From a virus: a stretch of 51,108 nt of DNA. Every line of letters begins with the position of its first letter. The first letter of the stretch is position 1. This document shows positions 1 through 51,108 of the stretch, in pieces. Position numbers and translations under genes: made by a program. The notes under the pieces are model-generated. The model was not told the origin of the DNA. It did not search any database and saw nothing but the letters and a program-made list of their open reading frames with translations. Where the stretch lies: positions 1-51,108 of the IMG/VR virus record IMGVR_UViG_3300032245_000828, one strand, 5' to 3'.

Positions 1-136
1 CATCATCGTTGATTACTCGTAAAGAACCCCAGTTTTTATACCGGGGGTCTCTGTAACTGTTGTTACTAAAAGTTCTACGGCTAGCAATCCAACCCACATC
101 TAGATAGCCCCTAGTATTGGCGGGGCGTATCTTCAT
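1..136 (-). CDS. Pirin-like cupin protein, N-terminal fragment cut by window edge
   Basis: Only the first 45 residues lie in the window; the gene continues beyond base 1. The fragment reads ..RPANTRGY..GWI.SRRTFS..SY.DPRY..WGSLRVINDD, which follows the start of pirin/YhhW-type bicupins (N-terminal RGHxxxGWLxSxHTFSF, YYDP and LRVINDD blocks) almost position by position. Pirins are iron-binding bicupins; some act as quercetin 2,3-dioxygenases or redox-linked regulators. The metal-binding histidines lie further downstream and cannot be checked here. The ATG is two bases after the stop of the upstream fibre gene, so it belongs to the same transcript. The family call is fairly secure, but the role in a phage is unknown. 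Confidence 0.7.
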   Translation of the reverse strand, partial: MKIRPANTRGYLDVGWIASRRTFSNNSYRDPRYKNWGSLRVINDD

Positions 137-137
137 A

Positions 138-1718
138 TTAACAGAAGTATTCTAGGTCTGTTTCTTCACCGACGATGAGATCCATCTTATAGATGATTCT
201 AACCTTTAGGCGTGTGCTGGTAGTCCATGTACCGGTGGGTCCGTAATAACTGGTAAAACTAATACCATATGGATCAAATCGATCAAATGGAGTACTGTCT
301 CCAAAGAAAGTTTGATTGTACGCATATTCGCCTCTAGTTGAATCATAAGGATCTTCACTGTCATCTCCGGTCATGTAAAAATCTAGATTACAACTCTGGT
401 GATAAGAATCGTTTACCTCAGGAGCATAGACTTTACAACTTACCATCATGCGTCCGCTTACAACACCATTACCCGATTCAGATTGGTATACCTGTGGTAG
501 GTCGGTACGCCAGTCAAACCATTTGTAGCCATCGCTTAGATTCTCGTTGTTGGCATCGTAGACATCTAGTGAAATATTTGTTCCACGACGATACCAGTGT
601 ACTTCTAAGGTTGATGTACTAGTCCATGTAGTATTGGTTCTTAGATAGATCTGCCAGTTATCATTAGCATCAGTATTGCCAGTCCAGAACTGGAAGTTGA
701 TAGGACTTCCGCCATCAATTACAACATAGCCCGATCTTGGGTCGTTGTAATAAGGATGTCCGGTGTCATCAGTATAATATCCATCGCTGTTATATAATTG
801 CCACTGGGGAACACAGTCGTTGAATTCTGGGAATTGTGTTTTACTAAAACTAAGATAGTTGCCATTTTCCGTTGCGTTAGTAGGTGTTGTTGTGATTGTA
901 TCGGCCAATGTAATAGTATTGACATCTCTCGGTGCACCATCAAATGTGATAGTAACTAGGCCATTAGATGCTGTAGTTACGGCTGTAATGTTTCTTGTGT
1001 TAACTCCTAACCCGTATTGATCAAATACAATACTGTGGTTAGTGACATTGTTGGGCAACTGTTGTTCCCACATATATGCCCAACCTGGATCATTTTGAAA
1101 GTGTGTGGTATCTATTACCACTGTGTTTGTGGCAGTGGCTGACACATCCGGAATGATATTATCCCAGTAATTGTATTTGTCCCAGACTAGTTGTGTTCCG
1201 CGATACCATGCTTCGATGGTAACTTCGTCGCCTGGGTTGGCTGAGATAGTATCAGCAAGTGTAAATGTATATGTTGAACCTGTGGTTATGTTATTAACCC
1301 TAACACGACTACTGTGATCATTGTTAACATAGATCCAAATGGCTGATTCATTAGCATAGGCAATGTCCACATATTCCATGTCATAAACAATACTATCAAC
1401 ATCGTAGGTTGTAGAATCAACCAGGGTAGCAGTATTAGCAACTATGGTATACTTGTGTCCCGGAGTTTCATATTCAAACTCTTTGGCACCAGTTACTGTG
1501 ACTACATGCCAGGAGTTGTTGTTAACACCATCCGTCCACTGATAGTCAAATTGGTTAGGTTCGCTGGCATACAACAAGTCCATCCAACTTGTAAGGCCGT
1601 CACCGTACTTGACTTTGCGAGTATCTGTTTCAACCCCTGCTTCGCCTAGTGCTAGCACAGGATTTATTGATAGCCAATTAGCGGCTGTGTCGTGTCTTGT
1701 TTTAATTCTTGTTGTCAT
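138..1718 (-). CDS. Tail fibre / receptor-binding structural protein with Mtd-like N-terminus
   Basis: A 526-residue protein. Residues 1-50 carry the adhesin-start pattern found in many phage fibres: a TRHDTAANW stretch, then PVLALGEAGVETDTRKVKYGDG and a W..L pattern, as in major-tropism-determinant-type N-terminal domains. That module normally attaches the fibre to the virion. The remainder is rich in Thr, Asn, Tyr and Trp with beta-strand character and contains two similar short stretches (AWYRGTQL and HWYRRGTN) that suggest repeated beta modules. It follows the virion protease gene, with 15 bases between them, in the structural operon. No diversity-generating reverse transcriptase or template repeat was seen. 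The structural role is likely; the receptor is unknown. Confidence 0.65.
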   Translation of the reverse strand: MTTRIKTRHDTAANWLSINPVLALGEAGVETDTRKVKYGDGLTSWMDLLYASEPNQFDYQWTDGVNNNSWHVVTVTGAKEFEYETPGHKYTIVANTATLVDSTTYDVDSIVYDMEYVDIAYANESAIWIYVNNDHSSRVRVNNITTGSTYTFTLADTISANPGDEVTIEAWYRGTQLVWDKYNYWDNIIPDVSATATNTVVIDTTHFQNDPGWAYMWEQQLPNNVTNHSIVFDQYGLGVNTRNITAVTTASNGLVTITFDGAPRDVNTITLADTITTTPTNATENGNYLSFSKTQFPEFNDCVPQWQLYNSDGYYTDDTGHPYYNDPRSGYVVIDGGSPINFQFWTGNTDANDNWQIYLRTNTTWTSTSTLEVHWYRRGTNISLDVYDANNENLSDGYKWFDWRTDLPQVYQSESGNGVVSGRMMVSCKVYAPEVNDSYHQSCNLDFYMTGDDSEDPYDSTRGEYAYNQTFFGDSTPFDRFDPYGISFTSYYGPTGTWTTSTRLKVRIIYKMDLIVGEETDLEYFC

Positions 1719-1733
1719 TTTCTTTTTTCCTAA

Positions 1734-2741
1734 TTATGGATTTCTTACGCCATTGATTACCCAGAAGTCTGAACTCATGGCGGTATTCTGTATTACTTGG
1801 TAAGGCATGTAGAAGTATCCACGGTCGCCCCAAGTGCTTCCCCAACTGTTTTTACAAATAAATCTACCATTGCCTGTAATGCCACCGTAGTTATCATTGT
1901 AGCCTACGATACAGACAGCGTGTCCACCTAGTAGGCTTTCTGTGTTTACATTTGGATAAGGCATTATGCCGTTGCTGGTGATATTGTAAAAACTACGATA
2001 GACTAAAAATCCCACTACCACTGGGTTACCTGTGGCTAGGGCGTTTTTTACTGCGGCAAAATCTGCACAGCGTTGATATCCTGTGACTTTTCTATTGGCC
2101 GCGTCTGTGTAGGCCGCATTACTGGGTTTAACTTTAAATTTGGTCGTGTCATAAGGCCAAAGACTTTCCACTGGAGCACCATATGTATAGCAGGCTTTAA
2201 TACCATCTCTAATATAAGCACCACTATCTTGATTTACAGTACCTTCTAACAGGCGTTCTTGATAGTAGATAAACAATCTACTGATTTCTAAATTCTTACT
2301 ATTTTTCTTATCAACAATTTCAATGGCTTCAGCAATGGCATTACCTGTGCATGAACCTAGTTGTCCTTGATTTTCTACTGGCTGTGCGTATGCTCGTAGA
2401 TCAATGCTGGTAGGAATGGCAGATAGCGGTTGCATCTGCCATATATGATCTCTTGGATCAGGACGGTCTGCCCGCCAATGGAACTTTGAATAACCCGGAA
2501 GTGGTCCTGGTCCTGGTCCTGGATCTTCACTGCCATCTGCTAGGCCGCCATCTAATAAACCATCCGATAATGGAGTGTATTCAAACGCCGCAGTACCACC
2601 TTCGTGATAATATTTTGCTGTTGCGTTTGAAATTGCGGTTACGCTATTCCAGTGATCACCTAACCAGGTGTAGGTAACAGCATTTTCTGCTACCCATTGT
2701 TGTCCTGTTGTAGGATTCTGTGGAAATGTTAGTGTTGTCAT
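1734..2741 (-). CDS. Virion-associated papain-like (C1A) cysteine peptidase
   Basis: A 335-residue protein in two parts. Residues 1-60 contain a phage structural start (PQNPTTGQQW, then VTYTWLGDHW), probably a virion-docking module, followed by a Gly/Pro-rich linker near residues 62-83. Residues 110-330 form a papain-family catalytic domain. Visible are the oxyanion Gln125 and nucleophile Cys131 in QGQLGSCTGNA, His274 in GGHAVCIVGY, and Asn298 in KNSWG followed by WGDRGYF. All catalytic residues are present, so the enzyme should be active, and no long inhibitory propeptide is evident. Its place between fibre genes suggests a tail-borne protease that trims phage fibres or cuts host surface protein. 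That role is inferred; the family assignment is strong. Confidence 0.85.
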   Translation of the reverse strand: MTTLTFPQNPTTGQQWVAENAVTYTWLGDHWNSVTAISNATAKYYHEGGTAAFEYTPLSDGLLDGGLADGSEDPGPGPGPLPGYSKFHWRADRPDPRDHIWQMQPLSAIPTSIDLRAYAQPVENQGQLGSCTGNAIAEAIEIVDKKNSKNLEISRLFIYYQERLLEGTVNQDSGAYIRDGIKACYTYGAPVESLWPYDTTKFKVKPSNAAYTDAANRKVTGYQRCADFAAVKNALATGNPVVVGFLVYRSFYNITSNGIMPYPNVNTESLLGGHAVCIVGYNDNYGGITGNGRFICKNSWGSTWGDRGYFYMPYQVIQNTAMSSDFWVINGVRNP

Positions 2742-2756
2742 ATCTATATTTACCCT

Positions 2757-3497
2757 TTAAAGTCCAAATCTTGCTCTGTAATAGTTGTAGTTCTGTGAGA
2801 CTTCTGCATCAGTTAGGGAACGATCATAGATGTTGACTACCGCAATTTTAGCATTTACTGTGTCAGGTAAATCCCAACGGTGTCCGATAAAAAATCGCTG
2901 TGTTGGGCTACTACCATTAGGCGGTGGATTGCCATTCCATTCTAAACTCACGGCACCGTTGATATAATCTTTGTATCCTGTAGTGGCAGGCACAGACATA
3001 GTAATGTTGTACCAAGTTGATCCATCGTGTGTAAATGCTGTTGGGACATTATTGTTTGCATATTGTCCACCCCAGTTGGTAGTGTACCATCCTGTTTGTA
3101 AATAATTACCAGCGGCATTTATGGTAAAGTTAAATGGTGCGCCAGTGAATTCATCAGATATCAAACACGGTGAGTCACCGGTTTGACTGGCTGTAAAGTT
3201 AAACCACATGTCTATTGTAAAACTAGGTTGAAATGTGGGCCACGGTACACTAAAATATTGAACTGAAGGAGCACTTAATATAAATGTTCCACCGTTATCT
3301 GAACTCCAAGTTGGATTGTTATAAGGTGTAGCGTGTACACCGTTAGCCGCATCAATCCAATCGCCTGTGCCACTATATGTGGCGGCATCAAAGTTTAATA
3401 GTAAACCATTTTGAACTATTCCAGGACCCGGGATGAATCCAGCATTTAGTGTGACACCCGGGCCTATTGTAAATCCTGAATTTAATATTAGGCTCAT
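2757..3497 (-). CDS. LamG/concanavalin-like virion protein
   Basis: A 246-residue protein. After a Gly/Pro-rich start with repeated GPG turns (residues 1-30), the body reads like a LamG/concanavalin A-type jelly roll: GLLLNFDAATYSG..DWIDAANG, then FTIDMWFNF, ..YNITMSV.., YINGAVS and FFIGHRWD..AKIAVVNIYDRSLTDAEVSQNY. The ending (IYDRSLT.AEV..NY) is typical of phage LamG_3-like domains, which usually bind carbohydrate. The start overlaps the stop of the giant fibre gene by four bases (ATGA), indicating translational coupling. It is probably an adhesin or fibre-associated decoration protein. Confidence 0.65.
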   Translation of the reverse strand: MSLILNSGFTIGPGVTLNAGFIPGPGIVQNGLLLNFDAATYSGTGDWIDAANGVHATPYNNPTWSSDNGGTFILSAPSVQYFSVPWPTFQPSFTIDMWFNFTASQTGDSPCLISDEFTGAPFNFTINAAGNYLQTGWYTTNWGGQYANNNVPTAFTHDGSTWYNITMSVPATTGYKDYINGAVSLEWNGNPPPNGSSPTQRFFIGHRWDLPDTVNAKIAVVNIYDRSLTDAEVSQNYNYYRARFGL

Positions 3498-6400
3498 AGT
3501 GTAGTGTAACCCCAGTAGACTGTTTGCGTTGATACGCTGTTGTTTGTAATACCAAATCTAAACACATTGGAACTGGTAGTAGCAACAGTAGCAGTACTAA
3601 TAACCCCTGCTGTACCTACAATTTGATTGGGCATAGAAGTCAATACCAATGCATTTCCTACGGCATAATACCACCCATATTGAACGCCTATTGCCGGTAC
3701 ATTTGTATTTGAAACATTCACTGTGGCATTCCAAGTTACGATACCATTTGGGATATTTCCATTGACCCACATTTGGTAGTTGCTGTTGGCAGGCACAGTG
3801 ATACTAACTGTGTTAGCACCTGTAGCCAAAATCCAACTACCTGTTGTTCTATTAACAACTGCCGGGGCACCAGTTATATTACTGTAGGCAACAGTTCCGG
3901 TATAGGCTGTGGTCTGTACTGTGGCATCTGGGAATGTTAAATGACCATCTGTGCCAAAGTTCCAATAATAAAGATTAGATCCTAGAGAAATGTTGCTAAA
4001 TGATTCAATTGTTACAATGCTTGGGCTACCGGCGAATGTTGGCAATGTTAATGTACCATTTGCACCAAACACCCAAGTTGCTGTATTTGTGCCTGTCGTA
4101 GCAATAACAGTAACATCAGTGCCTGTGCCACCACCTTTGATTGTTCCACCTTCGGGCAGTGTTAATGTACCAGTTGAATCAAATGTCCAAGTCTTGTCTG
4201 CGACCTGTAGATCAAACTCAAGATTATGACTTATGGTATAGACAAGGTCTGGACTTGTTGGATTATGTCCACCACTGTTGAATTCTGATCCATCTGGCAA
4301 TGGTGTGTTACCACTGCCTATTCTTACAATTAGGGCAACACCACTGTTGTCCTGTACAGCAGTAATCTGTTTCCATCCTACCAGTCCAGGACCTTTGATA
4401 TACCAAGCGCCGCCAATTGATTGTATCCTGCCCAACAGGGGATTATCTGTGTACAAGAACTGTGCGGACTGTGGTAGATAGTTATAGACCGTATTGGTAG
4501 CAGTAAAGCAGTAGCCTTTTAGTGTATTGTCAGGAAGTATGGTACTGCCTGTTTGATCAAAGACCCAGGTCTGTTGTGTACCCGTGCCCGATCTAATATT
4601 AGAGCCAATTTTAACTCCACCTATGGTAGGCTGTAGAACATAGTTGTAGTCATCACCAAAGTAGAGATCTATGTTGGTTCCGGGATCTCGCATGATATGA
4701 TAATGGCTTGGTCCCCCAATGCCCTCTGGTTGATTACCAAATCTTATGGTGCCACGGTCAGTGGTTAATCCAATACCGTCGCCGTAGAGTTCGGCATCTA
4801 TACTACTACCGTTTGGTAGTGTCAATGTACCAACAGTGTCAAATGTCCAAGTGGATGTACTAACATTGCCGGCAGCAGTAGTTTGAATGACAGCATTTAC
4901 ACTTGGAATTCCAGATAACACTACTGAGCCATCATAGTTGAGATCCAATGCTCCACTGTTACCTACAATAGTACCGGGTATACCCAAGGATCCATCTGTG
5001 CCAAAGGTCCACTCTAGTCCGTTAACACGAACATGTAGGCCATCTTGATAAGTTGCTGGTGTACCTGATACAATGCTTACACTGAGTACAGCAAATGGTG
5101 TGCCGCCTGGATATAACTGTGATACTTCAACAATTAAATCATTGTCAGGGGTTACGCCACCTAATAGATCACCAGTGACTTTTAATTGATCGCCAATGTT
5201 ATAAGTGTATGTTCCGCCATCGTTAACATTAACTTGATATGCATCATCGCCTGCATTAAAGGATATATTCAATAAACACCCAGTGCCGCTGCCTGTTATT
5301 GCTGTAGTAGGAGAAGAATTAAAGGTGTATCCTTCGCCTGGACGCTGTTCTGAAATCTGAGAACCGTTTTGGTCAAAGTTTAGGCTGTTGCTGTTCTCTA
5401 TGGTAACGCCATTGCCATATACGGTACCACCGGCAGTGATATCGCCTGGTGTTGTTAATGTACCATCAGTGCCAAATGTCCAAGTTTTTGTGCTGTCGCC
5501 TTTGTCAGTTGAAATAGCAAAGTCATTGAATGTGTTAATAGATGCAGTTGTGGCCTTTGATAGTAAGATATTACCGTTGGTATTGAATGTAAAACCTGCC
5601 TGGGGACTTCCAACAACATTGTTCTCATTCATACCAATATATAATCCGTTGTCATTTAGATATAAAGTATGACGGGTTGTGCTGTTGCTATAGAAGTCTT
5701 GATCAGGAGTATCGCTGTCCATCCAATCTAATTCTGGGCCACCGTGAAGACCAAATTGTCCGCCGCTGCCATAGGCCATCAAGGTTGGGTAACCATTGTG
5801 ACTTTGAAGTCTAGCAGGACCGTGTTCTGCCAAACCATTTCCAGGAAGTTCTATGTTACCGTCTTTATCAAATAGCCAACTGCGAGTTGAAGTTGTTTTA
5901 TTTTCTATATGAAAGCCTTGATTATCCACATAGGCCCAATTATATACTGCACCGCCAGCATCAATGTCTCCAATGGTTACAGACCTAGTATCAGGTACCC
6001 ACATTAACTGTGCCCAATTATCGCTGGTTAGACTTAATCCGACGCCGTGATTACCTGTGATACTGGTTACAGCGCCACCGGGGCCAAATGTACCTTCTTG
6101 TATAGTTGCGTATTCAAACCCAACATTACCTCCGCCGCCAGTTACTTGTCCACCGTTGACTAATAGTGTTCCAGTGCTGTCGATGGTCAGTGTAGAGCCA
6201 TTGATAGTAAATGTGCTACCTTCAACTGTGATGTCATCTAGGTATGTGCTAGGTGGAGGAATAACTGTGGGATTTGCATCAACCCAAACACCATTGTCCT
6301 TGATGTAGAGTCTACCTTCACTGTTATTAAACCATAAATCTTGTAGTGCGGGTGCAGAATCACCTACTGATAAAGTTGGCGCCCAATATGTTCCGCCTTG

Positions 6401-9400
6401 ACCACCTAGCGTAATCACTTGTCCAGGACTACCAATTGTGTTTGGTAATATATATCCTGCTGGAAATCCTAAACTACCATCTGCGCTAAAGGTCCATAAC
6501 TGCGAAGTAGCACTGGTATCAACATTTGGTACATTTATATATACTTGACCATCTGCGGCCACTTTGACATACTTGTCGTCATCGCCTAAGAATATGCTGG
6601 TCTGTGCCATATTCTCACTGATCAAGTGTATGTGGCCGCTTTCACTGCCTTCAGTTGTACCGTCTGCGATATTAACACGCAGGTAATTGCCTCCAGTGGC
6701 GGCCCAACCTGTTGTACCTGTAGTAACGATAGTGACAGTAAATGTTTCTTCACCTTCAACGATGGCATCATTGGCTATCATTAACATATTGGTATTGGTA
6801 TAACCGATACCGCCATCGGATATCCAGTTAGCGGCCAAGAATGTTCCTGTTAGTACAGCAGGTGTGAAGTCTGCGGCTGTGATACCTGTACCAGTAATCA
6901 CATATTCTACATCTCCCTGAGAATATTCATGTCCGTAGGAGTCCCACAATGTTATAGCAACAACAGTTCCTTCTGTGCTGGTTGTAGTTGATGTAGTAGG
7001 CAAAGGCACACCGTAATTATCATAGTTCCATTGATCGTACGATTGCCGGTTGGGATAATCAGCGGTAAGATAGGTTGAGTATGTTGAACGCAGTACCAAA
7101 CTGGTTACCTGTGCTGGACTGTTCGGAGTCAAGACCAATGTGCTGGTCGTGTCTACGATGGTAGCACCGTTTGGCAATGTTAATGTGCCATCCTGTCCGA
7201 ATGTCCAAGTCTGATCTGGTGTAGATACTAAAGGACCATCATAGCCCATTGGTTGACGGATGTTGGTCCAACCTGATCCCACTGTGGTAGCAGATGCTGT
7301 CAGTGTAGCAGTTGATACAGATAATGAAAGTTCAGTGATTGTTGTTAAACTGGTTATGTCAGTGACCGTAAAGTCGTGATCAGTGACCACAAAATCGGCA
7401 GTACTATCTGTGATAGTGAAATCACCGTAGGTGCCTAACAAACTGCCGTCTAACGGATACTGTATGGTAATGTTATTATCATACTGTGAACCAGTACTCT
7501 GATCTCGTGTAGTGGCACTGAATGTGATGAAGGTGCCTGTTGGATCTATGCTAATGTCACTGCTACTTCCATAACCATCGCTATACAAGTTAGCATACTC
7601 ATCACTTGGACTGCCAATGGTTCTTGCCCATACCAGTGCTCCTGTAGCCGCGTCTAATTTTAATAGGGCAAGATCACTGTCATTGCCGCTGATTTCAGAA
7701 AGATCCAACGCCACATAAACATATCCATTGTGAGTGGCTAGTCCAAGACCAAAAGTAGTTAAAGCACCATCATTGGCACCTGCTCGATTGATCTTTTTCT
7801 GCCATCGATCAAAACTAAGAGGAAGACCAAGTGCGGCCGATGCTACAACTGTATGATTATTTTCTTGTGAGTGAACTGAGTTGTCATAACCGTAGGAATT
7901 AATTAACGCATAGAGATCTGGACCATCTATCTCACTGTCCTCAATCCACATATCATGGGCAATGTAGTTGTCGCCAACGGTAAACACATAAGGAATAGGT
8001 GTAGATGTATTTGCAACCAGTATACCCACGATAGGTGTTTTGGTGTTTCCGCCATAGGTTGCAGTTGGATAGGATCCTGTTGCCAAGACTGCGGCACCGG
8101 CAGCATTTATAGATTTAAAGTGTGCTCTACCATATATGGTGGCTTGTTGATATGGAGGAATGAATACATAATTTACCGCATCGCCAGTATCATTAAAATC
8201 AACTCCGGCTATTGATGCATAATTCTGTTGGGTATCGTTTCGATCATACCAACTACCTGACATATAAGCACCATCAAAACCCTCATAGGCAAATGGCAAT
8301 ATATCAGTTATTCTATAGTCAGGTATGGCTATTGGGGCACGGGCCTGGCCTTGAAGATCAACTAGATTACCTTCAAGATCCATTGTACCGATATAACCTG
8401 CTTGATAATCACTATTCCAGGCATCGCCATTACTGGCCCAAACAATGGTGTCAATGGTGGCTGTACCTGCCATTGGCTGGAATCTCATACTGGCATTGTA
8501 ACTGCCGCAGTTATCACCCGAGTCATCGGTCCAAGTCTTACGCCATAGCAATTCACCTTGTGGGCTGTATTTTAAGAATAGATTAGTACCATAAAAGTTG
8601 TTGTTGGCATCTACAGTACTGCCTAACACATAAACATTGCCAGTAGAATCATAGGCCACACTACCGTATGTGGTCCAATAACTGCTGGTACTGTTGTTTA
8701 ACTCACCAAATATGTTATACCAAGCGTATGTACTAGTTGTACCCGTAGCACCAAGCACAGTGATGTTGGTGCTGGTTGTATTTTTAATTGTATTGTCTGG
8801 GAATACGGTGGTACCGTCTGTGCCAAATCGCCAAACTTGTTGACTGCCACTAAAATCATTGGTGCCAATCTCAACACCGTAATCGTTTGTATGTCCCTCT
8901 GACTCTGCATTAGAGTTACCACGCTGTAGCACATAGTTGTAGTCATCACCAAAGAACAAGTCCATGCCATCTTGGCCAGGTGCTCGCATGATGTGGAAAT
9001 GACTTGGACCGCCTGGTTCCGGTAGTGCCCCAAACTCTAAGTTGCCACGGCTTGTTGCCATGGTAACAACACCGTTATTGTCTACAGAAACGCTGTAACT
9101 GCCTGATGTTATTTGATCGGTTGGGCCTGCGGGTGTAGAGCCGCCAGTTACTTGTGTGCCATTGACTAATAGTGTTCCTGATTCGTCAATGGTTAAACTA
9201 GAACCATTGATGGTAAATGTACTGCCTTCTACAGTAATATCATCTAGGTATGTACTAGGAGGCGGAATCTCTGTAGGATTAGCATCAACCCATACACCGT
9301 TGTCTTTAATATATAATCTACCCTCTGTATTATTAAACCATAATTGGCCATTGGCTCTTTCTGGGGCTGTGCTGGTAGAGGCTACACGGACTACAGAACC

Positions 9401-10912
9401 GTTAGCGTCTTGTATATCACCGGGTATAGTTAAGTTACTATTTGTGTTAAAGGACCAAGTACCACCGGTGTAACCATCACTAGATGAGATATACGCACCG
9501 CCATCGTTTGCTGTCCACATCCAACTGTTGCCAGTTAAACTGGATAATCCTGCGTATCCATCAATGCCTGGATTTGCCTGCAAATAGGTCCCGTCTTGAC
9601 TGTCGGCAATAATTTGAGCCCCAGAGGGAAATGTTAAACTACCGCCTGTGCTAAAAGTCCATTGCTGACTGTCTTCATCTGTGCCAATTTTGACACCGCG
9701 GCCGGAACTAACAAATAGGTCACTATTAAAATCTGTTTGTCTAATGCCACCGTAGGTAAAGTAAACTGAACCGCCTGTTGGCAATTGTAAATTGCCATCA
9801 TTGTTAAATGCCCAAGTACTGGTACTGGCGGTAAGGTTAATATCTCCAAACGATGCAACTGTACTAGCCTGATTACTTACTGAGTCTACAGTAAACTCAC
9901 CGGTGCCAGTTCCTCCGTCGATGTATACATGTTGACCTTGTGTATATCCATATCCGAGTTGATTAATTGCTATACTGGTTATATTATACCCATCAGTTTC
10001 AAGCACATCCACAGTCATGCCTGTACCTGATGATCCATTGGCTACATAGGTACCATAGGTACCCGTAGTATATCCCACCATAGGATGACCTGTTACCAGT
10101 GTGATACTAGTTGGCCTCCCTACTAACTGAGGTAATATAAGTTTACTATCCGTACCAAAAATCCAACTAGCATTATTAGATGAGAGTTTAATTGCGCCCA
10201 GTGAATGAACAGTTGAAGGATATTCTGGACCTTCACCGACTTCTAGATTAGCCGTCCACCCTGCCGATCCAGGGTATGTTACATTTGATAATATTAAAGT
10301 AAATGAGTATCCCGGAATACCGTGATCTGCTTCTGTAAATGTCCAGGAGTCACCTGACTTATATCCCGGGTTACTAGGCCACACAGGAGCATTAATTTGT
10401 GTTTCAACTGTAGATCCATCTTGACTGACTACAAAATGTACTTCGTACTGCCAAGCATTACCGCCTGTTGGCCCAGGAGGATTATATCCCGGAGCAAAAC
10501 CATAAACTGGCACCAGTGTGGCAATAAAAGTTTTAGGTAGCAATAGTGGAGTAGTGATTGTTCCTGCTTGATCAAATGTCCAGGTAGTAGTGTTAACTGC
10601 TAGGGATAGCGTTGCATCATTGGCTCTAAATACTGGATTATCTGCTTGTAGTATATTGCCACTAAAATTATAGTTTCCAAGATCAACACCGCTGCCAGTA
10701 AATGTTTGCCCGTTGAGAAGAAGATTACCACTTGTTGTTAATGCAAATGTATAAGTACCTGCAACCAGTGTTGAAGTAGTGCCTGATTCAATTGCTGAAA
10801 GTTCATTGCTTACTTGAGCAAAGTTATGGTTGATTTTATTAAATGCAACTCTTAGGCTATCACCGTTGCCGGAATTTGCACTAGTTCCTGTGTTAACGTA
10901 GTAAATGGTCAT
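3494..10912 (-). CDS. Giant repetitive tail-fibre-like protein, 2,472 residues
   Basis: The largest gene in the window. The N-terminus carries a phage-fibre pattern (NSGNGDSLRVAFNKINHNFAQ). The body repeats a short module many times, typically WTFGTDGTLTLPNG or close variants, each probably one turn of an intertwined beta fibre. Two blocks are near-duplicates within the protein: a ~65-residue stretch (GRLYIKDNGVWVDANPT..STYLDDITVEGSTF) and a ~30-residue GGPSH(F/Y)HIMR..GDDYNYVLQ stretch. Between them lies a beta-propeller-like region (..YDSTGNVYVLGST.., LLWRKTW, LVWARTIG) and a Calx-beta-like segment (IVEGEETFTVTIV). The C-terminal ~150 residues lack the repeat and may be a tip or chaperone domain. 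Likely a long tail fibre or adhesin, transcribed from the start of the leftward structural operon. Confidence 0.75.
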   Translation of the reverse strand: MTIYYVNTGTSANSGNGDSLRVAFNKINHNFAQVSNELSAIESGTTSTLVAGTYTFALTTSGNLLLNGQTFTGSGVDLGNYNFSGNILQADNPVFRANDATLSLAVNTTTWTFDQAGTITTPLLLPKTFIATLVPVYGFAPGYNPPGPTGGNAWQYEVHFVVSQDGSTVETQINAPVWPSNPGYKSGDSWTFTEADHGIPGYSFTLILSNVTYPGSAGWTANLEVGEGPEYPSTVHSLGAIKLSSNNASWIFGTDSKLILPQLVGRPTSITLVTGHPMVGYTTGTYGTYVANGSSGTGMTVDVLETDGYNITSIAINQLGYGYTQGQHVYIDGGTGTGEFTVDSVSNQASTVASFGDINLTASTSTWAFNNDGNLQLPTGGSVYFTYGGIRQTDFNSDLFVSSGRGVKIGTDEDSQQWTFSTGGSLTFPSGAQIIADSQDGTYLQANPGIDGYAGLSSLTGNSWMWTANDGGAYISSSDGYTGGTWSFNTNSNLTIPGDIQDANGSVVRVASTSTAPERANGQLWFNNTEGRLYIKDNGVWVDANPTEIPPPSTYLDDITVEGSTFTINGSSLTIDESGTLLVNGTQVTGGSTPAGPTDQITSGSYSVSVDNNGVVTMATSRGNLEFGALPEPGGPSHFHIMRAPGQDGMDLFFGDDYNYVLQRGNSNAESEGHTNDYGVEIGTNDFSGSQQVWRFGTDGTTVFPDNTIKNTTSTNITVLGATGTTSTYAWYNIFGELNNSTSSYWTTYGSVAYDSTGNVYVLGSTVDANNNFYGTNLFLKYSPQGELLWRKTWTDDSGDNCGSYNASMRFQPMAGTATIDTIVWASNGDAWNSDYQAGYIGTMDLEGNLVDLQGQARAPIAIPDYRITDILPFAYEGFDGAYMSGSWYDRNDTQQNYASIAGVDFNDTGDAVNYVFIPPYQQATIYGRAHFKSINAAGAAVLATGSYPTATYGGNTKTPIVGILVANTSTPIPYVFTVGDNYIAHDMWIEDSEIDGPDLYALINSYGYDNSVHSQENNHTVVASAALGLPLSFDRWQKKINRAGANDGALTTFGLGLATHNGYVYVALDLSEISGNDSDLALLKLDAATGALVWARTIGSPSDEYANLYSDGYGSSSDISIDPTGTFITFSATTRDQSTGSQYDNNITIQYPLDGSLLGTYGDFTITDSTADFVVTDHDFTVTDITSLTTITELSLSVSTATLTASATTVGSGWTNIRQPMGYDGPLVSTPDQTWTFGQDGTLTLPNGATIVDTTSTLVLTPNSPAQVTSLVLRSTYSTYLTADYPNRQSYDQWNYDNYGVPLPTTSTTTSTEGTVVAITLWDSYGHEYSQGDVEYVITGTGITAADFTPAVLTGTFLAANWISDGGIGYTNTNMLMIANDAIVEGEETFTVTIVTTGTTGWAATGGNYLRVNIADGTTEGSESGHIHLISENMAQTSIFLGDDDKYVKVAADGQVYINVPNVDTSATSQLWTFSADGSLGFPAGYILPNTIGSPGQVITLGGQGGTYWAPTLSVGDSAPALQDLWFNNSEGRLYIKDNGVWVDANPTVIPPPSTYLDDITVEGSTFTINGSTLTIDSTGTLLVNGGQVTGGGGNVGFEYATIQEGTFGPGGAVTSITGNHGVGLSLTSDNWAQLMWVPDTRSVTIGDIDAGGAVYNWAYVDNQGFHIENKTTSTRSWLFDKDGNIELPGNGLAEHGPARLQSHNGYPTLMAYGSGGQFGLHGGPELDWMDSDTPDQDFYSNSTTRHTLYLNDNGLYIGMNENNVVGSPQAGFTFNTNGNILLSKATTASINTFNDFAISTDKGDSTKTWTFGTDGTLTTPGDITAGGTVYGNGVTIENSNSLNFDQNGSQISEQRPGEGYTFNSSPTTAITGSGTGCLLNISFNAGDDAYQVNVNDGGTYTYNIGDQLKVTGDLLGGVTPDNDLIVEVSQLYPGGTPFAVLSVSIVSGTPATYQDGLHVRVNGLEWTFGTDGSLGIPGTIVGNSGALDLNYDGSVVLSGIPSVNAVIQTTAAGNVSTSTWTFDTVGTLTLPNGSSIDAELYGDGIGLTTDRGTIRFGNQPEGIGGPSHYHIMRDPGTNIDLYFGDDYNYVLQPTIGGVKIGSNIRSGTGTQQTWVFDQTGSTILPDNTLKGYCFTATNTVYNYLPQSAQFLYTDNPLLGRIQSIGGAWYIKGPGLVGWKQITAVQDNSGVALIVRIGSGNTPLPDGSEFNSGGHNPTSPDLVYTISHNLEFDLQVADKTWTFDSTGTLTLPEGGTIKGGGTGTDVTVIATTGTNTATWVFGANGTLTLPTFAGSPSIVTIESFSNISLGSNLYYWNFGTDGHLTFPDATVQTTAYTGTVAYSNITGAPAVVNRTTGSWILATGANTVSITVPANSNYQMWVNGNIPNGIVTWNATVNVSNTNVPAIGVQYGWYYAVGNALVLTSMPNQIVGTAGVISTATVATTSSNVFRFGITNNSVSTQTVYWGYTTL
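6130..6325 (-). repeat. Internal duplicated fibre module, copy 2
   Basis: Encodes a block of about 65 residues (LYIKDNGVWVDANPT to LLVNGGQVTGG) nearly identical in protein to the block at 9140-9330. The two copies differ at many third codon positions, so this is an old duplication under protein-level selection, not a recent copy. Confidence 0.75.
9140..9330 (-). repeat. Internal duplicated fibre module, copy 1
   Basis: Partner of the block at 6130-6325 within the giant fibre gene. It differs in only a few residues (for example TEIPPP against TVIPPP, and LTIDESG against LTIDSTG). Confidence 0.75.
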
Positions 10913-10932
10913 GATTGATTCTCACTTTACCA

Positions 10933-10940
10933 TATTTAGT
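10933..10940 (-). promoter_or_regulatory. Possible late-type promoter upstream of giant fibre gene
   Basis: On the minus strand this reads ACTAAATA, about 20 bases before the fibre ATG. The same 8-mer, followed by T, occurs at 42709-42716 before the other leftward structural gene with a free upstream region. It resembles the T4 late box (TATAAATA) at six of eight positions. The region is AT-rich, so this is weak evidence. Confidence 0.3.
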
Positions 10941-10972
10941 TTTTAATTTTATAATCCGAATGTAAATATTCA

Positions 10973-11251
10973 ATGTTTATTGAAACTCGCAAAATTAAAA
11001 CTGAATTTACTAGATCTAGTAAGAATGGAAAGTCACATGCTTATAGTAGATACAAGCGTGTTGTAGTGCTACAATGCGACAGTTGCAATACTCTGTTTCA
11101 ACGACCACAAGGCAGTATAGACCCCAAACGCATCAGTAACGAGTTTCTTCATGTATGCACAGCCTGCAATCAAAAAAAGTTTGCTCAAAAGGTGGGAGTG
11201 GAAAATAGAAATTTTTGGAATCAATCTGTGGATAGTGATCAAAAAATATGA
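10973..11251 (+). CDS. Small zinc-ribbon-like hypothetical protein
   Basis: A 92-residue basic protein with two Cys pairs, CDSCNTLFQR in the middle and CTACNQKK about 30 residues later, a spacing consistent with a zinc ribbon or a treble-clef remnant. The family is not recognised. The gene diverges from the giant fibre gene and sits directly upstream of the HNH endonuclease, so it could be a nuclease-associated DNA-binding protein; that link rests only on position. A TATAAT lies at 10950-10955, with TTACCA 17 bases upstream of it as a poor -35. There is no good Shine-Dalgarno sequence. Confidence 0.6.
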   Translation: MFIETRKIKTEFTRSSKNGKSHAYSRYKRVVVLQCDSCNTLFQRPQGSIDPKRISNEFLHVCTACNQKKFAQKVGVENRNFWNQSVDSDQKI

Positions 11252-11280
11252 TTGACAACCTCGGTAATATCTTATATAAT
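11252..11280 (+). promoter_or_regulatory. Sigma-70-type promoter for HNH gene
   Basis: TTGACA (11252-11257), a 17-base spacer and TATAAT (11275-11280): both hexamers match consensus. The spacer contains CGGTAA, similar to the GGTAAA element in promoters at the right end of the window. Confidence 0.8.
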
Positions 11281-11317
11281 AAATACTTCGGGTCACAAAA
11301 ACATAGAAAGAAATTAA

Positions 11318-11827
11318 ATGTCAACCCTTATACTAAACGCAGACGCAAGTCCTGTGAGTTTACTTCCCCTTAGCACAATTGGCTGGGAAGAAGCCATCCG
11401 TTATCTAGTCACGGACAAGGCTGTAACCCTAGAATGGTACGATGATTGGATTGTTCATTCCCAAAATTGGGAAACTCGCGTCCCCGCGGTTATGATCTTG
11501 AAGGAATACCAAAAGAAGAAAACCAGTGTTCGTTTTTCCAAACATAACATATTCCTCCGTGATGGGTATGCCTGCCAGTACTGCGGTACAGATGTTACCC
11601 GTAAAACTGCCACTCTCGATCATGTAATGCCAACCAGTCACGGAGGTAAAAGTGTATGGGAAAACTGTACAACTGCCTGTGCTCCTTGCAATGCCAACAA
11701 GGGTAATAACAAAAAGATTGTTCCGAAGAGCAGGCCTTTCAAACCTACCTACTTCCAGTTGGCTGAAAAGCGTAAACGGATGAATTGGGAGCACCAACAC
11801 CCTAGTTGGGCTAACTACTTGGGCTAA
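11318..11827 (+). CDS. HNH endonuclease
   Basis: A 169-residue protein. The N-terminal ~75 residues (LILNADASPVSLLPLSTIGW..A) are the usual leader of the bacterial and phage HNH family. The nuclease core spans about residues 80-130: CQYCG (Cys86, Cys89), LDHVMPTSHGG (Asp101-His102), WENC (Asn116) and CAPCNANKGN (Cys121, Cys124). These give a zinc-bound HNH finger with intact catalytic residues. The family includes homing endonucleases and packaging or defence nucleases; which applies here is not shown. It has its own consensus promoter, unlike the leftward genes on either side, and is followed at once by a strong terminator, so it behaves as a self-contained cassette. Confidence 0.9.
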   Translation: MSTLILNADASPVSLLPLSTIGWEEAIRYLVTDKAVTLEWYDDWIVHSQNWETRVPAVMILKEYQKKKTSVRFSKHNIFLRDGYACQYCGTDVTRKTATLDHVMPTSHGGKSVWENCTTACAPCNANKGNNKKIVPKSRPFKPTYFQLAEKRKRMNWEHQHPSWANYLG

Positions 11828-11850
11828 AAAGGACCGAAAGGTCCTTTTTT
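11826..11850. terminator. Bidirectional rho-independent terminator
   Basis: AAAAAGGACC, a GAAA loop, then GGTCCTTTTT: a perfect stem with a GNRA tetraloop and T runs on both strands. It lies exactly between the convergent HNH gene and the leftward 95-residue gene, whose stop codon falls inside the T run. Confidence 0.9.
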
Positions 11851-12136
11851 ATGATCCAAATTTTAATAAAAATAATAGGTATTTCTTTTCATTAACAATA
11901 GCATATTCTTCTGATATCATACTGTTAATGACTTCTACTTCAAATCCGTAGGTCTGCTTTACATAATAGTAAAAAGCACCATCGTCCATTTGTTCTGCCA
12001 TGCCTGCTTGGCCTGCAAGCCTATAAAACTCATCTTTGGCACTCCGCAACATCCGCCAATAGCGATACCTGCTTGTTTTTTGCTCACGGTTCCACATATC
12101 AGATGCCCAATATTTCTGACTTATGCTGTCTGACAT
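11849..12136 (-). CDS. Hypothetical protein
   Basis: A 95-residue protein rich in aromatic and charged residues (KYWASDMWNREQKTSRYRYWRM), likely helical in its first half. No family is recognised and no membrane segment or catalytic motif is visible. It starts directly after the IF-1 stop codon with no intervening base, so it is probably translationally coupled to IF-1, and its own stop lies inside the shared terminator. It is the last gene of the leftward ligase/IF-1 unit. Confidence 0.6.
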   Translation of the reverse strand: MSDSISQKYWASDMWNREQKTSRYRYWRMLRSAKDEFYRLAGQAGMAEQMDDGAFYYYVKQTYGFEVEVINSMISEEYAIVNEKKYLLFLLKFGS

Positions 12137-12355
12137 TTACTTACTTCGATATACTATACGACCTTTGGTTAGATCGTATGGACTCATTTCTACACGAACT
12201 GAATCACCTAATAAGATTTGTATTTTATTTTGACGCATCTTGCCTGAGATGTGTCCCAGGATCATTGCACCCTGGTCTAACTTTACCCTGAACATTGCGT
12301 TGGGTAATACTTCCTCAACCTTACCTTCAAGGCTGATCATGTCTTCTTTGGCCAC
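12137..12355 (-). CDS. infA: Translation initiation factor IF-1
   Basis: A full-length 72-residue homologue of bacterial IF-1, the OB-fold protein that sits in the A site of the 30S subunit during initiation and aids IF-2 and IF-3. It keeps the family start MAKED, the [10 protein letters not shown] strand, [10 protein letters not shown] and [11 protein letters not shown] followed by KGRIVYRSK, and aligns without gaps to E. coli InfA. Differences such as Gln for His/Asn in LDQGA and the [12 protein letters not shown] stretch show divergence from cellular copies. It lies one base after a short 80-residue gene in the ligase operon. A phage copy could bias host initiation towards phage messages; that role is inferred. 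Confidence 0.93.
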
Positions 12356-12356
12356 T

Positions 12357-12599
12357 TTAGATTTTCTCTCCTTTTAACCCTTTGATTACGAGTTCTTTGG
12401 CTCGTTTGTTTAGAACAACTTCTTCTGCTTCTAACATTTTCCATCCAATGATGTTCATATAATCAACCAGTGCTACTTTGCCCTCTTCAGTCCAATGACT
12501 GTAACCTGCACCTACACTACTGTGATAATAGTATCGACGGTCACGTAGTAATTCCTGTATACCACCGTACATTAATGCTTTTACTGCGCCTTGTTCCAT
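12357..12599 (-). CDS. Small hypothetical protein downstream of DNA ligase
   Basis: An 80-residue protein starting [14 protein letters not shown] longer reading frame extends upstream to 12863, but that extension lies entirely inside the ligase gene in another frame. The real start is taken as the ATG at 12599, two bases after the ligase stop, with AGGTG a short distance upstream. It contains an [10 protein letters not shown] segment and [20 protein letters not shown], probably helical. No family recognised. The gene sits between ligase and IF-1 with minimal spacing. Confidence 0.65.
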
Positions 12600-12600
12600 A

Positions 12601-13893
12601 CTATATTTTTTCACCTTTTGCAAAACCTCGGAATCGAAGGGCTCGGGGAAACCGTAGGCTGTATGTGTCTTCACTATCTTGGCTCCTAGTGATCGCATCT
12701 GCTCGTACTTCCAAGACCTGACCAATGACTGTATCGTCAATCTCGGCTCTCTGATCATCTGTCCAACCTGAGCCAACATTAACGCGAATGAATTTGCCAT
12801 CATCTTCACCTTCGCAGATAACTGCACCCATTTTTCCTTCATTTTTTCCTGTCCCTGGCTCAACGCCTACAATGGTTAAACTTACTTCAATAAACGGTTT
12901 TTGTTTAAGCCAACTAACACTACGTTTGCACTCGTAGACAGCATCAACGTTTTTGATCATGATACCTTCAAAGCCTGCTTCAATGGCTTCTTTGTTGTAC
13001 TGTTTGAATTGTAGTTCGCCCACAAGTCCGTCTAGATCTACTTCGATCTGAGGAATAACATCAATACTGCCAATTTTGGCGAATGTAGACTTCATACTGC
13101 GTAGATTGTCGCTACGCTGTTTTTGTCCTAAAACGCTTTTACCCTTTTTAAACTCAGTAAGGGACAATGCATCAAATAACATCAGTCGTGCATCTTCACT
13201 TTGTACATCGCTCTTACGATGCACCTGTTTCATCAATGCTTGGAAACTACTGGATACCATTTCTCCATCCAGTACAATACTGTTTTTAAACAGTTTGATA
13301 TTGGATTCGATTGCTGAGGTAATGTGTGAAAAGTTTTCTAGAACTTTACCATTACGGCTGTACATGGTAGCAGTACCTGCGGCAACATCAACGATGGTAA
13401 TCACACGAACACCATCAAGTTTTGGTTCAAGCAGTTTTTTGCCCACAATTTTCTTTTCGTGATTGGCACCGTCATGAGCCAACATACATTCAAAAACCGG
13501 AACAGCATTTTTCTTAATTTTGTTCACAGTTTTCTCACTAACTCCGCAACGCAGATCTTTGATAAGGATGCGTCGATACCAATCATTCCATTGTTTGTTT
13601 GTCGATGCAGATAGGGCCAGTTCAATTGCTGAACGTGCATCATCACCAGTTAACTGTCGAGTGCTTAATAGACGACAAAGTTCTTTAAATGCTTCCCAAG
13701 GCAGTCCCTGTCCATCGGGTCCGCTGAAACTTGGAACTTTCTTAACACCAAATGTAATATACGGACTTAGTGCAAGTTCAAACCCTTCAAATAATTCTGT
13801 GTTATCTTTTTCGGCTTCGATTATTGCTTCTTTGTTTAGACGGCTGGCATGTTCCTCTAAACTACGGATAACGCTATCGCAAGGGGTATTCAT
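12601..13893 (-). CDS. ATP-dependent DNA ligase
   Basis: A 430-residue ligase that seals nicks during phage replication. Residues ~1-145 form a helical N-terminal region. The nucleotidyltransferase domain begins with EPKLDGVR, where Lys158 is the expected adenylated lysine. It continues with motif III (LDGEMV), motif IV (EGIMIKN) and motif V (WLKQKP). An OB-fold follows, near residues 345-430 (SLTIVGVEPGTGKNEG..), ending RFPRALRFRG. This arrangement matches T4 gp30-like phage ligases, slightly shorter than T4's. All catalytic motifs are intact. It has its own sigma-70 promoter upstream and heads the unit ligase, 80-residue protein, IF-1, 95-residue protein. Confidence 0.93.
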   Translation of the reverse strand: MNTPCDSVIRSLEEHASRLNKEAIIEAEKDNTELFEGFELALSPYITFGVKKVPSFSGPDGQGLPWEAFKELCRLLSTRQLTGDDARSAIELALSASTNKQWNDWYRRILIKDLRCGVSEKTVNKIKKNAVPVFECMLAHDGANHEKKIVGKKLLEPKLDGVRVITIVDVAAGTATMYSRNGKVLENFSHITSAIESNIKLFKNSIVLDGEMVSSSFQALMKQVHRKSDVQSEDARLMLFDALSLTEFKKGKSVLGQKQRSDNLRSMKSTFAKIGSIDVIPQIEVDLDGLVGELQFKQYNKEAIEAGFEGIMIKNVDAVYECKRSVSWLKQKPFIEVSLTIVGVEPGTGKNEGKMGAVICEGEDDGKFIRVNVGSGWTDDQRAEIDDTVIGQVLEVRADAITRSQDSEDTYSLRFPRALRFRGFAKGEKI

Positions 13894-13922
13894 ATGTGTC
13901 CAATTAGTTAACTTATACCCTA

Positions 13923-13951
13923 ATTGTACAGTAATTTTGAATAGATGTCAA
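13923..13951 (-). promoter_or_regulatory. Sigma-70-type promoter for ligase operon
   Basis: On the minus strand: TTGACA (13951-13946), a 17-base spacer and TACAAT (13928-13923), about 30 bases before the ligase ATG. It separates ligase/IF-1 expression from the upstream iron-sulphur genes. Confidence 0.75.
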
Positions 13952-13968
13952 TGGAAGTTTTACCAATT

Positions 13969-14271
13969 TTATATTTCTAATATAACCTGCTCAGACTCTA
14001 CAATACCGTGTTGTTGATTATATATTCTTCTAGGTTCAAAGTGAAAAGCCTGTACTTTTGGATCAGCCATAAATTCATCAAGACTGGCTTGATCTTTATA
14101 GGCTACCGAAATACGTAATGTTAAACCATCAGGACTAGTGGTTTTTATAACGGCTATCCTTTTTCCTGTGTTGGTATATGTGTTTTCAATATAATCCAAA
14201 TGTTGTGGTACTGCATCATAAAACGGTATATCAATATTTGGTCTTGTGTAATTACGTTGTGTTTTGATCAT
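13969..14271 (-). CDS. Hypothetical protein, paralogue of the adjacent gene
   Basis: A 100-residue protein that aligns along its length with the next gene upstream (14295-14579). Both have an (R)xxTRPNxDxPF start, YTxTGKR, (S)PDGL and KDQxSLxEFxAD, and both end with a GI segment after a Gln. The pattern of alternating strands and a helix could fit a small dimeric alpha/beta barrel (ABM-like), but that is only a guess from shape. The pair is a tandem duplication. RBS AAAGGAA lies just upstream. Function unknown. Confidence 0.65.
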   Translation of the reverse strand: MIKTQRNYTRPNIDIPFYDAVPQHLDYIENTYTNTGKRIAVIKTTSPDGLTLRISVAYKDQASLDEFMADPKVQAFHFEPRRIYNQQHGIVESEQVILEI

Positions 14272-14294
14272 TGGAAATTCCTTTTAGAATATAT

Positions 14295-14579
14295 TTACTC
14301 AAGGATATCAGTTATTGTAATACCGTTCTGGGAACAATATTCTTCACGAGGACCTTGTATTACGCGATCTGCTCTAAACTCTGTTAGAGATTCTTGATCT
14401 TTCCATTGAGTAACAGTTGTCAATATTAGACCATCTGGACTTAATGTTTGATGTACGCCTAATCTTTTACCAGTAAGAGTATAATTGGTGTACATGTGTT
14501 CTTGCCAACTGACATCACCTTGGAAAAAAGGTACGTCAGCGTTTGGACGAGTAAAAATTCGTTGTGCCGTGATAGTCAT
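14295..14579 (-). CDS. Hypothetical protein, paralogue of the adjacent gene
   Basis: A 94-residue protein, partner of 13969-14271. It shares TRPNADVPFF, YTLTGKRLG, LSPDGLIL and QWKDQESLTEFRAD. A strong AAGGAGA ribosome site precedes the ATG. It follows ErpA by 31 bases in the leftward iron-sulphur gene group. The conserved SPDGL and KDQxSLxEF segments suggest a common ligand or dimer interface. No known family recognised. Confidence 0.65.
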   Translation of the reverse strand: MTITAQRIFTRPNADVPFFQGDVSWQEHMYTNYTLTGKRLGVHQTLSPDGLILTTVTQWKDQESLTEFRADRVIQGPREEYCSQNGITITDILE

Positions 14580-14610
14580 TTAATATCTCCTTGATATATT
14601 TATCAGTGTT

Positions 14611-14940
14611 TTACACACTGAAAGAACTTCCACAGCCACAGGTAGTCTGGGCATTTGGATTTATTATGGTAAAACTACTGCCCATTAGATCTTCTTTATA
14701 ATCGATTTTAGCACCTGTCATGTACTGCATACTCATAGAATCAATGAGTACAGTCATTCCGGGTTTTTCTATAACAAAGTCATCTTCGTTCTGCACTTCG
14801 TCAAAAGTGAATCCATATTGGAATCCACTACATCCGCCGCCTTGGACAAAGGTGCGTAATTTTAAATTTGGATTGCCTTCTTCAGCAATTAAATCTGTAA
14901 TTTTCAGCATGGCGCTTTCTGTTATTTCAACTTGTTCCAT
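14611..14940 (-). CDS. erpA: A-type iron-sulphur carrier ErpA
   Basis: A 109-residue protein of the family that carries assembled Fe-S clusters to target enzymes. It matches ErpA rather than IscA: NPNLKLR, then [36 protein letters not shown] and the end [16 protein letters not shown]. The three cluster-binding cysteines are present (GGGCSG and CGCG). It is full length. Its start overlaps by one base the stop of the 2OG oxygenase gene, so the two are coupled. With IscU and IscA upstream, the phage carries a scaffold and two carriers, but no cysteine desulphurase is visible here. Confidence 0.93.
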
Positions 14941-15710
14941 TATTTTCTCCTTGCTCTAAATGCTATTCTCCATAGGGGAGGATCTTTTGGAGTTGAGGTA
15001 GGGCTGTTAGCATTGTGTAGACAACGGCCATCATAAACAACAACTCTTCCGGGTAACGGACTAACAATACGTCCTTGGTCTAACCAACCTACATTGTATC
15101 CGCGTTGTTGCATATGATCACCCTTGTTAAATTGTTGATGATCTCCTGTACTGCCTTCTGGATCTTCTGGAAAGAAATTTATTTCACCACTCCATCTAGG
15201 ATACCATTCGGGAGTAACAAAGTATAAAATAGTCACACTGTTTTCATCATCCAGGCTAGGAGTATCTCTATGCGGTCCCCAAGTTCCTCTATTTAATTGT
15301 CCCAGCATACCGTTTACATATATTCTCCAACCCCATCCATCCTCGCCGTGTTGCTTTGAATATTCTTCATCAAACATGTCTTCTGGATAGCCAGTTAATT
15401 CATATTGATTATCTAATCCACTGTTTATTTCCTGCCATAGTTGCAATATTAATGGGTGTGTCTCTGCTAGGTGCGCTTCGTCTCTACCAAGACAACATCT
15501 ATGAAACGATGTAGTAGGATGTGTGGGCCAGTGTTGGGCCCAGGATTTAACACCGTCCTTTGGTTTAAATCTAGATAATTTTCCAGGAAGTGCTATTGGA
15601 TACCATTGTACATGCCAAGTTTGTTGATGCAGATACTGCCAAATATCATTTTGTAAAGATGTTGGTACGAGATTATCGTATACTTCAATATTGAATAAGT
15701 TGTTTTCCAT
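14940..15710 (-). CDS. 2OG-Fe(II) oxygenase
   Basis: A 256-residue double-stranded beta-helix oxygenase of the prolyl-4-hydroxylase-like type. Iron ligands are visible as His147 and Asp149 in PHRDTP and distal His232 in LHNANSP. Arg248 or Arg252 in the WRIAFRARR ending could bind 2-oxoglutarate. Between them lie [12 protein letters not shown] and GEINFFPED, typical of phage 2OG enzymes. The substrate is unknown: proline or lysine in a phage or host protein, or a nucleotide or sugar. Its position between iscA and erpA, overlapping erpA by one base, is notable because it also needs iron. Confidence 0.82.
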
Positions 15711-15713
15711 TTT

Positions 15714-16037
15714 TTAAACTCTAAAACTTTCTCCGCAACCACAACGATCACGCTCGTTGGGATTACGAAATTCGAATCCTTCGTTAAGACCCTGACGCAC
15801 ATAATCTATTACTGTGCCGTTCAGGTATACATCATCTTTTTGATTAACTAATACTACAAAATCATTCTGTGCATAGTTAATGATATAAGGTTCTGGTGTA
15901 TATTCTTTAACATATTCTAACACATAAGCCAGCCCACTGCAACCTGTAGTTTTTACACCAAGGCGAATTCCGGCATAGTCTTTAGCAGTAACTAATTTTT
16001 GGATTTTTGTTCGTGCGGTATCAGTTAACGAGATCAT
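15714..16037 (-). CDS. iscA: A-type iron-sulphur carrier IscA
   Basis: A 107-residue homologue of IscA, which receives and transfers Fe-S clusters. It keeps IRLGVKTTGCSGLAYVLEYV, DGT/NGT followed by IDYVRQGLNEGF, and the C-terminal CGCGESFRV. All three conserved cysteines are present. It overlaps the end of iscU by 17 bases, so the two are probably translated together in scaffold-to-carrier order. The insertion around YAQNDFVVLVNQKDDV differs from cellular IscA. Confidence 0.93.
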   Translation of the reverse strand: MISLTDTARTKIQKLVTAKDYAGIRLGVKTTGCSGLAYVLEYVKEYTPEPYIINYAQNDFVVLVNQKDDVYLNGTVIDYVRQGLNEGFEFRNPNERDRCGCGESFRV

Positions 16038-16410
16038 GCTTTTTGCGATAATCGTCTACTGCGGCTTTGATAGCATCTTCTGCAAGTATGCTACAATGTA
16101 TTTTAACCGGTGGAAGGGCAAGTTCTTCAGCAATTGATGAATTAGAAATCTCTCGTGCTTGGTCAAGCGTTTTTCCTTTGACCCATTCTGTGACGAGACT
16201 TGAACTGGCGATTGCTGATCCACAGCCGTATGTTTTGAATCTGGCATCTGTTATTACTCCCTCAGTATTTACTTTTATTTGAAGGCGCATAACATCACCG
16301 CAAGCAGGAGCACCTACCATACCGGTACCTACATCAGTGTCAGATTTATCAAATGACCCTACGTTTCTAGGGTTTTCGTAATGATCAAGTACTCTGTCAG
16401 AATATGCCAT
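16021..16410 (-). CDS. iscU: Iron-sulphur cluster scaffold IscU
   Basis: A 129-residue full-length IscU, the scaffold on which Fe-S clusters are built. Ligand residues Cys37 and Asp39 (APACGDV), Cys63 (YGCGSA) and His105-Cys106 (KIHCSIL) are all present, as is the LPPVK segment recognised by the HscA chaperone. Identity to proteobacterial IscU is very high by eye, suggesting acquisition from a host and strong constraint. Neither IscS nor HscAB nor ferredoxin lies nearby, so it must rely on host sulphur delivery. It is followed by iscA with a 17-base overlap. Confidence 0.95.
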   Translation of the reverse strand: MAYSDRVLDHYENPRNVGSFDKSDTDVGTGMVGAPACGDVMRLQIKVNTEGVITDARFKTYGCGSAIASSSLVTEWVKGKTLDQAREISNSSIAEELALPPVKIHCSILAEDAIKAAVDDYRKKHDLVN

Positions 16411-16412
16411 GT

Positions 16413-16655
16413 TTAACTATAATCTTTAACAGGGCCGCCGTGTTTTTCACTTTTACTTTTGCGACCTTTAAGCGGGTGCCCGCTACCCTCAACACCTTGT
16501 TTTCCAGTGCCGTCTGTGTGCCCTGTATCATGCTTTAGCATACCGTGACTAACACACTGAGCATAGCGGACATTGCTCAAACGGGCGTGACCTACAGAGC
16601 ATTGGCTCTGCGTAGGTGTTGATAGTTTCTTTTCTAGAAGATCTGTAATTCGCAT
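16413..16655 (-). CDS. Small basic hypothetical protein
   Basis: An 80-residue hydrophilic protein starting MRITDLLEKK, a start common among phage virion-associated small proteins. The second half is Gly/Lys/His-rich and looks disordered (GKQGVEGSGHPLKGRKSKSEKHGG). Two Cys residues, no metal motif. It ends two bases before the iscU start and begins seven bases after the membrane-protein stop, so it is in the same transcript. Function unknown. Confidence 0.6.
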   Translation of the reverse strand: MRITDLLEKKLSTPTQSQCSVGHARLSNVRYAQCVSHGMLKHDTGHTDGTGKQGVEGSGHPLKGRKSKSEKHGGPVKDYS

Positions 16656-16662
16656 CAGTTAT

Positions 16663-16989
16663 TTATTTGAAAAGAATTAATCCCATCAAAACTGTTTGGG
16701 CAAGGAATCCCATGCAAATTGTAGCAAGATAGAGGAAGTTCTTTTCAATAAGACTTTTAAAGAAAAGTGTGGTCAGAGCGGCCCAAACAAAAATCATAAG
16801 ATCCACGGGCGGCAACTTGTCGCTCTGGGCAAGTAGTACAGCAATTAGTGTAGGAATACTAGCAAAGTGCAATAGTATAATAGTGATCCAACCTAGTGTG
16901 TGAGCACTAATATGTCCTAGGTGATCTTTGACAAAATTGTAAGAATAAGTAGCAACTTCTTTGAATAGATCTGCAGGAGAAAACTTCAT
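16663..16989 (-). CDS. Small membrane protein, holin candidate
   Basis: A 108-residue protein starting MKFSPADLFK. A longer frame reaches back to 17073 but overlaps the SleB gene, so the ATG at 16989 is chosen; it has AAGGA upstream and begins ten bases after the SleB stop. About three hydrophobic segments are visible near residues 30-56, 62-80 and 86-107, with short charged loops between. A small multi-span membrane protein directly after a cell-wall hydrolase is the classic position for a holin, so that role is proposed. No holin family can be named from sequence alone. Confidence 0.6.
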   Translation of the reverse strand: MKFSPADLFKEVATYSYNFVKDHLGHISAHTLGWITIILLHFASIPTLIAVLLAQSDKLPPVDLMIFVWAALTTLFFKSLIEKNFLYLATICMGFLAQTVLMGLILFK

Positions 16990-16999
16990 TTTAGATTCC

Positions 17000-17578
17000 T
17001 TATTTGTAAAAAATGTGGTGACCAATTTTAGCAACTTTTTCACGGCGCCAGCCCGGATTGATATAGTCTGCATGATAGTACATTGCCTCCTTTAGGGCGG
17101 GTAAACGGAAATCTTCGAGTAGCACTTTTTTGGCAACTTCCATACTTTCAGTATAATTTGTCTTGTTGATCAATGGTAGACTAGCGGCATGATCGCAGGT
17201 CCAACTGAATTGACAAATAACTTTGTTGTAAACAACATTTTTCTGATAGATGGTTTTGCAAACATCCTCAGGGAACTGTCCACTATAAGTTCTATTCATA
17301 GTGACCTGTGCCACAGCAACCTTACCCTCAAACGGCTCACTGCCGGCCTCGTGGTAAATGTTACGAGCAAGGCAACCTAACTGTTTTTCTCGAAAGGCTG
17401 CGGTAATTTGGCTTGATTCAGTTACTTCTGTTTTAGACAGTTTCTCTGTAACAGCCCATTTTAGTAGGGAGACCGAAAGCACTACTGCTGTGACCATTAG
17501 TATGGCACTAATGGTTCGGATTAGAAAACCCGGAACTTCGATCTTATCATTATCCCTGTCTAGCGTAATCTCAGTCAT
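17000..17578 (-). CDS. Membrane-anchored SleB/CwlJ-type cell-wall hydrolase (lysin)
   Basis: A 192-residue protein. Residues ~17-40 are a hydrophobic helix following a charged start, consistent with a signal-anchor or signal-arrest-release segment. Residues ~65-192 form a Hydrolase_2 (SleB) domain: CLARNIYHEAGS with the presumed catalytic Glu77, GKVAVAQVTMNR, CQFSW, and the closing MYYHADYINPGW followed by KIGHHIFY. SleB domains are lytic transglycosylase-like peptidoglycan hydrolases. Here it is probably the phage endolysin, exported by its own anchor. It has a strong GAAGGAGG ribosome site, its own promoter, and a small membrane protein next door. Confidence 0.85.
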   Translation of the reverse strand: MTEITLDRDNDKIEVPGFLIRTISAILMVTAVVLSVSLLKWAVTEKLSKTEVTESSQITAAFREKQLGCLARNIYHEAGSEPFEGKVAVAQVTMNRTYSGQFPEDVCKTIYQKNVVYNKVICQFSWTCDHAASLPLINKTNYTESMEVAKKVLLEDFRLPALKEAMYYHADYINPGWRREKVAKIGHHIFYK

Positions 17579-17628
17579 AAAGACCTCCTTCTTCGTTAGC
17601 GGTAAGATAGTTATTAAACAAGTATCAA

Positions 17629-17657
17629 TATTAACGCAAAACCGGCTGAAAAGTCAA
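17629..17657 (-). promoter_or_regulatory. Sigma-70-like promoter for lysis/iron-sulphur unit
   Basis: On the minus strand: TTGACT (17657-17652), a 17-base spacer and TTAATA (17634-17629), about 50 bases before the SleB start. The -10 is imperfect. It would drive SleB, the membrane protein, iscU, iscA, the oxygenase and erpA. Confidence 0.55.
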
Positions 17658-17675
17658 GTTTTTTGGTAAAAAAAC

Positions 17676-18287
17676 TCAAAATCCGCTGGTTAGTAATACA
17701 TGTAACCGTGTATCGGGTGAATCATTAACAAAGGTATGTTCAACTGTTGGATTCACGTACCAAACTGATCCATCGGCCGGCATGTGCAATTTGTAAAGTT
17801 CATTTTCGTATTTGAATAACCAGTAACATTCCCTATTAGTGTGGACAGGAATGTGATATCTATTAGGTGTGTGTAGGTCTTGATGGTAAGCAAATTTTCT
17901 TTTTGATCCTATCCACGACAGTTGCGACCTTCCTTGAAATTTACCAGGATGAAGTTTGTAGACCTCTTGCACAACTTCACCAAGATATAAGTCTAGCATT
18001 GCGTCAATGAAGACTGTGAAATCTTGTTCGTTGACTCTGAGTTGTTGTAGATCAAGATGATCCCCACGATAGGACATGGCCTGTGTTGTCTTAGAAGTTA
18101 ACTTAGGAAGGTGTGTTAGATTGATTGTATAAGAAATTTTATCTTTGTATTTTGCTAGCCAATCTTCTATAATCTCTGTTGTTATGTCTACTCGTGAAAT
18201 GAAAATTTCTATGTCATTCCTTAATCTATCAATATCTACATTTAAGGAAGTTTTATAACAAAACGGTAAACTATCTACTTCAATCAT
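17676..18287 (-). CDS. Aspartyl/asparaginyl beta-hydroxylase-like 2OG oxygenase
   Basis: A 203-residue protein read from the ATG at 18287, which overlaps the upstream stop as ATGA; the frame runs 12 residues further upstream but that start is less likely. The C-terminal half carries an Asp/Asn hydroxylase-type cupin pattern: FAYHQDLHTPNRYHIPVHTN (His135, Asp137), then WYVNPTVEHTFVN (distal His184) and Arg194 in DTRLHVLL. These residues would bind iron and 2-oxoglutarate. The N-terminal ~115 residues are not recognised. It is the last gene of the 25-kb glycan operon and may hydroxylate a sugar, lipid or peptide product. Substrate unknown. Confidence 0.7.
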   Translation of the reverse strand: MIEVDSLPFCYKTSLNVDIDRLRNDIEIFISRVDITTEIIEDWLAKYKDKISYTINLTHLPKLTSKTTQAMSYRGDHLDLQQLRVNEQDFTVFIDAMLDLYLGEVVQEVYKLHPGKFQGRSQLSWIGSKRKFAYHQDLHTPNRYHIPVHTNRECYWLFKYENELYKLHMPADGSVWYVNPTVEHTFVNDSPDTRLHVLLTSGF

Positions 18288-18829
18288 TTCACACCGATAA
18301 GCATATATCTTGAGAAGCCCCATGTTCCATAATCAAAATCTTTTTGCCCAGCATAGTTAATTTCAGATAATGAATACAGTTTTTTAAAACTTTCCAAACT
18401 ATCCGAATGTATGTGATGATCATCATGTGGCATGTTGTTGCCCTGTAATACTAATCTTGTACCTGGTTGAATTCTGTTGAACCAGTCCATGCTTTCAAAA
18501 TGCTCAGTACTGGTGTTGATAATTAGATCACCGTACTGGCCTTCATAGTTATTACAGTCCTGTGTAAATGCCTTGAACTTCCACTCTTGCCAAACCCAAT
18601 TCTCATTGATCATGTCGGCAATTTTTTGACATTGCGGATCTAGATCTAGACTACGAATTTTCCCAACATTAAAATTACCTCTACTCAGTAATAAGAATGC
18701 TGTGATACCATGCCATCCACCATAGATGTAGGTAAGATTAGAACTCCAACCTAGTCGTTCTAATTCTTCGCAGAGCCAAATCTTACTGCCGATTTGTCCA
18801 CTGCTAAATGCGTCTTTGTCAACAATCAT
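18284..18829 (-). CDS. Class I SAM-dependent methyltransferase-like protein
   Basis: A 181-residue protein from the ATG at 18829, which overlaps the upstream stop as ATGA. The order of motifs fits a Rossmann methyltransferase: LTYIYGGWHGITA (glycine loop), KIRSLDLDP (acidic residue at the end of strand 2), then DLIINTSTEHFES (motif IV region) and RLVLQGN. The glycine loop is atypical (YGGWHG), so SAM binding is likely but not certain. Position in the glycan operon suggests O- or N-methylation of a sugar; this is inferred. Confidence 0.6.
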   Translation of the reverse strand: MIVDKDAFSSGQIGSKIWLCEELERLGWSSNLTYIYGGWHGITAFLLLSRGNFNVGKIRSLDLDPQCQKIADMINENWVWQEWKFKAFTQDCNNYEGQYGDLIINTSTEHFESMDWFNRIQPGTRLVLQGNNMPHDDHHIHSDSLESFKKLYSLSEINYAGQKDFDYGTWGFSRYMLIGVK

Positions 18830-19368
18830 TGTATGTAATATAATTCTGGGTATTCTACTAATACATGTACGCCACCCTGCTGGTATGCAGAGGTATATGC
18901 CGTTGCAACATCCTCTGTCTTTTGCAGATTGTGAAATGTAATATGTGGACACATAGACTTAAACTCGTTAAAGTAATTGCCCTTGTGCTGGTGTCCGGGG
19001 TCTAGTGGCTTATCGGATCCTTTGCCTAATCGTATTAGGATGTTGGCCTGCTTGCCTGTCATTAGTTCGTACTTGTCAATGTGGTTAACCAGTTGATTAA
19101 CGGCCAACACAATAAAATCCCAACGTGGATAAAATGTGATCACAGTCTTGCCTGTCATAGCCATACCTAAGGACATGCCCATTTGAGTTTCTTCCATAAC
19201 AGGAAGTTCTACCATTTTATCTTTGGACACATTGCCTAGTGTGGTACTCATAGGATTACCTGCATAGACAATTTGCTGTCCAATGAATACTGTATCTTCC
19301 TGCTCTCCTAGGAAAGTCATTGCATCTGTTAGTGCATCTTTATATGGACTTAGTTGTGGGCTACTCAT
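18826..19368 (-). CDS. ThDP enzyme E1 beta-like / transketolase pyrimidine-binding subunit
   Basis: A 180-residue protein equivalent to the pyrimidine (Pyr) domain of transketolase and 2-oxoacid dehydrogenase E1 beta chains. Recognisable features are FIGQQIVYAGNP, the VMEETQMGMSLGMAMTG segment in which Glu59 aligns with the glutamate that activates thiamine diphosphate, and YPRWDFIVLAVNQLVNHIDKY, the E1 beta DF..A.DQ..N motif. It stops before the C-terminal transketolase domain of full E1 beta (~320 residues). Its presumed partner is the E1 alpha-like protein at 28444-29070. The two should form the active site at their interface. Likely role: transfer of a two-carbon unit or acyl-type branch to a nucleotide sugar. 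Confidence 0.75.
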   Translation of the reverse strand: MSSPQLSPYKDALTDAMTFLGEQEDTVFIGQQIVYAGNPMSTTLGNVSKDKMVELPVMEETQMGMSLGMAMTGKTVITFYPRWDFIVLAVNQLVNHIDKYELMTGKQANILIRLGKGSDKPLDPGHQHKGNYFNEFKSMCPHITFHNLQKTEDVATAYTSAYQQGGVHVLVEYPELYYIQ

Positions 19369-20230
19369 TTTCTATCCTTTTAATAATACTACTGGACATT
19401 ACTTGATGACAAGTTAGACTAGGGTGATGGTCTTTAGGTGTTATTTCAAAACTTTCTTCATCCCATTTAATTGTTAGTTCTGGATTATAACTCTTGCTAT
19501 GCATGGCACTAGGACTCATTAGATCTTCAATACTCTTATAGTTTATACCCTTGTAGTCGAAAGTTACAAATCTTTCTTTAAGCCACGGGTCTTTTTCAAT
19601 ATACAGTAGGTATTCGCTAGGCCATGTAAATATCAATGTCTTAACGCTATTGGCTTCGCAGTCTTGTAGGAATGATTTGACATTGTCTAATCCTGCTTGA
19701 ATATAGTTCTGTATCCATGTGCCTAGACTGATTTGCTGTGTATCTAACCATTTGAAAAACTTATCTCTGTACTGTTCTTGATGAGTACAGTGAAAGGGAA
19801 TCTCATGTGTCTGTGCATCGCCATCAACCTTCATAAAGAAGTTATCTCGTTGCCATTGTGTTAATTGAAACACTACATGAGAAACTTCTGAGTAGTCTAT
19901 CTGCGGGATGTGATGTCCACCGTACCAGGCGCCTGGTTCTCTGTTGGTAAGTGTATTCTTCCACCAATGGACTGCACCTTGATTGGATCCGCCGTTTTCT
20001 GGATGCACAAATTCAAATGTGTTAAAGTGATCGGCAACAAGACGTGGGTACCTAACGCTTTCTTTAAACTTAATGTGAGCATGTTTGACTAAATTTTTAT
20101 CATAGTGGTCAGGCAATGGTTCTTTTAGGGTATCAAGGTTGCTGTAATAATACAATCCCTGCCCCCATGTGAAACTACAACCTGCAAATATCATGCCTTT
20201 AACTGGCGCTGTGTCTTGTTTGCTTTTCAT
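19361..20230 (-). CDS. SGNH-like hydrolase/acyltransferase, paralogue of 20921-21802
   Basis: A 289-residue protein. Block I is FAGCSFTWGQGLYYYS (putative nucleophile Ser in GCSFTWG), block III NGGSNQG, and the C-terminal block DHHPSLTCHQ carries an Asp-x-x-His-like pair. This matches the SGNH layout found in phage proteins near fibre or glycan genes. Residues 170-260 include a strand-helix region with TLIFTWPSEYLL. It is clearly homologous to the gene two positions upstream. SGNH enzymes add or remove acetyl groups on glycans, so an O-acetyl editing role is plausible. It overlaps both neighbours by 4-8 bases. Confidence 0.65.
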   Translation of the reverse strand: MKSKQDTAPVKGMIFAGCSFTWGQGLYYYSNLDTLKEPLPDHYDKNLVKHAHIKFKESVRYPRLVADHFNTFEFVHPENGGSNQGAVHWWKNTLTNREPGAWYGGHHIPQIDYSEVSHVVFQLTQWQRDNFFMKVDGDAQTHEIPFHCTHQEQYRDKFFKWLDTQQISLGTWIQNYIQAGLDNVKSFLQDCEANSVKTLIFTWPSEYLLYIEKDPWLKERFVTFDYKGINYKSIEDLMSPSAMHSKSYNPELTIKWDEESFEITPKDHHPSLTCHQVMSSSIIKRIENE

Positions 20231-20928
20231 AAATTAAAATGTTCTATAATTTCTTGTGCAAGAGATTTAAATGGAACTACTCCAGGATGTTTTTGATTAT
20301 AGAACTTGGAAACATCTTTGGTCAATTCAATGATCTGCTCTTTGATTGCCAGTTCTCGTTGTATAACTTCTTCAGATATTCCAGGCCAATCCCACAAAGA
20401 TCCTTTACCCTTTTCTAAAAATTCAAATGCCTGACTTGCAGGTACATCTTGCCCTAGTATTTTAGCACGTAGGTTGTCAATTCTAAAATCTGCCCAATCT
20501 AGTAAATGTTTCTTTGGTTCATACAGAGGAGCATGTCCTCCCATAATGGCCCACTTGACATTAGGATAGTTATTCTTAATCTTAGTTGCCCAATTGTACA
20601 TTCTATCTGCTGTTAGGTCAATGACTGCATCATATCCAATTTCTTGAAACATTCTTGTTTCAACTGGGGTTAAATCTCTAACCAACTCTGTATGAAACCA
20701 AATGACAATATCGGGCGCCATTACAGTATCCTTGGTTGCATACAGGAACGCTTCTGCTTGATGAAACTGATAGTTGTTTTGATTTCCGCCCCAGGACTTG
20801 TTAAATGTAGGGTGTCCTCTTTTTAAGAATTGATATTCGAACCAATCTGCCACTTCTTTATCTCCCCTAGGCCATAAGTGGCAAGGAACTGTTCCCCATG
20901 TATCACCTAAAATTAGTATGTTAGCCAT
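20227..20928 (-). CDS. Divergent SGNH-like protein
   Basis: A 233-residue protein with a weaker SGNH pattern: ILILGDTWGTVP in place of GDS (Thr at the nucleophile position), WGGNQNNYQ as block III, and KHPGVVPFKSLAQEI near the end with the catalytic His position. It lies between two clearer SGNH paralogues and overlaps both by 4-8 bases. The change from Ser to Thr may mean altered activity or a structural role. It contains IWFHTELVRDL and WAIMGGHAPLYEP, typical interior strands. Function inferred from fold only. Confidence 0.5.
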   Translation of the reverse strand: MANILILGDTWGTVPCHLWPRGDKEVADWFEYQFLKRGHPTFNKSWGGNQNNYQFHQAEAFLYATKDTVMAPDIVIWFHTELVRDLTPVETRMFQEIGYDAVIDLTADRMYNWATKIKNNYPNVKWAIMGGHAPLYEPKKHLLDWADFRIDNLRAKILGQDVPASQAFEFLEKGKGSLWDWPGISEEVIQRELAIKEQIIELTKDVSKFYNQKHPGVVPFKSLAQEIIEHFNL

Positions 20929-21802
20929 TATTGTTCTCTATAAATTTAATAACATTATCTGCAATAATTTGCTGTGCCTTTAGACTAGGGTGTGCATCCT
21001 TAGGAGGAACAGTAAAAAATTCAGTATCTGTTTCTATTGTTAATTTTTCCGTTGTGATTAATTCTTCTATACATCTATAATTCTTTTCATTGTAATCAAA
21101 TGATATAAATCTCTCATTTAGCCAAGGATCATTCTTTATTAAGTCTGTATGTTCCCAGGGCCAAGACATCACATAAGTTTTAATTCCCTGTTGTTCTAGT
21201 TCTTGTAACAGTTGTTTAACTTGAAATATATCTCGCTTTATTATTGCTTGATGAAACTCGGCTAGATCTTTTAGGCCTAATCCATCTTTATTGTTATCAA
21301 ACCAGTCATTGAATATTTTTTTATAAGGTCTATTATTGTCCCAACATGTCTGCACATCAACTAATTCTTCTTTTCCATTGACAGTTATTGTAATAGAACT
21401 GCGCCACCACTGGGTAAACTGAAATACAAAATGTGATACATCAGAATAATTAATAGGTTCAGTTGTATCAGTTTTCCTGCGACCATCAAACGATCGAACT
21501 TGAACAGGCCTATCATTTTTAAAACAGGTTGACCAATATTCTACTATCTGATCATTGGCCCCTCCATTTTGGAAATGAGTAACGTCTACCGTTCCAAAAT
21601 GATCTGCTACTTTATTCGGCCAACGCCATTTTTGTCTAAATTTGTGATGTACGGCATTTCTAATACCGGGCTCATATCCATAATCAATATCCTCAATTAA
21701 AGAGTCAAGTGCAGAATAATACCAAAGTCCCTGGCCCCAAGTAAATGAGCAACCAGCAAAGGCCATTGCCTTAATTTTGGGCTTGTTCGGAGTTATTATC
21801 AT
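20921..21802 (-). CDS. SGNH-like hydrolase/acyltransferase, paralogue of 19361-20230
   Basis: A 293-residue protein sharing MAFAGCSFTWGQGLWYYS, NGGANDQ, FVFQFTQWWR, the WPWEH strand, WLNERFISFDY and DAHPSLKAQQI with its paralogue downstream. Ser in GCSFTWG and the Asp/His of DAHPS are the likely catalytic residues. The similarity runs end to end, so this is a gene duplication, later split by insertion of the 233-residue gene. It overlaps the upstream 146-residue gene by 32 bases, unusually long for this operon. Confidence 0.65.
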   Translation of the reverse strand: MIITPNKPKIKAMAFAGCSFTWGQGLWYYSALDSLIEDIDYGYEPGIRNAVHHKFRQKWRWPNKVADHFGTVDVTHFQNGGANDQIVEYWSTCFKNDRPVQVRSFDGRRKTDTTEPINYSDVSHFVFQFTQWWRSSITITVNGKEELVDVQTCWDNNRPYKKIFNDWFDNNKDGLGLKDLAEFHQAIIKRDIFQVKQLLQELEQQGIKTYVMSWPWEHTDLIKNDPWLNERFISFDYNEKNYRCIEELITTEKLTIETDTEFFTVPPKDAHPSLKAQQIIADNVIKFIENNNG

Positions 21803-22211
21803 CTTTGGTATTCCAACTAATTTCCCAGTCTTTGAAGTCTGCCGCTAGGCAATCAACTTTATAGTCAAGTCGTCCACCGACAATTTCTTGTATCTTGTTT
21901 TTACCTGTATTTCTAATGCCGTTTAATCCGTGAGTGAGTGCTAGGTCGCCACCTTGCATCCCTCTGCGGTAAGCAGACTCGTTGTGCCAAATATGTAGAT
22001 TCATTTGACTTACCACTACAATAGCACGAATAGTCTCTGCTGTTATTTCGGCTTTGGTATCATCTAAGATAACCTGTATGTCATGTACAATGTCTGCAAT
22101 TTCTTGACTGTATTCTGCTTTGTGTTCAGTAATAAACACTTCTTTAAGTTGCACAATACTCAAACGATCAATTAGATCGCCCAAGGTATGTAGGTATTTT
22201 CGTTCGCTCAT
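21771..22211 (-). CDS. Hypothetical protein (possible distant DUF4254-like)
   Basis: A 146-residue mostly helical protein: LGDLIDRLSIVQLKEVF, AEITAETIRAIVVVSQMNLHIWHNESAYRRG, LTHGLNGIRNTGKNKI. The WHNE..R pattern followed by an LNxIRNTGKNKI helix is reminiscent of DUF4254 proteins found in sugar-nucleotide clusters, but the match is weak and by eye only. It starts overlapping the epimerase stop by four bases. Its context implies a role in the glycan pathway, perhaps binding a sugar or a partner enzyme. Confidence 0.55.
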   Translation of the reverse strand: MSERKYLHTLGDLIDRLSIVQLKEVFITEHKAEYSQEIADIVHDIQVILDDTKAEITAETIRAIVVVSQMNLHIWHNESAYRRGMQGGDLALTHGLNGIRNTGKNKIQEIVGGRLDYKVDCLAADFKDWEISWNTKDDNNSEQAQN

Positions 22212-23143
22212 AGGTTTGTAAAACTCCTGTTGTTGTTAGTTATTATCAGAGGATACGCTTCAATTAACTGTTTGATTCCGTAGTCTAAGTCGTATTTTGG
22301 TTGCCATCCTAGACGTTCAATCTTTTCATTGGATACTATATAATTCCGCTTGTCAAAGTCTTCTTTGAACTCATCTTGTTTAATAACAAGAGAGGGAATA
22401 TGCTGTTTGATCTTTTCTGCTAATTCAAGTTTGCTTAGGTTTGCTGTGCTCAATCCTACGTTATATACCTGTCCTCTACATTGATTATAGTTTGCTATCA
22501 TAAACTCAAAGGTGCGGGCAATGTCTTGTACATGGATATAGTTACGTTTAAAATGTGCTTCAAACAACACTAGGTATCCATCTGTTACACTTTTATAGAC
22601 AAAGTCGTTGACCAACAGGTCTTGACGCATACGAGGACTTACTCCAAAAACTGTAGCCAGTCGTAGGACAACACCGTTGCCTTTTTTAAGCACATACTCT
22701 TCTGCATCACATTTGGTTTCGGCATAAAGACTCAAAGGTTTAAACGGACTATCTTCTGTGATAACATCTGGACTGGATCCATACTGACTATTAGTATTGG
22801 GAATTATCAGTCGCTGATCGTCTCTAAGAAAGTCTACAATTTTTCTAACGTGATAGTAATTTACATCAATGGCCAACTGCGGATTTTCTTTACAGGCCGG
22901 CATTCCCACAATTGCGGCCAAGGGAATAATCACATCATGTTCTTCTACTAACAATCGTAATTGTTCTGTGTTTCTAACATCGCCCTTGATAAACTTAAAT
23001 CCCGGACGTTTGAACAGATGTAGTACAGATAGTTGTTTGTACAACAAATTATCAAGTACAGTAACAGAGTATCCGTTATCTAACAGGTGCTCTGATAAAG
23101 TAGATCCCAAATATCCTGCACCACCTGTTATCAATACTTTCAT
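22208..23143 (-). CDS. NAD-dependent sugar epimerase/dehydratase (extended SDR)
   Basis: A 311-residue protein read from the ATG at 23143, which overlaps the upstream stop as ATGA; a ten-residue upstream extension is rejected. It has the Rossmann loop VLITGGAGYLGS, Asp in VLDNL, KGDVRN, PLAAIVG and the active-site YAETK (YxxxK). It ends with a GWQP substrate-domain motif. Extended SDRs of this type epimerise, dehydrate or reduce nucleotide sugars. The usual Ser/Thr of the catalytic triad falls in IPNTNSQYG. It is one of three SDR genes in this operon; the exact sugar cannot be read from sequence. Confidence 0.82.
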   Translation of the reverse strand: MKVLITGGAGYLGSTLSEHLLDNGYSVTVLDNLLYKQLSVLHLFKRPGFKFIKGDVRNTEQLRLLVEEHDVIIPLAAIVGMPACKENPQLAIDVNYYHVRKIVDFLRDDQRLIIPNTNSQYGSSPDVITEDSPFKPLSLYAETKCDAEEYVLKKGNGVVLRLATVFGVSPRMRQDLLVNDFVYKSVTDGYLVLFEAHFKRNYIHVQDIARTFEFMIANYNQCRGQVYNVGLSTANLSKLELAEKIKQHIPSLVIKQDEFKEDFDKRNYIVSNEKIERLGWQPKYDLDYGIKQLIEAYPLIITNNNRSFTNL

Positions 23144-24105
23144 TTGAATTCGTCCTTGTTGTCTAGATACCAATCGTGTGCTTTCTTAAGACCATCGGCT
23201 AGGGAAGTAGTTGCAGACCAACCCAATGCTTCTTTGATCTTGTTAGAATCAATACGACGTGTAGGAATCATGCTAGGCTTTCCTTTAACATACTCGATTG
23301 GATTATCATTGCCTACTAGTTGTTTCATTGTGGCCAACACATCATTTACAGAATATACGTTGTTAGAACCTATGTTGAATACATCGTACGTTTCTTGTTT
23401 TTCAATTACTAACTGTAGCGCATCAACGAAGTCATCAATGTAGAGTAGGTCACGTAATTCTGTGCCATCACCCCAAACAGGAATAGGATTCATGTTGTCT
23501 GCTACTTTACGGATAGTTGCAGGAGTAACGTGACATTTGGCAAAGTCGTACTTGTCGTGTGGTCCAAATAGGTTAGCAGGCCGTATCACAATAGTGGTCA
23601 TAGGGTTAGGCAAATACTTGGCGTACAATTCACATTGTACTTCTGCATAGCGTTTCATCCAACCTACTGGGAAGTAAACAGGATATGGCTCATCAAACAA
23701 GAAGTCTGTTTCTATAACAGGCTCATCCCCTTTAGGTGGGTATACTGTATTACTACTGATAAAGATATACTTCTTAACCTTGTTACGGTAAGCACTGTCA
23801 ATTAAGAAGTTGTTCATAGCCACATTAGGTGTAACATGTGCTAGAGGATCTTGTACTGTGTCTACAGCATTGCTGGTACTTGCGGCGGCATGTATAACAA
23901 CGTCTACATCTTTGGTAACTGCTAGGCAATCTTCATAGGCCATTAAGTTACCACTTACATATTCAACAGCATCGTGTTTGATACGAGGTTGGCGAGTATG
24001 TATGTGTACACGAATATCAGTGTATCCATCTGCAATTAATTTGTTTGTTAGGTTTTGTCCTACTAGGCCTGCACCGCCTGTGATTAAAATTTTAGAGTTT
24101 TTCAT
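23140..24105 (-). CDS. NAD(P)-dependent nucleotide-sugar reductase/epimerase, GDP-fucose synthase-like
   Basis: A 321-residue extended SDR. It shows ILITGGAGLVGQ, VVIHAAAS, IFISSNTVYP, and YPVYFPVGWMKRYAE, in which the YxxxK motif is not in the standard place. RPANLFGPHDKYD and LRDLLYIDDFVDA follow. RPANLFGPHD.YD and the DDF motif are typical of the GDP-4-keto-6-deoxymannose epimerase/reductase (Fcl) branch. It is close in type to the SDR at 24812-25786, so the pathway may contain two reductive steps. It follows a 2OG oxygenase with a one-base overlap. Product likely a deoxy sugar; inferred. Confidence 0.8.
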   Translation of the reverse strand: MKNSKILITGGAGLVGQNLTNKLIADGYTDIRVHIHTRQPRIKHDAVEYVSGNLMAYEDCLAVTKDVDVVIHAAASTSNAVDTVQDPLAHVTPNVAMNNFLIDSAYRNKVKKYIFISSNTVYPPKGDEPVIETDFLFDEPYPVYFPVGWMKRYAEVQCELYAKYLPNPMTTIVIRPANLFGPHDKYDFAKCHVTPATIRKVADNMNPIPVWGDGTELRDLLYIDDFVDALQLVIEKQETYDVFNIGSNNVYSVNDVLATMKQLVGNDNPIEYVKGKPSMIPTRRIDSNKIKEALGWSATTSLADGLKKAHDWYLDNKDEFK

Positions 24106-24812
24106 TAGTATCCTTTTGGTTTAATGTTATCCGGCATTATGTTCTTGTCCCATACAAATGATATGTAACAATGTCTTACGAATTCTGAGTTAACTGGTAG
24201 CACTCCGTGAAAGGGGTTATGCTTGGTAAAATCTAGCATGGCAACGTTTCCCCTAACAGGTTTGACCCTGAAGGGATTATCTAGTTGATTCTGCTGATCG
24301 TCTCCAACAATAATCAAATCTCCAGAGTCATTGTATTCTTCTTCAGGTGTTAGGTAGGCTAGTACAACACAGACTCTTCCTAGGTTTTGTCCATCTCGAT
24401 GTATCTCAGAATGATCGCCATCTAAGTATACACTGACAGCATCTTGATGATACGGGTCTATTCCAGGGTAGAAATTTTTTACAAAGTTATTGATAATCTG
24501 TTGTAATTGTAATTTTATTGGGTCAAACTTTGTTGATGTAGATTCATACCAACGCTGTGTGTCACGTAGATTTAAATCTTTTAATTTTTCCAGTCTTTGT
24601 TGTTTTTCATCAACGTTAAATTTAAAAGGCCAGTTGGGGTCGTTATGAAAACCGTAAACAGAAAGCACATAATTATAATTAATTCCTGCAACGGGAATTT
24701 CTCGTGCTTCCTCTGATAGTTTTTCAAAGTCAACACAATCTTCCGGAGTTAATAGATCTTCTAATCTATACACTCCGTATCCATCCTGATGGTACTTTTC
24801 ATAATCAATCAT
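24105..24812 (-). CDS. 2OG-Fe(II) oxygenase in glycan operon
   Basis: A 235-residue oxygenase. Iron ligands are His138 and Asp140 in SEIHRDGQNLGR and His202 in NPFHGVLPV, with Arg213 for 2-oxoglutarate. Between them lie VCVVLAYLTPEEEYNDSGDLIIVG and GNVAMLDFTKH, a standard jelly-roll arrangement. It sits between two SDR genes with one-base overlaps on both sides, so its expression is tied to sugar-nucleotide synthesis. Hydroxylation or ring oxidation of a sugar intermediate is a reasonable inference; a protein substrate is also possible. Confidence 0.8.
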   Translation of the reverse strand: MIDYEKYHQDGYGVYRLEDLLTPEDCVDFEKLSEEAREIPVAGINYNYVLSVYGFHNDPNWPFKFNVDEKQQRLEKLKDLNLRDTQRWYESTSTKFDPIKLQLQQIINNFVKNFYPGIDPYHQDAVSVYLDGDHSEIHRDGQNLGRVCVVLAYLTPEEEYNDSGDLIIVGDDQQNQLDNPFRVKPVRGNVAMLDFTKHNPFHGVLPVNSEFVRHCYISFVWDKNIMPDNIKPKGY

Positions 24813-25786
24813 TATTTTGTTCCGTAGGCCTTTATTACCTGTCCTAGTCCTTGTCTAAGAGTTGTTGTAGGAAGTATTCCGTATTTCTTTTGCTTCTCAG
24901 AACTTAAACAACGTAGCATGTCTCCGTTTGGTTTTGTTTCATCCCACACAATGTTTTTAGTTGTTCCTGTGTATTCTTTATATAGGTCAACAATAGTCTC
25001 TATAGTTTCTTTGATAGTAACTGCTTCACCGCATCCAAAGTTAATAACATCATTGACTTCTTTTTTAACTACATCGACAACTGCTTGGGCAACATCATCC
25101 CCGAATACAAAATCTCTACGTGCTGTACCATTGCCCCAACAGACAATATCGTTACCCTCTGTATTAAACACTTTCCACACGTTAGCACCGATTACTGTAG
25201 CATCTGGTGCAAAGTTATCTTTAACTCCGTAGATATTGGCAGGACGAATCACTGTCCAGTTATTCCAATCATATTGTACCTGCAGAGATTCTATAGCAAG
25301 TTCTCCCATACGTTTGCTCCATCCTGGATACCAATCGTTCTTGCTGGGCATAGTAGTCCATACTGTATCTTCTTCCATAACATCAGCAGGCTGGTAAACA
25401 CCTACACTAGATGTGTAGACAAACCATTTAACCTTTGCGTCAAATGCCGCTTTGATCATGTTGGTATTAAACATCATCATAGGAAACAAATAGTCTGCAG
25501 GTTGTTTGGCAGCACGACTGGGACTACCCTTAATACCAGCAAGATGCAGACAAATATCTACTTCTTTAGAAAATAAATGTTGACACTGATTAAAATATGT
25601 TAAGTCTAGTAACTCTATTGTCAGCCTACCATCATACTGTTCTCTAAGTTCTGTAAGTTCTTTAGTGATTCTAATATCAACTGCAATAACTTCTTTGGCG
25701 CCTTCTTTCAAACATTTAACCACAGTAGGATATCCTACTAATCCACTTGCACCAGTGACTACGACTCTTTTATCTTTAAATTCCAT
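24812..25786 (-). CDS. NAD(P)-dependent nucleotide-sugar epimerase/reductase (extended SDR)
   Basis: A 324-residue protein from the ATG at 25786 with AGGT upstream; an alternative start five codons earlier overlaps the previous gene by 14 bases. The Rossmann loop is VVVTGASGLVGYP, then VDICLHLAGIKG, FVYTSSVGVYQP and the YPGWSKRMGE region, with RPANIYG and RRDFVFGDDVA. The RPANIYG.KDNF segment resembles GDP-L-fucose synthase-type enzymes. The C-terminal part (YGILPTTTLRQGL) is the usual substrate-domain end. It immediately follows the 466-residue putative glycosyltransferase. Confidence 0.8.
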   Translation of the reverse strand: MEFKDKRVVVTGASGLVGYPTVVKCLKEGAKEVIAVDIRITKELTELREQYDGRLTIELLDLTYFNQCQHLFSKEVDICLHLAGIKGSPSRAAKQPADYLFPMMMFNTNMIKAAFDAKVKWFVYTSSVGVYQPADVMEEDTVWTTMPSKNDWYPGWSKRMGELAIESLQVQYDWNNWTVIRPANIYGVKDNFAPDATVIGANVWKVFNTEGNDIVCWGNGTARRDFVFGDDVAQAVVDVVKKEVNDVINFGCGEAVTIKETIETIVDLYKEYTGTTKNIVWDETKPNGDMLRCLSSEKQKKYGILPTTTLRQGLGQVIKAYGTK

Positions 25787-25787
25787 A

Positions 25788-27188
25788 TCAATACCTATCA
25801 AATAATTCTTTTAAAGGATCATAGTCCTTTAGTGTTAAAAAGTGTTGTTGATTGTAAACAAGTATATCTGTTAATGAATAATACCAATCATGTAACTCTT
25901 CTTTACTCATAGCCACAAACCTTTTTAATTCTTGTTCTATCATAGCAAAACGTTTTGCAGGTATAGGCTCTTGATCATAATTTTCGTTGATGTACCCATC
26001 AAATGTTTTAAATCCCAATCTGCGTAATTCTTCTAGTCCTTTGTAATTTCCAAAGTATATAAATGGTTGCAGATTTAATATTGGACGAAACGTTTTTTCA
26101 CTCATGAACGGAGTACCGAACTGATCAAACTGTGTTTCAGAAGTTAAGTGTAGGTATGCATCTAGGTAGAATTCTTTTTTGTTATTTTCATTAGATTGAA
26201 AACCCATCTTGCCTTCTTCTGTTAGATCCTGTGTGTCTACTTCGTAGGGTAACATGTCTTTAATAGACTTTGCGTACTTTTCAATATCCCAACCTTGTTC
26301 ATTGACCAATAGAGAATATAGATTATCAAAGGCACGTTCGGGACTATGGATAAAACTAAAAATCCCATCCTTTAGCATATCGTACTTTAAGGCTAGATAG
26401 GCAATGCCCATCCTATGTGGACGATTCATTGCTCTGTTCCAACTCATAAACTTTTTAGGACGATGAACTATTGGATCTAGTTCTGAGGTCTTTGGATAGT
26501 CGCATCGGTAGCCCAACGAACTTCTTTCTATAGGATATCTATTGGCAATCTCGGCCTGCTGTTGCATTGATGCATGTGCTGTTGTCTGTGTAATACTACC
26601 GGGATAATCTAAACGTGAGTTACCCATTAACCAATTTACATTAACAGGATCTATTCCTAATTTAGTATAAGTTGATTCAAAAGATCTAAGTGTGTCGTTA
26701 CTCCACGAGGGCTCTGTTAAATTTGCCAGTAATATTTTTACCTTACCTGATCTCAATAATTCCAACACTGTAGGAGACAGCGAATCTGCATAATTGTATT
26801 CTATAGTTTCTTCATTGAACACAAAGTTAAAGTTTTTAGAAATACGATCTACATTTGATCCTTCTAATTCATAGGGTAAAAAATATACACAATCATCGTT
26901 AGGATCTATTTGATTTAGTCCAACCATATTTTCCATGCCATGAAATAATTTAAAATAATAAAATATATTAATGTGATGGAATATTACTCCGGAGTCGGGA
27001 GTTTGATATGTACTTTCTAACTCATAGACACGCCCATATCTATGATCAGGGACGACTTGAGGATTGTTATTTGCATAGTCTTTCATCCAACTTACTATAT
27101 TAGGATGCATGCCGTTGGCAATAGGTGCTTTACCCGAAGGCAAGTCTAACCAGTCAGTGTAAACTAATTTATATTTTGAAGTTGGCAT
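25788..27188 (-). CDS. Putative glycosyltransferase, EKTFRPI family, paralogue C
   Basis: A 466-residue protein and one of three paralogues in this operon. Shared core: HRPKKFMSWNRAMNRPHRMG in the middle, then FMSEKTFRPILNLQPFIYFGN, LRRLGFKTFDGYINENYD and MSKEELHDWYYSLTDILVYNQQ at the end. The (S)EKTFRPI...PF...G segment resembles the nucleotide-sugar-binding end of GT-B enzymes such as GT10 fucosyltransferases, where E and K contact the donor. The N-terminal ~230 residues are more variable and may bind the acceptor. It overlaps the next paralogue by 25 bases. Family role inferred; no activity assigned. Confidence 0.55.
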   Translation of the reverse strand: MPTSKYKLVYTDWLDLPSGKAPIANGMHPNIVSWMKDYANNNPQVVPDHRYGRVYELESTYQTPDSGVIFHHINIFYYFKLFHGMENMVGLNQIDPNDDCVYFLPYELEGSNVDRISKNFNFVFNEETIEYNYADSLSPTVLELLRSGKVKILLANLTEPSWSNDTLRSFESTYTKLGIDPVNVNWLMGNSRLDYPGSITQTTAHASMQQQAEIANRYPIERSSLGYRCDYPKTSELDPIVHRPKKFMSWNRAMNRPHRMGIAYLALKYDMLKDGIFSFIHSPERAFDNLYSLLVNEQGWDIEKYAKSIKDMLPYEVDTQDLTEEGKMGFQSNENNKKEFYLDAYLHLTSETQFDQFGTPFMSEKTFRPILNLQPFIYFGNYKGLEELRRLGFKTFDGYINENYDQEPIPAKRFAMIEQELKRFVAMSKEELHDWYYSLTDILVYNQQHFLTLKDYDPLKELFDRY

Positions 27189-28459
27189 ATAGGATTATAG
27201 TTCTTATAGGAATACAGTAAATTTTGATTATGAATTAAAACATCTTTAATGGAAACGTACCATTGATGTATTTCATCAATGGACATCTTACCCAACTTAG
27301 CAACTTCCTTTTCGACTAAGGCAAATCTCTTTTTTGGATCCAATTCGTTATCGTAGTCCTCGTTGATAAAGGGACTAAATGTTTTAAAACCCATAGTTCT
27401 CAATGTATTTAATGCTAATGGATTACCCAGGTATACAAAAGGCTGTAGGTTTAAAATAGGTCTCCAAGTTTTTTCACTCATGAACGGACTGGCATCCTGT
27501 TCAAATTGTGTTTCAGTCACAATATGAACATAGGAATTTAGATATAGATCTTTACGATAATTGGTCACAGTAAAGAATGTTGGTAACTCTTCGTTAATCA
27601 AATGGTGTGTATCAATTTGGCAAGGAATTAACGACTCGATCTGTTCTGCATAATCAATTGGTAAATCCAATTGTTCTAGTCTATCTTTGTAATCTTGTTT
27701 GTTGTTATACAGGAAACTAAAATATCCTTGATCTAACAAATTATATTTTAACGCAAGATAGGCAAGGCCAGTACGATGACATCTATCCATAAATCTGTTA
27801 AAGGATATAAACTTCTTTGGACGAACAACATCAACTAGATCCAATGCCCTAACGTAATCGCTAACATAGCCCAGTGCTGTGGGATAGGGATAACGATCCA
27901 TCTCGTTAGCAGTTTGATATAAGGAAAGCACAGAGTCTAGCATTGTAGCATCTGCATCGTATCTAACATTTCCTTGTAAAAATACAATATCAATACCGTT
28001 AAAAAATTCTTGAGTTTCTTTAATGATAGATGGCTCGATGCTAGGATCTACCATATTAACAAACAACAACTTGACTTTACCAGACTTTAAATGTCCTAGT
28101 ATTGTATCGCTTAATGTTTCTAAAAATTGTGGACGCAACACGTAATGGATAGTGTTGCATTCTATTTCTATAGGATAAACATAGATATCAGAGTCTATTT
28201 CATCTTCTGACACAAACTCCATACCTTGTTGTTTACAGTGAAAGTAAAAGTTTGAATTCCTAAAATAGTAATCAGAATTAGCATTATTAAAAAAATAATA
28301 ATCTTCTAATGCAGATATCCTGTCAAAGTCTCCAGTTGGAACAAGATCCTGAGTCTGTGCCCATTCCGCAAACTTATCGCTTGTACCATTTGCAAAAGGA
28401 TATCGGTTGTTGTTAAATGTATACCATTTAGAATATACAACTTTTAAAACGCTATCCAT
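27164..28459 (-). CDS. Putative glycosyltransferase, EKTFRPI family, paralogue B
   Basis: A 431-residue paralogue of the 466-residue protein. Matching segments: VRPKKFISFNRFMDRCHRTGL, FMSEKTWRPILNLQPFVYLGN, LRTMGFKTFSPFINEDYD, and MSIDEIHQWYVSIKDVLIHNQN. The first half (KVVYSKWYTFNNN, ANGTSDKFAEWAQ) also aligns with the start of its neighbour (KLVYTDWLDL, ANGMHPNIVSWM), so the duplication covers the whole protein. Its start lies inside the end of the E1 alpha-like gene, a 16-base overlap. Confidence 0.55.
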   Translation of the reverse strand: MDSVLKVVYSKWYTFNNNRYPFANGTSDKFAEWAQTQDLVPTGDFDRISALEDYYFFNNANSDYYFRNSNFYFHCKQQGMEFVSEDEIDSDIYVYPIEIECNTIHYVLRPQFLETLSDTILGHLKSGKVKLLFVNMVDPSIEPSIIKETQEFFNGIDIVFLQGNVRYDADATMLDSVLSLYQTANEMDRYPYPTALGYVSDYVRALDLVDVVRPKKFISFNRFMDRCHRTGLAYLALKYNLLDQGYFSFLYNNKQDYKDRLEQLDLPIDYAEQIESLIPCQIDTHHLINEELPTFFTVTNYRKDLYLNSYVHIVTETQFEQDASPFMSEKTWRPILNLQPFVYLGNPLALNTLRTMGFKTFSPFINEDYDNELDPKKRFALVEKEVAKLGKMSIDEIHQWYVSIKDVLIHNQNLLYSYKNYNPICQLQNIN

Positions 28460-29070
28460 TTACCAGATCCGTAATGAGGGTACTTAGATTTGTAGGTATA
28501 GTAAATGACGTCTTGAGGAATGTCTCGTTGTTTACTCCATGTAGCCACAGTTGGAGTATAAGTTGATACTCCATTATCTTCTACTACAAAGTGCAGAGGA
28601 AGATCAAAATTGCGAGCATACTTATGTACTTCGTAAAATGCACCTGTTTCAAAACTCATATCACCTATGAAGACCCAGACTTTATCATTGCTACCACTGC
28701 GTTTGATCGATAAGGCTGTACCTAGAGCAATAGATAATGTTGCCGTGACAATAGCACTAGCATAAAACTTTTCGTCAATGTTACACAAAGTAATAGAACG
28801 ACCTGCAAGTATTTCACTTTCTATCCAATTGGGATCAATACCTTTTAACAATGCATGGTAATGACTGCGCCATGTACTAAAAACCCAATCAGATGTTTTA
28901 ATCTTTTTAAAGACTTCGATTAACTGAGACTCATTACCATTAGATAAGTGTACAGGGCCACGTATCTTAGCACCTTCCCAATGAGCAACTATTCTATTTT
29001 CAAAGTCAATGAGATCTGCTTCTGTAAATCCATGTTCTCTTATTGTTTCATATTGTTCTAAATTAATCAT
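28444..29070 (-). CDS. ThDP enzyme E1 alpha-like subunit (pyrophosphate-binding half)
   Basis: A 208-residue protein from the ATG at 29070, overlapping the RmlC-like stop as ATGA. It matches the diphosphate-binding part of E1 alpha: FSTWRSHYHALLKG, a helix-rich SIALGTALSIKR, then VFIGDMSFETGAFYEVHKYA and LPLHFVVEDNGVSTYT. The metal and ThDP motif is GDM..N (Asp137, Asn166), with Met replacing the usual last Gly of GDG. It ends ~100 residues before a typical E1 alpha. The E1 beta-like partner is ~9 kb downstream in the same operon. Pairing with RmlC, SDR and methyltransferase genes suggests a transketolase-like step on a sugar, not central metabolism. Confidence 0.75.
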   Translation of the reverse strand: MINLEQYETIREHGFTEADLIDFENRIVAHWEGAKIRGPVHLSNGNESQLIEVFKKIKTSDWVFSTWRSHYHALLKGIDPNWIESEILAGRSITLCNIDEKFYASAIVTATLSIALGTALSIKRSGSNDKVWVFIGDMSFETGAFYEVHKYARNFDLPLHFVVEDNGVSTYTPTVATWSKQRDIPQDVIYYTYKSKYPHYGSGKWIAF

Positions 29071-29612
29071 CTGTCTCTCTTTTGAAGTGTAGGAGTATCT
29101 GTAGGCCATTCAATATTAAATCTCTCGTCGTTCCACTTGATAACTCCTTGCGAGTTTTCATCTACATATTCACCTTGATAGAACAAGTTGTAGTGAAATA
29201 TACAATCTGTTAGGGCATAATGTCCGTTAGCAAATCCTGGAGGAACTAATACTTGATCTCGAGTGCGTTCGCTGATAATATAAGATTCCCACTTACCATA
29301 GGTAGGACTGTCTGTCCTAACATCTAGTACAACAAGATATATTTCGCCAACGAGGGCTTGGACCAGTTTCCATGTCTTGGCATCATAATGTAAGCCCCTC
29401 AGAGTATTTTTATAAGACCTACTGAACCTACTATGTATAGCACTGAGATCCGGAATCAATCCGTTAACAGGATGTTCTCTGTTGTGATAGGTTGTAAATA
29501 TTTCTCCCCTATACTCTCTGTAGACGCTAGGAGTATACACTGGTACATCTGTACCAAATGTTTTTAAGAATGATGTTGTAAAATCTTTCCAAGTAGAGTT
29601 TTTGTAATTCAT
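29067..29612 (-). CDS. RmlC-like dTDP-sugar 3,5-epimerase (cupin)
   Basis: A 181-residue cupin of the dTDP-4-dehydrorhamnose 3,5-epimerase type. Visible blocks: FSRSYKNTLRGLHYD (with the catalytic His of RGLH), KLVQALVGEIYLVVLDVRTDSPTYGKW, and VLVPPGFANGHYALTD, which holds a substrate-binding stretch. The C-terminal WNDERFNIEWP is the usual ending for this family. Length is normal for RmlC. It epimerises a 4-keto-6-deoxy sugar. No RmlA, RmlB or RmlD is visible here, so the substrate may come from the host pool or from the SDR enzymes downstream. It shares one base with the upstream paralogue gene. Confidence 0.85.
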   Translation of the reverse strand: MNYKNSTWKDFTTSFLKTFGTDVPVYTPSVYREYRGEIFTTYHNREHPVNGLIPDLSAIHSRFSRSYKNTLRGLHYDAKTWKLVQALVGEIYLVVLDVRTDSPTYGKWESYIISERTRDQVLVPPGFANGHYALTDCIFHYNLFYQGEYVDENSQGVIKWNDERFNIEWPTDTPTLQKRDR

Positions 29613-31045
29613 TAAGGTTGCCTTACTCTTGCGTGAATGTATTCGATAAACTGAGATGTTGTTTCTTCAGTTTGGTACGTAGTCATAATTTGATTGTGGT
29701 TATGGATAAGGATGTCCTCCATACTCCAGTACCAGTTATGTAATTCTTCTTTGCTCATACTACACAATCTCTTTACTTCCGCGGCGATCATTAACATACG
29801 CTGTTTTGTATCTTGTTCTAGATCATAACTCTCATCAATGAATCCGCTAAATGTTTTAAAACCTAATTTACGTAGTTGTTCTAGCGCACCTGGATAAGAT
29901 ACAAACAAGAAAGGATTAAAGTTAGCAATTGGCTTGAATACTTTTTCAGTTACTGATTTATATATTCCGTGTACATAGGTTTCTGTTGCTACATAGAAGT
30001 AGGCATTGGCATTCGGCTCACTGTGTTGATCGCCCCACCCACTGACTGTACTAAATGTACTGTTTGGTTCTTTTTCTAGACTCTTAGGAAACTTAGAAAA
30101 ACAACTATTACATTGTTCTGAGTCATAGCCTAGGTCAATGTTCATTGCTCTGCTGATTGCTGACGTAAAATTCCCTACATCATCTAACCAGGACCAATCT
30201 GCCTTATCCAGTAGTCCGTCTGATGCAAACTTAAACAACATTGACAATCTGTGATCTCTTCCTCTGCGACTGGGGTACATAAAATAATGTTGTCTTAGTG
30301 TATCTCTAGTCTGTTTAAATCTTTCTTCATTTAATCTTCTGTCAGGATTCTTGGCATAGTGATGCGATATTTGATTTATGATATAGGGTAGGTTGCGTAC
30401 CTGTAGACATTGTTCGTGAGGAGGGAACCAACCTTCATAAACTTGTTGTGCATTAAAACTATTAACGCTGAGAATAATGTTTTCTTTAGGAATGCCACTA
30501 GACTTGATAGCATAGTGTAAGTTGGCATAATCTCCCTGGTCAATAAAGTTTTCATTAGACCAATCTAAAAATATAATGGCTCTACCGACTCTTGCATCTT
30601 TTAAAACTTCTTCACTGATATGTTTCCAAAAGAACTCGCCGTTTAGTTTACTGCCTACAAAATCTGTACCAGTGAATCTAGGAAAGTGTAGTGTAACTTT
30701 AATAGGATAGATGTATCTGTTGTAGCCTTGGTCAACTTGTTTTCTTTTACCAAAAAATACACTGTCTTCATACAGTTCCAGTCTTTCAGCAAAACAAGGT
30801 TGATTAAGATATGTTCCGTTCATGCGTAGACTTTGTGGCATGTCGCCCATAGAATTGCCAAACATCCGTTTAAATGGACTGAATGAGTTATCTAGATCTT
30901 CGTCAAAGAAACTCTCTGTGTCTAAACGATCAGAAAATTGTGTGTGGATGTAGTTCACTATACCCATTTCGATAGGTAGAGCATTAGGCATGACTGTGTT
31001 GGGCAACACATAGTCGTAGAAAAGAGGTATTCTTAGTTTTTCCAT
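29612..31045 (-). CDS. Putative glycosyltransferase, EKTFRPI family, paralogue A (divergent)
   Basis: A 477-residue protein. The C-terminal third matches the other two paralogues: SVTEKVFKPIANFNPFLFVSYPG, LRKLGFKTFSGFIDESYD, and MSKEELHNWYWSMEDILIHNHNQ. The middle segment YPSRRGRDHRLSMLFKFA parallels the HR-containing block of its relatives. EK, PF and GF residues are retained, supporting a shared donor-binding site, while the N-terminal half differs and probably sets acceptor choice. It follows the SGNH gene by three bases. Confidence 0.5.
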   Translation of the reverse strand: MEKLRIPLFYDYVLPNTVMPNALPIEMGIVNYIHTQFSDRLDTESFFDEDLDNSFSPFKRMFGNSMGDMPQSLRMNGTYLNQPCFAERLELYEDSVFFGKRKQVDQGYNRYIYPIKVTLHFPRFTGTDFVGSKLNGEFFWKHISEEVLKDARVGRAIIFLDWSNENFIDQGDYANLHYAIKSSGIPKENIILSVNSFNAQQVYEGWFPPHEQCLQVRNLPYIINQISHHYAKNPDRRLNEERFKQTRDTLRQHYFMYPSRRGRDHRLSMLFKFASDGLLDKADWSWLDDVGNFTSAISRAMNIDLGYDSEQCNSCFSKFPKSLEKEPNSTFSTVSGWGDQHSEPNANAYFYVATETYVHGIYKSVTEKVFKPIANFNPFLFVSYPGALEQLRKLGFKTFSGFIDESYDLEQDTKQRMLMIAAEVKRLCSMSKEELHNWYWSMEDILIHNHNQIMTTYQTEETTSQFIEYIHARVRQP

Positions 31046-31048
31046 ATA

Positions 31049-31786
31049 TTAATCATTAACTGCGTATTTATTGATATAGGACATCAGTTCGTTAGCAAAT
31101 AGTTGATGCGGTATTTCGTTGTGATGCCAATACTTTGCCTTGGGATTTTTGTATCCAAGGTCAGCATATTTCCAATAGAATATAGGATCGTCCATATATC
31201 GAGTGTAATCTATTTGACTTTTGTAAAAATCTAAATGCTGATCTTTACCAAACATGTGCATGGTGTTACACATCAAGTATTCAATGTTCTGCATCTTAAA
31301 GAAATACTGCGTCTGTAGGACAGCACCGGCGCTTATAGTTTCTATATAGGTTAAGTTGTCCGCCATGAACGCATGACACTTGGCAATCATCTCACGTTCT
31401 TCTTTATACGCACCTGTATATCCAAAATTAACTCTAAAGAAATGATTAGATAGTTCTGAACTAAAATCACTAGATTGATTCCATTGAGTATAATCTGTGG
31501 TCCAGGCTGTGGGAATTTCTAATCTAGAACTTTCTGTCCAAGCAACTAAAACCATTAGATCCATAGTCGTTGGATCATAGCATTTAGAAAACCATTCTAA
31601 TACAGTACGGGCAATACCTTGATTGCTTGCACCGTTAGATGCAATGTTGATTGCTCGGCGGCCTATCTGTTCAGCCAACAGGTTACCAAAACTATGTTTG
31701 CGGTTATACAGACTATCTTCAGTTCCGTCTATTTCAGAACCTGCGGCATGACTGCATCCTACAACTAACAACAATCTTTCTTTCAT
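31049..31786 (-). CDS. SGNH-like hydrolase, fourth copy
   Basis: A 245-residue protein with LLLVVGCSHAAGSE (Ser12 as putative nucleophile), the block III motif NGASNQGIART, and a late HHNEIPHQLFANEL segment carrying candidate Asp/His positions. The block spacing matches SGNH hydrolases, though the catalytic His is less certain. It differs from the pair at 19361 and 20921 and lies just after the B12-binding radical SAM gene, overlapping its stop by four bases. Possible glycan or lipid esterase or acyltransferase. Confidence 0.6.
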   Translation of the reverse strand: MKERLLLVVGCSHAAGSEIDGTEDSLYNRKHSFGNLLAEQIGRRAINIASNGASNQGIARTVLEWFSKCYDPTTMDLMVLVAWTESSRLEIPTAWTTDYTQWNQSSDFSSELSNHFFRVNFGYTGAYKEEREMIAKCHAFMADNLTYIETISAGAVLQTQYFFKMQNIEYLMCNTMHMFGKDQHLDFYKSQIDYTRYMDDPIFYWKYADLGYKNPKAKYWHHNEIPHQLFANELMSYINKYAVND

Positions 31787-33999
31787 TTCTTTTTAATACT
31801 GCTGATAGGAATAGTATACATTACTTCCTTTTCAGGAATAACAACTTTAGATGCACTAGGTACATCTATGGCATACTCTTTCCAGTTACTCCAATCTCCT
31901 GTATCAACATAGTGATACTTAAAAGAAAAATCTGTAACCTTGTTGAGAGCAAACTCTTCTTGTATCAAAGCCCAATACTGCATGTCATCTTTACCATTCT
32001 CCATGTCCCAGTCAGGTTTAGCAAGTTGTCTAGCACGAACTGCGGTATTACTTTTAAGTCTGCTGAAATCGTTCATATAGAATGGGCCACAGCGATCTGG
32101 ATCTTTTGTCTGATACGGTTCATTTTTTACTTGATCAAAGTTAAAGTCAAAATCCGCAGACCATTGTCCGCTATCAGTTATACTGAATTTGAATACAGCA
32201 GTATACATAGGAGGACCGTATTGTGTACCAAACTCCTTTAAATCAATTTCAGGATTGAAGTGTATTTCTGCATCATATCCTCCCCTGGTCTTCCACAACA
32301 TTCTAAAAAACATCCACATCTCATTAACCAATGTATCAGCAAAGGGATTGATGTTTGGTTTGATAATATCGTAGTTAAACTTTTCGTATTCAATTTCTTT
32401 TATATTAGAGGAATCGTGTAATTTAATCTTGTAGTGTTCTTTTGCTAGATTATCTCTAACTGGATACCCAAACTCTGTTTCAGTGATGCTACGCATACAG
32501 TCTAGGAATATATAGAACGCTTTTACTCGGGTCATTACATGAGTCCCGCCAAAAGAAAAATCTTTAGTAATCCAATGTTCCTGATATCTAAAATCGCTGA
32601 TGTTAAACTTTCCTGGATTCTGTCCTACAATGGTTTCCGCTCCGAGGCCAAAGCCCAACCCAGCACCAACATTGTTAATGTTCATGTTTCGTATGCGCCA
32701 TAACAGTGTCATGCTGTCAGCATAGTCTTGAAAGTTTTCTGTAGGGAATCCTACAATCCAGTTTGTTGCGGCATAGATACCTACTTCTTTACCGTCACGG
32801 AAGTTTTGTTCCATCTCAGCAATGGTAACACCCTTGTCCATGCTGTCTAATACTTTTTGACTGCCTGATTCAATTCCGTAGTTTAATACAATACATCCGC
32901 CTGCCTTGAGATCTTTAAAGTATTCTAAGTCCATACGACCATCGCAACGGGCATAGCCTGTCCAATGTATAGGCAATTTCTTTGCATCAACTGCCTTGCA
33001 GAACGCACGTAGTTCTTTCAAGTTTCCGTTGACTAGACTGTCAATGAACCATATAACATCTGTACCTTTGTTATAGTATAGCCATTCTATTTCTGCAATA
33101 AGATCAACGGCTTGACGCTGTCTGTACTTCCAGAAGTGTGTCTCTTCGCAGAATGTACACTTGGCTGTACAGCCTCTACTGATCTCACTGTTAACTCCGT
33201 TAGGAATCTTATACTGATTAAAATCAATAGACTCATAGTCAGGCATAGGAAGACCATTGATGTTGATGCGTTGATCAACGGGCTGTTTGATAAACACTTG
33301 TTCTTTGTGTTCGGTTCCTGCTTCTATTTCATCTAGAATATCCAGTAGTGCTTGTTCGCCCTCGCCGTTGACAATGTAATCATAGCAGGGTTGAACATTG
33401 AACCATCCTTTTTGTACGTTACTACCTCCAACGGCTAACTTGATATCCGGACGTCTACGTTTGATTTCATGTGCCATCCAATTAGTAGGTTGTTCACTGG
33501 TGTAGTATTGTGTGAATCCTATTATTGCAGGATTTAATTTTAATATTTCTTCAATGGCTTCTTCTAGTAATGGTCCTAGCAAAGGATGTATATCTTTCCA
33601 GTAACTATCACCTAGCCAATGCCATGTAGCACTAGGATCCCATAGTTTAAAAGGTAGTTTACCATTAGGTTGCCAGTCATTACGATAAGCATTGTGCGCT
33701 CTTATGTTAAGATCAAAAATGTGTGTTTCGTAACCGGCACTTTTGGCAACACCACTTAGCCTAGCCAAATTGAACGGAGGCATGTCAGGTGCCCATTCAG
33801 GACACATAACTAAAACCAATTTTGTGTTTCTTGTTTTATAATCTATGTATACTGGAGTTAGATTAGATTGTTGTGCTTTTTTAGCATAAGGTGCAATAGC
33901 ATTCATCATTGCTTGATGACGTGCATCTGCTATATCGGCAGGTACCGGATCGGGCAACTTGGCCGATGTCTTTTTTAATCCCTGTAACCCAAAGTCCAA
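31783..33999 (-). CDS. B12-binding-type radical SAM protein, 738 residues
   Basis: Residues ~55-235 look like a cobalamin-binding-type Rossmann domain (VLVMCPEWAPDMPPFNLARLSGVAKSAGY, AVGGSNVQKGW, YIVNGEGE), though no clear DxHxxG lower ligand is visible. The radical SAM core starts at SRGCTAKCTFC (Cys277, Cys281, Cys284), followed by DVIWFIDSLVNGN and NYGIESGSQKVLDSMDKG, both typical of this class. The last ~230 residues are an unrecognised extension. These enzymes catalyse methylations, ring changes or thioether chemistry. It is the most downstream of five consecutive radical SAM genes. Confidence 0.8.
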   Translation of the reverse strand: MDFGLQGLKKTSAKLPDPVPADIADARHQAMMNAIAPYAKKAQQSNLTPVYIDYKTRNTKLVLVMCPEWAPDMPPFNLARLSGVAKSAGYETHIFDLNIRAHNAYRNDWQPNGKLPFKLWDPSATWHWLGDSYWKDIHPLLGPLLEEAIEEILKLNPAIIGFTQYYTSEQPTNWMAHEIKRRRPDIKLAVGGSNVQKGWFNVQPCYDYIVNGEGEQALLDILDEIEAGTEHKEQVFIKQPVDQRININGLPMPDYESIDFNQYKIPNGVNSEISRGCTAKCTFCEETHFWKYRQRQAVDLIAEIEWLYYNKGTDVIWFIDSLVNGNLKELRAFCKAVDAKKLPIHWTGYARCDGRMDLEYFKDLKAGGCIVLNYGIESGSQKVLDSMDKGVTIAEMEQNFRDGKEVGIYAATNWIVGFPTENFQDYADSMTLLWRIRNMNINNVGAGLGFGLGAETIVGQNPGKFNISDFRYQEHWITKDFSFGGTHVMTRVKAFYIFLDCMRSITETEFGYPVRDNLAKEHYKIKLHDSSNIKEIEYEKFNYDIIKPNINPFADTLVNEMWMFFRMLWKTRGGYDAEIHFNPEIDLKEFGTQYGPPMYTAVFKFSITDSGQWSADFDFNFDQVKNEPYQTKDPDRCGPFYMNDFSRLKSNTAVRARQLAKPDWDMENGKDDMQYWALIQEEFALNKVTDFSFKYHYVDTGDWSNWKEYAIDVPSASKVVIPEKEVMYTIPISSIKKK

Positions 34000-34002
34000 A
34001 AT

Positions 34003-34986
34003 TTACTCCTTGACTATTTCTATTATTCTTTTCTTAGGAATCATTATATCAGTGCCGCAATGACAATGTTCCTTTTGACATATAATTTTCTTAGGACCAA
34101 TTTCCAGTGTATCCCAAAGTATATTGCCTAGTACCTTAGTCTGTCCACAGGTTGCCATACTGACCTGACCAATCTGATCAATCCAGATACTGTCTCCGAT
34201 ATTACATTCCCAACCTTTAAAGAAGTTATGACGTTCTAGGATTATCTCGTTACTGTACAATCCTGTCTTTTCTCCGTCGTCCCAGTGTGCTTGAACATAG
34301 AATGGATCTTTTAGATAAGGCTTAGGAATAGTGAACTGTTGATCAACAGTGTGTTCTTTTAAGAATTGTGCCTTGTTAGAATCCTTGTATTCCCAAGGAC
34401 CTGCGTTTTTACTCATCTCATCAAACAATGGAGTCCACTCAATAAAATAGTTTGGCAATTCTTCCTTGAGTTGATTACCAAAGTCTACTACTTCCCAGAA
34501 ACGTTCTTCATGCATCAACATCTTACAACTGAAGTAATTGAATTTGTCGCAGAGGAACTTGGCGTTTTCCAAGTACTTGTCTTTGTCTGCATACTCTACA
34601 TGGAAACTGGCGACAACATCGTCAAACAACTGATAGTTACGCTTCCACCAACTTAGAGGTCTAGAAAAATTAGTGTTGACTGCTACTACTGTGTTTGGTA
34701 AGTTCTCTCTGATCCACTCAATGATAGGCACAAGATTGCGCCATAGGGTAGGCTCTCCTCCACTAAAGAAGAACTTGAAGTTTTCATAACCTAGGTCTTT
34801 ATACTTGTTAGTAATGACTTCTAGATTTTTAATGTAGGTAATTAGATTTTCGTCATTACGGCTATCCCCGCAATAGTTGCCTGGATTACAGTAACTACAT
34901 TTGTAATTACAAAAATTACTCACTTGCCATACTACATCTAAGTAGGGCTTGTTTGGTTTTACTTCTAAGAGTTTTCTTCCGTCCAT
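34003..34986 (-). CDS. Radical SAM protein with C-terminal auxiliary cysteines
   Basis: A 327-residue enzyme with the cluster motif CNYKCSYC (Cys26, Cys30, Cys33) and a nearby extra Cys in NPGNYCGD. FFFSGGEPTLWRNL is the SAM-binding GGE motif. The C-terminal region has further cysteines (GWECNIGDS, MATCGQ, CQKEHCHCG) arranged like a SPASM/twitch auxiliary cluster site. SPASM enzymes modify peptides or small molecules. It overlaps the upstream radical SAM gene by 22 bases. Substrate unknown; peptide, sugar or lipid are all open. Confidence 0.85.
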   Translation of the reverse strand: MDGRKLLEVKPNKPYLDVVWQVSNFCNYKCSYCNPGNYCGDSRNDENLITYIKNLEVITNKYKDLGYENFKFFFSGGEPTLWRNLVPIIEWIRENLPNTVVAVNTNFSRPLSWWKRNYQLFDDVVASFHVEYADKDKYLENAKFLCDKFNYFSCKMLMHEERFWEVVDFGNQLKEELPNYFIEWTPLFDEMSKNAGPWEYKDSNKAQFLKEHTVDQQFTIPKPYLKDPFYVQAHWDDGEKTGLYSNEIILERHNFFKGWECNIGDSIWIDQIGQVSMATCGQTKVLGNILWDTLEIGPKKIICQKEHCHCGTDIMIPKKRIIEIVKE

Positions 34987-36221
34987 TCTAATACGTCCTC
35001 TAGTTCTGGAATAGATTCTAACAAATCTTCATTCCTTAGTTTATCTGTTTCTGCTTGGATTTCAAAGAACTCTTTAAGACCATCTGCCCTAGGTTGTCCT
35101 TTTAATGCTTCCTGTACCATTGCGGCAGAATTTTGTACGCTGACACAATATCCAGGATTCATTTTAATCTTGTTCCATTTTAAAAATAATCTATCTTTGT
35201 AGAAACTAGGAAGTGTTCCTACATTAGCCCACCACGGATGTGTCAACATGTTTAGGCGTAGACAATTATCATTGGTAGGATCGATATAATTATTCTTTAC
35301 CATGTAATCAAAGAAGTCTGGAAAATGCCACACATTCCAAACACTGATTGTAGGAGTTAGATTAAACTTAACATGTGGTACATGTTGTTTAAGCATCTTG
35401 ATGTTATCTTCTATTTCTGCCCAGTCTGCACCAGAACGCAGATATTCTAAGTTCTTACCCATACCATCTAGGCTGGCAAATATTTCTACATTCTTAAACT
35501 GTTTCCAATAGTTAATAACATTCTTACCTTTAAACTTGAACACACTGAAGTTAGTTGTATATGTTAGTTTAATATCTGTGTTACCTAATTCGATCCATTC
35601 ATCTAACATCTTATAGTGTTCGTTAGTAATTAAACTTTCGCCCCCTGCAAAGTATACTTCGTCTGTATCTTTTAGATAAGGTTTAACTTTAGTAAAGAAG
35701 TCACCTGTTTCGTTGTTACTTACAACCATATCGTCCATACGGAAATATTGTTTTAATTTTTCCACACCTCCCTTGTTCTCAATAAACTCTTTGGCATGCA
35801 GACTACTGAACTCAGGACCGCAACTACGACATTTGAAGTTACAGATGTTACTCCAACGAATGTCCACATACTGCAATTTAAAGTTATCTATACTACCATC
35901 ATCATTAGTGGCATTGACTAGATCAATGTTACTATTGCCGCGGACAGCATTAGCACTTTGTCGAAGACTCCATTGTCCTACACGTTCAACATCATAGCAA
36001 CGATTACAACAATCGCTATTCGTTCCTTCCAACATGTTCTTGCGTAGTTGCTTATACTCGTCAGTGTTCATCATCTCAATGACACTTTCTTTATCTGTAG
36101 TACTCACAGGTAAATCACTGTTAGCCATACAGCAGGGCAGGATCTTTTTGTTTGGTAGTGCATGGAAGTGTAGCCAAGGAAGGATACAGAATGTGCTTGA
36201 CTCTGGAATCTTATCAAGCAT
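34965..36221 (-). CDS. Radical SAM protein with N-terminal twitch-like cysteines (copy 1)
   Basis: A 418-residue protein. The N-terminus reads FCILPWLHFHALPNKKILPCCM (Cys12, Cys30, Cys31), with a CCNRC cluster at residues 71-75, before the radical SAM motif CNFKCRSC at Cys127, Cys131, Cys134. YFAGGESLI supplies the SAM-binding GG motif. So the auxiliary cysteine domain precedes the core, the reverse of classic SPASM enzymes. The next upstream gene (36214-37437) has all these motifs at the same positions. Likely needs two or more Fe-S clusters. Product unknown. Confidence 0.82.
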   Translation of the reverse strand: MLDKIPESSTFCILPWLHFHALPNKKILPCCMANSDLPVSTTDKESVIEMMNTDEYKQLRKNMLEGTNSDCCNRCYDVERVGQWSLRQSANAVRGNSNIDLVNATNDDGSIDNFKLQYVDIRWSNICNFKCRSCGPEFSSLHAKEFIENKGGVEKLKQYFRMDDMVVSNNETGDFFTKVKPYLKDTDEVYFAGGESLITNEHYKMLDEWIELGNTDIKLTYTTNFSVFKFKGKNVINYWKQFKNVEIFASLDGMGKNLEYLRSGADWAEIEDNIKMLKQHVPHVKFNLTPTISVWNVWHFPDFFDYMVKNNYIDPTNDNCLRLNMLTHPWWANVGTLPSFYKDRLFLKWNKIKMNPGYCVSVQNSAAMVQEALKGQPRADGLKEFFEIQAETDKLRNEDLLESIPELEDVLEWTEENS

Positions 36222-37437
36222 CTATTAGACTCCTTAGTTCAGGAAATACATCAACAAAGGTTTCATTTCTTAATGAATCTAATTCCCTAGTTTCTTTCTG
36301 GAATTGATCTTTGTATTGATCCCAAGTATCGGCGGCTTCTACCCATTCAATACTTTTACGCAACATCATACTTTGATGATCAGGGAATCCTTCTCTAGAT
36401 AGTCTTGCCATTACATCTAACAGTTTAGACTTACCCTGTTCTTTTATATGTGGCGGCAATGCTTGTGCAGTAATATATTCGGGACTGACCATATTATAGG
36501 TAAACAATTCTATCTTTGGGGTGATAGATAAAATCTGTTTGTCTAATAGATAAGATACAAAATCTGCAAAGGATGCGTAGTTGAATATACTAATAACAGA
36601 GTTTAATTTTAAATCAACATTAGATACTTGACTTAGTTTTAATAAATTTGATTCAACCTGATCCCATTCTGTACCGTTGCGAATATACTCCGCACGTTTA
36701 CCAAAATGGTCTACACTGGCCATCATGTCTATAGGCTTTTTGAATTTAGACCATAGGTCAACAATGTCTTTGCTCTTAAACTTTAAGTTGCTAACATTTG
36801 AATTGTACTTTAATTTTATATCTGTTTTTCCCAGTCGAATCATTTCTTCAAGTAGAATATAATGTTCTTCTGTGATAAGAGGTTCGCCTCCAGCAAAGTA
36901 GGCATGTTCCATAAACGGGACCTGTTCCAATACTTCATTTAAGAATTCTTTTTTATTGTTGCGTGGTAGTATTCTTGCCCACGGAACATTTCTCTTAAGG
37001 TCTTCCTGTTCCCATTGACTACTAAAACTAGAGTTACAGGTTCTGCATTTGAAATTACAGATGTTATTGAAACGTAGATCAAAGTAACGCATTTTAAAAT
37101 GATTCAGGGTACCGTCTGACTTTGTGTTAGCGAGTGAGTATTCTAAATGGTCACTGTATTCTTCGTTAAACCACGTTCTAAAAGATCTAATATCTTGTTG
37201 TTCATGTCCATAACAGGTTGCACAAGCAGAGTTTTCTCTACCAGCGATCATATCCTGACGTAGAGATTTCATTCCTTCTGAATTCACAATTCCATTTAAA
37301 TCTGTATGCAATGAATTAGAAAATATACCTTTGGCAATACAGCAGGGGCTGGCTTCTCCTATAGGATTGGTATGTGCATGTACCCACGGTGCCATGCAGA
37401 ATACTTTGCTATCTGTAAGCAACTGTGTCTTATCCAT
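36214..37437 (-). CDS. Radical SAM protein with N-terminal twitch-like cysteines (copy 2)
   Basis: A 407-residue paralogue of the 418-residue protein. VFCMAPWVHAHTNPIGEASPCC at the N-terminus and ACATC near residue 73 precede the radical SAM motif CNFKCRTC (Cys127, Cys131, Cys134), at identical spacing to the neighbour. YFAGGEPLI and ASVDHFGKRAEYIRNGTEWD follow, as in this family. It overlaps both neighbours by eight bases. The pair probably arose by tandem duplication and may act on different positions of one substrate. Confidence 0.82.
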   Translation of the reverse strand: MDKTQLLTDSKVFCMAPWVHAHTNPIGEASPCCIAKGIFSNSLHTDLNGIVNSEGMKSLRQDMIAGRENSACATCYGHEQQDIRSFRTWFNEEYSDHLEYSLANTKSDGTLNHFKMRYFDLRFNNICNFKCRTCNSSFSSQWEQEDLKRNVPWARILPRNNKKEFLNEVLEQVPFMEHAYFAGGEPLITEEHYILLEEMIRLGKTDIKLKYNSNVSNLKFKSKDIVDLWSKFKKPIDMMASVDHFGKRAEYIRNGTEWDQVESNLLKLSQVSNVDLKLNSVISIFNYASFADFVSYLLDKQILSITPKIELFTYNMVSPEYITAQALPPHIKEQGKSKLLDVMARLSREGFPDHQSMMLRKSIEWVEAADTWDQYKDQFQKETRELDSLRNETFVDVFPELRSLIDA

Positions 37438-38821
37438 TTAACATCTCACATTCTTCGTAGAATTCTTTAAACTCTGGAAATGTCTTTAAGAAGTCAGTAC
37501 CTCTGCGGACATCTAATTCAGCAAACCAATTGTAAAAATCTTTTCGTCCTTCTTCAATCTTCTCAGGTGAATATTCAGTGTTACGCATGTAGTCTACTAC
37601 TCGTCTAAACTTTTCATATTCCACTGTGGTAAACTTTGAAAGATCGTTATCATCTAAATTATCTTTCATGAACTTTAGATTGTCTTCCATGAACAACATA
37701 AACTGTTCTTTAGGAAGTATGTTCATATCGTATTGAAGTGGCTCTTTTAGATAGGGTGTATCAAAACGAATCATCTGTGGAGTGGTTGTTTTGTTGTATT
37801 GATTATACTTGCCGCGCCATTCTAATATCTTCTTAAGCAACTCTTTGAATGTAGTTACAGACAAGATATTAAATGTAATCATAAAACTAATAGGCTGACC
37901 TGTTTGTGTTAAGTACGTATCAAGATTGCGTTCCCAAATAGATAAGTCTAGGCCTGTACGAATATATTCAGCACGTGGTCCCCATGTGTCAATACTGGTA
38001 AACAACTTAAATGCCTTAATACCGTTAGTATCTAATATATGATTAACCTTACTAACCATTTTGTCTACTAGTGCAGGCTTTACTCCTAGATTACTATTGA
38101 TGTTTAGTTCTAACCAAGGTAAAGGATCTGATTCGATACTGTCTAACAGTTTCCATGTGCTGGTATGCATCAAGGGTTCGCCGCCAGTAATACGTAAGAT
38201 TGTCAAGTCTTTACGCATAGTGGGCCACCACTTCCACCACGCATCAACATAAGGATTATCTTCTTCACGCTCGTAAAGATTTAGCCAATCAATATCACAA
38301 CGATGGTTCTTAACAGTGGTCACAGGACCGTGTTGTTTGATTTCATTGTAAAATCTACTGCTGGCTTTGGGATGACAATAACCACATTTAAAGTTACACT
38401 CGTTACCAAAACTAATTTCTACATATTCTGGATTGATATTTTTGTCCCATGCACCTTTACTAGCCGTTTCAAATCTTTCATCTGTATAGATAGCGGCACT
38501 ACGTAGGTGACGATCACTTAAATGATCTCCTCCTAGGTTTTCAACATTCCAACAATACTGACAGCCTTTGGTTTGTACACCAGAAAGCATTTCTTGTCGC
38601 TCTACCTTTTTTATCAGAGTATTGTGTAAGGCACTAGGATTTGATTTTATTTCCTTGATACCGATGGCGTGTGGAGGCGGATGATAACAACTGTGTGTTT
38701 CACCCGTTTGTAGATATAAGGTTGTATGATACCATTTGGCTAAACAAAATGAAGGACTGACCTTGTTTATTATGGGTATTACTGTTTTGATTCTATCATG
38801 CAGATTGGCGTTGTCTGTCAT
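37430..38821 (-). CDS. Radical SAM protein with N-terminal twitch-like cysteines (copy 3)
   Basis: A 463-residue relative of the previous two. The N-terminal auxiliary pattern is SFCLAKWYHTTLYLQTGETHSC followed by GCQYC; the core motif is CNFKCGYC (Cys142, Cys146, Cys149), then LRITGGEPLMHTSTW and FTSIDTWGPRAEYIRTG. The retained AEYIR.G and TGGEPL segments place it in the same family, though it is more diverged. It overlaps the upstream glycosyltransferase-like gene by 26 bases. First of five radical SAM genes in transcription order. Confidence 0.82.
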   Translation of the reverse strand: MTDNANLHDRIKTVIPIINKVSPSFCLAKWYHTTLYLQTGETHSCYHPPPHAIGIKEIKSNPSALHNTLIKKVERQEMLSGVQTKGCQYCWNVENLGGDHLSDRHLRSAAIYTDERFETASKGAWDKNINPEYVEISFGNECNFKCGYCHPKASSRFYNEIKQHGPVTTVKNHRCDIDWLNLYEREEDNPYVDAWWKWWPTMRKDLTILRITGGEPLMHTSTWKLLDSIESDPLPWLELNINSNLGVKPALVDKMVSKVNHILDTNGIKAFKLFTSIDTWGPRAEYIRTGLDLSIWERNLDTYLTQTGQPISFMITFNILSVTTFKELLKKILEWRGKYNQYNKTTTPQMIRFDTPYLKEPLQYDMNILPKEQFMLFMEDNLKFMKDNLDDNDLSKFTTVEYEKFRRVVDYMRNTEYSPEKIEEGRKDFYNWFAELDVRRGTDFLKTFPEFKEFYEECEMLNG

Positions 38822-40427
38822 TTTTTACTTTCTTATATGTATTATTGTATAGTGTTTCTAACCAATCTCTATTATTAATGTTTATTAGTGTAACCATATC
38901 AAACGAGTTACTTTTAACAAACTCTATTGCTTGTTTGGAGGCCTGCACAGCAATTTTACCAAATGGTTTAGTTTGATCAATTTCTTTCCATTTATCTAAA
39001 CGTAGTCCATGTTCTGGGTTATCAGGGTAACGATAAACATTGAAAGCCAGTTTGACACATTCTCTAAATGCTGTTTTCCACACGCCAAAATCATCAGTGT
39101 TAAAGGCCGTCCAGTTGCTTATCTCACTCATTACCTTGATCTTTTCCGATACACTTGTGGTCATATCAAGTGTGCGCCATTTTTTAAGTTTTAATAATTT
39201 ACTTCTAGAAAATAGTTTAACACCTCCGTGACCATAAGTCAAATCTGCTAAGGGATTCTTTGCACTCCAAATGTAGGTACAATCTCTATCAAATATACTA
39301 GGTTTATACTTAAACTCAAATTTCTTAAACAAGAAGGCATCACCATCAACTACATAAAACATGTCAGTCCTTGCTTTCTGAGCAGCCGTTCTGTGTGCTT
39401 CTAGTATACCTTTGACCCCATCAACCCGCTGTGCCCAAGGTGCCTTTTCTTTTACTCTTACCCAATTTTCTTCAGCATTTGGTTCCCCATAACTGATAAA
39501 GACTACATCTAGTGTATCAGGATTCAATTCGTCAGTTATTTCATATTCTGTTGTGCCAGCCGGATTGTCAACATAGGTCAATCTTGCCAGCCAAATCTTT
39601 TCGTTATTTTCTCTAGATACCCATACATGTTCATAAGAAAAGTTGTAGTATTGTACAACAAAATCTTTAGGTAATTTAAAAGGTACAGGTACATCTCCGT
39701 TGATTTCTAATTCTCCATCGGGTTCTATATTGTCAATTATCTTTGTGCCCGATGGCCTACTAGAAGCAGAGACCTTGACTGCCCAGATTGGTTCTGCGGC
39801 GTTTACGGTGTGTTTAGGATCAAGCATCCAAACATGCTCATAGGTCATGTCGTACCACGGAATATGATAATCTATTGTGAATTTTAAATCAGGAAGCACA
39901 GGATTAATAGTCATATCAAATTTTGGAACTAGATTACCCATAAACTTTTCGCCTTTGGGTTCTTTCCCATCTACTGTCAATCTATAAAGCCATTGTGGGT
40001 TTTTACCAGGATACCATTCTGTGTCAATGGTCCATATCAATTCGTATTCTAAGTCCCAAGGATCGATGTAAGATGTTTTTGGATCTTGGTCAAATAATAT
40101 GTGTTCATCTATTTCTGGATTCCTGATCCAATTTAAGTTTAGGTTCACCTCGATAACTTCATATCCACTGCTAGGTTTCCATCCATTTCGAAATAGTTTA
40201 ACTAACCAGGTACCTTGATATTCAAATATTACACAACGCTTAGTTTTTGGAATTTTTTTGATGAACGTAGTAAGAATAGAATAATCGTCAAACTCTGGAT
40301 TTAATGCCCAGAAGATATTTTGTCCGTTGCCTAATTGATAAAGTGCTGTGTCGTACTGTACAGCACTACCTGTCCATTTAAGATAGGCGACTTGTTCTGG
40401 AGAGATTCGTAGAGAGTTATCAAGCAT
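38796..40427 (-). CDS. GT-A-like glycosyltransferase with repeated N-terminal beta modules
   Basis: A 543-residue protein. The first ~300 residues contain at least three repeats of about 75-90 residues that begin with (D/N)xxYE(L/H)(I/V)W and continue ..P.W...L....P.G....(I/L).P (starts near 125, 193 and 263). The C-terminal half looks like a GT-A fold: VVFISYGEPNAEENW, AHRTAA, then MFYVVDGDAFLF with a DxD metal motif at 361-363, and YGHGGVKLFSR. Known phage genes with this layout occur beside fibre genes. It could glycosylate a phage structural protein; the repeats may bind that protein. Confidence 0.6.
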   Translation of the reverse strand: MLDNSLRISPEQVAYLKWTGSAVQYDTALYQLGNGQNIFWALNPEFDDYSILTTFIKKIPKTKRCVIFEYQGTWLVKLFRNGWKPSSGYEVIEVNLNLNWIRNPEIDEHILFDQDPKTSYIDPWDLEYELIWTIDTEWYPGKNPQWLYRLTVDGKEPKGEKFMGNLVPKFDMTINPVLPDLKFTIDYHIPWYDMTYEHVWMLDPKHTVNAAEPIWAVKVSASSRPSGTKIIDNIEPDGELEINGDVPVPFKLPKDFVVQYYNFSYEHVWVSRENNEKIWLARLTYVDNPAGTTEYEITDELNPDTLDVVFISYGEPNAEENWVRVKEKAPWAQRVDGVKGILEAHRTAAQKARTDMFYVVDGDAFLFKKFEFKYKPSIFDRDCTYIWSAKNPLADLTYGHGGVKLFSRSKLLKLKKWRTLDMTTSVSEKIKVMSEISNWTAFNTDDFGVWKTAFRECVKLAFNVYRYPDNPEHGLRLDKWKEIDQTKPFGKIAVQASKQAIEFVKSNSFDMVTLININNRDWLETLYNNTYKKVKNDRQRQSA

Positions 40428-40471
40428 ATACTAATTTATCTTAGTATATAACTCTAGATCAATTTTAAGGT

Positions 40472-42682
40472 TTAACCCAGCGGAGGTACTAGGCTAGTTA
40501 ATATATTACCACTAGCATCGATGCCTGTTAGATAGTAGGTTTCATCTTCTTCTAATAGGTCTTCAATATTTTGTAGTTGATCAGTTCTATTTGCATCATA
40601 GTAGTAGAATGATCTTAATATTGAATCTAGTGTACGACGTTGCTCAATAGTATTTCCATTAAATGCAATCGAATTTAATCTCACAGTGATATTACCCAGA
40701 CCATCATTGATCACTCTCAACACACTGCCTGCGGCGGTGCCTACTCCAAAATATGAGTTGTAGACAAATGCGGAGTTTTTCTTAACCACATAATCTTTTG
40801 AATACATGCTTTGTGGTCGTTCTAGTATTGGGAATCTATAGACTTCTTGCCAACTGGCAAATGATAAACTACGAACTCCTAATTGATTCATGTTAGGATT
40901 ATTAGGTCCTATACCAATTGTGAGATAGGTAGTACCATCTATTATGTCATAACTGATACCAGTCTTAACATCATCATATCCAAGGGCGCTGACCCATTGT
41001 GCTATCTGTCTGTTTACTACATCAGTTGTGATTGCTACAGGTACAGTCCATGTTGTTGCAATTTGACTACTATCTAAAGGATTAACTGTAACTGTAGCAG
41101 TAGTAATGTGTAGTCCATTAGGTAGGTCAATTGGATTAAAAGTTATATTAAATGTGTCGTTAGTTCCTGTTACTAGAGATGTATAAGTAAATCCAGGTAC
41201 AGTTGGGAACTCAACATTAAAGTCTTTAAAGTATCCGCCAGCATGGTCAACTACAAAGTTTTTAGATATAGGTGCAATGGTAGTTGTATTGATTGTCAAC
41301 ATTCTAGGATTTGTACTGCCCACATTGATTTCTGTGAATAGTGTTAATCTATTAATGTTACACAATACATCAATCATGCCCTGATAATGACCTGCTTGAA
41401 TGCCTGTGTAGGTAACAACAAAGTCTGAAGAACTACCTGGGGCAATGGTCATTGTGGTAGGTGATACTACACCATCTGTGTAGCCACTTAATACTATATT
41501 GCTGACTGTACAGGTCAACGTGCTATTATTTCTCAATGTAACAATTTGTGGTAGTGTAGAATCTCCTGTGCCGCAGGTAAACTGTGGTATAGGTGAAGGG
41601 GCGGCACTGACACTGTTAGATGTTATCTGTGTTTGGGGAACCTGTGCAGACAGGCCGCCGTTGGTGCCTGCAGGGTATGTGGTTAAGAAGTCTGTTTCTA
41701 GTTTAACATTCAGCGATAGATAGCGTCCAATAATAGTTTTTGTAAAAATATCAGTAATGGTTACGCCGGTTACATGATGTTTGACATCATACTTTTTAGT
41801 AATCACTTGTCCAGTCTTTGATTTACTCTTGCTCTTGGGTCCTAGTCCAGCAACAAAGTTCAAAGATCCGACAATTTGATTACGGTTGTTAGCATTTGTG
41901 CCTGTGTTGATAAAAGTAATAACTATGGCGTTGGCTGAATAGGATGTGGTATTAGTTGTAGTGATTATGGTAGTTGATGTATGATAAACATTTATACCTA
42001 GTTTTTCTAGATTTCTTCGTATCTGTGGTTTGTTGCCATTGCCAGTTACAATAACCTGATAACTGTTACTGGCAGTAGACTGTACCTGTAAGAATTCCGC
42101 GTGTCCAAATTTAATATTATTGGCCGTGTCGATCAAAGGTTGCCATGCTGAACGATTATCCATTGTTTCATTGTCTGGTAGTTTGATATGTGGCTGTATA
42201 CTACCGCCAAGATTAAAGAAGTAGTTCAACTGGTTGGGATAAAACCAACTCCAATTGGCCGCTGTGATATAACCTTGACCTGCCTTCATAGTGACTGTGT
42301 TAGAATAGTTAGTACAGGTCCATTCTACAGGACTAGTAGCAGTTGAGTTATAGGTAAAAGAACGTAGTTGACTAGGATGTGCTGTTCCTTGACGAGCCTG
42401 TAGTAACTGAATCTGTGTGTACATGCGCTCTGCAATACCACTATAAGTCAATGTACCAGAATTAGTGTAGGTCAACGCATTAGTACTGGTGCCAGTTTGA
42501 TGTATAAGACAACGCTCAACGTCTTGTATCATTAGGTTCCAATGACTGGCTTTCACTGGTTGTCCTAGGCTTACTGGATCACTGATTAACTGAGCACCAT
42601 ATCCGGTGGAGGTAGTTCCTAATAAATCAAATAAGGAATTATAGACTATATTCTGTAGACGTGCGGTAATCTGTTGTGACAT
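40472..42682 (-). CDS. Virion structural protein with Ig-like repeats
   Basis: A 736-residue protein. The N-terminal ~180 residues (MSQQITARLQNIVYNSLFDLLG, then VKASHWNLMIQDVERCLIHQTG) look like a phage baseplate or fibre-attachment start. The rest is Thr/Ser/Asn-rich beta material, with stretches such as PQIVTLRNNSTLTCTVSNIVLSG and MTIAPGSSSDFVVTYTGIQAG that are typical of bacterial Ig-like (ASPM/choice-of-anchor) modules. The C-terminus (ITVRLNSIAFNGNTIEQRRTLDSILRSF) is more helical. It heads the 25-kb leftward operon, which links glycan genes to a structural gene. Confidence 0.65.
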   Translation of the reverse strand: MSQQITARLQNIVYNSLFDLLGTTSTGYGAQLISDPVSLGQPVKASHWNLMIQDVERCLIHQTGTSTNALTYTNSGTLTYSGIAERMYTQIQLLQARQGTAHPSQLRSFTYNSTATSPVEWTCTNYSNTVTMKAGQGYITAANWSWFYPNQLNYFFNLGGSIQPHIKLPDNETMDNRSAWQPLIDTANNIKFGHAEFLQVQSTASNSYQVIVTGNGNKPQIRRNLEKLGINVYHTSTTIITTTNTTSYSANAIVITFINTGTNANNRNQIVGSLNFVAGLGPKSKSKSKTGQVITKKYDVKHHVTGVTITDIFTKTIIGRYLSLNVKLETDFLTTYPAGTNGGLSAQVPQTQITSNSVSAAPSPIPQFTCGTGDSTLPQIVTLRNNSTLTCTVSNIVLSGYTDGVVSPTTMTIAPGSSSDFVVTYTGIQAGHYQGMIDVLCNINRLTLFTEINVGSTNPRMLTINTTTIAPISKNFVVDHAGGYFKDFNVEFPTVPGFTYTSLVTGTNDTFNITFNPIDLPNGLHITTATVTVNPLDSSQIATTWTVPVAITTDVVNRQIAQWVSALGYDDVKTGISYDIIDGTTYLTIGIGPNNPNMNQLGVRSLSFASWQEVYRFPILERPQSMYSKDYVVKKNSAFVYNSYFGVGTAAGSVLRVINDGLGNITVRLNSIAFNGNTIEQRRTLDSILRSFYYYDANRTDQLQNIEDLLEEDETYYLTGIDASGNILTSLVPPLG

Positions 42683-42708
42683 GTTCTGTATAAAAACGAT
42701 TTAACTTA

Positions 42709-42716
42709 TATTTAGT
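42709..42716 (-). promoter_or_regulatory. Possible late-type promoter for structural/glycan operon
   Basis: ACTAAATA on the minus strand, about 27 bases before the 736-residue gene. It is identical to the box before the giant fibre gene at 10933-10940. No consensus sigma-70 hexamers were found here, which would fit late, phage-controlled transcription. Weak evidence. Confidence 0.35.
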
Positions 42717-42781
42717 CGTAGGAATTTTACAGGCCGTGTGTGACGAAGTTAAATATATTTAACTAGATACTTTATTGAACA

Positions 42782-43549
42782 ATGAAACGATTTAAACATT
42801 CGGGCGCACTAGGTGACCTAGTCTATAGCCTGGCCATAATGAAACAGCAGGGTGGAGGAGAGTTTTACCTACACCTTAACCAAATGGATTGGATAGGACA
42901 ACACTACTATGGTAGCCCGCCTGCCCCATTCCATCAAGGTCGTATGCGACAGTCGGACTTTGACTTCATGAAGACATTTATGGAGGCTCAGGAATACGTT
43001 ACCCTGTTTGACATACTAGACCCTAGTCAACATGAAATTACCCATAACCTGGATCGATTCCGACCTTTGTTTGTAGGCCACCCTACCAATTACATTGACA
43101 TCTATGCCAATGCGTTTAACCTAACACCCGATGAGCAGGGTCTGGTAAACTCAACTCCCTGGCTCACTGTGCCCGTACCAAAATTCATAGAGGGTAGACC
43201 CATTGTGATTAATCGTACCCAACGTTGGATACCCCCAAGCCCGGGTCCGGCCTGGACCGAGTTCCGTGAGCAGGTAGAAGCAGAAGCAGTATTCGTGGGT
43301 CTACCAGAAGAGTATGTGGCTTTTACGCAACAGTTGGGCTGGGTCATACCCTACCATCCTACTCAAACCATGTTAGAATTAGCCAGCGTCATAGCGGGTG
43401 CTGACGTCTTTATTGGCAACCAAAGTCAATGCTATGCACTGGCAGTGGGTCTGGGCGTAGAGGACATAGTATGTGAAGCACGGGTAGATCTGCCCTTAGA
43501 ACGCAACGAGTGCTATTTCCCCCGTATGCAGAACATACGCTACATTTAA
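42782..43549 (+). CDS. GT9-like glycosyltransferase (GT-B fold)
   Basis: A 255-residue protein. The start FKHSGALGDLVYSLAIMK matches the glycine-rich acceptor loop of GT9/heptosyltransferase-like GT-B proteins (GxGDxV/I). The C-terminal part has LASVIAGADVFIGNQSQCYALAVGLG, the donor-site region where GT9 enzymes have (D/N)S/TG..H.A.alG. It is shorter than ADP-heptose transferases (~340 residues), with a reduced linker. It runs opposite to the glycan operon but sits next to it, and a second GT9-like gene follows 217 bases later. Possibly adds a sugar to LPS or to a phage glycan. Confidence 0.65.
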   Translation: MKRFKHSGALGDLVYSLAIMKQQGGGEFYLHLNQMDWIGQHYYGSPPAPFHQGRMRQSDFDFMKTFMEAQEYVTLFDILDPSQHEITHNLDRFRPLFVGHPTNYIDIYANAFNLTPDEQGLVNSTPWLTVPVPKFIEGRPIVINRTQRWIPPSPGPAWTEFREQVEAEAVFVGLPEEYVAFTQQLGWVIPYHPTQTMLELASVIAGADVFIGNQSQCYALAVGLGVEDIVCEARVDLPLERNECYFPRMQNIRYI

Positions 43550-43552
43550 TGG

Positions 43553-43581
43553 TTGACACGCTGGTAAAAATCCTGTATAAT
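43553..43581 (+). promoter_or_regulatory. Sigma-70-type promoter with spacer element
   Basis: TTGACA (43553-43558), 17 bases, TATAAT (43576-43581). The spacer carries CTGGTAAAAATCCTG, a variant of the GGTAAAACCTTGC element seen in other promoters further right. It drives the 49-residue ORF and the next GT9-like gene. Confidence 0.88.
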
Positions 43582-43616
43582 TAACACATAGAAACAAACA
43601 CTGTGAGGTATCCAAA

Positions 43617-43766
43617 ATGAACACTTTTCGAGTACTGATTGCTATAGGTGGTAACCGTGGTAACACCACCTGGGTGCAACTTATGGCTGACAACGGCTAC
43701 ACAGCCCGTAGCCTGGCCGAGAGCATGTACGGTGCAGGCAATGTTATAACCTATACACAGGTCTAA
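43617..43766 (+). CDS. Small hypothetical protein, 49 residues
   Basis: A short gene, MNTFRVLIAIGGNRGNTT..., ending ...GAGNVITYTQV. GTGAGGT lies upstream of the ATG, and the gene follows a consensus promoter. Its stop codon is immediately followed by the ATG of the next glycosyltransferase-like gene. The sequence (TARSLAESMYGAGNVI) looks like a helix-turn-strand and is plausibly folded. No family recognised. Confidence 0.65.
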   Translation: MNTFRVLIAIGGNRGNTTWVQLMADNGYTARSLAESMYGAGNVITYTQV

Positions 43767-44483
43767 ATGGCCAGAAAGCGTCTAGGTATTATTCAAAGCC
43801 GGGGCTTGGGCGACGTAGTCATAGCCCTGCCCATTGCCCACCATTATTACAAAGAGGGTTGGGAAATCCTTTGGCCTATCCTTGAAGAATTTATACCTAA
43901 TGTAGAACGGCATGTGCCCTGGGTCAAATGGATACCCCTACAGTTTGATGCTCCGGGTCGTTATTTCTATGACGTACCTTATGAACGTCTAAAGAACTTT
44001 CGCTGTGACGAGATTCTGCCCTTGTACCAACACTTATCAGGGCATCGTTTTGCAGAGGAAAAGTATTTCCAATACACCAGTTTCGATCAATACAAATACA
44101 TCCGGGCGGGTGTACACTTTCTAGAGAAATGGCAGTTGGATCAATGCATCACCCGTGACCTTGCGGAAGAACAACGTCTGTACACGGAACTTGCAACAAC
44201 ACCTGACTATGCCATAGTGCATCTGGAAGGTAGTGATCATACTGCCCAATTCGACCCTGCTATCATACCCTCAGACTGGGCTACTATACACATTAAGCCA
44301 GGCCTAACCCCCAGTATCTTTAACTGGCGTACCCTAATTGAGCGAGCACAGAGCATCATCATGGTTGACAGTTGCATGGCCAACTTGACTGATCAACTGG
44401 GTCTGGGCACGGATCACTACTTTATACAGAGATCACACATAGGGCTAACTCCCGTACTGAACTTGCCTTGGACTTGGTTATAA
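43767..44483 (+). CDS. GT9-like glycosyltransferase (GT-B fold), second copy
   Basis: A 238-residue protein starting MARKRLGIIQSRGLGDVVIALPIAHHYYKEGW, the GT9-type GLGDVV acceptor loop. The C-terminal half ends AQSIIMVDSCMANLTDQLGLG, equivalent to the donor-site (D)S..A...lG motif. DYAIVHLEGSDH and FNWRTLIERA also fit the family. It has no ribosome site of its own beyond coupling to the preceding 49-residue gene. It probably works with the first GT9-like gene. A homologue of full heptosyltransferases is likely, but function is inferred. Confidence 0.65.
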   Translation: MARKRLGIIQSRGLGDVVIALPIAHHYYKEGWEILWPILEEFIPNVERHVPWVKWIPLQFDAPGRYFYDVPYERLKNFRCDEILPLYQHLSGHRFAEEKYFQYTSFDQYKYIRAGVHFLEKWQLDQCITRDLAEEQRLYTELATTPDYAIVHLEGSDHTAQFDPAIIPSDWATIHIKPGLTPSIFNWRTLIERAQSIIMVDSCMANLTDQLGLGTDHYFIQRSHIGLTPVLNLPWTWL

Positions 44484-44529
44484 ATATTCAGTGCTGTTTT
44501 TACAGCCAGAATAACTGATATAACCAAAC

Positions 44530-44844
44530 ATGACTTCACCCTTTATTTCCGTAATACAATCAGACCGTGGCCCCTTAAAACTACAATTTAACGATGGGGA
44601 TGCATACTCTAACAGCATGAAAACTGATGTCATTGAAGGTCCGGGCAGTGCCAGATATCCCAGTGAATAGGCCTGTGAATACTGGACAGCATGGCAGGGA
44701 CCTTGTGCAAAACCCACACTGGTACGGGTCAATGTACCACACAGAATCATAGTAGAAAATGATTTGCCCAGATTTGTTTTCAGTATTAGATTCCACGTGG
44801 ATCAGGTAAACTATCACGATCTAAATCGAATACTGCCTCTCTAA
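44530..44844 (+). pseudogene. ORF interrupted by an in-frame TAG
   Basis: Reading from the ATG at 44530 gives 46 codons (MTSPFISVIQSDRGPLKLQF...SARYPSE), a TAG at 44668-44670, then 57 further codons in the same frame (ACEYWTAWQGPCAKPTLV...RILPL) ending in TAA. Both halves look like ordinary protein, and the join SE-TAG-AC falls in the middle of a likely domain. No ribosome site is obvious. TAG is used as a true stop elsewhere in the window (the ligase gene), so this is not a recoded genome. It may be a pseudogene, a sequencing or assembly error, or a readthrough product. Confidence 0.45.
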
Positions 44845-44857
44845 CTAGCCCAAACAC

Positions 44858-44913
44858 GAGCCCAAGTGAGCGTAGCGAACGCTAGACGCCAGCGGTGATT
44901 AATTTTTGGGCTC
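44858..44913. repeat. Nested inverted repeat at end of lipoprotein gene
   Basis: GAGCCCAA (44858-44865) pairs with TTGGGCTC (44906-44913). Inside is a second hairpin, AGCG (44869-44872) with CGCT (44880-44883). It covers the last codons of the leftward lipoprotein gene and may terminate its transcript, but no T run follows on the minus strand. Confidence 0.5.
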
Positions 44914-45330
44914 TGCAACCTCACCCCCAGTAGTGTATACGGTATATCCAACCATAAAGCCCACTAGAATAGTATAGACTACAGGCATGGGTGCAATGAT
45001 CTGTACAAAGTTATTAGCGGCCGCACCTGTCCAAACTGACGTGGCAATGCGATCATAACGAGTTCTAGTGTCTGCATCTAGTGAGTTTCTACGTGACAAG
45101 TATACAAGTTTCATCGCTGTAGCACCCCAAAATCCCAAAGGATTCAGTTCTCGTGCTCCATTATGTAGAGCAATACTAGTGGTAGCAGTATCAGCACCAG
45201 CGGCCCAATATACAGCGGGCGCATCTAGACTAGTGGGATCTCGAGTAGTATTATTAGTAGTAGCACAACCCAAAGCAGTGGTAATGAGTAGAGCAACTAA
45301 GAGAACAACAATGAGTTTGACCAAGCACAT
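44899..45330 (-). CDS. Small lipoprotein
   Basis: A 143-residue protein read from the ATG at 45330; the frame extends to 45393, but the inner start gives a proper signal peptide. MCLVKL, a hydrophobic core VVLLVALLITTALG and lipobox ALGC put the lipidated Cys at residue 22. A second hydrophobic stretch near the C-terminus (PVVYTILVGFMVGYTVYT) may be a membrane helix. Phage lipoproteins can be outer spanins or superinfection-exclusion proteins. It stands alone next to the repeat region, apart from the lysis genes, so exclusion is slightly favoured over a spanin role. No ribosome site is clear. Confidence 0.55.
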   Translation of the reverse strand: MCLVKLIVVLLVALLITTALGCATTNNTTRDPTSLDAPAVYWAAGADTATTSIALHNGARELNPLGFWGATAMKLVYLSRRNSLDADTRTRYDRIATSVWTGAAANNFVQIIAPMPVVYTILVGFMVGYTVYTTGGEVAEPKN

Positions 45331-45445
45331 ATGGTATTTACTATATGATATACTATACGATATAGTATCGAGTGAATACCCCGCTGTAGCCAATTAGGGG
45401 ATTTGTTAGTAAGCGTGAGTACAAAGACTCTATATACTACACGCA

Positions 45446-45486
45446 AATACCCCGCTGTATAGGTTCGCTCTGCGAGCATCACTGGG
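45446..45486 (+). repeat. 41-bp direct repeat, copy 1
   Basis: Identical over 41 bases to 45554-45594, starting AATACCCCGCTGTATAGG and ending in TCACTGGG. It contains the short palindrome GCTC-TGC-GAGC. The first part (AATACCCCGCTGTA) occurs a third time at 45375-45388. Confidence 0.9.
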
Positions 45487-45553
45487 ATCTAGTCTAGTGA
45501 ATTTACTTTGGTATACACGATAGATCTACTTTGGTATTAGCGTGTATCGAGTG

Positions 45554-45594
45554 AATACCCCGCTGTATAGGTTCGCTCTGCGAGCATCACTGGG
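45554..45594 (+). repeat. 41-bp direct repeat, copy 2
   Basis: Second exact copy. It and the shorter copy at 45365-45388 are both preceded by GTATCGAGTG, giving a shared 24-base unit (45365-45388 and 45544-45567). Confidence 0.9.
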
Positions 45595-45622
45595 GGTGAG
45601 AGGATCGGCGGGGGCGGGTGGG
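45592..45622 (+). other. G-rich stretch with quadruplex potential
   Basis: Runs GGGGG (45592-45596), GGGGG (45610-45614), GGG (45616-45618) and GGG (45620-45622), with single-base loops between the last three. This could fold as a G-quadruplex with one long loop. It is very unlike the AT-rich surroundings. Confidence 0.45.
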
Positions 45623-45677
45623 AGAAGTGTGAGAGATTGGAAAACCATTTGACTATAGCCTGTCGTGGCCCCACCCG
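45615..45677. repeat. Large inverted repeat
   Basis: CGGGTGGG (45615-45622) pairs perfectly with CCCACCCG (45670-45677), leaving a 47-base loop. A TTTTT run follows at 45688-45692 on the plus strand. It could be a terminator or an origin hairpin. Confidence 0.5.
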
Positions 45678-45738
45678 TCTCACAAGATTTTTACCGTAGA
45701 TTCACCGTGGAAAAAGTCCCAAAACGTCTCCAGAATGA

Positions 45739-45792
45739 GCCAAATTGGGCCTAAACCCTGCCAAAACTCTGCCAAAATTGAGTCAAAACTCC
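45739..45792 (+). repeat. Helically phased iteron-like tandem units
   Basis: Five successive units beginning at 45739, 45749, 45760, 45771 and 45782, each close to GCCAAAACTCT, so the A runs recur every 10-11 bases. Such spacing puts all A tracts on one face of the helix, giving bent DNA or repeated protein-binding sites. Confidence 0.6.
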
Positions 45793-45847
45793 ACCGATTT
45801 TCATGGCTTTTTAACCACATGCCACGGTCGACCACAGTATATATACA

Positions 45848-45876
45848 TTGACACTAGTGTAGATCTCGTGTATACT
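45848..45876 (+). promoter_or_regulatory. Promoter for tRNA / noncoding RNA transcript
   Basis: TTGACA (45848-45853), 17 bases, TATACT (45871-45876), about 70 bases before the tRNA. The spacer lacks the GGTAAAA element found in the later promoters. Confidence 0.7.
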
Positions 45877-45947
45877 ATATGCTAGACACACGGATACACA
45901 GTGATTGATGACTATAGTATATAGTAGTGTAGTAGTATACGCATAGT

Positions 45948-46024
45948 GGGCCTATGGCGCAATTGGTCAGCGCAGTGGACTCATAATCCATTGGTTACAA
46001 GTTCGAGTCTTGTTGGGCCTACCA
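45948..46024 (+). tRNA. tRNA with CAU anticodon (likely Ile2, or elongator Met)
   Basis: A complete 77-base cloverleaf including an encoded CCA end. Acceptor stem GGGCCTA with TGGGCCT (G1-U72 wobble), D stem GCGC/GCGC, anticodon stem GTGGA/TCCAT around loop CTCATAA, five-base variable loop, and T stem ACAAG/CTTGT with TTCGAGT loop. The anticodon is CAU. Lack of the initiator features (C1xA72 mismatch, three G-C pairs under the anticodon) excludes tRNA-fMet. Overall similarity favours tRNA-Ile2, which reads AUA after lysidine modification and would suit an AT-rich phage. Confidence 0.93.
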
Positions 46025-46039
46025 TATATACTACAGTGA

Positions 46040-46295
46040 ATTATAGTAAGGATTTTTAAACCCGCGGCTGGAGAATATACACAGTAAAGAACGAATCAGG
46101 TGCTGGAAGGCTGGGTGATTCTAGTAAGTACTGTTGAGGAAGAGACCTAGTCTCCCCGTAACTTGGCCAAATCTGCGACCATGCGCTTCCAGTGGTAAAG
46201 GCTCATTGTAGAGATACAATAGGAACAAGCAGACGGGGACCGGTTGAGGATACTTGCCTACAGTCGGTACTGGTATATAGGGCTTCGTGCCCTAT
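46040..46295 (+). ncRNA. Candidate structured noncoding RNA downstream of tRNA
   Basis: No gene fits this stretch. It contains several paired segments: CTGGAAG (46103-46109) with CTTCCAG (46186-46192), GAGAC (46142-46146) with GTCTC (46150-46154), ATTGTA-GAGA-TACAAT (46205-46220), CCCCGT (46154-46159) with ACGGGG (46233-46238), CAGT-CGGT-ACTG near 46261-46272, and a TAGGGC...GCCCTA hairpin near 46278-46294. The CCCCGT pairing would cross the CTGGAAG helix, a possible pseudoknot. It shares GACGGGGACCGGTTG, 14 of 15 bases, with the RNA candidate at 48705. It may be cotranscribed with the tRNA. It does not match tmRNA or RNase P RNA by eye. Confidence 0.5.
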
Positions 46296-46309
46296 TACTT
46301 TGGCATTAA

Positions 46310-46477
46310 TTAAATGCGCTGACCGTACGCATTAGTACGACCGCAGTGTTTAATACTACCTTTGGGCTTGACTGTAACGCTTTTGCGTGGCCAACGAGGC
46401 TTGCATACTGTAACAGTCACAGTGCCCTCTTTGTAAGTATAAAGTATGTCTCGTTGCTTAACTGTAGTCACGTGCAT
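46310..46477 (-). CDS. Small basic hypothetical protein, 55 residues
   Basis: A leftward gene too short for ordinary gene calling, but with full signals: a promoter at 46506-46534, AAGGAG at 46484-46489 six bases before the ATG, and a clean stop. The protein starts MHVTTVKQRDILYTYKEG and continues TVTVTVCKPRWPRKSV, ending RTNAYGQRI. It is very basic with two cysteines, possibly nucleic-acid binding. It is transcribed towards the structured RNA and tRNA. No family recognised. Confidence 0.7.
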   Translation of the reverse strand: MHVTTVKQRDILYTYKEGTVTVTVCKPRWPRKSVTVKPKGSIKHCGRTNAYGQRI

Positions 46478-46505
46478 TGGGGGCTCCTTTTTACTCTATG
46501 CCTGT

Positions 46506-46534
46506 ATTATAACACTCTTTTACCAAATGGTCAA
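46506..46534 (-). promoter_or_regulatory. Leftward sigma-70 promoter with spacer element
   Basis: On the minus strand: TTGACC (46534-46529), a 17-base spacer containing TTTGGTAAAAG, and TATAAT (46511-46506). It has the same GGTAAAA position as the rightward promoters, which shows the element belongs to the promoter and not to a single duplicated region. Confidence 0.8.
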
Positions 46535-46622
46535 CCAAAACCCTGAGACTTGTAGGGTCTTTGAAGTGCCTGGGGTGTGGCTTTTAGAACACAGATTCTT
46601 TGTAGGGTCTTTGTGCTAGTGG

Positions 46623-46651
46623 TTGACATTGTGGTAAAACCTTGCTATAAT
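46623..46651 (+). promoter_or_regulatory. Sigma-70-type promoter with GGTAAAACCTTGC spacer
   Basis: TTGACA (46623-46628), spacer TTGTGGTAAAACCTTGC, TATAAT (46646-46651). Its predicted start point coincides with the ATG of the next gene. A GTAGGGTCTTTG sequence occurs twice just upstream (near 46552 and 46602). Confidence 0.88.
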
Positions 46652-46657
46652 AACGAC

Positions 46658-46996
46658 ATGGACACACAAAAAGCACCCCGTAAAAAGCGAGTCGATCGCA
46701 ATCACATCATATACGAACTTGTCATAAACGGCAAGAACTATATAGGCGTGACTGCTAAGACAGAGTCTACAGTAGAGAAGAGCGTTCGGGCTAGAGCGGC
46801 CAAACACTACTATCGCGCTAAGACAGAATCAAAAGATTGGTTATTGTGTGCAGAATTGCGTAAGTTGACTGACAAGAGCCAGATTGAGATCTTAGTTCAT
46901 GCTGTCATACGTGGCAAGGCTGAGGCACACAAGACTGAAGTAGCAATCCGTAGGGCTGTTAAGCCCGTTCTCAACACTGACACTAGAGGAGATTGA
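46658..46996 (+). CDS. GIY-YIG-type endonuclease-like protein
   Basis: A 112-residue protein from the ATG at 46658; the frame extends upstream but overlaps the promoter. The start IIYELVINGKNYIGVTAK is a GIY-YIG signature (IYE....YIG), followed by a conserved Arg in SVRARAAKHYY and a late Glu in AHKTEVAIRRA that fits the catalytic glutamate. GIY-YIG domains are single-strand or homing nucleases. The ATG is only six bases after the -10 box, so the message should be leaderless, unusual among these genes. The domain is compact and may be a solitary nuclease. Confidence 0.65.
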   Translation: MDTQKAPRKKRVDRNHIIYELVINGKNYIGVTAKTESTVEKSVRARAAKHYYRAKTESKDWLLCAELRKLTDKSQIEILVHAVIRGKAEAHKTEVAIRRAVKPVLNTDTRGD

Positions 46997-46997
46997 T

Positions 46998-47270
46998 ATG
47001 AGCGAAATGAAAGAGTATACACTAGAGATCTACAAAGCAGATCGTCGTACCAAAGAGGGCCGCAGGCTTGTGGCTGTTCAGGACTTTGCTGAGTCGACTA
47101 GGGCCTACATTGATGCAGTCGTTGCAGGCAAGCAGAGGTTGGGCTTGATTGTAGAACTACACGAGACTTGGGTAACCCGTACCAACATGATGTCAGGGCG
47201 GGAGTTCCGCGAGCGTTACGATACGCCCAACTTCTGTAGTCCCAGTTCGGAGAGTTACTGGTCAATGTAA
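46998..47270 (+). CDS. Hypothetical protein
   Basis: A 90-residue protein, MSEMKEYTLEIYKADRRTKEGRRLV.., starting one base after the preceding stop with GAGGAGA upstream. It contains a strand-rich start, a helix (FAESTRAYIDAVVAGKQRLGL), and a Ser-rich tail. No family recognised. It forms a two-gene unit with the GIY-YIG-like gene and ends just before a CCCCTAGGGG palindrome at 47273-47282. Confidence 0.65.
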   Translation: MSEMKEYTLEIYKADRRTKEGRRLVAVQDFAESTRAYIDAVVAGKQRLGLIVELHETWVTRTNMMSGREFRERYDTPNFCSPSSESYWSM

Positions 47271-47282
47271 AGCCCCTAGGGG

Positions 47283-47311
47283 TTGACAGGCTTTTGGTTT
47301 TACCGTATAAT
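47283..47311 (+). promoter_or_regulatory. Sigma-70-type promoter
   Basis: TTGACA (47283-47288), 17-base spacer GGCTTTTGGTTTTACCG, TATAAT (47306-47311). The spacer is a weaker relative of the GGTAAAACCTTGC element (TGGTTTTACCG). Confidence 0.85.
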
Positions 47312-47337
47312 ATAGACTTACACACTAAGGAGCACCC

Positions 47338-47667
47338 ATGCTAACTATTCAACAAGTCAATCAAGCAATCATGTTGCAAGAGTGGACCAACACTGAGTTG
47401 AGTTCTATGATCGATGCAGTCAAGTGGAATCGCACTCAACTCAGCAAGCAGATCAAACGAAGCATCTCAGTGGGCGACAATGTAGAGTTCACCAGCAACA
47501 AGACAGGACGTTTGATGCGTGGCTTTGTCACTAAGAAGGCCATCAAGTATATTACAGTCAACACGGGTGCAGGACTTTGGAGAGTGCCTGCCAATATGCT
47601 GACCCTAGTTGATGAGCGGGATCCCATGGACGACTTCAACTATGTGGGCTCCAAGCATCACTATTAA
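47338..47667 (+). CDS. Hypothetical protein with SH3/KOW-like segment
   Basis: A 109-residue protein. The first ~45 residues are helical (TELSSMIDAVKWNRTQLSKQI); from about residue 45, ISVGDNVEFTSNKTGRLMRGFVTKKAIKYITV..GLWRVPANML reads like a small SH3-like barrel, common in nucleic-acid or ribosome-binding phage proteins. AAGGAG precedes the ATG at good spacing, and a consensus promoter is just upstream. A single-gene cassette closed by a terminator. Function unknown. Confidence 0.7.
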   Translation: MLTIQQVNQAIMLQEWTNTELSSMIDAVKWNRTQLSKQIKRSISVGDNVEFTSNKTGRLMRGFVTKKAIKYITVNTGAGLWRVPANMLTLVDERDPMDDFNYVGSKHHY

Positions 47668-47670
47668 CCC

Positions 47671-47690
47671 AGGACCCGTAAGGGTCTTTG
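47671..47690 (+). terminator. Rho-independent terminator
   Basis: AGGACCC, loop GTAA, GGGTCTT, then T/TG. The stem is seven pairs with one G-U. It is followed at once by the -35 box of the next promoter, so terminator and promoter are fused back to back. Confidence 0.7.
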
Positions 47691-47691
47691 G

Positions 47692-47720
47692 TTGACAGAC
47701 TGGTAAAACCTTGCTATAAT
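47692..47720 (+). promoter_or_regulatory. Sigma-70-type promoter with GGTAAAACCTTGC spacer
   Basis: TTGACA (47692-47697), spacer GACTGGTAAAACCTTGC, TATAAT (47715-47720). The last 13 spacer bases are identical to those at 46633-46645. Confidence 0.9.
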
Positions 47721-47747
47721 ACATGCATACACTAACAAGGAGCGATG

Positions 47748-48449
47748 ATGTTCAAACTACTTTCCACAGCGAATCCCAAGATCCAAAAGGGTACTAAGAA
47801 GGGCTTCCTTACATTCATTCTGCATCTTGCTCCAGCAGACTTGAGCGGCAAGGAAGTATGCCCAAAACGCACCGCAGGATGTACAGCGGCGTGCCTCAAT
47901 ACAGCAGGACGCGGCGGCATGTTCAAGCGCGGTGAGAATACCAACATGATCCAAAAGGCACGTATTCGTAAGACTAAGATGTTCTTTGAAGATCGTGACA
48001 CTTTTATGGAGTACTTGGTTGCTGACATTAATAAGGCTATCAAGTTCGCGGCCAAGATGAGTTTGACGCCCGTGTTCCGCTTGAATGGTACTAGTGACTT
48101 GTCGTGGGAGAAGTATACAGCCGCATACGGTATGAACATCTTTGAATTGTTCTCCCAAGTACAGTTCTACGACTACACCAAAGTACTTGGACGTAAGGTT
48201 AGCCACTTGCCCAACTATCACCTAACGTTTAGCAAGGCTGATGGTAACGATGCAGACTGCCAGCAGGCTCTGTTGCAGGGTATGAACGTGGCTACAGTGT
48301 TTGATGAGATTCCTGCAGGCATGTTCAGTGCCGATGAAACAGATTTGCGCTTCTTAGATCCCAAAGTGGGCGTGATTGGTTTGAAGGCCAAGGGTCGCGC
48401 AAAGAAAGACTACAGCGGCTTCGTAATCCGTTTGAAGGAAGTTAAATGA
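47748..48449 (+). CDS. GP88-family phage protein
   Basis: A 233-residue protein; the second of two adjacent ATGs is chosen because AAGGAG is then five bases away. It begins MFKLLSTANPKIQKG and has LHLAPADLSGKEVCPKRTAGCTAACLNTAGRG, a pattern found in phage gene-product-88-type proteins. The cysteines (C-x6-C-x3-C) look like a metal or Fe-S site. RIRKTKMFFEDR and FRLNGTSDLSWEKY follow, also family-typical. Biochemical function is not established. It is coupled by an ATGA overlap to a small membrane protein. Confidence 0.75.
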   Translation: MFKLLSTANPKIQKGTKKGFLTFILHLAPADLSGKEVCPKRTAGCTAACLNTAGRGGMFKRGENTNMIQKARIRKTKMFFEDRDTFMEYLVADINKAIKFAAKMSLTPVFRLNGTSDLSWEKYTAAYGMNIFELFSQVQFYDYTKVLGRKVSHLPNYHLTFSKADGNDADCQQALLQGMNVATVFDEIPAGMFSADETDLRFLDPKVGVIGLKAKGRAKKDYSGFVIRLKEVK

Positions 48450-48673
48450 AATTGAACGAAACAATACAATGGGTAGGCACCGCGTTCATCTTGGTGATGT
48501 ATGCATTAATGAACTTCTACCCAGAGTGCCATCCTTGGAACATCGTGGCGGGACTCGGGGGAGCCGTATGCTTCTTTGCTTGGTCTAAACGTGTGGCTAA
48601 TATGCAACAGATGATCATCAATGGTGTAGCAATAGCCCTGTGCGTAGTAGGGTTATTCAAGGCTTGGGGTTGA
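48446..48673 (+). CDS. Small membrane protein, three segments
   Basis: A 75-residue protein with hydrophobic stretches near residues 9-24 (VGTAFILVMYALMNFY), 31-45 (NIVAGLGGAVCFFAW) and 56-72 (MIINGVAIALCVVGLFK). The repeat-like architecture of loops and Gly-rich helices resembles a small inner-membrane protein with SemiSWEET/CBU_0592-like size, but no family is claimed. It overlaps the GP88-like gene by ATGA. Possibly alters host membrane function early in infection. Confidence 0.65.
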   Translation: MKLNETIQWVGTAFILVMYALMNFYPECHPWNIVAGLGGAVCFFAWSKRVANMQQMIINGVAIALCVVGLFKAWG

Positions 48674-48698
48674 CAGCAAGGTAAAACCTTGCTATAAT
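48670..48698 (+). promoter_or_regulatory. Sigma-70 promoter of the noncoding RNA candidate
   Basis: TTGACA (48670-48675), spacer GCAAGGTAAAACCTTGC (a perfect inverted repeat, GCAAGG/CCTTGC), TATAAT (48693-48698). Because the repeat is entirely within the spacer, a dimeric regulator could bind it. Confidence 0.92.
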
Positions 48699-48704
48699 AG
48701 AGAC

Positions 48705-48886
48705 ATAGTAAGAAACAAACAGGGTTACCTAGTCCGCTAGGGCCTGTAGCAAGCGAAGAGTTCCGACGGGGACAGGTTGCTACGGGGCATGAAGGCAGTT
48801 GTAAACGAAAGTTTACACGAGTTGCTGGCGGGGCACTAGGACATAATGATTGTCACACCGAACGATAGAGACGGACTAACGGGTAG
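48705..48886 (+). ncRNA. Candidate structured small RNA with its own promoter
   Basis: A strong promoter lies ahead, but the stretch has no ribosome site or convincing gene. A six-pair closing helix joins CCTAGT (48728-48733) and ACTAGG (48835-48840). Within it, CCTGTAGCAA (48743-48752) pairs over ten positions with TTGCTACGGG (48777-48786), and its loop holds a second hairpin GTTCC/GGGAC (48760-48773). A perfect seven-pair hairpin TGTAAAC-GAAA-GTTTACA occupies 48800-48817. The RNA would be about 150-180 bases, ending before the next promoter. It shares GACGGGGACAGGTTG with the segment at 46232. No known RNA family was recognised. Confidence 0.7.
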
Positions 48887-48915
48887 TTGACAAACCCCAG
48901 TATTCTTGCTATAAT
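48887..48915 (+). promoter_or_regulatory. Sigma-70-type promoter
   Basis: TTGACA (48887-48892), 17 bases, TATAAT (48910-48915), with CTTGC just before the -10 as in the other promoters but without the GGTAAAA part. Confidence 0.85.
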
Positions 48916-48943
48916 ACACACTTACACACACTAAGGAGCAGAC

Positions 48944-49210
48944 GTGAATATTTCGACACTTGAAGCCTATGTTGCACAGAAGAACACATGGACTCGAATC
49001 TTTAAGGGACGCGAGTTGAGTCTCCTGAATGCCGCAGATCGTCAGGCCATTGCTGACAGCATTGACGCTGACATGAGCCCCGAGAACTTAACATGCGATG
49101 GTGAACTGCCGCCCGCAATGGTGCGTGACAAGATTCGCCGCTTGAGCCGTTGTGCTGAAGAATTGCTCAGCATTGATCCTACTGTAACCTTTTATGAGAT
49201 GGGAGTCTAA
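48944..49210 (+). CDS. Hypothetical protein, GTG start
   Basis: An 88-residue protein beginning at a GTG codon five bases after AAGGAG, the only clear non-ATG start in the region. It is mostly helical (TRIFKGRELSLLNAADRQAIADSIDADM, then AMVRDKIRRLSRCAEELLSID). No family recognised. It is followed one base later by a small membrane-protein gene, so they form an operon with the ferredoxin-like gene beyond. Confidence 0.65.
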   Translation: MNISTLEAYVAQKNTWTRIFKGRELSLLNAADRQAIADSIDADMSPENLTCDGELPPAMVRDKIRRLSRCAEELLSIDPTVTFYEMGV

Positions 49211-49211
49211 G

Positions 49212-49388
49212 ATGAAATACGCATTTTGGGCGGGCGTTATCGTTGCCCTGGTCATCCTGGGTCCGATTGCTACCATATGGTCAATCAACACCCTGTTTCC
49301 GGTAGCCAACATTCCCTACACCTTTGACACTTGGTGTGCGGCAGTTATTCTTGCTGGACTTTTCAAATCAACTCTTAAGAAGGACTAA
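49212..49388 (+). CDS. Small membrane protein, 58 residues
   Basis: Read from the ATG at 49212 with GGGAG in the preceding gene; a longer frame overlaps that gene. Hydrophobic segments lie at ~3-24 (YAFWAGVIVALVILGPIATIW) and ~37-53 (FDTWCAAVILAGLFK), with a Lys-rich end. Two-span topology with a short loop. No family recognised. Confidence 0.6.
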   Translation: MKYAFWAGVIVALVILGPIATIWSINTLFPVANIPYTFDTWCAAVILAGLFKSTLKKD

Positions 49389-49390
49389 TC

Positions 49391-49972
49391 ATGCCTAATT
49401 GGTGCAACAACACGGTAGAACTCTACCACGATGATCCCGAGATGATTGAGCGTGCTCGCAAGGCTTTCAACGATGGTAAACTGTTGAACGAATTCATCCC
49501 AGTGCCAGAGAGCCTACATATCGTAGCAGGACGAGTTGGCGATGACACAGACCCTAAGCAGATTGAGTTAGAAGCACAGGAAGCGGCTAACATTGCCACA
49601 CACGGCTACGCTACTTGGTATGAGTTCTGCGTCAACGAGTGGGGCACCAAGTGGGATGTAGGTGCTGATGGTTATCCTGCAGATGATATCCCGGGTGGAT
49701 TGATGCTGACTTTTGATAGTGCCTGGGCGCCGCCTACAGGTGCTTATGAGAAGTTACAGGACCTAGGCTTCCGTGTTCGTGCTATGTATTACGAGTGTGG
49801 CATGGCCTTTGCTGGCATCTTTGATGAGAACGGTGATGACTACTATGAGTTCGGCGACATGGACAGTAAGACTATTGCTGAGACCTTGCCCGCTGAACTA
49901 GACGAAGCCTTCAACATCAGCGAATCGGTTGCTGAATGGGAAGAAGAAAACGAGGAGAACGAAGATGAGTGA
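49391..49972 (+). CDS. Api92/YubB ferredoxin-like domain protein
   Basis: A 193-residue acidic protein. The start MPNWCNNTVELYHDD is the hallmark of the Api92-like/DUF1281 (YubB) family, and NEWGTKWDVGADGY matches its second conserved block (NEWGTKWD). LMLTFDSAWAPPTGAYEKLQDLGF follows, then an acidic tail rich in Glu. Despite the name, the family is a ferredoxin-like fold, not an Fe-S protein. Its function is unknown, and it is common in phages and plasmids. It begins two bases after the membrane-protein stop. Confidence 0.82.
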   Translation: MPNWCNNTVELYHDDPEMIERARKAFNDGKLLNEFIPVPESLHIVAGRVGDDTDPKQIELEAQEAANIATHGYATWYEFCVNEWGTKWDVGADGYPADDIPGGLMLTFDSAWAPPTGAYEKLQDLGFRVRAMYYECGMAFAGIFDENGDDYYEFGDMDSKTIAETLPAELDEAFNISESVAEWEEENEENEDE

Positions 49973-50063
49973 TACTATTGCATGGATGGTCCTGCAGGCC
50001 ACCCAGCCCAAGGGCTACGAGATTAAAGGTCTCCCTACTGTAGCATACAGTAAGAAAAAGTAA
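49965..50063 (+). CDS. Very small ORF, 32 residues
   Basis: Starts MSDTIAWMVLQATQPK, ends AYSKKK. Its ATG lies inside the end of the Api92-like gene with AGGAG upstream, so it could be translationally coupled. Ends just before a strong hairpin and terminator. Short length leaves it uncertain, but signals and codon use are plausible. Confidence 0.5.
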   Translation: MSDTIAWMVLQATQPKGYEIKGLPTVAYSKKK

Positions 50064-50072
50064 TCAAGACGC

Positions 50073-50123
50073 CTGTGGCTTTTCTGCCACAGTGAAAGAC
50101 CCGCCGGTTGTGCGGGTTTTCCC
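50073..50123 (+). terminator. Tandem hairpins with rho-independent terminator
   Basis: First hairpin CTGTGGC/GCCACAG (50073-50092); second ACCCGC/GCGGGT (50099-50117), followed directly by TTTTCCCTTT. The second is a good terminator and overlaps the -35 of the next promoter. Confidence 0.8.
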
Positions 50124-50136
50124 TTTGTGCTATAAT
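50108..50136 (+). promoter_or_regulatory. Sigma-70-like promoter, weak -35
   Basis: TTGTGC (50108-50113), 17 bases, TATAAT (50131-50136). The -10 is perfect but the -35 matches only three of six positions, and the GGTAAAACC element is absent. Confidence 0.6.
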
Positions 50137-50165
50137 ACACGTACACTAAGCAAAAAGGAGCGTAT

Positions 50166-50420
50166 ATGTTACACACATTTACAGTTAGCGCAGTTAATAC
50201 ACCTGCTAAAGCAAAAGTTGTATATAACAAAAAAAATGACACAGTGCGTATTGTTGTAGCATTTAATGTTACACAATTTAACAAACAGGGTAAACTTTTG
50301 TTTCCACAACAAGCAAAATGCGCTTTTGTTAGTAGCGATGTAGATAAAACAGAAGTATTACAACAACTTGCAAAAGCAAGCAAAGTTCTTAACACTAACA
50401 ATATACAATTAGTAGAGTAA
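50166..50420 (+). CDS. Hypothetical protein
   Basis: An 84-residue protein, MLHTFTVSAVNTPAKAKVVYNK.., with AAGGAG six bases before the ATG. Predominantly beta-like in the first half and helical after residue 60 (KTEVLQQLAKASKVL). Codons strongly favour A-ending forms (GCA, ACA, GTA), unlike the genes to its left. No family recognised. Confidence 0.65.
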   Translation: MLHTFTVSAVNTPAKAKVVYNKKNDTVRIVVAFNVTQFNKQGKLLFPQQAKCAFVSSDVDKTEVLQQLAKASKVLNTNNIQLVE

Positions 50421-50445
50421 TTTACTACACTATTACAGCACACAC

Positions 50446-50474
50446 TTGCCCAAAATGCTTGTGTGTGCTATAAT
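50446..50474 (+). promoter_or_regulatory. Sigma-70-like promoter
   Basis: TTGCCC (50446-50451), 17 bases, TATAAT (50469-50474) followed by ACACAC, as at 50131. It precedes the 89-residue gene by about 25 bases. Confidence 0.6.
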
Positions 50475-50499
50475 ACACACTTGTTTTAAAAGGAGCAGT

Positions 50500-50769
50500 A
50501 TGCAGTTTAACACTAAGCAAATACGTGCATTAGCACGTAATGTAAGTAACGTAAGCGCAAGTTATACGGACAGGACAAATAAAAAAGACAAAACAAGCAA
50601 AAGACGTACAGTAGTATTTTGTTTTAGCAATGCACAGGATGCGGACACGTTAGCAAACTACTTGCGGGCTACTTGTGCAAACGAAGTAACACAGACTTGT
50701 GTTGCTAGAGATTACATAACACGCACATGGGGCGGAACTTATGTACGTGTAAAAGCAGACTTAGCATAA
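50500..50769 (+). CDS. Hypothetical protein
   Basis: An 89-residue protein read from the ATG at 50500, seven bases after AGGAG; an upstream in-frame start lies within the promoter and is rejected. MQFNTKQIRALARNVSNVSASY... then FCFSNAQDADTLANYLRATC, and a TWGGTYVRVKAD end. The pattern is strand-helix-strand. Basic middle (NKKDKTSKRRT). A-ending codons dominate. No family recognised. Confidence 0.65.
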   Translation: MQFNTKQIRALARNVSNVSASYTDRTNKKDKTSKRRTVVFCFSNAQDADTLANYLRATCANEVTQTCVARDYITRTWGGTYVRVKADLA

Positions 50770-50779
50770 GGAGAACACA

Positions 50780-50941
50780 ATGCAGACATTTGTATACAAA
50801 CAAACACAAACACATTATTTGCACATAGATGCAGAAACGCAAGCAGAAGCAGACGCTATTGCAGACACAGTTGACATATATGCGGACAATGTATATGCAA
50901 CAGAACTAAACGGTTGGGAATTAACAGATGGAGAAGTATAA
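50780..50941 (+). CDS. Small acidic hypothetical protein, 53 residues
   Basis: Starts MQTFVYKQTQTHYL and continues HIDAETQAEADAIADTVDIYADNVY, ending NGWELTDGEV. Preceded by AAGGAGA overlapping the previous stop codon. Its stop TAA shares a base with the next ATG (TAATG), so the two are coupled. Same A-rich codon use as the neighbours. No family recognised. Confidence 0.6.
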   Translation: MQTFVYKQTQTHYLHIDAETQAEADAIADTVDIYADNVYATELNGWELTDGEV

Positions 50942-51108
50942 TGACAATACAATACGTAGACGCAAAGGCGGAGATTTTTAAATTACTTGCACAAGTGGAG
51001 ACACTATTGCTAGAAGCAACTTGCGAAGGCGAGCAAATAGCGGGCACACGATGGGGTGACGAGATGTTTAACACACATGCGGAACTAGTGCAAATGGTTG
51101 ACTACTAC
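50941..51108 (+). CDS. Hypothetical protein, cut by right window edge
   Basis: 56 codons visible, no stop before the edge: MTIQYVDAKAEIFKLLAQVETLLLEA.., with GDEMFNTHAELVQMVDYY at the edge. Strongly helical. Starts on the last base of the previous stop codon, with GGAGAAGT upstream. No family can be named from the fragment. Confidence 0.55.
   Translation, partial: MTIQYVDAKAEIFKLLAQVETLLLEATCEGEQIAGTRWGDEMFNTHAELVQMVDYY

Follow-up and report, generated by a model that had tools for sequence, protein, structure and literature searches.

A previously undescribed structured RNA of large phages with a constant core and variable arms

Introduction

The purpose of the tRNA arrays, tmRNA and ornate RNAs of large phages is an old puzzle. 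GOLLD and ROOL are structured non-coding phage RNAs of unknown function that lie in or near tRNA islands (PMC12286853). ROOL is ~660 nt and GOLLD >800 nt in length, compared to ~180-200 nt for the RNA described here. Phage T4 has two stable RNAs, rnaC and rnaD (species 1 and 2 RNA; 139 and 119 nt), which, like the present RNA, lie beside phage tRNAs and for which we know of no function. Permuted tmRNA (RF04321) is a stable translation-related RNA. The put RNAs of HK022 are cis-acting structured leader elements of ~70 nt with two hairpins, which stand at operon heads in two copies per genome, and boxA sites belong to rrn leaders.

Here we describe an RNA that adds another family to this puzzle. 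It is a new family within a known kind, the structured phage RNAs of tRNA islands whose functions are little known, and in its setting it is comparable to GOLLD and ROOL. That a new structured RNA family exists in large phages is nearly certain.

Results

A single RNA gene in the window

The window analysed is a 51,108-base IMG/VR virus record (IMGVR_UViG_3300032245_000828), which holds a single copy of the previously undescribed RNA of ~180-200 bases. All features described below are on the plus strand. The promoter of the RNA gene, TTGACA-17-TATAAT at 48670-48698, was found without a mismatch where the original prediction had placed it, and a promoter occupies the same position in most stand-alone relatives. 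Its -35 box overlaps the stop codon of an upstream 75-aa ORF, and the transcript probably starts near 48705. The same prediction had seen no plausible gene in this stretch, and we found no ORF of ≥40 aa on either strand between 48674 and 48943. The product probably works as a stable RNA and not as a protein-coding one. The window copy lies outside tRNA islands, and the window has one tRNA.

The structured RNA extends from about 48717 to 48899, as delimited by the match to the core covariance model R1 (127 positions; match at 48717-48849, 75.2 bits, E 7.5e-15), fold z-scores and pair counts, and comprises the R1 core match, the arm P4 and the 3' strand of the outer helix. The outer closing helix, P0, is formed by GGGTT at 48722-48726 and AACCC at 48893-48897, the latter within the downstream promoter; it measures 5 bp in the window copy compared to ~20 bp in most relatives. 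The core helix, P1, is supported by covariation and pairs CCTAGT-CCGCTAG (48728-48740) with 48825-48831 and 48835-48840 of the strand CTGGCGG-GGC-ACTAGG (48825-48840), leaving a three-base bulge. It encloses arm P2 (48741-48788), which has a nested hairpin, GTTCC/GGGAC, with a GACG loop, and arm P3 (48794-48823), a GAAA-capped hairpin (48800-48806/48811-48817) assigned from the fold. A conserved AUGAAG (48789-48794; AUGAAR family-wide) lies ahead of P3, and a conserved UAAUGA (48844-48849) precedes the 3' arm P4 (48850-48893; helix ~48851-48892), which consists of TGTCA/TGACA with an inner hairpin and an AGACGGA loop. The original prediction had located a structured RNA that is indeed there, but the structure reaches ~48897, and P0 and P4 had been missed. 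Likewise, the six-pair closing helix it described is present, but P1 has seven further pairs (48734-48740/48825-48831).

A second promoter, TTGACA-17-TATAAT at 48887-48915, precedes the gene at 48944 and overlaps the 3' end of the RNA. In the window copy the -35 box of this promoter coincides with the 3' strand of P4, so that one DNA stretch serves both as RNA helix and as -35 box. Such an overlap was found in nine members among the matches listed; beside the window copy, it is seen with an exact consensus at loci L006, L032, L150 and L192 and at L084, L120, L127 and L144, which are close relatives. In L084 and L127 a P4 mismatch faces an unchanged -35 box, a sign that this strand may be constrained by the promoter as well. 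Nothing at the 3' end of the RNA could be established as an intrinsic terminator.

The promoter spacer contains an inverted repeat, GCAAGG (48676-48681)/CCTTGC (48687-48692), with GGTAAAACC inside. The prediction had pointed out this palindrome; the repeat is there, but it turned out to belong to a general promoter signature of these phages. Across all fetched phage contigs, GGTN2-4ACC occurs in the spacers of 108 of 987 distinct near-consensus promoters, compared to 5.2 expected from shuffled spacers. The window alone has four exact consensus promoters with such a spacer (GGTAAAACC or GGTTTTACC), at 46623, 47283, 47692 and 48670. Given this enrichment, a special role of the palindrome was rejected. 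The palindrome characterises the promoters of these phages, lies outside the RNA and is perhaps a phage operator. At loci L011, L024, L037 and L039 the promoters of the RNA carry another inverted repeat, TTCATGTGC-TATAATAA-GCACATGAA (or TCTATGTGC...GCACATAGA), around the -10 box.

The plus strand folds

The minimum-energy fold contains all three helices that had been proposed, namely 48728-48733/48835-48840, 48743-48752/48777-48786 and 48800-48806/48811-48817, the last of which appears as 48801-48806/48811-48816 in the best fold. The fold z-score was -2.66 for 48700-48886 (equalled by 2 of 200 shuffles) and -3.21 for 48717-48899 (equalled by none of 200), compared to only -1.13 for the reverse strand. 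At several positions of the core, GU or UG pairs occur frequently or without exception. Together, the z-scores and the GU pairs at many positions identify the plus strand as that of the RNA, and selection acts on the plus-strand RNA. The same observations bear on the idea that the locus is a DNA-level element, such as an origin or a recombination or packaging site, in which the hairpins are incidental. Its inverted repeats, its promoter palindromes and its single copy per genome would suit such a site. However, the GU and UG pairs would mismatch in the other strand, the plus strand folds much better, and the element is conserved in one orientation downstream of promoters, which makes this reading extremely improbable.

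A family with one copy per phage genome

A gp88-family gene lies just upstream of the RNA (47745-48449; Pfam GP88, E 2e-38) and was used to collect 80 related phage loci. An nhmmer search of these loci revealed relatives of the RNA beside the gp88 gene. The opening that they share, GGUUACCUANNCCGYUAGG, served as an exact pattern for a scan of IMG/VR, whose contigs include many near-duplicates, and gave at least 120 matches. Among the matches listed, the full core is present in 82 of 87 distinct sequences; of the remaining five, four are truncated at contig ends and L171 matches by chance. R1 matched 29 of the 81 sources of the gp88 set, window included, and gave 97 matches in 100 loci among the listed matches of the pattern scan. 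Exactly one copy was found in 28 of 29 whole phage records, including records of 320-364 kb.

Of the 29 members that R1 finds in the gp88 set, the exact pattern detects 16, or about half. Its six matches in 84,980 bacterial and archaeal genomes lack the core and were dismissed as chance; with a pattern of such limited sensitivity, the RNA's absence from cellular genomes is unproven.

The original prediction had recognised no known RNA family here, and this was borne out by Rfam 15, which gave nothing in the window at gathering score or at E ≤ 10, and nothing at the RNA in 20 related loci at permissive thresholds. Neither the window region nor one array-type member had a BLAST match among 50,697 GenBank phages. 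R1 had no match in T4, XacN1, RAS14, Limnohabitans phage DC31 or Tunturi_5, a weak negative since the pre-filter gave no candidates; for T4 the threshold was E ≤ 10, and no sequence in common with rnaC or rnaD was seen. Hammerhead, HDV-like, RNase P, SRP, 5S and group I RNAs were dropped by eye because their defining motifs are missing. In the open-access literature searched we found no description of the RNA, only work on the analogous GOLLD and ROOL (PMC12286853).

Pairing is conserved by compensatory change

The original prediction had named conservation of pairing at homologous loci as its check. This was carried out, and at least 100 IMG/VR loci retain pairing by compensatory change. In an alignment of 31 diverse members (A1), 92.4% of pairs were standard, and covariation was 0.314 compared to 0.139 in shuffled and ≤0.088 in slid controls. 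In 59 distinct rows from the 97 matches (A2), 94.2% were paired, with covariation of 0.345 compared to 0.129 when shuffled. Sliding the structure reduced the cells paired from the 92-94% of A1 and A2 to 28-45%. These MAFFT and covariance-model alignments were fitted in part to the structure, and the pair counts and covariation ignore phylogenetic relatedness. P2 is the main source of signal, with seven of its eight pairs changed on both sides among the 59 distinct sequences. The P1 signal comes from column pair 16 and, on one side only, column pair 21; conservation of P1 is partly built in, since the search pattern fixed most P1 bases in most members.

As an independent check, we aligned the window with the five relatives closest to it (A3, ~94% identical). 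Pairing holds in 96.7% of the cells, and both sides have changed in eight pairs, which are spread over P1, P2 and the inner P4 helix and include three in P2 and three compensated pairs in the inner P4 helix. The observed cells paired, double changes and covariation were equalled by 0 to 3 of 500 shuffles, whereas the count of pair types was not above that of shuffles. The GAAA hairpin of P3 is invariant among close relatives and so gives no covariation signal. Collectively, these results show that the structure of the RNA is under selection.

A constant core carries variable arms

Across the family, the core is a long helix, P1, round a junction with conserved UAGG, AUGAAR and GCGRCGGA, on which P2, P3 and P4 are variable arms; most members, within tRNA arrays and outside them, are closed by a P0 of ~20 bp. 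Clustering at 75% identity gave 28 classes of P2, 33 of P3 and 24 of P4, in 56 combinations among the matches listed. One P4 class partners eight P2 classes, and one P2 class partners six P4 classes. Around a constant P1 core, P2, P3 and P4 are reassorted from one member to the next.

P0 pairs with a mean energy of -22.0 kcal/mol between a member's own flanks compared to -10.2 kcal/mol when flanks are swapped between members, a test in which some members are mis-anchored and the bias runs against the result. Because own flanks pair better than swapped ones, the P0 flanks co-evolve. P0 is short in promoter-bounded copies such as that of the window.

Two loop motifs recur in the arms among the matches listed: [AG]GACG in the P4 of 50 of 72 distinct 3' domains, and GACG or GCCG in 50 of 66 distinct P2 arms. 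These loops could mediate contacts, and together with the multi-arm architecture and the tRNA-island setting in common with GOLLD and ROOL (PMC12286853) they would fit an ornate RNA that forms a nanocage or scaffold in the way of GOLLD and ROOL, or a small functional substitute for them. The RNA is, however, three to four times smaller than either, and its loops have no obvious self-complementarity. At gathering score, the GOLLD covariance model (RF02032) matched neither the window nor the RNA of its relatives, and Rfam searches gave no sequence or structure match to GOLLD or ROOL. Moreover, GOLLD co-occurs in 3 of the 15 records tested that carry the RNA, and so is not replaced by it. We regard an ornate role as distinctly unlikely. 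GOLLD itself (201-204 bits) was found at 10468-10931 of L189, where a tRNA lies inside the match, and in the records of L114 and L136, in the same array or genome as the RNA.

Members stand in tRNA arrays or alone

Members fall into two settings: about half lie in phage tRNA arrays, often at the head, and the rest stand alone behind a predicted sigma-70-type promoter of their own. Among the matches listed, 39 of 82 members share the tRNA-island setting of GOLLD and ROOL, with a tRNA gene ≤320 nt downstream (Glu 18, Asp 16, Leu 3, Ser 2), and the arrays hold up to 31 tRNAs. A boxA-like site of the rrn-leader kind, GTTCYTTAAAAA, precedes the RNA in 20 of 39 array members compared to 2 of 41 others (among the matches listed); its distance upstream of the core is 61-70 nt in nearly every case and 186 nt in one, and its background is 0.037 per kb. 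Outside the arrays, most members follow a near-consensus promoter placed at -50 to -59 relative to the core, and many stand-alone members have separate promoters both upstream and downstream of the RNA. Permuted tmRNA was found in 13 of the 15 records tested, sometimes in the same array, as a separate gene whose models the RNA does not match.

The RNA is usually at the head of a transcription unit, which also suits a cis-acting leader. Such a leader would modify RNA polymerase, by put-RNA-like or boxA-assisted antitermination, for read-through of an untranslated tRNA array or gene block. The head position makes this the strongest rival: most members head operons, at a fixed distance past a promoter (-50 to -59) or after a boxA-like site, and the tRNA arrays are long and untranslated. 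Several features argue the other way. Unlike the small paired put elements, the RNA is one multi-arm molecule of ~190 nt, present once per genome of 200-360 kb; stand-alone members often have a second perfect promoter directly after it; the closing helix of ~20 bp resembles a release or processing stem; and the arms are highly variable. On balance we consider antitermination in cis unlikely.

The original prediction had suggested that the RNA could be regulatory, a label that the neighbourhood does not bear out. Downstream lie tRNA-Glu, -Asp, -Leu or -Ser or several unrelated small genes, with no constant gene among them; half of the members are in tRNA arrays, and downstream genes often have promoters of their own, all of which speaks for a stable RNA acting in trans and against a cis-regulator. 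A riboswitch or other cis-regulator of neighbouring genes would be in keeping with the multi-helix junction and its conserved unpaired segments, and a small gene (48944) does follow in the window and close relatives. Nevertheless, no conserved regulated gene follows the RNA, the next gene often has its own promoter, with the -35 box within P4 in nine members, and Rfam gave no match, so that we hold this reading to be very unlikely.

Discussion

The best explanation overall, to which we give a probability of roughly 0.6, is that the locus encodes a phage structural RNA of a new family, present once per genome in large phages, that is processed and acts in trans. The RNA would be transcribed from its own sigma-70-type promoter, as in the window, or, in about half of the relatives, as the leading product of a tRNA operon headed by boxA. 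It would then be excised at the closing helix P0, as rRNA and tRNA precursors are, and the freed RNA would act in trans as a stable RNA or RNP. We infer excision and action in trans from the single copy per genome, the RNA's own promoter outside arrays, the separate downstream promoters and the lack of a constant neighbour. Processing at P0 is less clear for the window copy, since its closing helix has 5 bp and the 3' strand lies inside the next promoter. That the molecule is a trans-acting stable RNA seems likely on this genomic evidence.

The role of the RNA may be to take over or protect translation. This is a guess that we advance tentatively, suggested only by the company of tRNAs, permuted tmRNA, boxA and sometimes GOLLD. 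The constant core would be the part that binds a single conserved partner, with the exchangeable arms adapting to different hosts. A more specific version is unlikely as it stands: the core might dock on one conserved host component (e.g. ribosome, RNA polymerase or a tRNA-processing enzyme), and phages might trade arms by recombination so as to fit or escape host factors that vary, for instance anti-phage defences that cut tRNAs. The RNA is compact enough for structure work, and its single copy, clear core and natural arm swaps can guide experiments.

Further elements were noted in the same phages. A second conserved RNA-like element, GGATACTGTGACCCRCAGGATGAGAAG...GCGGGTGGA...AATTACCGCC, lies between tRNAs at 33 loci, e.g. 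L098 1070-1254 (minus strand) and L194 4227-4409; it has no Rfam match above threshold, and in L098 a weak partial match to permuted tmRNA overlaps it. Permuted tmRNA of giant phages was located at L158 2870-3334, at L098 3150-3572 and in further records. At ~8940-9070 of L152, a structured stretch flanked by CATTATATGTAAGCACATT and GATGTGTTTACATATAATG lies directly 3' of the RNA and has a closing helix of the same type. In the window, a perfect 41-nt direct repeat (45446-45486 and 45554-45594, spacing 108) occupies a gene-poor stretch. The window also encodes a papain-family cysteine protease domain (1734-2741, minus strand; Pfam E 9e-21) amid probable tail or fibre genes, and two radical SAM proteins (31783-33999 and 34965-36221, both minus strand), one of which also has a B12-binding domain; a nucleotide-sugar epimerase-like gene lies near them (22208-23173), which makes a metabolic block unusual for a phage.
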